Origin: a virus | Direction: 5' to 3' (one strand) | IMG/VR virus record: IMGVR_UViG_3300032046_000120 | Coordinates: 1-33,772 of that record | Length of the DNA: 33,772 nt | In this document: positions 1 through 33,772 of the stretch, in pieces | How positions within the stretch are numbered: the first letter of the stretch is position 1 | Layout: each line of letters opens with the position of its first letter | Notes under the pieces: generated by a model | What the model was told of the DNA's origin: nothing | What the model saw: the letters and a program-made list of their open reading frames with translations, nothing else | Databases searched by the model: none | Position numbers and translations under genes: made by a program

Positions 1-96
1 TTTAATAAGCAATTCGGCTGCGGCTTGTTTCTCGAGATCAGTTTCTTCTTCGGCATAATTGCCAGTTCCATAAATAGCAGCAAGTTTTGAATCCAT
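1..96 (-). CDS. Partial small virion-associated protein (N-terminal 32 residues)
   Basis: Only the N-terminal 32 codons are in the window; the gene continues past base 1. The start is the ATG whose complement lies at 94-96, and an AAGGAG Shine-Dalgarno (complement at 106-111) sits about nine bases upstream, so the start is well supported. The peptide begins MDSKLAAIYGTGNY and then has LEKQAAAELLIK, an acidic to amphipathic helix with the K-x-A pattern seen near the N-termini of other virion genes here. It follows the prohead protease gene in the same direction, where scaffold, capsid or head-completion genes are common. The function is not recognised and the full length is unknown. Confidence 0.7.
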   Translation of the reverse strand, partial: MDSKLAAIYGTGNYAEEETDLEKQAAAELLIK

Positions 97-205
97 TAGG
101 GATCACTCCTTCGGTTAGCGTTTTCAATTTTTATAATTTCCCCGGTGATTCGCTTCTTCGAGGTCTAGTAACCCCTAACGCCCACCGAAGTACATGTGCT
201 AGGTA

Positions 206-2239
206 TTAAGAGGATTTTCTCTCTCTTAAAATACCTTCTACGATCCTGCGGGGGATCGTGGACCCTTGCTGATGTAGCGCACCTAATCCCGCCAAGAACA
301 TTGCTAGTGTTGGATTGTTAGCTAGCAAATCCATGACTACCCCTACTGGCTCTCTACGTCCCATTTGTGCGGACTCCCTCTGACTTTTTGCCCATTCACT
401 GAGAGCGTATGCCCCACCTACTGCACCAAGCAAAACTGCCGGATTAACTTTATGTTCTCCGGCAGCTTGTTTTGTTAAACCTTCTAGCAGCCCTTCTTTA
501 TAAATTCGTTCCCAAAGATCGGGATGCTTAATTATTATTTCAGCAGATTTCATAAGACAATTAGATACGTTATCTAAGTAATGATTATATGCGGCAGAGA
601 TACCATTTAGAAAGAGGGTATTAGAAGCTCTCTTTTCTTTAAATTGATTTCCGCCCTCTTCACCATTAATTGTAATTCTAATAATACGCCGTTTAGCAAT
701 AGGTTCAAACATACCCCTATCTTCCATAAATGGAAGGAGTAGCTTTTTTAGCATCTCACTGAAATACTCATCTCCTATTGGAGTTTGCATATCTCTAACT
801 GGAGTATGGGAAAAAATAGTTCCAGTATCATCTAGTTGATCAGCCAAATCTTTCTTGCCCATATTGACTACGGTAATTCGCTGAAATTCTCTAGGTCTAA
901 GAAGCATGCCCATTATCGTAGGAGTAGATAATCCCTCAGATAAGGAACTTTTTCCTAGAGCATCCAATACTTCGTTAGGAAGATCTGGAGATTTATTAAA
1001 ATTTAATGGAATAGTTTTACTACTAAATTGACTAGGTACCACATTCTTATCTATTTCAGCTCTTTTTTGAGAGGCGTTTTTAATTCTAAGTTGCGCACGT
1101 ACACTATTTATTCCAGCAGTTTTAGTTTCCTCTTTAAAGAAGGGTTCTATTTCAGGTTCCAAATCTGGTACTGGAGGAACTGGAGTACCAAGATTAGATA
1201 ATTGTTTATACACTTTTACTGCTTTTTTAAGTGTTAGTCTTTCAGGCTGATATTTACTGATAATTGCTTGGGCCACTTCTTTAGTAAAAGGAGCAACAGA
1301 AGAAAGAACTGATGTACTAACATTTGGAATTTCTAATGCGGTTTTTTCAAGAAAGTCCTGATTATATCCCATAGATTCCGCAATATACCATGAAGGAACT
1401 ACATCTCCAGTATACCCTATATCATAAAAAGCTAACTTAGCCATAACTTTGGCTGTTTTCTCCGCACCAATAAATACCCCGGAAATATCAAAAAATCTAG
1501 GGTAGTCATTAATTGCGTACACTTTCCTACCATCGGTAAGTATTTTATTAAGCTGTGTACGTAAATGTAGGCAATAATCAGATTTCGTAACAGAAAGCCC
1601 TCTAATAGGATCATGTTTATGAAATGCTAGAACTGCTTTACCTACAGATTGATGAGTATGCGGATTAAATGTAGCTTGAGCATCATAATACTTTTCCAAA
1701 TCCAAACATATGCAGCAAGTATCAAAAGGAACACGTGTTCCCATTGATACGTCTGGAAATATACCATGATCTAACTTGTCACAAAAATCTTGACCCCCAA
1801 ATTTTTCAGCACGATCCCTATATACACATACAACGAGCTCTACTCGCTTCATAAGGTCGTGCCAACAAGAAATAACTATATCCCCTAAAGATCTGGATGC
1901 GTCTTTGTTTTGATGATGTCTAAATAAATGAGCTTGATAAAAGGTTTCGTAACCGTATATAGGGCCTCTATGTATTAAAGACGCCTCTGGAAAGTAATCA
2001 CCATTTGAATTTGATGACCAGTATTCGCCAGCACCTAAAGCGTTAACTAAAATGTATATTTTATTAGGATGTGGCTGAAGTGTTTCCAATAACTGCTGCA
2101 TCTCAGGTAACAATGGAGCAGCAGTTTTTCCCATACCAAAAAAGACTGCAGCCTTTTCTAAATTACCAGGATGGAAGACCTCTACTAATTGTTCTCCTAA
2201 ATCATGACGAGCTGGAAATTGGCAGACTTTTGTAATCAT
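206..2239 (-). CDS. Prohead (head maturation) protease with long C-terminal extension
   Basis: 677 residues. The first ~270 residues look like a phage head-maturation serine protease of the HK97/S78 type. There is a His region FRHHQNKD (107-113) followed by SLGD, then a hydrophobic strand VELVVCVY, then PDVSMGTRV with the candidate catalytic Ser165. Next come a Cys cluster (CCIC, ~175-178), YCLHLR, and the FFDISGVFIGAEKTAK segment typical of large-phage versions of this protease. Such enzymes cleave scaffold and capsid proteins during head maturation. The C-terminal ~400 residues are unrecognised, far more than a basic protease needs, and may be a fused scaffold-like or structural region. Several K-T-A or K-x-A motifs occur along the chain. 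No good Shine-Dalgarno lies next to the chosen ATG. The protease call rests on motif order, not an alignment. Confidence 0.7.
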   Translation of the reverse strand: MITKVCQFPARHDLGEQLVEVFHPGNLEKAAVFFGMGKTAAPLLPEMQQLLETLQPHPNKIYILVNALGAGEYWSSNSNGDYFPEASLIHRGPIYGYETFYQAHLFRHHQNKDASRSLGDIVISCWHDLMKRVELVVCVYRDRAEKFGGQDFCDKLDHGIFPDVSMGTRVPFDTCCICLDLEKYYDAQATFNPHTHQSVGKAVLAFHKHDPIRGLSVTKSDYCLHLRTQLNKILTDGRKVYAINDYPRFFDISGVFIGAEKTAKVMAKLAFYDIGYTGDVVPSWYIAESMGYNQDFLEKTALEIPNVSTSVLSSVAPFTKEVAQAIISKYQPERLTLKKAVKVYKQLSNLGTPVPPVPDLEPEIEPFFKEETKTAGINSVRAQLRIKNASQKRAEIDKNVVPSQFSSKTIPLNFNKSPDLPNEVLDALGKSSLSEGLSTPTIMGMLLRPREFQRITVVNMGKKDLADQLDDTGTIFSHTPVRDMQTPIGDEYFSEMLKKLLLPFMEDRGMFEPIAKRRIIRITINGEEGGNQFKEKRASNTLFLNGISAAYNHYLDNVSNCLMKSAEIIIKHPDLWERIYKEGLLEGLTKQAAGEHKVNPAVLLGAVGGAYALSEWAKSQRESAQMGRREPVGVVMDLLANNPTLAMFLAGLGALHQQGSTIPRRIVEGILRERKSS

Positions 2240-2309
2240 ACTGTTTTTATAGAATTCCTATACGCCTAAAATCTTCAGGGGTAGACACGCCTTTTAATTA
2301 TGCCGCCTC

Positions 2310-2942
2310 TTACCGTTCTTGATTCCTATGTAATGAACCTAAGATAGCTTCTTCATGAGGATCTAGTTCTCTTTGTAATAAGCCTATCTTTTCCTCTAAA
2401 GGTCTACCTAATCCTGACAATGGAGATAAGCTTACAGAATTCATAAAAGAATCTCGTTTATTACCAGAAATGGCCCGCTCTGCCTCAGTCAGTAATTTAG
2501 CGGTATTTATTCCGACAGACACTCCTTCATCAGGAGCTAGTTTAATATGATCTCGTATAAAAGATCCTACTACTAAGGGATCCTTGGCTAACGATGGGGC
2601 TAAAGAACGAAAAGAATTATACAGGAGTTTTACTTTATCAGCCTCTTCTTTATGAAGAGTCGGATTTGCATCTAGCATTTTTTTGTAATTTTTTACATTA
2701 GAAAAATGCTCACGAACAGCTCCGATTCCCTTGCCAATTCCTTCACGACCTAAAGCTAATCCCGTACCTAATATAGCCATAGGTGCTACCATTCCCGCAC
2801 CTCTAGCTAAAGTATGAGACATTGAAAGAGGGGGGCCAGGAAATAACGCTTGTTGTGCAAATCCACCTTTAAAAGCCTCTAAAAGATTACCTAACCAGTT
2901 ACTCTCTTTTTTTATCCCCAAAAAATCTTCAACTGGATTCAT
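2310..2942 (-). CDS. Hypothetical virion-operon protein with a small-residue hydrophobic segment
   Basis: 210 residues, family not recognised. It starts MNPVEDFLGIKKESNWLGNL, an amphipathic N-terminus, followed by a small-residue-rich hydrophobic stretch around residues 50-70 (MVAPMAILGTGLALG, then GIGKGIGAV) that could be a membrane or membrane-active segment. The rest is charged and probably helical. The ATG follows the stop of the upstream gene (2944-3228) with AAGGA just before it, so it is translationally coupled within the head operon read from the promoter near 4165-4194. Short Gly/Ala-rich proteins between structural genes are often minor or internal virion proteins; that role is inferred from context only. 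Confidence 0.75.
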   Translation of the reverse strand: MNPVEDFLGIKKESNWLGNLLEAFKGGFAQQALFPGPPLSMSHTLARGAGMVAPMAILGTGLALGREGIGKGIGAVREHFSNVKNYKKMLDANPTLHKEEADKVKLLYNSFRSLAPSLAKDPLVVGSFIRDHIKLAPDEGVSVGINTAKLLTEAERAISGNKRDSFMNSVSLSPLSGLGRPLEEKIGLLQRELDPHEEAILGSLHRNQER

Positions 2943-2943
2943 T

Positions 2944-3228
2944 TTAGTATCCTTGAGCTTTTCTATATTTATATTCTCTGTATTTATTTACTAAATTTTG
3001 TACAGGATCAGATTCATAAGCTTTATTCGCTACATAAAGAGCTCCTGCATACGGTGCTACTTTTACAGCGTTACCTGCTATTACGTGCTTCTCTTTTAAT
3101 AATTTATCACCAGTACTTTTAACTCCACCCATAATAGTCTTAAGAATATCTACTGTATTACCAGAAACGCCCTCCCCTAATTTTTCCAAACTTCTTAATA
3201 AAGTTAGAGCTAAATCTGTTTTTCTCAT
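2944..3228 (-). CDS. Small hypothetical virion-operon protein
   Basis: 94 residues, not recognised. The N-terminus LALTLLRSLEKLGEGVSG is an amphipathic helix ending in K-x-G, like the N-terminal tags of several other genes here. The C-terminal half has KVAPYAGALYVANKAYES and the chain ends KAQGY. This resembles the C-terminus of the 124-residue protein at 13594-13968 (AVPAIGAAGLYAGNK, ending SQGY), so the two may be distant paralogues. The ATG overlaps the upstream stop as ATGA and has an AAGGGG ribosome-binding site. A minor virion role is inferred from position. Confidence 0.75.
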   Translation of the reverse strand: MRKTDLALTLLRSLEKLGEGVSGNTVDILKTIMGGVKSTGDKLLKEKHVIAGNAVKVAPYAGALYVANKAYESDPVQNLVNKYREYKYRKAQGY

Positions 3229-4145
3229 ACTAGCCCCTTAAACTTTAAATTAACTTTAGCTAATTCGTCTTCTACAATCTCTGATGCTTCTTGAAGTTTT
3301 CTATGTTCATGAGATATCTTAGTAAAAGCTATAAAACGATCCATTACAGGATGATTAGGATTAGGAATAGTACCAGAACTAGCCATTTTAGTAAGAGAAC
3401 TCATTTGTTGAGAATATAGTAAAGTACCCGTGGAATTTAGATACCTACCTACAGTCTGAGTGGCTTCTTTTACTATAGACACATCAGGAGAATAACTAGA
3501 CCAAGCAGTTACAATGTCTCCTAAATTAGACCCTTCCATGATTTCTTGACGTACAGCAGAACATAGAGCGTCTTTCACATCCATGAGTAGTATACTGGAA
3601 GAAGCGTATTTACTAATAAAATCATTTCTCATACTTTCTAATCTAATTTTAAGATCCACTACATCTTCTATTGGATTTGCATGAAGTGACTGTTCTTGAG
3701 ATACCTTTACCATACTTCCTGCACCAAAAGCGTTCATTAAAATATCATCAGAAGCTAAAGAAAATTTATAATGGCTTTTAGGAGGTTCATATCCAGCAGT
3801 TTTTACTTGATGTACAGCTGGAGAAGATCCATCATTAAGGTCTTTTAAAACAGTAGAGGGGTTAGCAGGCCCTTCTGGAAAGGTTACATTTCTCATAGAA
3901 CCGCCCTTCTCAAATTCGCTAAGAAAGGCATTAGTATTAGCAAACTCACAGACCCTTTTTACTTGCTCTGGAGATAGTAAAGCTTGTTTAACTGTTTCTA
4001 CTACAGCATTACTAAGGGTTCCGCCATTAAGGTCATAATATGCTGCAGCCTTTTTCCCCATGAATTCTAATTGTTCAGGATCTATATTATGTGCTGCTCT
4101 TTGTTGAACTAGTCCTAAAGGTACCGAATTAAATGGATCACTCAT
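3225..4145 (-). CDS. Hypothetical virion protein, first gene of the head operon
   Basis: 306 residues, mostly helical with no recognised domain. It starts MSDPFNSVPLGLVQQRAAHN with an AGAGGTGAT ribosome-binding site. K-x-A motifs recur (GKKAAAYYD, VKTAGYEP, IVKEATQT, LTKMASSG). It is the promoter-proximal gene of the minus-strand block 4145 to 1, directly downstream of a TTGACA/TATCAT promoter, and overlaps the next gene by four bases. Its place with the prohead protease suggests a head or head-neck component. It lacks an obvious HK97 capsid signature, so I do not call it the major capsid protein. Confidence 0.75.
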   Translation of the reverse strand: MSDPFNSVPLGLVQQRAAHNIDPEQLEFMGKKAAAYYDLNGGTLSNAVVETVKQALLSPEQVKRVCEFANTNAFLSEFEKGGSMRNVTFPEGPANPSTVLKDLNDGSSPAVHQVKTAGYEPPKSHYKFSLASDDILMNAFGAGSMVKVSQEQSLHANPIEDVVDLKIRLESMRNDFISKYASSSILLMDVKDALCSAVRQEIMEGSNLGDIVTAWSSYSPDVSIVKEATQTVGRYLNSTGTLLYSQQMSSLTKMASSGTIPNPNHPVMDRFIAFTKISHEHRKLQEASEIVEDELAKVNLKFKGLV

Positions 4146-4164
4146 ATTACATCACCTCTTAATT

Positions 4165-4194
4165 ATGATAAGTTTTTTAAACATCTATTGTCAA
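4165..4194 (-). promoter_or_regulatory. Sigma70-like promoter for the minus-strand head operon
   Basis: Read on the minus strand, a consensus -35 TTGACA (complement at 4189-4194) is followed after 18 bases by TATCAT (complement at 4165-4170). This lies upstream of the ATG at 4145. It sits in a 134-base divergent intergenic region, the only one between the head operon and the terminase island. The perfect -35 suggests recognition by a host-type holoenzyme, although the phage encodes its own polymerase. A weaker plus-strand candidate is TTGATA at 4209-4214 with TATAGC at 4233-4238, spacer 18. Confidence 0.5.
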
Positions 4195-4279
4195 CAAAAG
4201 TATACAGCTTGATATCATTAACCACACTATACTATAGCTATCACGTAGTCCGTAATCATGGGAAGGATATGGGTATATT

Positions 4280-4780
4280 ATGACTGGGAGTCTAGAAATT
4301 CAAAAGCTTGCTGCTCGTATAAACAACTTAGAGAAGCAAATAGATTTTTTACTCAGAATAAACGGTTTAGCTATTTCTGCTCTTAGAGACGCTTCAGATG
4401 AAGAATTACTAAAATATTATAGGGACGCTATCCAGTTATTAGGTCTACAAGAAAATCAATTTTCTTTAGAAGTGATCGGGGTTTGGGCAGAAATATTTTG
4501 TCAATTTTCAGAATATGAATTCATACGTATTCAAGAAATATTAGACTACGAACATACTTGGGAACCCTTTTATAATCTTTGTATTAAAATGATGACCTTT
4601 ATTCGTCATCAAAAAGACTTTTCTATGAGTATTGCGCTTAAAAACTTATACGGATTATTAAATAAAGCGCAAAAAAATTTAAGAGAGTCTGCAATAATTA
4701 CAATTAAGAACTATCCTAAAAGTCTTCCCAGAATTGCTCAAACTATATTGAATGGGGATAATTTAGAACCCTATTTATAA
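4280..4780 (+). CDS. Hypothetical protein upstream of the large terminase
   Basis: 166 residues, predicted largely helical. Residues ~5-35 (IQKLAARINNLEKQIDFLL) look like a short coiled coil. Later stretches are rich in aromatic and charged residues (FYNLCIKMMTFIRHQKD, SIALKNLYGLLNKAQK). No family recognised. It lies 62 bases upstream of the large terminase on the same strand, and the two form a two-gene island opposite to the surrounding virion genes. That is the usual place for a small terminase subunit, and a coiled-coil helical protein of this size would fit, but no DNA-binding helix-turn-helix could be identified, so this is only a possibility. The start has a GGAAGGAT stretch rather far upstream (about 13 bases). 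Confidence 0.7.
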   Translation: MTGSLEIQKLAARINNLEKQIDFLLRINGLAISALRDASDEELLKYYRDAIQLLGLQENQFSLEVIGVWAEIFCQFSEYEFIRIQEILDYEHTWEPFYNLCIKMMTFIRHQKDFSMSIALKNLYGLLNKAQKNLRESAIITIKNYPKSLPRIAQTILNGDNLEPYL

Positions 4781-4842
4781 AAAAATTAAGTGTAATAAAA
4801 ATAAATAAATAAGTATACTTTATAGAATTAACTGGAGATTAA

Positions 4843-7800
4843 ATGGCGGTTATAAATCTAGTTGCAACGTCTATAATAAAAAATTCTAAAACTATTCCAC
4901 TCGTTTGGACAGTAGACCGAGGAGCATGTGAGCCCTTCTTTGATTATGATGAGGAGGGAAATCCGACAAACTTCGGAATAGACGATGAACCTCCCGATCC
5001 TAATGTAGATGACATATTAAAAATGGATATGTCTAGACTCCTATATAACGTGTCTCCTTCTCAATTCGCAGAAACAGCTATTCAAATTCCCTCAGCAGGA
5101 ATAGTTGCGCCTTTTAGTTTTAAAGGTCGAGAATATTTAAGAAGAATATACGATACACCATCTAAAAAAGTACTCCTATTAGCCGGACGCCAAGTTGAGA
5201 AGTGCGTTGAAATTTCTAGTATTTGCAGACTTTATAATGGAGCACCTAAATTAGCTGGGGATATTACTGTTGGAGATCAAGTAGTTTCAATGTCCAAAGA
5301 TGGAATTACTATGACCGTGGGAACAGTATCGTGGGTTTCCAAAAGACATTTTAAAGAGTGCGTTAAGATAACCACTCGTCAAGGTCATGAAACAACTCTT
5401 GCTCTTACTCATCCACTTCGTACTTGGAACTCTTGGACATTAACAAAAGATTTGAAAGTCGGAGATAAAATAGCTGCGGTACGACATTGTGGAATTTTTT
5501 CCGAAGAATACTCGCCAAGTAAAGAACAGATTCGTTTAGCTACTTATTGTATATCTAATATTAACCCTATTCCACCCTATATCTTTCAACTTTCTAAAGA
5601 AAATACGGCCCTATTTTTAAATAACTTATGGCATATTTATGGGCATATAAAAAAAGTAAACAAATCTCAATATTCAGCAGAATACCGTTTCTTTTCTAAA
5701 TCTGTAATAAAAGATATACAAGCCCTTCTTTGGAAATTTGGAATACCTTCAAAAATTAAAAACAGAAACGACCTATGGGTACTACGAATTAAAACTGGAG
5801 AATGCCTTCGTATTTTTCTAGACGAAATAAAGGATCTAAAAAAATATGAAAATGCCACCTCCCCTCTAAAAAAAATAAATGCGCAATTATATACAGATTT
5901 ATATTGGGATAGAGTTAAAAAAATAGAGTCTATGGGAGAACAGGAATGTGTTGATTTTACAGTAGAAGGTACTGAGAATTTTGTGGGGGACGGGCTTATC
6001 TCCCACAATTCGACGTCTATTGGTAATAGAATGTTATGTTATTCTGCTTTGATTAACAACTTTAGATCTCTTTATGTATCGCCCTCAGCAGAACAAACTA
6101 AAGCTTTTTCTACTGATCGTGTAAAAGACGTAATTGAAAATTCTCCCTTATTAAAAGCATATATGACTACTAGAATTGACCAGGCAGTTTTCTTTAAAAA
6201 ATTCATTAACTTTTCTCAAATACGACTTAGATACGCTTATTTAAATGCTGATAGATGCCGTGGTCTTCCCGCAGACTGTATTACTATTGATGAACTTCAA
6301 GATATTCTCATAGATAATATACCCATTATTGAACAATCTGCATTTCACTCAATACATAAATTATTCATCTATTCAGGTACTCCAAAATCAGAAGACAATA
6401 CAATCGAACATTATTGGCAAGAATTTTCTACTCAAAATGAGTGGGTTATTCCATGTGAACGACATGGCACTCCTAAAGATTCATCTAGTTGGCACTGGAA
6501 TATACTTGGAGAACACAATATTGGAAAAGTTGGAACTGTTTGTGATAAATGTCATGAACCTATAAGTGCTTCTCATCCAATGGCACAATGGGCATCTATG
6601 AATCCCAGTACAGCAGAAAATAAAGATAAGGTAACTTTCGAAGGATATCATATTCCTCAACTTATGGTTTCTTGGGTAGATTGGAATGAGATATTAGAAG
6701 CTCAAGTACATTATCCTCGTGCTCAGTTTATGAACGAAAAACTGGGTAGGTCTTATGATTCTGGGGTAAGACCTATTACTAGAGCTCAATTACAAGCATG
6801 TTGTAAACCACATATCCAAATGGGAGATATAGAGAACTTCAAGCAAATTGCTCAAGGTAGACAAATATATTGCGGTTTAGATTGGGGGTGCCATGATAAA
6901 GAAACTAGAATTCTAACTGATAGAGGATTTGTTTATTTTGAAGACCTTATTTCATCTGATAAGGTAGCTCAATGGGATCCTAATACTCATTCAATGACCT
7001 TTGTTACCCCGTTAGCTACAACAATAAAATCCTATACTGGAGACTTATTACATTTTACGAGTCAGCAAGATGATTTAATGGTAACTCCAGATCATAAAAT
7101 GCGAGTACTAGAAAAGACGGGTTCTTGGGTTACTGAGTTAGCGTATCAAACTATGTTACATCTTGATGATATTGACTTTAATAACGCTATAGAGTGGGAA
7201 GGCGAAGATAAAAAGTTTATTAATATTACTCCAAATAAAGCTGTTCTTATAGAAGATTGGTTAGAATTTCTAGGGTACTTCTTATCTTTCGGAAGTCTAT
7301 TATTACCTAATATTGGACCTTATATCACATCTGATTTTAAAATTCGGTATATACTTCTAGAACCCAAAAACATACCAAAACAGTCATTAACGTATATTCA
7401 TTCTTGCTTATCCAGACTAGGACTTTCTTATACGTATCACTCCGAATTTATAAACAAAATTCCTAGATTTACAATACTCATAACAGAATCGACGCCTAAA
7501 AAATATGACGAATGGGATTGGCTATATCGTTTTGTAGGGACTAAAAAAACAAAGCAAATTCCACGTAAATTTTTAAATTTTTCCCGTAGATTATTAACTA
7601 TATTATTTAATGCCATCACTATTTTACGTGAAGATGACTTAGAAGGGCAGTTTTTATCTACTACAAAAAAACTCAATCTCGATTTTATAGAATTATGCAT
7701 TAAAGTAGGGGTATTATGTGAAGGTTGTGTTTATTACCCTGCAAATAATCAAGAACCAGAATATTGGAGTAACTCTTGGAACAGAGTGTCTTCTAATCAC

Positions 7801-8517
7801 GTAAACAGAACTGCGAAATATATAGCATATGATGGCCCTGTTTTTTGTTGTACTGTGCCTTCAGGATACATCGTAACAGAAAGAAATGGGCGAGTAGCCT
7901 ATCAAGGAAATAGCGGAGAAAACACATATACTGTAATAAGTTTTGGGGGGTACTTAGGTACAGGTAACTTTACGATTTTTTGGGTTCATAGGTTTACTGG
8001 ACCAGATTTAGAACCCGATAGGCAACTTGACTTAATTTCTCAAATGATTTCACAATTACAAGTACAAATAGTTGGAGTAGACTACGGTGGTGGATTTTAT
8101 CAGAATAATACATTAATAAAACGTTTTGGTCCGCATAAAATAATTAAATATCAATATAATCCTAGACAAAGAAAAAAGATATACTGGGAACCAAATCTTC
8201 TTAGATATATGTGCCATCGTAGTGAAATTATGAATGATATCTTCACAGCTTTAAAACGTAAGTTAGTAGATTTACCTAACTGGGAAGAGTTCCAGTCTCC
8301 TTATGGTCAAGATATTTTAAATATTTTTACAGAGTATAATAATAGACTGCGTATGGAAGAATATAAACATTCACCAGGAAAAACAGACGATTCTTTTCAC
8401 TCTTTAGTCTATCTTCTTTTAGCTTCTATGATTCAACATCCTAGACCCGATATTATTAGACCTACTCAAGATAGTGGAGTTCCTCCACACCATGAACAAC
8501 TAAGTACTTCTCTTTAA
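4843..8517 (+). CDS. terL: Terminase large subunit with two inteins
   Basis: 1224 residues as translated, about 614 after removal of two inteins (121-389 and 683-1023). The spliced protein has the two parts of a packaging motor. The ATPase has a P-loop GRQVEK (115-120) joined to STS (390-392) and a Walker B ITIDELQD with D483-E484. A Cys/His zinc-like insert follows (CERHG, then CDKCHEP). The RNase H-like headful nuclease has D680 (GLDWG), D1080 (VGVDYGG) and D1182-D1183 (TDDSFH). TerL docks on the portal, cuts concatemers and drives DNA into the head. The P-loop has Glu before Lys where Gly is usual. A TGGAGA site precedes the ATG. It is convergent with the next minus-strand gene, with 12 bases between. 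Confidence 0.93.
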   Translation: MAVINLVATSIIKNSKTIPLVWTVDRGACEPFFDYDEEGNPTNFGIDDEPPDPNVDDILKMDMSRLLYNVSPSQFAETAIQIPSAGIVAPFSFKGREYLRRIYDTPSKKVLLLAGRQVEKCVEISSICRLYNGAPKLAGDITVGDQVVSMSKDGITMTVGTVSWVSKRHFKECVKITTRQGHETTLALTHPLRTWNSWTLTKDLKVGDKIAAVRHCGIFSEEYSPSKEQIRLATYCISNINPIPPYIFQLSKENTALFLNNLWHIYGHIKKVNKSQYSAEYRFFSKSVIKDIQALLWKFGIPSKIKNRNDLWVLRIKTGECLRIFLDEIKDLKKYENATSPLKKINAQLYTDLYWDRVKKIESMGEQECVDFTVEGTENFVGDGLISHNSTSIGNRMLCYSALINNFRSLYVSPSAEQTKAFSTDRVKDVIENSPLLKAYMTTRIDQAVFFKKFINFSQIRLRYAYLNADRCRGLPADCITIDELQDILIDNIPIIEQSAFHSIHKLFIYSGTPKSEDNTIEHYWQEFSTQNEWVIPCERHGTPKDSSSWHWNILGEHNIGKVGTVCDKCHEPISASHPMAQWASMNPSTAENKDKVTFEGYHIPQLMVSWVDWNEILEAQVHYPRAQFMNEKLGRSYDSGVRPITRAQLQACCKPHIQMGDIENFKQIAQGRQIYCGLDWGCHDKETRILTDRGFVYFEDLISSDKVAQWDPNTHSMTFVTPLATTIKSYTGDLLHFTSQQDDLMVTPDHKMRVLEKTGSWVTELAYQTMLHLDDIDFNNAIEWEGEDKKFINITPNKAVLIEDWLEFLGYFLSFGSLLLPNIGPYITSDFKIRYILLEPKNIPKQSLTYIHSCLSRLGLSYTYHSEFINKIPRFTILITESTPKKYDEWDWLYRFVGTKKTKQIPRKFLNFSRRLLTILFNAITILREDDLEGQFLSTTKKLNLDFIELCIKVGVLCEGCVYYPANNQEPEYWSNSWNRVSSNHVNRTAKYIAYDGPVFCCTVPSGYIVTERNGRVAYQGNSGENTYTVISFGGYLGTGNFTIFWVHRFTGPDLEPDRQLDLISQMISQLQVQIVGVDYGGGFYQNNTLIKRFGPHKIIKYQYNPRQRKKIYWEPNLLRYMCHRSEIMNDIFTALKRKLVDLPNWEEFQSPYGQDILNIFTEYNNRLRMEEYKHSPGKTDDSFHSLVYLLLASMIQHPRPDIIRPTQDSGVPPHHEQLSTSL
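5203..6009 (+). other. Intein 1 of terminase, inserted in the Walker A motif
   Basis: 269 residues (C121-N389 of the precursor). It begins with Cys (CVEISSICRLYNG), has a block-B T-x-x-H (LALTHPL), and ends VGDGLISHN followed by Ser390 as +1 nucleophile, all standard for a class 1 intein. Excision joins GRQVEK to STSIGN and restores a P-loop. The central region has LAGLIDADG-like helices (for example SVIKDIQALLWKFGIPSKI), but no acidic L-x-x-x-x-D-G-D/A-D-G motif remains, so the endonuclease appears dead. The splicing residues look intact. Confidence 0.92.
6889..7911 (+). other. Intein 2 of terminase, inserted in the nuclease active site
   Basis: 341 residues (C683-N1023). It begins CHDKETRILTDRGFVYFEDL, has block B as VTPDHKM, and ends RVAYQGN followed by Ser1024. 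The penultimate residue is Gly where His is usual. Splicing joins YCGLDWG to SGENTYT, rebuilding the strand with the first nuclease Asp (D680). Degenerate LAGLIDADG motifs remain: LGYFLSFGSL has Phe where Asp should be, and the second motif (LLTILFNAITIL) has no acid, so homing activity is probably lost. Confidence 0.9.
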
Positions 8518-8529
8518 TAAGATAGCAAA

Positions 8530-8766
8530 CTAGTCTAATGTGTATTGCAAGTATACTTTATTCCCTTGATCTAAAACTTTAATAGTCTTAAATTGAAGAC
8601 CCGTTCTAGTACCTTTACAAATACATAAAACTCCAGAAGCAAAACCAATACAAAAATCTACACTTCCTCTAGTTATTAATTCTTCTCCATCTAAAGTAAT
8701 TCCTACTACTCGCGCACACAATTCTTTAATATTGATAGCCTGAGTATCCAATATGTATATCTCCAA
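8530..8766 (-). CDS. Small hypothetical protein
   Basis: 78 residues, mixed alpha/beta, no recognised motif. The start is MEIYILDTQAINIKELCARV. It is the last gene of the minus-strand tail block and is convergent with terL. The bases before its ATG are AT-rich with no clear Shine-Dalgarno, apart from a GGGG-rich stretch near 8776-8782 read in reverse complement. A hairpin at 8815-8844 separates it from the gene upstream. The call is supported by the compact gene order and lack of a competing ORF, not by homology. Confidence 0.55.
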   Translation of the reverse strand: MEIYILDTQAINIKELCARVVGITLDGEELITRGSVDFCIGFASGVLCICKGTRTGLQFKTIKVLDQGNKVYLQYTLD

Positions 8767-8814
8767 AATATACTAGGGGGGAAGGGCACGTAATAAGCGA
8801 ATGCATTCTATATA

Positions 8815-8844
8815 AGTTTACTCCAGAATATTTTAGAGTAAACT
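8815..8844 (-). terminator. Perfect 9-bp stem-loop between tail-block genes
   Basis: AGTTTACTC at 8815-8823 pairs exactly with GAGTAAACT at 8836-8844, with a 12-base AT-rich loop. It lies in the 103-base gap between minus-strand genes 8870-9403 and 8530-8766. There is no U-run on the minus-strand transcript side, so this could be a factor-dependent terminator, an RNA-processing site or an operator. Confidence 0.4.
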
Positions 8845-8869
8845 AAAAGACATCTGATTACGCGTGATA

Positions 8870-9403
8870 TTAATTCTCAGTTAATTTAGAAATAGAGTCT
8901 ACTAGAACTTCATGCTGAGGTGACCACTTTGTAGGAGTATTAGGAATATTCATTATTATTGACCAGCTATCTACTTCTGGATAATAATCTACTTTAAAAG
9001 GTTGGTACTTAAAGTGCTCATTAAATACGTGGTGAATAAAACTAGAAAATCCTGGCCACCATGGATGTTCTTCTAAATTCTTATTGGCTTGCTTTGCAAT
9101 TTTATTCTGCGCGTCTTCTTGAAGATCGTAAGGGGTATCTTTTTTAATTTGATCCATATCAATATGGGCTTTATCAAATATCTCTTTACGATCTTTTTTA
9201 TAAAAATGGTAATTTATAAGCCCATCTTTTTCAACATAGGCAGCTATTATGTTTCCTTTTTGTATCCAATTAAGTACCGGAATACTTTCAACTATATTAT
9301 CAATTCCTCTATAGTTAATTAACTTTGGAAGACCCCTAGTCTTCCACTCACTTTCGTCCATCCAAAAAGGTTTTTGTTTCTGCTGCATTCTTAATTGGCC
9401 CAT
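8870..9403 (-). CDS. Hypothetical tail-block protein
   Basis: 177 residues, not recognised. It starts MGQLRMQQKQKPFWMDESEW and is rich in Trp, Tyr, Lys and Asp, with a WWPGF segment around residue 117. No signal peptide or membrane span is evident. It lies 17 bases downstream of the 297-residue gene in the same direction, and downstream of the spike and a large virion gene, so it is probably a minor tail or baseplate protein. No clear ribosome-binding site precedes the ATG; the internal Met at position 6 is an alternative start. Function is not assigned. Confidence 0.65.
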   Translation of the reverse strand: MGQLRMQQKQKPFWMDESEWKTRGLPKLINYRGIDNIVESIPVLNWIQKGNIIAAYVEKDGLINYHFYKKDRKEIFDKAHIDMDQIKKDTPYDLQEDAQNKIAKQANKNLEEHPWWPGFSSFIHHVFNEHFKYQPFKVDYYPEVDSWSIIMNIPNTPTKWSPQHEVLVDSISKLTEN

Positions 9404-9420
9404 TTTTTAAACTGACTATC

Positions 9421-10314
9421 TTAACTATCTTCGTTACCATAGTCCATATTATTTAGACCCTCTCCCTGTCCTGTTCCAGAACCTGATTGACTATAGTTCG
9501 TTCCTGCAAGTTCTTCAATAGAGGGGATGGTAACATCTTCTTTTCTAAGTCGAAATTTTTCAAATGCTTGGAGAACATCTTTTAAAGCCACATCACTTTG
9601 TCGTAATTCATTCTCAGCATCTGCTATAACATCCATGTAATTCTTCATCATTTTTGAATGCGCTAAGGTAGCTGGTTGTCTTTCAACTTCTAAAACTTTC
9701 AAGAAGGCGATATCTCGCATACGACGCGCAACTGTCCCAGTATTAAGAGATTGTGGGGGCCCGCTTAATCCTAAAACCCAAGGTACTAGAGCTTGAGCCA
9801 TATCCGGGCTTACTCTAAGAATGGCCATACTATTTGAAGCTGAAGGTCTTCCTTCTAGAACAGATACCCATTCATGCATAGAAAGAAGTTTTTTATTCCA
9901 GAAATAGTGACCAAAAGCAATCACCCCTTCGATAGTTAAAGAAATCCTATGATGTTTATTTAATCTAGAAACAACCTCTTCAATTCTTATGGGAGATAGG
10001 AGAAGCTGTTCTACATGCTCTCTAAGTTGTGGAGCAGCTAAAATTTCATAAGACTCTCTAACATGTGGAGTAGGAAACCAAAGATCATATATTTCATGGA
10101 ATTTTAAAAAATCTCTAGTAGCGCAATCTTTTTTATTAGGTTCCCAGGGTTCTGGAAAAGGCTGCATTTTTTTATTTAATTTCTTAATATAATCTTCACT
10201 AATCCCTTCAAGTCTAAAATCATTCAACATTCGTAAGATTACCCCAGAATCATATTCACGCTGGGATAGTAAGAACTTAATAAAATTCTCTGCAGGACTG
10301 CGGATTATCGCCAT
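9421..10314 (-). CDS. Hypothetical virion-block protein
   Basis: 297 residues, mainly helical with charged segments (REHVEQLLLSPIRIEEVVSR; MKNYMDVIADAENELRQSD) and a disordered acidic C-terminal tail (SQSGSGTGQGEGLNNMDYGN). The segment around residues 105-135 (IRIEEVVSRLNKHHRISLT) could hold a helix-turn-helix-like element, but this is not firm. Its ATG lies 4 bases after the stop of the 668-residue gene upstream. It lies between spike-region genes and terL, so a neck, tail-completion or assembly role is possible. No family recognised. Confidence 0.75.
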   Translation of the reverse strand: MAIIRSPAENFIKFLLSQREYDSGVILRMLNDFRLEGISEDYIKKLNKKMQPFPEPWEPNKKDCATRDFLKFHEIYDLWFPTPHVRESYEILAAPQLREHVEQLLLSPIRIEEVVSRLNKHHRISLTIEGVIAFGHYFWNKKLLSMHEWVSVLEGRPSASNSMAILRVSPDMAQALVPWVLGLSGPPQSLNTGTVARRMRDIAFLKVLEVERQPATLAHSKMMKNYMDVIADAENELRQSDVALKDVLQAFEKFRLRKEDVTIPSIEELAGTNYSQSGSGTGQGEGLNNMDYGNEDS

Positions 10315-10317
10315 ATT

Positions 10318-12324
10318 TTATGCCCGTGATTTAGTCCCGATGGTTTTCAATCCGGTTACTACTTTATCCAAGTGTACTAATGATTTTTGAATAGCATTTT
10401 GATCTACAGAATTTAATCCCAATCTAGAAGCCAATAGTAACTCAGATAGTTTGCATATTGATTTCTCGATCTCAGGTATATAACTAATAAAAATAGATAT
10501 ATTTTCAGGATTAATAAATCCCAAAGACAGGATTTTGTCTACTGCACTAGGATCTTCTATAGGAGCAGCTTCTTTAAGAAGGCCCACTCTTAAATCTGGA
10601 AACTTTGATATATAATCTTCAGCTCTATTTCTAGCTTCCGCATATTTACTTCTTAAAGTACAAATTGGCTGAGCTTGAAACCAAAGTTCGTATTGACCCT
10701 GCTTTCGTAGATTGTCTAAAGCTAATTTAATTTTATAAGGCTCTTGACCTAGTATAGAAGCTAAAAAAATAGTGTTATCCTTATCAAGAAACTGGGTATC
10801 CATAATCCCAGCCAGCTTATCTATTTCTGCACCTGAAAATGAATAACACGTACCGTCAGTAATAATTCTTACTGCAGTAGAAAGTACTTTAGCTTCTGCA
10901 GTCTTTAAAAACTCTTCTGGATTAGCAGCGAGTTCAGTTATCTTCTGTAATGAAAATGATAGAAATCCGCAATCTTCTGGAATACCGTAATGCTTCTCTC
11001 CTATAACAGATACCTCTTTTAATCCAGGTACTTTAGTTATGACACAATGTTCCCCAAGAATTGTGTCTGACATATATCCTATTCCATTTGGAGTTTCCAT
11101 CTCAGACTTGATCTCTATAGGAATTAAAGCTACAGCACCACTATTAGATGGGTAATAAAAACTACCCATACCTTCAGGAATAGCATCTATGATGTCTGTT
11201 TGTTTAGCTAACGGTATTCCTGCAATAGCTTCCTGCATTGATGATTCACTACCGTTACTAAAAATTGCTAGGGGTAAAACTTCTCCAGTAAACGCTATTA
11301 CAGAAGGAAATACCCATCCTACAAGTTCACGGTTATCCCCTATTGTTTTAACTTTATATAGACCAAAAGAATCTATTACTTTAATTTCTAAATCTACTAA
11401 AGTGTCTTTAATAGCTGGTTGTGTAGTTATCGTAGAAGTACCGCCAGTTTCTACTTTAGAAATTAGATCTCCTCCTAAAGTGTTTACTGCTTCAGGCCTA
11501 GATACAACATCTGAAGTAGGAGCTAATACATTAGGATTAGCAGTCTTTATCAAAAACCCATTGTCTACCTTGCTTACCTGAATTACTGTAGGTTTTATAG
11601 ACTCAGCTACTTTTTTAAGATAAGAAGTGGGGTTTTTATCTTCAATTTCTGCAAGTTTAGAGAGAAAAGGGGTTACAGCATCATTTGTCAATAAAGCGGT
11701 TCTAAGACTAATATCTTCATTAAGACTATTCACTACTTCTTCTAAATGTGCTTTTTTGATAGTAGGAATGATAGCGTCTAATAAAAATTCAGGTTGAGTA
11801 CTGGATACCTTATCTACCCCACCGCCTCCAATATCACTTATAAGCGGTCCCCTAGCTCCACCATACTGTCTAGTAGGGGGGTAAAGTTGTTCCACCATAG
11901 AAAGGTCTCCAGGACGCTTTCTAATACTATCAAACATGGTAGGACTGAATAACCCTACTCTAAGACGTTCTTCAGTCAAAGGTTCTACTTCTCCATTACT
12001 AAGAAGTAGATCTAATGGAAGGAGCTTTCCTTCTTTAATAATGACAGGAATAACTACTTTATCTCGTCCAAGAAGTTCTGGGGGGGTAGAATCATCTCTA
12101 GGATTTATAGCTAGTTTATTATGAAGTTCTATTCGTCCTAAAGCATATCTTCGATCAACATCTATAGTGTCCAGTACAATTTTAGGCGAGTAATCACTAG
12201 TATACGAAACTTGTTTATAAAGTTGCTCTAATATCTGCTGAGGCCAAATATTAGCGTCTTCTGACATAAGTGCCTCTTGGCCCATTTTTTCAAAGACTAG
12301 TTTCTTATCTAAAAAAAGATCCAT
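10318..12324 (-). CDS. Large virion structural protein, family unrecognised
   Basis: 668 residues. The N-terminus MDLFLDKKLVFEKMGQEALM has the amphipathic helix with K-x-G seen in other virion proteins here. The middle is beta-rich (repeated VIPVIIKEGKLLPLDLLL and LVGWVFPSVIAFTGEVLPL segments). A Gly-rich loop GGARGPLISDIGGGGVD lies near residue 155. The C-terminal ~150 residues are helical (VDKILSLGFINPENISIF; SELLLASRLGLNS). K-x-A motifs recur (IKTANP, LKTAEA, LKEAAP, DKLAGI). It is directly downstream of the baseplate spike gene, with AAGGATGG before the ATG, which makes a baseplate or tail-associated structural role likely. Confidence 0.8.
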   Translation of the reverse strand: MDLFLDKKLVFEKMGQEALMSEDANIWPQQILEQLYKQVSYTSDYSPKIVLDTIDVDRRYALGRIELHNKLAINPRDDSTPPELLGRDKVVIPVIIKEGKLLPLDLLLSNGEVEPLTEERLRVGLFSPTMFDSIRKRPGDLSMVEQLYPPTRQYGGARGPLISDIGGGGVDKVSSTQPEFLLDAIIPTIKKAHLEEVVNSLNEDISLRTALLTNDAVTPFLSKLAEIEDKNPTSYLKKVAESIKPTVIQVSKVDNGFLIKTANPNVLAPTSDVVSRPEAVNTLGGDLISKVETGGTSTITTQPAIKDTLVDLEIKVIDSFGLYKVKTIGDNRELVGWVFPSVIAFTGEVLPLAIFSNGSESSMQEAIAGIPLAKQTDIIDAIPEGMGSFYYPSNSGAVALIPIEIKSEMETPNGIGYMSDTILGEHCVITKVPGLKEVSVIGEKHYGIPEDCGFLSFSLQKITELAANPEEFLKTAEAKVLSTAVRIITDGTCYSFSGAEIDKLAGIMDTQFLDKDNTIFLASILGQEPYKIKLALDNLRKQGQYELWFQAQPICTLRSKYAEARNRAEDYISKFPDLRVGLLKEAAPIEDPSAVDKILSLGFINPENISIFISYIPEIEKSICKLSELLLASRLGLNSVDQNAIQKSLVHLDKVVTGLKTIGTKSRA

Positions 12325-12336
12325 TTTATACCATCC

Positions 12337-13593
12337 TTACTTATTAATAAATACCGTCTTACTAACTAAATTAACAGTTGCTGGACCTTGAGTTGGAGGT
12401 CCAGCTAAAGCCCCAACTACTGGATGAGTATGAGAAGTTAACCATGATATTAATTTTACCCCGAGAACAGCCGGCTCGGAAGCTGACTCATTTCCGAGCC
12501 TCAATATTGCCGCAGTAATTACCTTCGTAGCATCCCATATCTCTTTACTAGATACTCCTTGAAGTACATGATCTCCTGTTATTTTAGTATTTGATTTACC
12601 TGAAATAGTTAATGTATCGTCTCCGCCAATAGCAGTATCCCTACTATCAGTTACAGATAACTTATAGTCTCCTTCTACTTCATTAGTCAAAGTTCCCGCC
12701 TGTAGTTGATAACTGTTACCAGCTTTATCTATACGTAATACGTATTTAGGGCTACCAGATACTTGTCCATCTTCAGAACTAATTGCTTGAGGAGCTATAA
12801 CTATTTCGACAAATGTTTTATCCCCGTTAGGAGGTTTCTCAGAGTTATCTAAAGACCCTATACTAAGTCTAATAGAAGCTTTTTTATCTTGAGCAAATTG
12901 TCTTGCTATAAGTACAAATTCAGTAGCTGCATTACCAGAAGGGTTATTTTCTTGTCTTTGTACATTCCAACTTAAAGTACCAGAAGCAGAATTAAGTTCA
13001 TAATTTTCACAGAAATCACGAATAAAATTAGTTATGGGGATATAAACCCGCTGACAAATATTAGTAGCGCCTATTTGTAATATCCCACCCCGTCGTAAAA
13101 TAATGAAATTCTCGTCTCTTCCCTGCCAATACATATCACCCGGATTAAGAATAGGTCTACCACCACGATAACTAGCATCTGATGGATTATCACCCGATAC
13201 TGTAGAACCTCCAGAGTTAGTAGTTTTACTAACCGGAATATCTTCTTCTGTCTCTACCTCGTAATCTTGTAATTTATCTTCTAGAAACTTACTAACTTCT
13301 GCACCCTCCATTTCTGGAGCACTCAAAAATCCCATAATAAATGGAGAGTCTTCATCTGAGGGGAAACAAACAACGCAGATTGCTCCAATCTCAGGAATAC
13401 AAGTAAAGCCCTCCCCGTTATTATAATGAAAATAGGGAGACATTATTTGAATATCGGTAATCTGTCTTCCAGTATATTGGGAAACCCAGCTAACTGTCAT
13501 ATTACGAGGATTTACATCAGATATAACTCCCGATTCTATTCTAGCTGCTACAGTTCCAACTTTAGTAGGAGAATTACTAAAAGACGACGGCAT
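12337..13593 (-). CDS. Baseplate spike / puncturing protein (gpV/gp5-like)
   Basis: 418 residues. Residues ~10-90 resemble the OB-fold of contractile-tail spike proteins: a TVAARIESGVISDVNPRN strand, then IGAICVVCFPSDEDSPFIMG. A linker and a β-rich region follow, and ~290-350 has the repetitive triangular β-helix style of gp5/VgrG (IGGDDTLTISGKSNTKITGD). The C-terminus has SHTHPVVGALAGPP, common near the end of phage spikes. Such proteins form the trimeric tip that pierces the cell envelope when the sheath contracts. No lysozyme domain is visible. The ATG follows the stop of the 13594-13968 gene directly (TAAATG), with AAGG upstream. This supports a contractile tail, although sheath and tube genes are outside the window. 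Confidence 0.82.
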   Translation of the reverse strand: MPSSFSNSPTKVGTVAARIESGVISDVNPRNMTVSWVSQYTGRQITDIQIMSPYFHYNNGEGFTCIPEIGAICVVCFPSDEDSPFIMGFLSAPEMEGAEVSKFLEDKLQDYEVETEEDIPVSKTTNSGGSTVSGDNPSDASYRGGRPILNPGDMYWQGRDENFIILRRGGILQIGATNICQRVYIPITNFIRDFCENYELNSASGTLSWNVQRQENNPSGNAATEFVLIARQFAQDKKASIRLSIGSLDNSEKPPNGDKTFVEIVIAPQAISSEDGQVSGSPKYVLRIDKAGNSYQLQAGTLTNEVEGDYKLSVTDSRDTAIGGDDTLTISGKSNTKITGDHVLQGVSSKEIWDATKVITAAILRLGNESASEPAVLGVKLISWLTSHTHPVVGALAGPPTQGPATVNLVSKTVFINK

Positions 13594-13968
13594 TTAATAA
13601 CCTTGTGATTGATTAGTAGAATTTAAAAGCTTATTACCTGCGTATAATCCTGCCGCTCCTATAGCGGGTACCGCAGCCATTTGACCATATCTAGATTTAG
13701 CTACAGATTTAATTCCTCCCCATGCGCCCTGTTGTGCTCCTTCAGCTCCACCTTTAATAGCTCTCGTAGCACCTCTATTGTATACCTCTTTTATGTTATC
13801 TATAAATTTTCCAGGTCTAGTGTTACCTTGAAGAACATTACCCCAACCTTTTAAACCACCCCCTAAATATTTTAGACCCCTGGCCACTATTCCTACTTTT
13901 GAAGCTTCCTTATTTATTTGAGATAATTCATCAAAGAAAGCAGATTCAACAATATTTAAATTATTCAT
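13594..13968 (-). CDS. Small Gly/Ala-rich virion protein with N-terminal DEL tag
   Basis: 124 residues. The N-terminus reads NLNIVESAFFDELSQINKEA, an amphipathic helix ending in K-x-A, close in pattern to MLAFADELSKTAA of the 25264-26154 gene. The rest is Gly/Ala-rich and basic, with AVPAIGAAGLYAGNKLL near the end (possible membrane-active segment) and a C-terminal QGY. The ribosome-binding site GGAG lies inside the last codons of the polymerase gene, so translation is coupled to it. Function unknown; probably an internal or tail-associated virion protein. Confidence 0.75.
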   Translation of the reverse strand: MNNLNIVESAFFDELSQINKEASKVGIVARGLKYLGGGLKGWGNVLQGNTRPGKFIDNIKEVYNRGATRAIKGGAEGAQQGAWGGIKSVAKSRYGQMAAVPAIGAAGLYAGNKLLNSTNQSQGY

Positions 13969-13970
13969 TT

Positions 13971-16900
13971 TTAATATTCTCCAGGTTTGCCTTTGCCCAT
14001 TTCCGCTCCGTACACTACAGGTGGAATTGGGTGGGCGCCATGTAGTTTAGAAGTCCACCCTTGTTGAGCAGCTTCTATAATAGTTTTGGAAAGATTCTGG
14101 TGATTTAATCTAGCCATCCAATCTTCTTGCATATCTAAAGGTAGGACATTAACCCCCTTTAAAATAGGTTGATGTACTATCGGCCTACCATCTTTAGGAA
14201 GTTTTTTATTAAAACTGGTAACATGAGATAGCGGTGCAAAATCACCTCGAATAAAGCCTTTATGATCACCAGGGTCGTCTATTTTTGTAAGATTCGTTAA
14301 AGCTTTTATAACAATTTCAGTATTCCTACGACGAACACCTGTATGACCATACAGTTCGTGTAAGGCATTAGCTAAATACCCTTGTACTGGTTCCATACCT
14401 GTAAGAGGTAACATTTCATGAGGATTAATAGGGCCATTAGAAATAGGTGACCCCTTTTTAATTTCATCACCTATTTTTAAAGATACCCCATTTTGTTGTG
14501 GTATTCCTAAGTTATTAGGAACGTAGTGACGCTTTCCTCCAATGAATACGTTATGTCCACCTGCAGGGTCTTTATCCATTTTCTCTATCTTACCAGAAAC
14601 TGTACTTAATGAAGCAGAACCAGGAAGAATTTGAGGAAACATTAAAAGGGCTTTAACTCGATCAAATTCATCAGCTAATACTTCTTTAGAAGACGCAGAC
14701 CCCCCTGAATGGAAGCCACGCATCGCTAATTGAGTAGACCTTTCTCCTAAAGCTTGCCCTGCTAGTACTCCTACATTAGTCCCAATATCAGGTAATACAC
14801 CATTCTCACTTAATCCATGGCATTTTTGGCATACACCAGGACCGTGGTTACAACGTAATGGAGAACGAACCATAATCTTACCAACTTTATTATTTCGTAA
14901 AGTATTCTTAACTTCTGATGTAATTAAAGTACCTGCTTTAATTGTATCTTTACCTATTTTAACATCGGCAGCTAAATACCTATCTAAAATGTCCTTTTCA
15001 TCAATTGATAATGTTATTCCTCGGTCAGTTCCACAGTCATTATCCACAATCAGATTATTCATAACAGAGTTCATTACCATTTTAGACATATATCCAGGTT
15101 CTCGAACTTGCTGTACCTTTTGAATAACCCCCTTTCTAGCCCCCGACATGGATGTCCAATAATCTGCAAAATCTAAACCTTCAGAAAAGGATCTTCTAAC
15201 TGGAGTAGCTATTGTTTCACCTTTAGCATTAATCATAAGCATTGGAGCTATCTTTATTTGCCTTACAATCTCTGTACTGGGTTTTATACCTGCTCTAGAC
15301 ATTGTAATAAGATTACTCTTAGATTCTGACATACCCTCTATATGCCTATTTAATTCTTGAGTAACTTTGGCATAAATTTGAATAGCTTTAAGATCCTTAT
15401 CTTTTCCCTTAAGTTCTGAAACTGCTAAATCTGCTTTAGCCAATAATTGATCTCTCATAACTTTATCGGGTTTTATATCTTCCATTCCAAGACTAAAACC
15501 TGTAGAAGTAGACCACGCATTTCCCAGGTCTTTTAACTTATTAGCAACATCCCCGTATTCTTTTTTATGATTTTTACCTATTTGAGTCAGAAGATCTATT
15601 TGCCTATTTTTATTGAGGGGCTCGTCACTTTTTATTATCTCTTCTCTCATAGATTCGGGAAAAGCTTTTGCTATTAAAAAACGTCCTGCTGTAGAGGACA
15701 CGCCACCTACTTTAATTTGATGTGTATAATCAATTTCCCCTTTTCGTAAAGCAGACTCCATATCGGCTAAGGTAGAAAAAGCCTTATTAGTTTTAAGGCC
15801 TATTTTAGCCATTCCATATAAACCTAGTTGAGCCTCATTGGTGGGAGTATACATAACTGTCCCAGATGAGGGGCTAAAAATATTACTGGAAGGGTACATA
15901 TGACGAGCTTCTACTACCGCCTCTGGTGATATAGGGACAAATGCAGACATGGTATCCCAAACTATAAGCCCATTATTAACAGAAAAAACTTTTGTGGTAG
16001 GAATAACTAGATCCGAAACGGTTTGTCTAGTTACTTTTCCTAGTTTTTGAATTGTAACCCATTTAATGGGGGATAGAACTAAATTTTTCCAATAAGCGTC
16101 TATTTCATTATTCAAATTAAGATACGGCAACATTAAAAATGCGGTATCTCTAGATACTCTAAATCCAACAGCTTTTTCTTTACTTTTTCTATTAGCAAGA
16201 GACCTAACAACAGTAGGGTGATCATTATACATAAGATGTAATTTACTAGAAAATTTGTCTATTATACTGAACGGAATAGGAACTACATCTCGATCATCTT
16301 TAGTTGGGGGATAATTCGTATACTGTGACATAAATTCGTCATAGCCAATAATAAGTAACTTTGGAAGTAAACTGTAAATATCCACAGTACTAAAATTAAT
16401 AGTATAGTTGACTCTTTTTTGTACTCTATTAGGTGCTGGAGGAGTTTCAGAAACACTACAACGTATACCAAGTAAAAAACACAATTGTTTTATATCTTCT
16501 TTTAGTCCTTTAGAACTAGTATTAAAAGAAGCCATAAGTTGCGGTCTAGTCTTGGCATGAGATAAAGATAACGATCCATCTCCGCACAATAAACCTGACA
16601 AAACTCCTAATAGCGCTTCTTTAGAATAGTTACCCATATTATCTGGTAACCGTTTTAAAAGGCACGATCTAAAAGAATAATCATCAGGCATTATGTTACT
16701 ATCCCCCCCTTTTAAATAATTGATATACGAAGGGTCATAACATTGGGAAAAGAATTCATATAACTTAGTCGAAACGGTTATATGGTCTTTAATAGATTTG
16801 TCAGATAAATCCTTAGGGCACCTCTTTTCACGAGAATATGTATATCTACCAGAGACGCCCCCCATATTTTGTAGAGCAAGATAAAAATAGTCTCGTATAT

Positions 16901-19900
16901 TCTGATTGACTTTGCATATTCCTATCGTAGGGTAATCAAGTAAAAATCCATCAGAAGCAAATAAACCTATTGCCCAGCCTACTTGTTTATTAAATAGTCC
17001 ATCAATATACTCAGGTGGTGAAACAACAGGACTTAAAGCACCGATAGATTCAGAAGGTTTAGCTTTTCGTAATTGTCCGGTTTCATGGTTATAAATACAT
17101 AAACTCTCATTTGTAGACGCAGTTACTTCATAATCATTAGAATAAAAAATCTCTACTGTCTCACAATTTTCTTCTATTGTTAATTCAGTAACCTCTTGAT
17201 ACGTAGATTCTCCCGCAAGATGATCATAAGATAAAACTTGAATACCTTCAGGAACTCTATAAATATCCGCCCCATTTTTATCTTTTTTATATGGCTTATC
17301 TTCTCTTGGAAAATCTCCGATTTCTAATTCTACAATAATTCCGTCATTAACAGTTAATTTTGATTTCGTAGTAAACGGCATAAGTTTCTCCTTGTGTGAG
17401 TCTCTTATGCCATATTTAATATAAACTTTGGAGCTATTTATGATACAGTTACCATCGAAATCAGCTCCAAAGCCAGCAGTAACCAAGGGATGAATTTGAA
17501 CAGCTTTACCGTATACTATTCTTGGTTTAAATGCTTGTATACCGTACTTATGAAGTACTGGATCTCTTTTCAAAAGTAGAGGTCTATTTTCTATTACTCG
17601 TTCAAGAGCTTTTTGAACTAAACCCCCACCTTCTTTAACTTGCTTTTGTGCTTCTAATGGGGATACGCCCGTTAAGTTTCTTAGTTCACGAATAATAAAG
17701 GGCTTATAGATTTCTAATGCCGCTTGCCGTGGGATACCTACCTCATCTAGACCCATTGACGGTTCTGGAACAATTGTTGACCGCATAGATAAATCTTGCC
17801 GGCGGTTAACAAGTTTACTTTGAAAATAACCTGCTTTAGGAGAGCCCGTCTTTTCCCCAGTTCCTTTTGCACCTTCTCTAACGGGCATTTTACCTTGAAT
17901 GATATCCAAGACCCCCCTAAAATCCCTATTCATTGTTCCACCGAGCCCTATTAGAGACCTTAGACCATCATATATTTCAGCTTTAATCTCGTGTTTCTCA
18001 CTTTCAGGCATAAGTGGAGAAAGGGAATTTAATCTACTTATCGATAATCCAATGCCCTTATACATTTGATTTAGATCATCAAAATTAATATCCCCATTAG
18101 GTCTATGAGATAAAGGACGCATTATAGGAGGGAGTACTGGAATATACTTCATCATATATGCATCTTTTGCTGATAACCCAGCATTAGTTAAAGCAGCTAA
18201 ATATCTAATCTTTTTATTAATTTGATCTAAACGATTTCCTTTTAAACCGGGTTTTTCTATCTGTTTTTTAGCCGCTTCTAATTCTTTAGAGATATCTATA
18301 TTTCCAAGTAAGTGGTCTATAGCCTTACCAGAAGTTAAATACTTATCGGTATCTGAACTTAAACCACTAATATGGGGATTTATTGAAGACTTTCCAGACA
18401 TTATATTTTCGTAATCGACTGTACTTAAACCAGTAAGACACTGAATAGATTTTTCAAAGAGGGGATTAGGCATAGCATAAGGAAGATTCATATGTGACCA
18501 TTTTGTGCCACTAATCCCCCCAGTTGTTTTAATATCGAAGAGGCCGTCCTTTTCTTCTTTTAAATCCTTAGCTCGTACCATGCGTCCTGGATCCTTTATA
18601 ACCCCGTTACTCATTTCCAGAACATTCTTATCGGTAAACGGAATAAGCTGAAGATTATTGCCCTCTTTCTTAGCATTAACCCCCATAGCATTAAGGTAAC
18701 TTATAAACTTTTGATAAGCGAAAGTAGGTCGAGGTGCTGGTAAAGGTTCCCCAGATTGTAGTGCAGTCCAGAAAGCATCTGATTGCTGAGAATCAGATCG
18801 AATTGTTTGAAACTCTCTTAAATTTTCTTTTGCTCCATGTGCAAGCATCGAATAAAGTCCGAGAGTATCTAGTGCTTGCCCCCCTTGATGAGTTCCACGT
18901 TTAGGAATTAAGTTCATATCATAAACATATCCGGGCCCTCCAGCTCGATATGTCAATTTCTTATCCACTTGATGTTTAAGTTTTATAATATTTTGAGGCC
19001 CCACTAAAACATTTCCCATTACTTTTCCAGTAATGGGGTCTATAACCTCTTCTTTATCAGATATCCCATGCTTCTTAAGTTCTTCAGTTATATAAGCATG
19101 TAAATCTGGAATAGAGGGATCAAAATTCTTAATTAGAAAAGGTTTACCTGTTTTTTCAGCAATCTTTCCAGCCGCTGTTTCTAGTACCTGTCCTAAATTT
19201 ACTCTACCCGGAATTGTAGTAGCATTCATTAAGACATCTAATACTTTACCGCCTTTAGTATGCGGCATTTCTGCATCAGTCAATATTTTACATACGATCC
19301 CTTTATTACCATGAGTTCCAGATAACTTATCCCCTATCTCCATAGGTTCTAATGTTTTTATATGAACAGTAGTTTCTTTTCCATGCTTTATAACTTCTGT
19401 TACTACTCCTGGGTAATCAGCATCCCAACGTTCACTAACATTTCGATAAGGTCGAACTAAAGACTTATGTAATTTAGCTAATTCTTTATCTTCTGCTCGA
19501 TTTTGTTGTTCTCTAAGAGCTGCAATAATAGTATCCCCTGGTACAACAGTAGTACCCAGTTTTATAACACCGTCGTCATCTAATTTTGCAGATTGTTCTC
19601 GAGTTAAAATATGGGGAACATAAGCCTGAAATTTACCCTTATTTAAAATAAGAGACGAATCAGTTTCTATTGTTTTTCTATATAAATGCTCACTAGATAA
19701 TTTCTTTGCTGCAGCTTCTGAAATTACAACACCATCATCAAAATTGTATCCTTTATAAGGTAAGTAACCGACATAAAGGTTAGTACCTAATGCTAATACA
19801 CCATTCTTTGTAAAATTAGAATCCGCTATAGCTTGGCCCTTTACAACTTTGTCACCTATTTTTACTAATGGGGTAGAATGTAAAAAAGCTTTATCAGAAT

Positions 19901-21623
19901 TAAGCGGAAAATGATCATAGAGTTGATGTTCTATTTTTTTCCCTTGATCATCCTTTACTAATATAAAATCTTTACCAATATTTACTACTTCACCATCAAT
20001 TTTAGATACGTGCCCTGCGAAAGTACCCATTAATTCAGAAAACGTTTTATTTCCTGCCACACTCTGTACTAAGGGGGCTTCTCTATGAGCTAGAGATATT
20101 GCCTGTTCCATATGACGACCAGCCATAGTGCTTCTAAGAGGATGGTCTGCACCCATGAATGGAATAAGATTAGACGCCATAGAAAACATTTGAATAGGAT
20201 CACGCATAACATAATGAGCGTCTTTAATTGAACCTTCTACGATGTCATTACCTACAGCACTTATTTTTATTTTATTATGGATAGGTATAGGTTTTCCGTT
20301 TTTCCACTGAACTTGATCAGGAAGAACCACTTTGGATTTCATAACCATTTCAGGATTTACATCTTCAATTTTTTCAGTTTTAAGATTATACATTTTTATG
20401 TATACATCTTGACCCTTTTTTTGAACCCCAATTGGAAGATGAAGAGTAACTCCTGTAGTAGCTCCTTCACTAGTATGAATAGCATCTAAAAACCCAAGAT
20501 GAGATGGGTCTATTAGTTTCGCCTCTTCTGTAATTTGATGTTCACTTTTAATACCCCCTTCTCCTGTAATTGTTGTTTTCATTTGACCAGAAATCATCTC
20601 TAATGGATTTGTTTGCTCTGGTAAATTAGATAGCGAAGTATAGAACATAGTACGAATAGGTTTTTGGAAAACATCAGGACCTATAATATCTCTAACTTCT
20701 ATTTTCCTATCTACGCCATTCTGTAATTTACGAAGTATCTCTTTAGAGTGTTTCTGAAGACGATCAGTTATAAAATCTTCTGTAGAACGAAGATTTTTAA
20801 ACATTAAAGCGTCTCTTGTATCTGGAGGTACCTTTCCTTGAGAAATATGTAAAAGTTTAGTAGCCGCATCTAATAACGATGGGCCGGTTACTTTTTTATA
20901 TTCCTTACCTAAAGTAATCCTTGTTGTTTCTGGACTAAGCACGGTAGCTTCAAGTGTATCCATAAGATATTGTTTAGCTTGGGTAGTATCTTCTGCTTTA
21001 TTTCCGGTTGCTGCTTTATAGAATTTATCCAATGCTAAAGAAGAACTAAAGTGGTTTGCATCAGTTATTTCTTTTCCCCATTTAGTCTCTATTTCTGTAG
21101 TGGGTATTCCTAATTCCATTAAGAGTGGTTTCAAAGGAATATTTGAAGAACCGTAGCCCATAGTAAATTTACGAGTTTTAGGATCAAATTCTAAATTAAA
21201 TCCCTTTCCTTTAGCTAAATTAAATCTAGATTCCAACTCTCCATTATCTTTAATTCGAGCATATACACCTGATTTTAATTGCCATTGGTTATCTATTTGA
21301 TATTCATTACCATCAACAATATGAGAATACCGTCTTGTTATTTTAGGCAAGCTCATTAAACGAATCTTTTGTTGATTGATTATATTACCTGTTTCTTTAT
21401 CTTTTAAAGCAATAGTAGCTTCTACAGGTACTGACCAACTTCTTCCATTTAATTTAGCTGTTTTTTGAGAACGAATATCATCAATATCCAAGTCATCTTT
21501 AACTTGAATATCTTGTAATTCCATTATATTTTTTTTCCCAATGATCGGAAAAAGCTTACTAATTGTGCTAGTTACCCCGTCTTCGAGAAGCTTAAACCCC
21601 TCTTCGGGAGAGAGACGCGCCAT
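13971..21623 (-). CDS. Single-chain beta-beta' multisubunit-type RNA polymerase with an intein
   Basis: 2550 residues, about 2052 after removal of an intein (1393-1890). The N-terminal half matches bacterial beta: KGYNFDDGVVISEA, then GDKLSGTHGNKG (~760), MPHTKGGKVLDVLMNA, PGRVNLGQVLE and THQGGQALDTLG. The C-terminal half matches beta': GLDEVGIPRQAALEIYKPF, AFKPRIVYGKAVQIHPLVTA, the metal loop ADFDG (1387-1391), GARKG, a zinc-type CNHGPGVCQKCHG (~2255) and trigger-loop LAMRGFHSGG (~2295). It should transcribe phage genes. No alpha, omega or sigma is seen in the window. The spliced loop reads GADFDGN-TM instead of NADFDGD-x-M, an unusual catalytic site. It sits inside the virion block, so it might be carried in the particle, but this is inference. 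GAGGAG precedes the ATG. Confidence 0.93.
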   Translation of the reverse strand: MARLSPEEGFKLLEDGVTSTISKLFPIIGKKNIMELQDIQVKDDLDIDDIRSQKTAKLNGRSWSVPVEATIALKDKETGNIINQQKIRLMSLPKITRRYSHIVDGNEYQIDNQWQLKSGVYARIKDNGELESRFNLAKGKGFNLEFDPKTRKFTMGYGSSNIPLKPLLMELGIPTTEIETKWGKEITDANHFSSSLALDKFYKAATGNKAEDTTQAKQYLMDTLEATVLSPETTRITLGKEYKKVTGPSLLDAATKLLHISQGKVPPDTRDALMFKNLRSTEDFITDRLQKHSKEILRKLQNGVDRKIEVRDIIGPDVFQKPIRTMFYTSLSNLPEQTNPLEMISGQMKTTITGEGGIKSEHQITEEAKLIDPSHLGFLDAIHTSEGATTGVTLHLPIGVQKKGQDVYIKMYNLKTEKIEDVNPEMVMKSKVVLPDQVQWKNGKPIPIHNKIKISAVGNDIVEGSIKDAHYVMRDPIQMFSMASNLIPFMGADHPLRSTMAGRHMEQAISLAHREAPLVQSVAGNKTFSELMGTFAGHVSKIDGEVVNIGKDFILVKDDQGKKIEHQLYDHFPLNSDKAFLHSTPLVKIGDKVVKGQAIADSNFTKNGVLALGTNLYVGYLPYKGYNFDDGVVISEAAAKKLSSEHLYRKTIETDSSLILNKGKFQAYVPHILTREQSAKLDDDGVIKLGTTVVPGDTIIAALREQQNRAEDKELAKLHKSLVRPYRNVSERWDADYPGVVTEVIKHGKETTVHIKTLEPMEIGDKLSGTHGNKGIVCKILTDAEMPHTKGGKVLDVLMNATTIPGRVNLGQVLETAAGKIAEKTGKPFLIKNFDPSIPDLHAYITEELKKHGISDKEEVIDPITGKVMGNVLVGPQNIIKLKHQVDKKLTYRAGGPGYVYDMNLIPKRGTHQGGQALDTLGLYSMLAHGAKENLREFQTIRSDSQQSDAFWTALQSGEPLPAPRPTFAYQKFISYLNAMGVNAKKEGNNLQLIPFTDKNVLEMSNGVIKDPGRMVRAKDLKEEKDGLFDIKTTGGISGTKWSHMNLPYAMPNPLFEKSIQCLTGLSTVDYENIMSGKSSINPHISGLSSDTDKYLTSGKAIDHLLGNIDISKELEAAKKQIEKPGLKGNRLDQINKKIRYLAALTNAGLSAKDAYMMKYIPVLPPIMRPLSHRPNGDINFDDLNQMYKGIGLSISRLNSLSPLMPESEKHEIKAEIYDGLRSLIGLGGTMNRDFRGVLDIIQGKMPVREGAKGTGEKTGSPKAGYFQSKLVNRRQDLSMRSTIVPEPSMGLDEVGIPRQAALEIYKPFIIRELRNLTGVSPLEAQKQVKEGGGLVQKALERVIENRPLLLKRDPVLHKYGIQAFKPRIVYGKAVQIHPLVTAGFGADFDGNCIINSSKVYIKYGIRDSHKEKLMPFTTKSKLTVNDGIIVELEIGDFPREDKPYKKDKNGADIYRVPEGIQVLSYDHLAGESTYQEVTELTIEENCETVEIFYSNDYEVTASTNESLCIYNHETGQLRKAKPSESIGALSPVVSPPEYIDGLFNKQVGWAIGLFASDGFLLDYPTIGICKVNQNIRDYFYLALQNMGGVSGRYTYSREKRCPKDLSDKSIKDHITVSTKLYEFFSQCYDPSYINYLKGGDSNIMPDDYSFRSCLLKRLPDNMGNYSKEALLGVLSGLLCGDGSLSLSHAKTRPQLMASFNTSSKGLKEDIKQLCFLLGIRCSVSETPPAPNRVQKRVNYTINFSTVDIYSLLPKLLIIGYDEFMSQYTNYPPTKDDRDVVPIPFSIIDKFSSKLHLMYNDHPTVVRSLANRKSKEKAVGFRVSRDTAFLMLPYLNLNNEIDAYWKNLVLSPIKWVTIQKLGKVTRQTVSDLVIPTTKVFSVNNGLIVWDTMSAFVPISPEAVVEARHMYPSSNIFSPSSGTVMYTPTNEAQLGLYGMAKIGLKTNKAFSTLADMESALRKGEIDYTHQIKVGGVSSTAGRFLIAKAFPESMREEIIKSDEPLNKNRQIDLLTQIGKNHKKEYGDVANKLKDLGNAWSTSTGFSLGMEDIKPDKVMRDQLLAKADLAVSELKGKDKDLKAIQIYAKVTQELNRHIEGMSESKSNLITMSRAGIKPSTEIVRQIKIAPMLMINAKGETIATPVRRSFSEGLDFADYWTSMSGARKGVIQKVQQVREPGYMSKMVMNSVMNNLIVDNDCGTDRGITLSIDEKDILDRYLAADVKIGKDTIKAGTLITSEVKNTLRNNKVGKIMVRSPLRCNHGPGVCQKCHGLSENGVLPDIGTNVGVLAGQALGERSTQLAMRGFHSGGSASSKEVLADEFDRVKALLMFPQILPGSASLSTVSGKIEKMDKDPAGGHNVFIGGKRHYVPNNLGIPQQNGVSLKIGDEIKKGSPISNGPINPHEMLPLTGMEPVQGYLANALHELYGHTGVRRRNTEIVIKALTNLTKIDDPGDHKGFIRGDFAPLSHVTSFNKKLPKDGRPIVHQPILKGVNVLPLDMQEDWMARLNHQNLSKTIIEAAQQGWTSKLHGAHPIPPVVYGAEMGKGKPGEY
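15954..17447 (-). other. Intein of the RNA polymerase with intact LAGLIDADG motifs
   Basis: 498 residues (C1393-D1890). It begins CIINSSKVYIKYG right after ADFDGN and ends KVFSVNNGLIVWD before Thr1891 (TMSAFVPIS). The final residue is Asp, not Asn, with Trp before it, and block B reads EVTASTNESL with no clear His. Two LAGLIDADG motifs keep their acids: AIGLFASDGFL and GVLSGLLCGDGSL, suggesting a live homing endonuclease. The boundary is uncertain by one residue at each end: cutting G/N and W/D instead would restore ADFDGDTM, but this would need Asn as first residue. Confidence 0.88.
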
Positions 21624-21710
21624 AGATATCTCCTCAATATGTATTCTGTTTTAGGCTATCAGATAGGTATTAAAATTAACAGCCGAAAATGGGTATAAGA
21701 ATAGTAGAGA

Positions 21711-21734
21711 AATTAAAGCTATGTAGCTTTAATT
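21711..21734 (+). promoter_or_regulatory. 10-bp stem-loop followed by a T-run in the 5' leader of the plus-strand island
   Basis: AATTAAAGCT (21711-21720) and AGCTTTAATT (21725-21734) form a perfect stem with an ATGT loop, then AAAATTTTTTT. This has the shape of an intrinsic terminator reading rightward, but it lies just upstream of the 33-codon gene (ATG at 21762, AAGGAG at 21750-21755). It could be an attenuator in its leader. The 21624-21710 stretch between it and the polymerase start holds an 11-bp palindrome CTATCAGATAG (21656-21666) and GGTATAAG (21692-21699), a possible -10 element shared with 29332-29338. Confidence 0.5.
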
Positions 21735-21761
21735 AAAATTTTTTTAACTAAGGAGAAAAGA

Positions 21762-21863
21762 ATGAGTTCTTTAGAAGAATTTTTGAAGCTAATTGAGGAC
21801 TGTTTGTCCTCAATTGAAGACGAAGAATTAGAAGAAAAAGAAACAAAGCAAGAAGAGAAATAA
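21762..21863 (+). CDS. 33-residue acidic peptide
   Basis: 33 codons from ATG 21762 to TAA 21861-21863: MSSLEEFLKLIEDCLSSIED and then a Glu/Lys tail EELEEKETKQEEK. It is acidic, probably one helix with a single Cys. An AAGGAG site lies about 6 bases before the ATG, the best ribosome-binding site of the island. The stop codon lies inside an 11-bp stem-loop (21854-21882). It is between the divergent polymerase gene and a plus-strand zinc-type protein. Function unknown; small acidic peptides are sometimes regulators or inhibitors, but nothing here proves it. Confidence 0.55.
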   Translation: MSSLEEFLKLIEDCLSSIEDEELEEKETKQEEK

Positions 21864-21882
21864 ATCCTCCCTTTATTTCTCT
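21854..21882 (+). terminator. 11-bp stem-loop overlapping the stop codon of the 33-residue gene
   Basis: AGAGAAATAAA (21854-21864) pairs perfectly with TTTATTTCTCT (21872-21882) across a 7-base loop, followed by a modestly T-rich TTACTC. It overlaps the TAA at 21861-21863. It may be a weak intrinsic terminator or an mRNA 3'-end stabiliser. Confidence 0.5.
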
Positions 21883-21890
21883 TTACTCTA

Positions 21891-21919
21891 TTAGCAACCT
21901 TCTTAACGGAGGTTGCTAA
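21891..21919 (+). promoter_or_regulatory. Second perfect 10-bp stem-loop in the leader of the Cys-rich gene
   Basis: TTAGCAACCT (21891-21900) and AGGTTGCTAA (21910-21919) pair exactly with a 9-base loop. It is 27 bases upstream of the ATG at 21947 and just 5' of an AAGGAG site (21935-21940). It is not followed by a T-run, so a leader structure or protein-binding site is more likely than a terminator. Confidence 0.45.
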
Positions 21920-21946
21920 TGGACTATTAAACATAAGGAGAGCGTA

Positions 21947-22381
21947 ATGAGTCCGTGTATGTTTTGTTTAGAACCATTAAACGAGACAGAGGACCGAGAA
22001 TTAGTCTTTCTCGAGTCTGGACAATTAGCCCCTATGCGAAAAGACCCACGTTTTTTTAAATTCTTAGCAGATTGGGCTTGTGGAGATGCTGGAATATTAG
22101 CTCAATCTATAGCCACTTCATATCACGCATCTTGTTTTATCGATAAAATGCATGGTTTAAAGTGGGGAAAAAATAGCCCTTTAGGATGTGATCTTTGTGG
22201 GAGATCTTTTTATGATTCTAAATGGGCATATAGAGTAAGGTTGGGTTATTTTGACAAATATGGATTATTTATACCCATAATTAATTCACAAAATGAAGCA
22301 CTAATATGCCCATTTTGTATTGCTGAAGGCTTTGGAGAAGGAAATATAAAAAGAGGTGAAGACATATTAAATTATCGATGA
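21947..22381 (+). CDS. Cys-rich zinc-type protein
   Basis: 144 residues. Cys pairs C4-C7 (CMFC), C81-C84 (CDLC) and C121-C124 (CPFC), plus C45, C63 and H60, suggest two or more zinc-binding knuckles. No catalytic motif is recognised. The ATG is preceded by AAGGAG. It is on the plus strand between the polymerase and portal genes, convergent with the portal (19 bases between). A regulatory or nucleic-acid-binding role is possible. The location next to the polymerase is suggestive but not proof of a link. Confidence 0.75.
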   Translation: MSPCMFCLEPLNETEDRELVFLESGQLAPMRKDPRFFKFLADWACGDAGILAQSIATSYHASCFIDKMHGLKWGKNSPLGCDLCGRSFYDSKWAYRVRLGYFDKYGLFIPIINSQNEALICPFCIAEGFGEGNIKRGEDILNYR

Positions 22382-22390
22382 AGTAGGATT

Positions 22391-22408
22391 TTATTTGTAA
22401 TCAAATAA
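22391..22408. terminator. Small stem-loop at convergent gene ends
   Basis: TTATTTG (22391-22397) pairs with CAAATAA (22402-22408), with a 4-base loop, at the junction between the Cys-rich plus-strand gene and the end of the portal gene. It could act in both directions, but it is short and AT-rich. Confidence 0.35.
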
Positions 22409-25262
22409 GTGACGATTCCGGGCCCCTTCGTGCTGGCTTCTGCTCCGGCAGAGGTCTAGCCGAATCGGTACTGGCTTGAGTGGGTCCCTGTGACCCACTC
22501 ATCATTAGCCCCAAAACAACATCATGAAGTTCTGGATTTCGTTGCTTTAATTCTGCTAAAGCTTGCGGCTTTGTCATAGCGTCTAAACCACTAAACCTAT
22601 CTGCTAGTTGCCTACCCATAAGAAGAAGGTCTACGTTTGTTTTACCTAGGAAATCCTCCCCAGTAGACGTTAAAGGGATAGGCTGTACGGAGCGCAAGGT
22701 AAGCGGGGACTGTACAGGATTCGGCATCTGTAAAAGTTCTGGATGTCTCCCCTGAACTTGCAATTCTAGTTGCGATGGAGGAACTTCCCCTCCTTGCCCC
22801 ATACTTTGTTGCATTTGTCCCTGAAAGGCCATTTGATCTTTGGCCATCTCCCCCTGAATTGCCATCTGTTCTTTCATCTGTTGAGACTGAGCCTTCTGCT
22901 GCCATTTCATAGTCACCCATTGAGATTCTCCTTGAATTTCTGCCTCTAATAATTGTTGTTTTTTAATCGCACCCGCTCTACGAGTAGCCTCCCTCTCCAT
23001 AATTTGGTCTTCTTTCTCAGAATCAAATTCAGCATCTGCAAGTAAAGATTCATCCGATAACTTTTTAGCTTGATTAAGTTGAAATAGATACGCCTTTCTT
23101 TGTAGATCATCAGCCATTTTAAAGGGCTTAAATCTAGTTCTAACTTGTGACCAACCTAGATATGCCGCGGTATTTTTAATTATCCATTTAAGTAAAGATT
23201 TATGATCCTGAAGATACCCTAGGAAAGTATTTTCTAACATTCTAAGAGATACATTACTCGCAGAAAAACTAAGCCCTCCAAAAATCAATTCAACAGGTAC
23301 TCCCATACCTGCTATAATCTGCTCTGATTCTAATCTAATTTCCTGATTCAGCATAAGAGCTCGACCATCTCCACCTATAGTCTGATTCCCTATAGGTAAA
23401 GGTAGGATAGGAATATAATTACTATTATGAGTAGCTACCCCCCATGTACAAAACGTACTATCCCCGTCCATCTCAAAGCCAATAACAGTTTCAGTAGTAG
23501 CATCGTATTTTCCAGAAATACGATACCAAAAATAACCATCTTTAAATTCACCTAATGCGGAGTTTAGAATTTCCGGAGAACTACATTTACCCCATTTGAA
23601 TTTTAAGAATTGTGTGTAAGAGCCTGAAATTTTAATAGTATAATAACGTAACGCATCCAAGGTTTCAAATTCGTAAAAATTTAACTCTGGAACGATACCG
23701 AGAGATAAAAGAATTTGACGGATATCCTCAGCTAAATTTATATTACGCGTATAAAAGTTTACTTCGGAGACTTTTATTTCACCAATTACATCAACGAGTG
23801 CCCTTAAAAATTTAAATAAAAATTCTTCATCTGCAAGTTTAATGTTTCTGGGTATTACTTTTTCGAATGTACCTATACTAAACGCTAAATCGGTATACGC
23901 TCCTAAATTACTCGTGTTGATAATTGGAACTTGGTTAAGTAACCTTTCATATACTGGGTAGCCTACATAATCCCCACATTTTAAATCCTTAACTTCTATA
24001 AACTCAGGCTTATTTATGACTTTGTCCTCACTAGATTTTGCAATAGACCATATAGGATGATTTTCAGAATAAATAGTCTGTACCGCGGCTAAGCCATCTA
24101 TCTTTAATTTATAAACCCGCTCATTTTCACGAAGAGGGCGCTCCCATTTTTTAATTACTTTACAAAATTCACCTAGTTTATTTTTAAGTAAATCCCCCTC
24201 TGTAATATATTTAGCCTGACGAATACCATCTATTGTTTCAACATAGGATTCTGGAGTAATACAATCCGCTCTCCAACGCTTTATTTCAGAAGCTACTTGA
24301 TCTCTCCAACTTAAAAGATTTACAGAACTATATGGATCTGAACTTGCTGAACCCGATTGTGGAAATAAAATCCTTAATGGAACAATATGTTCCAAACATA
24401 TAGACTCTTGAGCCTTTCGCATAATCTGAAGATAGAAAGTATTTTTTAGAACTGGAAGGATCATGGGTGTTCCCCAACCCCTATCTTTTCCAGCAAGAGT
24501 GGGTCGTTTAAAATGATAAATATTATTTTTTGAAAAGACTACTGCCTTTCGTTGACGCATAGATTCTATAAACAATTGGGGAATAGTTTCAACTGTAGAT
24601 TTTTTACCTATAATCACATCATTTTTAAGTGTGGTAGGAATTTCGTAATAATATTCATAATCTCCAGTAATTTCATTATACCGAATATCGACATCTTCTG
24701 GATTCCAACGTAGAAGCCGAATACCATTGGGAGCTTTAATATAATGATCATGAACTTTAGCTGGCCCATGATGACTACAGTAACGACAAGCTATAATGAA
24801 TTGAAAATTTTGAAACCTATAATCTGCATCCTTAGCAAATTGTTTTTTCTTACACTGAGGGCATTCTAGAAGTTTAATAAACGGATAAAAAATACTTATA
24901 AGTGCATTACCATAAACATGGTAATCTAATCCAACTTCAACTTGAAAAGCTCTATAACGTAAATGATCTAAAAGGAAATTACCCCATAAATCTTTTAATT
25001 CTGGTCTTTCTGTGTCGAACAAAACATCCGTAATTGGATATTCAGACATTTTGAATACTACAGCATTAATTAAAGGGTTAACTAAAAAATAATACCTGCA
25101 CCATCGGAACATCATCTTTACAGTGGCAGGCAAGTACGTGTGAGCTATATCAAAAAATGGACTTGGATACTGAAGACCAAATTCATTTGAACCACTAATT
25201 CTTCCACGTAAGGGAGAAAACCTAAGAGCACTCTGCGCACCAATCATTCCAATATCAGACAT
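22401..25262 (-). CDS. Portal protein with an intein
   Basis: 953 residues as translated, about 673 after removal of intein 334-613. The N-terminal part reads like a T4-gp20-type portal: YLPATVKMMFRWCRYYFLVN, YHVYGNALISIFYPF, a four-Cys knuckle C134/C137/C159/C162, and LRWNPEDVDIRYNEITGDYE (the typical position-holding strand). After the splice come LMLNQEIRLESEQIIAGMGV and LIFGG, typical of the stem-to-wing region. The C-terminal ~150 residues are Gln/Met/Pro-rich low complexity (KAQSQQMKEQMAIQGEMAKD). The dodecameric portal is the DNA entry channel and terminase dock. It overlaps nothing and starts 1 base after the stop of the preceding gene (TAGTATG), with GAGGAA before the ATG. Confidence 0.88.
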   Translation of the reverse strand: MSDIGMIGAQSALRFSPLRGRISGSNEFGLQYPSPFFDIAHTYLPATVKMMFRWCRYYFLVNPLINAVVFKMSEYPITDVLFDTERPELKDLWGNFLLDHLRYRAFQVEVGLDYHVYGNALISIFYPFIKLLECPQCKKKQFAKDADYRFQNFQFIIACRYCSHHGPAKVHDHYIKAPNGIRLLRWNPEDVDIRYNEITGDYEYYYEIPTTLKNDVIIGKKSTVETIPQLFIESMRQRKAVVFSKNNIYHFKRPTLAGKDRGWGTPMILPVLKNTFYLQIMRKAQESICLEHIVPLRILFPQSGSASSDPYSSVNLLSWRDQVASEIKRWRADCITPESYVETIDGIRQAKYITEGDLLKNKLGEFCKVIKKWERPLRENERVYKLKIDGLAAVQTIYSENHPIWSIAKSSEDKVINKPEFIEVKDLKCGDYVGYPVYERLLNQVPIINTSNLGAYTDLAFSIGTFEKVIPRNIKLADEEFLFKFLRALVDVIGEIKVSEVNFYTRNINLAEDIRQILLSLGIVPELNFYEFETLDALRYYTIKISGSYTQFLKFKWGKCSSPEILNSALGEFKDGYFWYRISGKYDATTETVIGFEMDGDSTFCTWGVATHNSNYIPILPLPIGNQTIGGDGRALMLNQEIRLESEQIIAGMGVPVELIFGGLSFSASNVSLRMLENTFLGYLQDHKSLLKWIIKNTAAYLGWSQVRTRFKPFKMADDLQRKAYLFQLNQAKKLSDESLLADAEFDSEKEDQIMEREATRRAGAIKKQQLLEAEIQGESQWVTMKWQQKAQSQQMKEQMAIQGEMAKDQMAFQGQMQQSMGQGGEVPPSQLELQVQGRHPELLQMPNPVQSPLTLRSVQPIPLTSTGEDFLGKTNVDLLLMGRQLADRFSGLDAMTKPQALAELKQRNPELHDVVLGLMMSGSQGPTQASTDSARPLPEQKPARRGPESSLI
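23424..24263 (-). other. Intein of the portal protein
   Basis: 280 residues (C334-N613). It begins CITPESYVETIDGIRQAKYI, has block B as YSENHPIW (Ser in place of Thr, His kept) and ends CTWGVATHN before Ser614 (SNYIPILPLP). The splice joins IKRWRAD to SNYIPIL. The endonuclease part is degraded: FLRALVDVIGEI carries Ile where the catalytic Asp of FLRGLFDTDGSI-type motifs belongs. Splicing residues appear complete. Confidence 0.9.
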
Positions 25263-25263
25263 A

Positions 25264-26154
25264 CTATTCCTCTGCTGGTATTACACGTCCACGAGCCCTT
25301 AATTTATTACTTGCAGTATCTATTGTTTTACCTACTGAACTACCTAATCTACCTATCCCACTTCCCATTAATGCCCCCCCAACCCACATAGGAGGAGCTG
25401 CAGCCCAACCAAGAGCAGAAGCAGCTCCTCCTAACCCTTTCTCTAACCGTCCAGGTCCCTCTTCTTCTGGAGTCTCTACTACCCCTTTAATACTCCCAGC
25501 AACCCCCCCTACCGTAAGTAATTTTCCTAAAGCTCCGCCTCTCCTCCAACCAGACCGGATAGTATCTATTGGATGGGACATTAACCCATATAGTGCTCCT
25601 GGAGCATTTAGATACCCCTTATTAAAAGCGTCTTCTTGTATTGGATTAGTAACCACCCATTTTTTTACTTTAGAAGCCAGTTGATCAGCTTGCTCAGAAG
25701 TAAGCTGATGGGGATCCATCTTAAACATTGTTTGCGCTGTTGGCTGATTTGATAAAATACCTAGTTCCCTAGCTTTAGTTAATGGATCATCTCCTAAACC
25801 TTGACCAGTTAATCCGTATCTTTCTCGCTGTAGAAATTTACTACCAGTTCTTTTCACAGCTTCTCGGCCAGCTTTTGTTGCTAAAATTCTACCCCCTGCT
25901 AAAGAACTTCCTGCAAGGGCCCCGTGAAAAAAATTACTGCCAGTATCACTTTGAATATCTTGAGGGTCTGTTATAGCATGCCTAGCCACATTAGCAGTAC
26001 CACCTAAACCCGCACCTAGCATGAGTTGCCCACCATAGCTTTTTGGAATATTTGAAATGTACTTACCCATTGTGCCTAAAAATTTTGGAACTGCTGCAGT
26101 TTTACTAAGCTCATCAGCAAAAGCTAGCATTTGTCGTGAAGAAATATGTGTCAT
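25264..26154 (-). CDS. Gly/Ala-rich virion protein with N-terminal DELSKTA tag
   Basis: 296 residues. The N-terminus is MTHISSRQMLAFADELSKTA, the clearest example of the tag seen in several genes here. A long Gly/Ala-rich middle (YGGQLMLGAGLGGTANVAR; HGALAGSSLAGG; GLGGAASALGWAAAPPMWVG) suggests a membrane-active or flexible internal virion protein. No enzymatic motif found. Its ATG overlaps the TGA of the upstream gene (ATGA). It is next to the portal gene, so a pilot/ejection or neck role is plausible but unproven. Confidence 0.8.
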   Translation of the reverse strand: MTHISSRQMLAFADELSKTAAVPKFLGTMGKYISNIPKSYGGQLMLGAGLGGTANVARHAITDPQDIQSDTGSNFFHGALAGSSLAGGRILATKAGREAVKRTGSKFLQRERYGLTGQGLGDDPLTKARELGILSNQPTAQTMFKMDPHQLTSEQADQLASKVKKWVVTNPIQEDAFNKGYLNAPGALYGLMSHPIDTIRSGWRRGGALGKLLTVGGVAGSIKGVVETPEEEGPGRLEKGLGGAASALGWAAAPPMWVGGALMGSGIGRLGSSVGKTIDTASNKLRARGRVIPAEE

Positions 26155-27002
26155 ACAAGTAACCTTAATTGATCTTTTAGTTGTTCTTGTCTTAGAATCA
26201 GATAATCATTAGCTACTTTCAATTTTGCAGTTTGAATATCTGCAGTCGTCTCTGTAAAAATAGACGTCGGATATTTTGCCCAGTCTTCTTTAGGTATCTT
26301 AATGATTTCACGATATCTATTCTGTACGGCTGCTATAATAGCCTCCCCGTTTTCTATTTTAGAATCTTTAAGAACTTGGATAAGAGGTTCTTGACAAAAT
26401 GATATAGGTTTAGGAGCATAAAATACTCCCTCATCTACCATACAAGCAGCTACCCAGTGCTGTACTTCAGGAGAGAACTCCTCTCCTGAACGCACCATAT
26501 CGGATATCTCAACTGCATTAAATAACTGAGCTATTGAAGGTTTTTGCAGCGCTACAAAATCTGGAATATTGTTATTTAATGCCTGAGTAATCCAACAAAA
26601 AACCTCCCATTTTGTCCAAAACCATTCATTGATATGCAAGGTTCTAAGTGCCTGAATCTTAGCACATGTATGATCACTGATAGACGGAACTCTAAAATCA
26701 CCCTTTATTTCGTGCCAAAGAGTTTGAGGTTCCCAAAGTATCCAATCTAAATCGTATTTAGCCAGTAAAGCAATATCAAATACAATAGGATGAGTATCAT
26801 GATGGACATATAAGTTTTTCTTGGTTATAGGAGCCAGAACACTTAAAGACCCACCAGGTAATTTAGGATCCGGAGGGGCTTTAGTTTCTTTATGGTCAGC
26901 ATTAGAAGTAGCATCTTCTATTGCAGAAGGTGCAATAGAAGAATCTACAGTTTGTCCAATCTTTTCCAGAATGGACAATAATGTTTCTTCATGATTAAAC
27001 AC
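26151..27002 (-). CDS. Hypothetical virion-block protein with GTG start
   Basis: 283 residues. The reading frame opens at a GTG (complement CAC at 27000-27002), giving MFNHEETLLSILEKIGQTVD, an amphipathic N-terminal helix ending in K-x-G. Downstream it is Trp-rich (LDWILWEPQTLWHE; WFWTKWEVFCWITQAL) and helical. No family recognised. A 13-bp palindrome CACGTATTACGTG (27002-27014) covers the stop of the upstream gene and this start. The GTG and absence of a clear Shine-Dalgarno suggest translational coupling to 27008-27967. Confidence 0.7.
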   Translation of the reverse strand: MFNHEETLLSILEKIGQTVDSSIAPSAIEDATSNADHKETKAPPDPKLPGGSLSVLAPITKKNLYVHHDTHPIVFDIALLAKYDLDWILWEPQTLWHEIKGDFRVPSISDHTCAKIQALRTLHINEWFWTKWEVFCWITQALNNNIPDFVALQKPSIAQLFNAVEISDMVRSGEEFSPEVQHWVAACMVDEGVFYAPKPISFCQEPLIQVLKDSKIENGEAIIAAVQNRYREIIKIPKEDWAKYPTSIFTETTADIQTAKLKVANDYLILRQEQLKDQLRLLV

Positions 27003-27007
27003 ACGTA

Positions 27008-27967
27008 TTACGTGAGCAATACAGCGCTAAGAGATTCTGAATAAATACCATTTGAAGATACCGTAATATTAACTGTGTCTAAAGTTGCTCTACTAGTAAG
27101 TGCAGGTACTGTTACAATAATAGAGGTATCTGTCCATTGACTTGCAGCTTGTTTAGGAAGTGCTTCTATTCCAGAAACCCATACTTTATTACCTGCGTAT
27201 AGTCCAGCTCCCCCAACAAGATTTGCTTGTGAAGCTACTAAAACAGTACCTGAACCAGCTCCACCTGCTACCGCAAAAATAACACCAATACAGGAAAGCG
27301 CACCATTAATTTGTGCAGTAACTTCAGTAGCAGTGTTTCCAGCAGTTGCTAAAGTAACTGTTAATAGATTAGACCCGCCAATTTCCCATGTTCCTGTAAA
27401 AGCTTCTGTAACACCCGCAGCATTCGTAAATTTTACAGTAGTTGCGCTACCACCAGCTACAATTGGAAAAGTGCCATTATTTGCTGGAGTTGTAGCTCCA
27501 GCAATAACAATACTGGTGCCAATATCGTTAGTACTATAAAGAGTACTTGTAGTTGTAAGAGTCACAGTGGAACCTGAAATTGAAAGACTGGACCCTACAC
27601 CACTACGAGAAAGAACTGCAGCTAGAGTAGCACCTTGAACAATTTTACAGCTTAAACCACTATCCCCAGGTTTTTGACATGTAACTGCTACCGCGGCTGC
27701 ACCTGTTCCAAAAGTCTTAGTATCAAACGTTTGGCTCTGTAACAAATTTCTACCCATTAATGTAATATCCCCACCTGCAGCTTTTACTACTCCACTACTT
27801 ACATCTAACCAATCTAAATGAGGAAAGCTTGCTCTAGCTTCATTATTTTGAAACCCCTCCTCAACATCCCTCCTGAGATCGGCTACTTCTTTATTTGTAC
27901 CATGTGCATAAGAAAAATGAGCGCGAAATGCCCTTTCTGAACCAAAAGATTTACTCTGTTTTGCCAT
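27008..27967 (-). CDS. Beta-rich (Ig-like) virion surface or decoration protein
   Basis: 319 residues. After a charged helical N-terminus (residues 1-45) the chain is strongly beta, with repeated Thr/Ser/Gly/Val strands (GSTVTLTTTSTLYSTND; TTVKFTNAAGVTEAFTGTWE; LATAGNTATEVTAQINGAL). The last ~60 residues look like an Ig/IPT-type fold (WTDTSIIVTVPALTSRATLD; VNITVSSNGIYSESL). This is typical of head decoration or tail surface proteins. AGGAGAA precedes the ATG. Codon use is richer in GCA/ACA Thr-Ala-Gly codons than neighbours, as expected for this composition. No enzymatic motif. Confidence 0.75.
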   Translation of the reverse strand: MAKQSKSFGSERAFRAHFSYAHGTNKEVADLRRDVEEGFQNNEARASFPHLDWLDVSSGVVKAAGGDITLMGRNLLQSQTFDTKTFGTGAAAVAVTCQKPGDSGLSCKIVQGATLAAVLSRSGVGSSLSISGSTVTLTTTSTLYSTNDIGTSIVIAGATTPANNGTFPIVAGGSATTVKFTNAAGVTEAFTGTWEIGGSNLLTVTLATAGNTATEVTAQINGALSCIGVIFAVAGGAGSGTVLVASQANLVGGAGLYAGNKVWVSGIEALPKQAASQWTDTSIIVTVPALTSRATLDTVNITVSSNGIYSESLSAVLLT

Positions 27968-27985
27968 TTTACTACGTTCTCCTAA

Positions 27986-29245
27986 TTAAGGTTGAGGATC
28001 ATTAGCCATATGCATAATAATGCGTTTTGAGTCTAATGGAAGAGATTCAAAAGTTTCTCTAGGTTTCTTCATAAATTCATCTGTTAATTCACAACCAAAT
28101 TTGCTTTTTAATTTGTTATAGCCCTTATGTGAAAGACATTTAAGCATGTCTTCATCAACTCGGTCTCCACAATATTCAAATGTCCAGTCTGTTCCAGCTT
28201 CCTTAATAACCCCATAAGTTGAATACCATGGATCACAAACTGCACTATCCCAATGATAGTGCAGACCTGTCACTTCGTCTATTTGTTGTAAAGCCTCGCA
28301 AAATATTTCCGGAGAGATTTCAGCCCTTTTCTCCATTAAACTTTTAAGTAAATCTCGTTCTGGGGAATCTTCTGTCCAGAATTGCATTCTTGTACATACT
28401 GCAGCTTCCAATTCATCATTAGAAGCATATGTATTACTCGCATATTTATGTATTTTAGGGTTTAAGTCAACTATTAATTCCTCAGCTCTAGAAACTAAAT
28501 TAGTACAATAAGTTTTTCTATCTTCAGGATGAAGTGTGTCCCCATTTTCAAAAAACCATTGAGAAGCTAATTTTACTTCATCATAAGAATCCACTGGAAA
28601 CTGCTGCCCTAAACAAAACCTTTTAGACGCTAACTTTTCAACTCGTAAAGGTGCCGTTTTTCCAGTAATATCCACATAAGATTGAAAAACTTCAGCTATT
28701 TTTTCTCCACTTTCAAGTTTATTACTCTGATTCGGCATAATTTCAGTAGCAGAAAGATCACTGAGTTTTGGAATCATAGCACGATGTCTATTTACACCCT
28801 TTTCTATTTGATCTTTCATATACGTTCCATGCATTCCCGCATTTAAAATTTTCGTAGGGTTTTTTATAGCTGATACAGCTAAACTTTCTAATGATGCTAG
28901 TTTTTTTAATTGAGAAGGGGGGGCTATATCATACCAATGACATGCACAAATTAGATTTGCTGCTGCAGTTTTTTGTGCTTCCTCAGGTAGCTTATGATTA
29001 GTTTCTAAAAAATAAATAACATTAATAGCAGTATTGCCTTTATCCGTACAGGCAAATTTACGAATTTCTTTTCCTTGGTCTACTGCAACTAATGCAAATA
29101 CATCATTAGGTAACTGATCTCGCTTATCTTCATTAAGAAATTGTGCCTCTTTAATAAAGAGAGGTACAGATTCAAAAGGTAATTTTTGCTTTAAAATACT
29201 TCCATTAGGATCATCATAAAAATCTATAATAGTGCCAGTATGCAT
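27986..29245 (-). CDS. Virion structural protein, first gene of the portal operon
   Basis: 419 residues, helical, family unrecognised. K-x-A motifs are frequent: FIKEAQFL, AQKTAAANL, LKKLASLE, VEKLASK, IKEAGTDW. A Cys/Trp segment NLICACHWYDIAPPSQ lies near residue 95. It is promoter-proximal in the minus-strand block 29245 to 22401 and ends 18 bases before the beta-rich gene. GGAGAGG is an excellent ribosome-binding site. Its size, abundance of helices and place with the portal suggest an internal head or head-associated protein. I found no HK97 capsid signature, so I do not call it the major capsid protein. Confidence 0.8.
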   Translation of the reverse strand: MHTGTIIDFYDDPNGSILKQKLPFESVPLFIKEAQFLNEDKRDQLPNDVFALVAVDQGKEIRKFACTDKGNTAINVIYFLETNHKLPEEAQKTAAANLICACHWYDIAPPSQLKKLASLESLAVSAIKNPTKILNAGMHGTYMKDQIEKGVNRHRAMIPKLSDLSATEIMPNQSNKLESGEKIAEVFQSYVDITGKTAPLRVEKLASKRFCLGQQFPVDSYDEVKLASQWFFENGDTLHPEDRKTYCTNLVSRAEELIVDLNPKIHKYASNTYASNDELEAAVCTRMQFWTEDSPERDLLKSLMEKRAEISPEIFCEALQQIDEVTGLHYHWDSAVCDPWYSTYGVIKEAGTDWTFEYCGDRVDEDMLKCLSHKGYNKLKSKFGCELTDEFMKKPRETFESLPLDSKRIIMHMANDPQP

Positions 29246-29268
29246 AGACTATACCTCTCCTGTGATAT

Positions 29269-29281
29269 TAGTATGATACTA
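29269..29281 (-). promoter_or_regulatory. 13-bp palindrome upstream of the minus-strand portal operon
   Basis: TAGTATGATACTA is a perfect dyad around a single central base. It lies 24 bases before the minus-strand ATG at 29245, in the divergent control region. It may be an operator or promoter part. It shares the GTAT...ATAC core with the larger dyad at 29332-29348. Confidence 0.4.
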
Positions 29282-29318
29282 CGACCCCAACGTATATAAG
29301 GTCAAGATGGGCAAAAAA

Positions 29319-29349
29319 TTGACAATTATAGGTATAAGGACCTTATACA
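29319..29349 (+). promoter_or_regulatory. Promoter with an overlapping 17-bp operator-like palindrome
   Basis: A consensus -35 TTGACA (29319-29324) is followed after 18 bases by TTATAC (29343-29348), or 19 bases before TATACA. A perfect odd palindrome, GTATAAGG-A-CCTTATAC (29332-29348), covers the -10. A half-site TATAAGGTC lies upstream at 29295-29303. This is the classic layout of a repressor-controlled promoter. The AAAGGAGG site and ATG at 29389 follow at once. Confidence 0.6.
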
Positions 29350-29388
29350 AACCCCTAAAAACTAGCCACTAACAAAAGGAGGTAACTC

Positions 29389-29754
29389 ATGGGTTACGAA
29401 GATAACTTAAAAGAGGATTCCCCAGATAGACCTCTATGCTGGGGAAGTTCTAAAAATTATGATTTAAATGATACAGAATGTGATGATTGTAGAGAGAAGT
29501 ATTCTTGTAAAAGAGAAATTGACCGCGCTTTAAAAACTACAAATCATCAACCATCGTATAGAATACCTGTTACAAATTACCAAACAAGCCAACGACAAAA
29601 ATTTGAAAGTCCACCACTATCTGAAAATAGAGAATCCGGAATAATTAGAAAAGGGGAATCAGTAATAATTAGATTTATTAAAGACGCTATTACTGGAGCG
29701 CTTAGAGGAATGTTTTATGAAATGTACTCTTTTTTCTCCAATTTTAGATTATAA
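29389..29754 (+). CDS. Cys-cluster small protein, first gene of the replication operon
   Basis: 121 residues. C17, C31, C34 and C40 form a C-x13-C-x2-C-x5-C cluster (PLCWGSS; ECDDCREKYSC), probably a metal or iron-sulphur site. A low-complexity linker follows. The C-terminal 30 residues are an amphipathic/hydrophobic helix (IIRFIKDAITGALRGMFYEM) that could contact membrane or protein. AAAGGAGG precedes the ATG and the promoter above drives it. Function unknown. Confidence 0.75.
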   Translation: MGYEDNLKEDSPDRPLCWGSSKNYDLNDTECDDCREKYSCKREIDRALKTTNHQPSYRIPVTNYQTSQRQKFESPPLSENRESGIIRKGESVIIRFIKDAITGALRGMFYEMYSFFSNFRL

Positions 29755-29775
29755 ATTACGTGTATAATTTATAAT
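29748..29775 (+). terminator. Perfect 11-bp AT-rich stem-loop over a stop codon
   Basis: ATTATAAATTA (29748-29758) pairs with TAATTTATAAT (29765-29775), with a 6-base loop. The TAA stop of the 29389-29754 gene (29752-29754) lies in the 5' arm. No T-run follows. This is the same arrangement as at 21854-21882, which suggests a shared role such as partial termination or mRNA stability. Confidence 0.4.
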
Positions 29776-29811
29776 CAACACTCTAATAACTTTAAAGCTA
29801 TCGAGAGTAAA

Positions 29812-31245
29812 ATGTGTATTATAAACCCAGATCCTGAAGTAGGATATTATAGTAAGAATCTTATACTGCCCAAAAAATACATTAATTCTCAATCAATTAA
29901 AGCTGGGTTAGAATTTCCAGTAATAGGTAATGAGGGATTAGAGTATTTACAACTCTGGGAAGAAACAAAATATCATCTCATTATTCCTAGAGATTTTATT
30001 TCTAAAGCTACAGTCATTACATTTCCCTTTCCAATTTTATCTATGTTACCTTCCTCTTTATTAATAGTGCCATTTATTAGCCGTATCATTTTAGACTTAC
30101 AAAAACCCTCTGATTATAGACAAAGGGATGCCGCAAAATCTATGATTAATTCTAAAGGTGGGATTCTAAATTTAAGATGCGGAGGAGGTAAAACTGTAAT
30201 AGCTTTATATCTTATGTATATTCGTAAAGTGCCTGCTCTAGTTATTGTTAATAATACTACCTTAATTAACCAATGGCGCGAAAGAATAGACCAGTTTCTT
30301 GATGTACCTGGAGGTATAGGAATTATTCAAGGACCTGTAAACAAGTGGGACTGGGAAGGGAGGGGGATATGTATAGCAATGGTACATACTTTAAGTAGAC
30401 GACACAAAGAACTTCCTACAGGAATAGACGAATATTTCGGATTAGAAATTTATGATGAATGTCATCATTTTTCAGCGAAGCATTTTTTACCTACAGCGTC
30501 TTTATTTTATGGAGAACGACATGGACTAACAGCTACTACAAAAAGAGAAGACGGATTAGAAGCTATGTATTTGTATCATCTCGGTCCCATTTATCATAGA
30601 GATTTAATGCAGGATTTAAAACCAGAAATTTATTTTCAACAATGCCCTATTCAAATAAATCTTACGAATTCTAGTATAAAAAGAGCTGTTACAGATAAAT
30701 CTGGAAGGCCTAGCATTCCTAAATTAAGAAACTATATTAGTTGTTTACCTGAGTGCTTAAATTTTATTGCTGAAAAATTAAAAAACCCCATAAATAAGAA
30801 TAGAAAAATTTTAGTATTAAGTCATAGTGTTAATCAATTACAAATGTTAAATAAAATGTTTAGTAATTCTGGATTATGTATTGGTAAAAAAAGTCCAGAA
30901 GATAGGTTAAATGCATTAAAGACAAAACAAATAACTTTCGGAACTTTACAATTAGTTAAAGAGGCTTTAGATGAAGACTCTTTAGATACGCTATTCTTTT
31001 TAACCCCATTTGGTAGTCAAGATATTGAAGAGGGCGGATTTAATACATTACAGCAGGGAATGGGGAGAGCTCAAAGATTTCGAGAAGGTAAAAAAACACC
31101 AATAGTTGTATTTATAGACTATATTTTTATTCCAAAATTACATAGAATGATTACCACTTTAAAAAGACAACTAATAAATTGGCCTATAGATCAAGGTGGT
31201 CCTCTAAGTTATACAACAATTCAACCTTACAAAGAGAGGTTATAG
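29812..31245 (+). CDS. SF2 DNA helicase, UvsW-like
   Basis: 477 residues with the SF2 motif set in order: Q-region YRQRDAAKSM (~102-111), Walker A CGGGKT (123-128), LVIVNNTTLINQWRERI (motif Ia), DECH (215-218), TATTKRED (240-247, motif III), and motif VI QGMGRAQRF (415-423). It matches compact UvsW/type III-restriction-type phage helicases, which unwind branched DNA and process replication forks, and may also remove RNA from R-loops. Its start has only a weak GAGAG upstream. It is 57 bases after the Cys-cluster gene and 3 bases before the next gene, in one operon. Confidence 0.88.
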   Translation: MCIINPDPEVGYYSKNLILPKKYINSQSIKAGLEFPVIGNEGLEYLQLWEETKYHLIIPRDFISKATVITFPFPILSMLPSSLLIVPFISRIILDLQKPSDYRQRDAAKSMINSKGGILNLRCGGGKTVIALYLMYIRKVPALVIVNNTTLINQWRERIDQFLDVPGGIGIIQGPVNKWDWEGRGICIAMVHTLSRRHKELPTGIDEYFGLEIYDECHHFSAKHFLPTASLFYGERHGLTATTKREDGLEAMYLYHLGPIYHRDLMQDLKPEIYFQQCPIQINLTNSSIKRAVTDKSGRPSIPKLRNYISCLPECLNFIAEKLKNPINKNRKILVLSHSVNQLQMLNKMFSNSGLCIGKKSPEDRLNALKTKQITFGTLQLVKEALDEDSLDTLFFLTPFGSQDIEEGGFNTLQQGMGRAQRFREGKKTPIVVFIDYIFIPKLHRMITTLKRQLINWPIDQGGPLSYTTIQPYKERL

Positions 31246-31248
31246 TAA

Positions 31249-31719
31249 ATGGAAACATCCTTTTTAATACGGCCTGCTACAAAAGGAAGTATAGCAATTT
31301 GTTACTTAACTTCAGAAGCTCTAGATTTAATTAGTGAGTATCACAAAATTATTACAGATATAGGACAATTAAAAGAGTTACAACTAACACTTACAGCCCC
31401 TTGGACAATATCCCCTATCTCATTAAAAATCGATAGCCCTTCATGGAATGAAATAGATACTCTTATGCGTATTGTAGATAACCCAGGCGTACTAAAAGAA
31501 TCTATAGTAAAAGAAATAGAAGAACTTTCCGATTTAAACCGTAGATCTATTATTCATATATCTTGTATTGATTCAACAGTCTGGTGGGAGTTTCCTACAC
31601 TTAATACGCGTACTTATCCAATAGGTATAATAGCCATTTTTAAACATAGAGCTATTTGCACTAATATACGTGTACCCGATTTTTTTAAAGATAACAACGA
31701 AATACAAAGTTTTCTATAA
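31249..31719 (+). CDS. Hypothetical protein, replication operon
   Basis: 156 residues, mixed alpha/beta, unrecognised. It has a beta-rich first half (LTLTAPWTISPISLKIDS) and an aromatic strand VWWEFPTLNTRTYPIGIIAI near residue 118. It starts 3 bases after the helicase stop, with AGAGAGG upstream inside the helicase end, so it is co-translated. The tight coupling suggests an accessory role to the helicase or repair gene, nothing more. Confidence 0.75.
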   Translation: METSFLIRPATKGSIAICYLTSEALDLISEYHKIITDIGQLKELQLTLTAPWTISPISLKIDSPSWNEIDTLMRIVDNPGVLKESIVKEIEELSDLNRRSIIHISCIDSTVWWEFPTLNTRTYPIGIIAIFKHRAICTNIRVPDFFKDNNEIQSFL

Positions 31720-31736
31720 TTTAGTAGTGTACAAAA

Positions 31737-32528
31737 ATGTTAACTAAGCTAGAAGAACTGGAATTAGAGTATAGTAATTGTACTTTATGTACTCTATGTA
31801 ACCAATGTCAAACGTGTATTTTATTAAAAGAACGTCCACGACATGTTGTTTTTGGTGAAGGTAATCCCCATGCAGATATTATGATAATTGGTGAAGCGCC
31901 AGGTAGACTAGAAAGTGAAACGGGTAAACCATATCAAGGAGCAGCTGGCGTTCTTATAAACACATTCATAGATAATGTATTCCTAGATAGATATAAAGAC
32001 ATATATATAACAAACACTGTATGTTGTAGACCAACTATGGAAGTAATCAATGATAGGACAAAAGAAAAATGTATTGGTAACCGACCCCCTACTAAAAAAG
32101 AATTACTAGCTTGTAGACCCAGATTATTAGAAACTATTTATTTAGTTGACCCCCTATTAATAATAACAATAGGTAAGATACCCTTAACAACTCTTTGTGG
32201 TAAAAAATCAATATCTATGCCGGCTATTCGTGGACAAATGCAAACGCTACTTTTACCAGGAAGACATATCAAAATTCGGTACAGCGTTTTTCCAATGTAT
32301 AGCGCACCTTTTTTACTTAAGACTCAAGATAATCGTCCAGAAGGGCCATGGGGTAGAACCCAATTTGATTGGGTTAAGGTATGTCATATAATAGACTACT
32401 TACGTAATGTTTATTATGGAATTCCACAACCTAACAGAGAGGATATGGCAAATGACCGTAGAATCGAAATTGACAATGGCGAAAAAAGCAGCAGAAAAGT
32501 ATCAAAAAAGCGAAGAAGAACTGAGTAA
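31737..32528 (+). CDS. Fe-S uracil-DNA glycosylase-like protein with altered active-site His motif
   Basis: 263 residues. The N-terminus is Cys-rich (C15, C18, C21, C24, C27), then VVFGEGNP, GEAPG (52-56), TGKPYQGAAGVLIN, YITNTVCCRP (C96-C97) and LACRPRL (C126). This is the family 4 UDG framework with an iron-sulphur cluster, close in layout to thermophile UDGs. The motif that normally reads FHPAYLL is YSAPFLL here (188-194), so the His is gone and uracil excision is doubtful. It may be a non-glycosylase DNA-binding relative. A basic tail (RKVSKKRRRTE) ends it, overlapping the next gene by about 77 bases. Confidence 0.82.
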   Translation: MLTKLEELELEYSNCTLCTLCNQCQTCILLKERPRHVVFGEGNPHADIMIIGEAPGRLESETGKPYQGAAGVLINTFIDNVFLDRYKDIYITNTVCCRPTMEVINDRTKEKCIGNRPPTKKELLACRPRLLETIYLVDPLLIITIGKIPLTTLCGKKSISMPAIRGQMQTLLLPGRHIKIRYSVFPMYSAPFLLKTQDNRPEGPWGRTQFDWVKVCHIIDYLRNVYYGIPQPNREDMANDRRIEIDNGEKSSRKVSKKRRRTE

Positions 32529-32922
32529 ATTTATAGAAGATCCTGAACTTCATGGAATAATAGAACAGTTCCATAAACTAGTAACTGAACGAAATCAAAC
32601 TCTTGAAACGGCCGTAAAATTAATAAAATACGCACTATCTGCTGGAGATGAGAAAAGTCTAGAATTACAAGGTTTAGGAGCACAAAAGAAAACAAAAACC
32701 TGGTATGATGTAGAATTTCTTGTAAATAATCTTACAGCAGAACAAGCAATGCTTTTTTTAACAGAAGTAATAGTCTACAACATAGATGTGCCTAAATTAG
32801 AACAATTAGTACGACAGGGCGAGGTCGATCAAAATATTGTTAGTAAAGCTTATCATCAAGAATTTAGTACTGCCATTATGCCTGGAATGCCAAAACCCTA
32901 CAGTCTACCTCCGCTATCTTAA
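32452..32922 (+). CDS. Hypothetical helical protein
   Basis: 156 residues from ATG 32452 (MTVESKLTMAKKAAEKYQKS), with AGAGAGG upstream. The longer frame opens at 32407 but lacks a site and would overlap the preceding gene by 122 bases. It is helical and charged, with a QKKTKTWYDVEFLVNNLTAE segment and a Pro-rich end (MPGMPKPYSLPPLS). Unrecognised. The start overlaps the glycosylase gene by 77 bases in another frame. It is in the replication operon. Confidence 0.65.
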   Translation: MTVESKLTMAKKAAEKYQKSEEELSKFIEDPELHGIIEQFHKLVTERNQTLETAVKLIKYALSAGDEKSLELQGLGAQKKTKTWYDVEFLVNNLTAEQAMLFLTEVIVYNIDVPKLEQLVRQGEVDQNIVSKAYHQEFSTAIMPGMPKPYSLPPLS

Positions 32923-32943
32923 TGAATACAATTACATATACAG

Positions 32944-32968
32944 GTGCGGCTCGTATTTGGAGCCGCAC
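32944..32968 (+). terminator. GC-rich 9-bp stem-loop between genes
   Basis: GTGCGGCTC (32944-32952) pairs with GAGCCGCAC (32960-32968), with a 7-base loop. It is strikingly GC-rich in an AT-rich genome. No T-run follows, so an RNA-processing, pausing or protein-binding element is as likely as a terminator. It argues against the early start (32922) of the next gene. Confidence 0.5.
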
Positions 32969-32996
32969 TGATAACATTGAAAAGAGAAAAATAGAT

Positions 32997-33413
32997 ATGA
33001 ACGGAACAAAAAATACAGACCTCCCCTTAGGAGACGGAAATGCCTCAGTATCTTCAACTAGAGGTTTTAAACAGTGGTTTAGTACTAGAGAAGAGGGGTT
33101 AACAATTGAATCAACAGTATCTGTAACAATGCATTGTAATCAAGATTCCGAATCTATCCAAACCGCATCAGAAACTAGTTCAAATATGGCAGAACATTTA
33201 GCAGCCATAGGAATGCAAGAGATGGGCGTACATTTAAATAGCTTTAAAGATCATCAAGATCCAAGATACGAATTAATAAAAAAACAAAATCAAGTCCCAG
33301 TAACAAAAGATTTATATATACACAAGTCTGAACAATTAACAGGGCTAAACCAAACTCCTACAGCACCAGAACCCATACGTAAAAGTGAAAAAATAAGGAG
33401 ATATCCTAAATGA
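32997..33413 (+). CDS. Hypothetical protein, replication operon
   Basis: 138 residues from ATG 32997 (MNGTKNTDLPLGDGNASVSS), then FKQWFSTREEGLTIES and a helical segment rich in Ser/Glu (SESIQTASETSSNMAEHLAA). An alternative start at 32922 (TAATG overlap with the previous stop) adds 25 residues, but no ribosome-binding site precedes it and a GC-rich stem-loop lies in that stretch. The upstream site of 32997 is only weak (AAGAG). Function unrecognised. It ends by overlapping the next ATG (ATGA). Confidence 0.6.
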   Translation: MNGTKNTDLPLGDGNASVSSTRGFKQWFSTREEGLTIESTVSVTMHCNQDSESIQTASETSSNMAEHLAAIGMQEMGVHLNSFKDHQDPRYELIKKQNQVPVTKDLYIHKSEQLTGLNQTPTAPEPIRKSEKIRRYPK

Positions 33414-33772
33414 AGCTAGCTCAAGGAAATTGCTATGTTAACGGTTTGCATTTAGTTGAAATTCATGTAGAACGCGATTTAACAAACGACCTCAGAGGAT
33501 ATTCGAATTCTACCCCCTTAATAAAAGTAGTTTACTCTTTAGCTACTATAAAAGAAGTTAAAAACTATACTGAAAAGCCTGTATATGAATTAACAGGGAC
33601 CCACGGAAAATGCACTGAACAATCTAATTGGTCTCCTACAACTCTAGAAGCATTAAAAATATTGACTAACTCAATAGAAAACGATTTAACAAATAAACAC
33701 TTTTACAACGTAAAAGGAGACGAAGATAATGACACCAACCTTATCAACATTAACGAACATAGAGAAAGATCT
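33410..33772 (+). CDS. Hypothetical protein, partial at the window end
   Basis: 121 codons open to the end of the window. It starts MKLAQGNCYVNGLHLVEIHV, with AAGGAG (33395-33400) nine bases upstream and an ATGA overlap with the previous gene. Mixed alpha/beta, no recognised domain. The C-terminus is outside the window, although a good site for another start at 33729 suggests it might end soon. Confidence 0.65.
   Translation, partial: MKLAQGNCYVNGLHLVEIHVERDLTNDLRGYSNSTPLIKVVYSLATIKEVKNYTEKPVYELTGTHGKCTEQSNWSPTTLEALKILTNSIENDLTNKHFYNVKGDEDNDTNLININEHRERS
33729..33772 (+). CDS. Possible start of a further gene
   Basis: ATG at 33729 with a perfect AAGGAG (33714-33719) nine bases upstream opens another frame (MTPTLSTLTNIEKD) to the window end. 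It overlaps the previous frame, so it is only a candidate, but the ribosome-binding site is as good as that of confident genes here. Confidence 0.4.
   Translation, partial: MTPTLSTLTNIEKD

Follow-up and report, generated by a model that had tools for sequence, protein, structure and literature searches.

Inteins in RNA polymerases are already known (PMC1635734). Inteins without the usual His residues splice (PMC4031507 among other sources), inteins terminated by Asp are able to do so (PMC4031507), and Chy RIR1, CIV RNR, and Pab PolII are listed as Asp- or Gln-terminated members of class 1 (Amitai 2004, as reported in PMC4031507). Outside inteins, Asn cyclisation results in deamidation of the side chain and not in cleavage (PMC4031507). 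In RNA polymerases, the three metal A aspartates are invariant and their mutation abolishes function, an Asp-to-Asn allele included, and plant Pol V is disrupted by an Asp-to-Asn exchange in the metal A motif (PMC2605557). Multisubunit RNA polymerases of cells and viruses are described as sharing the third Asp of DxDGD without exception. In the literature searched, in which the coverage of subscription journals is thin, no report was found of phage inteins at the Mg loop, of a clade with a fixed Asn at position -1, or of an intein that replaces a catalytic residue.

The stretch of DNA analysed here (the window) is the 33.8-kb virus record IMGVR_UViG_3300032046_000120 of IMG/VR. It encodes an RNA polymerase with beta and beta' in one chain of 2550 aa, or 2052 aa without its intein (Table 1). 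The polymerase matches RNA_pol_Rpb2_6, Rpb2_3, Rpb1_2, Rpb1_3, and Rpb1_5 of Pfam as well as the rpoB/rpoC models of NCBIfam, and besides the Mg loop its other motifs (MRGFHSGG, GDKxxxxHGNKG; domains Rpb1_2, _3, and _5) are intact. The insert is situated in frame at a conserved site and is missing from L005, L007, and 19 other distinct relatives. Its junctions read GADFDGN↓CIINS...LIVWD↓TMSAFVP, arrows marking the ordinary boundaries, at which the encoded extein contains DFDGN and fails the DxDGD metal A motif. The peptide predicted across the spliced junction is DFDG[N/D]TMSAFVPISPEAVVEAR. An earlier note on this DNA had described an intein of the Mg loop whose last residue is Asp and which puts Asn in place of the third Asp, and had remarked on its missing block B His; both statements are borne out, the former by the junction GADFDGN↓C...VWD↓TM and the latter by Glu at B:10 (STNES). 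Of the span given there (15954-17462), the lower end is correct, whereas the upper end also covers a portion of the N-extein, DFDGN, since the intein ends at 17447. LAGLIDADG_3 scores above its cut-off in this intein, and an AlphaFold2 model has a mean pLDDT of 82 with low confidence in the junction segments. The HINT fold is indicated by the best PDB matches in Foldseek, PI-PfuI (3e-19) and the TliVMA intein (5e-19), and a profile alignment with DnaB inteins of known structure places Lys F:13 at the block F His.

Table 1. Coordinates of the polymerase gene, its intein and the further inteins of the window.
Feature	Position	Strand	Remarks
Fused beta-beta' multisubunit phage RNA polymerase, intein-interrupted	13971..21623	-	Pfam, NCBIfam, and IMG/VR relatives
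N-type intein with LAGLIDADG homing endonuclease, Cys1-Asp498	15954..17447	-	Cys1393-Asp1890 of polymerase, 498 aa
N-extein Mg loop GADFDGN	17448..17468	-	DFDGD in 21/21 distinct intein-free relatives
Asn(-1), position of third catalytic Asp	17448..17450	-	Codon AAC
Cys1 of intein	17445..17447	-	Cys in 13/13 N-type inteins
Block B NESLC, Glu at B:10 (His usual)	17097..17111	-	Glu 13/13 N-type; His 16/18 D-type
Block F TTKVF, Lys at F:13 (His usual)	15984..15998	-	Lys 12/13 N-type; 0 D-/Q-type
C-terminal junction IVWD↓T, Trp G:6 and Asp G:7	15951..15965	-	[WY]D↓T in 13/13 N-type
Asp G:7	15954..15956	-	
Thr+1	15951..15953	-	Codon ACC
Terminase large-subunit gene, two inteins	4843..8517	+	Several relatives align only outside inteins
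Terminase intein 1, K↓C...HN↓S	5203..6009	+	269 aa, ordinary ends
Terminase intein 2, G↓C...GN↓S	6889..7911	+	341 aa, ordinary ends
Intein of portal-like gene (22401-25262), D↓C...THN↓S	23424..24263	-	280 aa, absent from most relatives

A whole-protein scan of IMG/VR with the window polymerase returned 35 related loci. In the alignment at DFDG that the earlier note had proposed as a check, every distinct intein-free relative has DFDGD, with A (12), T (8), or Q (1) as the next residue, and none has DFDGN. When all of IMG/VR was scanned for intein-free ADFDGN[AT]M, two matches were obtained, neither of them a polymerase, and DFDGN as a normal intein-free variant was thus not found in the IMG/VR scans. 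A phage collection searched with the intein at E 0.01 gave no match. Nothing points to a misread base at 17450, and such an error is very unlikely: IMG/VR contig 3300031999_000094 (L003) matches the window at 99.98% identity over 20.8 kb and has the same Asn codon, none of its 4 differences falling there, and in other IMG/VR contigs DFDGN↓C is likewise joined to a related intein. A one-off mutation is ruled out by the recurrence of this junction across further IMG/VR polymerases, which is new relative to the earlier note.

An initial scan for ADFDGNC yielded more polymerases in which DFDGN↓C is combined with an intein ending in [WY]D↓T. To avoid bias from this pattern, profile scans were performed with the intein interior, junctions omitted; due to their short patterns these scans are selective and may miss distant members and those with other letters in blocks B and F. 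After removal of near-copies, 41 inteins were typed, with counts referring to sequences and rows being related. The N-type comprises 13 distinct inteins, all of the form N↓C...[WY]D↓T and with identities to the window intein down to 25%; that of L043 is a mini-intein of 290 aa. The 18 D-type inteins have Asp at -1, Ser, Cys, or Thr at position 1, and Asp as last residue (L109 being offset), and the 10 Q-type inteins have Asp at -1, any residue at 1, Ser-Asn as last residues, and Thr+1. The third Asp is retained in 28 out of 28 D- and Q-type polymerases, and Asp terminates 31 of the 41 related inteins. No N-type intein with another junction was returned by the junction-free scans. The pairs of -1 and last residue are (D,D) in 18, (N,D) in 13, (D,N) in 10, and (N,N) in none of the 41 inteins, and the chance of the latter absence would be approximately 0.012 under independence of the rows, an assumption that does not hold.

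Among the N-types the codons of this Asn and Asp differ by silent changes, with both AAC and AAT at -1, and the N...D pair has therefore been maintained over long divergence. Over this deep divergence Cys1, the F:4 Asp (Asp in all 41 typed inteins), the terminal Asp, and Thr+1 are invariant in the N-type, and the frames are open. Two further positions separate the types, namely B:10, with Glu in the N-type versus predominantly His in the D-type, and F:13, with Lys in all N-type inteins except for L097 (Gln), Trp, Tyr, or others in the D-type, and Glu in the Q-type. The first Asn of NADFDGD, corresponding to 17466-17468 in the window, is missing from 9 out of 13 N-type polymerases compared to 5 out of 28 D- and Q-type polymerases (p 0.003, ignoring kinship), and either co-conversion or a compensating change is a possible cause of this loss. 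Two N-type loci, L074 and L075, belong to genome bins labelled Lentisphaera and Thermoplasmata; both may be phage DNA that was placed in the bin of a cellular genome.

With respect to the known intein classes, the combination of Cys1 and Thr+1 in all N-type inteins is that of class 1, the terminal Asp agrees with a variant form of class 1 only, and the B:10 His, which is usual but not strict in this class, is replaced by Glu. Class 3, with Cys at F:4, a WCT motif, and no nucleophile at position 1, is ruled out by the Asp at F:4 and the presence of Cys1, and class 2, without Cys or Ser at position 1, is ruled out for the N-type by Cys1 in all members. As far as they are described in PMC4031507, Chy RIR1, CIV RNR, and Pab PolII resemble the N-type in Cys or Ser at 1, a nucleophile at +1, and Asp or Gln instead of Asn at G:7, but differ from it in that the N-type carries Glu at B:10, Lys at F:13, Trp or Tyr at G:6, and an Asn(-1) that replaces a catalytic extein Asp. 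Within the same description the Asp terminus is a variant in that group, whereas it is the rule among the related inteins studied here. The D-type inteins (L083, L004, L111) share with the N-type the site, homology, mostly the [WY]D end, and the LAGLIDADG endonuclease, but have Asp at -1, Ser or Cys at 1, His at B:10, and no Lys at F:13. Archaeal RNA polymerase inteins (NCBIfam PRK14898 A''; Mja rPol A') are likewise found in largest-subunit homologues and show weak similarity in the splicing and endonuclease parts; unlike the window intein, the A'' intein of PRK14898 lies in another subunit region, and for these archaeal inteins no described swap of a catalytic residue at -1 was found. In the Q-type loci (L037, L120, L123, L125, L126, L129, and L132-L135) residue 1 varies (Q, L, K, C, Y, A, F) and F:4 lacks Cys, which places them outside both class 1 and class 3. 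Like the class 2 intein Mja KlbA they have no fixed nucleophile at 1 and a Ser-Asn C-terminus, but they differ from it in Thr+1, the absence of a block B His, and their nested position within the D-type. In the Q-type, the invariant extein Asp(-1) itself might open the N-terminal bond.

In the tree of the intein interior, the N-type forms one clade (100/100), and the Q-type forms one clade on the D-type side, nested within the D-type. In the tree of the polymerase part, the N-type label requires 9 changes, at least 6 of which are forced by well-supported branches, and the window polymerase is located among intein-free DFDGDAM enzymes. L106, L103, L097, and L091 are long branches in these trees. 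The single N-type clade of the intein tree and its scattered occurrence on the polymerase tree therefore point to transfer between polymerases together with the Asn: as judged from both trees, a single intein lineage has moved among polymerases, taking Asn(-1) and Thr+1 along. Independent origins of the Asn-Asp pair are rejected, since in the case of one N-type clade recurrence is due to transfer and not to convergence. An example of such movement is given by the D-type locus L004, which has an intein, and L024, which has none. Their polymerases are near-identical, yet silent differences are concentrated next to the insertion, upstream as well as downstream, and most of the flanking differences of L004 are common to three carriers of different background. 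This pattern is interpreted as co-conversion during homing, spanning the codons of -1 and +1.

Thus Asn keeps arriving at a position at which the recipient cell must repair it, live with it, or splice by a novel route. These are the three outcomes (change to Asp, tolerance, unusual splicing) listed in the earlier note; neither of the observations that it named as refuting, intein-free relatives with DFDGN or a sequencing error, was encountered. The one-residue shift of both boundaries proposed there is disfavoured by L109, by the nucleophile at +1 in all 41 inteins, and by the spacing of block A. According to that proposal, the N-type intein would extend from Asn to Trp or Tyr and the following Asp would be the third Asp of the extein, which yields DFDGD-TM directly. 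DFDGDTM is indeed restored in all 13 N-type loci in this way, the absence of (N,N) is accounted for, and it is the sole reading that gives DFDGD without a separate repair step. Starting from a D...D ancestor the product would not change, and such a shift could have evolved silently and without loss; for these reasons it is kept above zero. However, it would need an unknown type of chemistry with Asn first, Cys second, and Asp at +1, and we know of no intein chemistry for cleavage at Trp-Asp and Gly-Asn. In L109 (3986-5488), a homologous D-type intein is located two codons downstream, DFDGDAM↓SVRGD...VVWD↓SVYLPITP, and the conserved DFDGDAMSVYLP is obtained only if Ser...Asp is removed. Due to this observation the terminal Asp is assigned to the intein in the D-type and, by homology, probably to that of the N-type as well. 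In case of the Q-type, with Asn as last residue at the same site, DFDGD is given only by the ordinary boundaries. Furthermore, all 41 inteins are followed directly by T, S, or C, compared to T at this position in 8 out of 21 intein-free relatives, as expected for a +1 nucleophile. Because the terminal Asp is removed in L109 and Cys1, Thr+1, and the block spacing (block A places the Cys at position 1) are canonical, the sequences favour the ordinary boundaries, which encode DFDGN-TM, and a shifted register is considered clearly improbable.

Our preferred reading, held tentatively and with somewhat less than even confidence, is that the N-type is a mobile, Asp-terminated intein with ordinary boundaries whose Asn(-1) would most likely be converted to Asp, giving a mature DFDGD. 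The sequence comparisons support the recurrence of the Asn, its descent within one clade, its horizontal movement with the intein, the type-specific active site, and the removal of the terminal Asp in the homologue at another site. That the window intein splices at all, its register, and the step from Asn to Asp are inferred. Removal of the amide is deduced from the need of the polymerase for the third Asp of DFDGD, and conversion is placed ahead because the Asn has been introduced time and again into enzymes whose design depends on Asp. The intein apparently requires the Asn, since a single base change restores Asp but is unseen in every N-type lineage found. In the proposed course, co-conversion upon homing would carry Asn(-1) along with the intein whenever it enters another polymerase. 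Cys1 would activate the carbonyl of Asn(-1), Thr+1 would accept the N-extein, and the terminal Asp would cyclise and free the intein. Before or during splicing, the side-chain amide of Asn(-1) would be lost through Cys1, Glu B:10, Lys F:13, and Asp G:7, either hydrolytically, with Cys1 acting together with Glu B:10 and Lys F:13, or by handing the amide over to the terminal Asp and so creating the Asp...Asn pair that the Q-type encodes directly. Nitrilase-type amidases use a Cys-Glu-Lys triad, which the set of Cys1, Glu B:10, and Lys F:13 resembles by analogy only; considering the Gln of L097, Lys is not absolutely required. It also speaks against conversion that the D-type manages with Asp at -1, so that an advantage of Asn is unexplained, and that an active site altered at the first Asn of NADFDGD could compensate. 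To our knowledge, no intein deamidates its own extein, and no intein class edits or rebuilds a catalytic residue in splicing. That the catalytic residue is rebuilt at all, be it by edited splicing, in which an amide-masked Asp is unmasked by hydrolysis or transfer, or by out-of-register splicing, appears slightly more probable than its opposite.

The main rival to conversion is tolerance of the Asn, i.e., ordinary boundaries without repair and a mature DFDGN-TM that works, perhaps aided by nearby changes. No new chemistry is necessary in this case, Asp-ending inteins are already known, and the altered first Asn of NADFDGD in most N-type polymerases would fit such an aid. Asn is also present at metal-binding motifs of some viral polymerases, e.g., GDN in RNA-dependent polymerases of negative-strand viruses. 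On the other hand, DFDGN without an intein is absent from the scans although it is one point mutation away from DFDGD, Asn enters unrelated polymerases which previously used Asp, and Asp is kept in each of the D-type, Q-type, and intein-free polymerases. Considering also that all three Asp are invariant and essential according to the literature (PMC2605557), tolerance is judged rather unlikely. It is very improbable that the N-type insert is dead and the polymerase either inactive or functional as cleaved pieces. The block B His, the penultimate His, and the terminal Asn are all replaced, and the junction segments are those modelled poorly; however, known inteins splice without such His residues, and the invariant Cys1, F:4 Asp, terminal Asp, and Thr+1, the open frames, and the intact remaining polymerase motifs are not in agreement with a dead insert.

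An invading element has thus repeatedly replaced the third Asp at the DNA level, and nothing suggests that the polymerase was given up. The metal site is either less strict than assumed, or else inteins can turn one extein residue into another or join exteins in a new register, and any of these outcomes would be new. The occurrence of N-, D-, and Q-type at one site provides a natural series for the evolution of intein active sites. If true, an Asn-to-Asp intein or new junction rules would be a useful tool. The record as a whole contains four inteins in three genes, the others being located in the genes of the terminase large subunit and the portal-like protein (Table 1).
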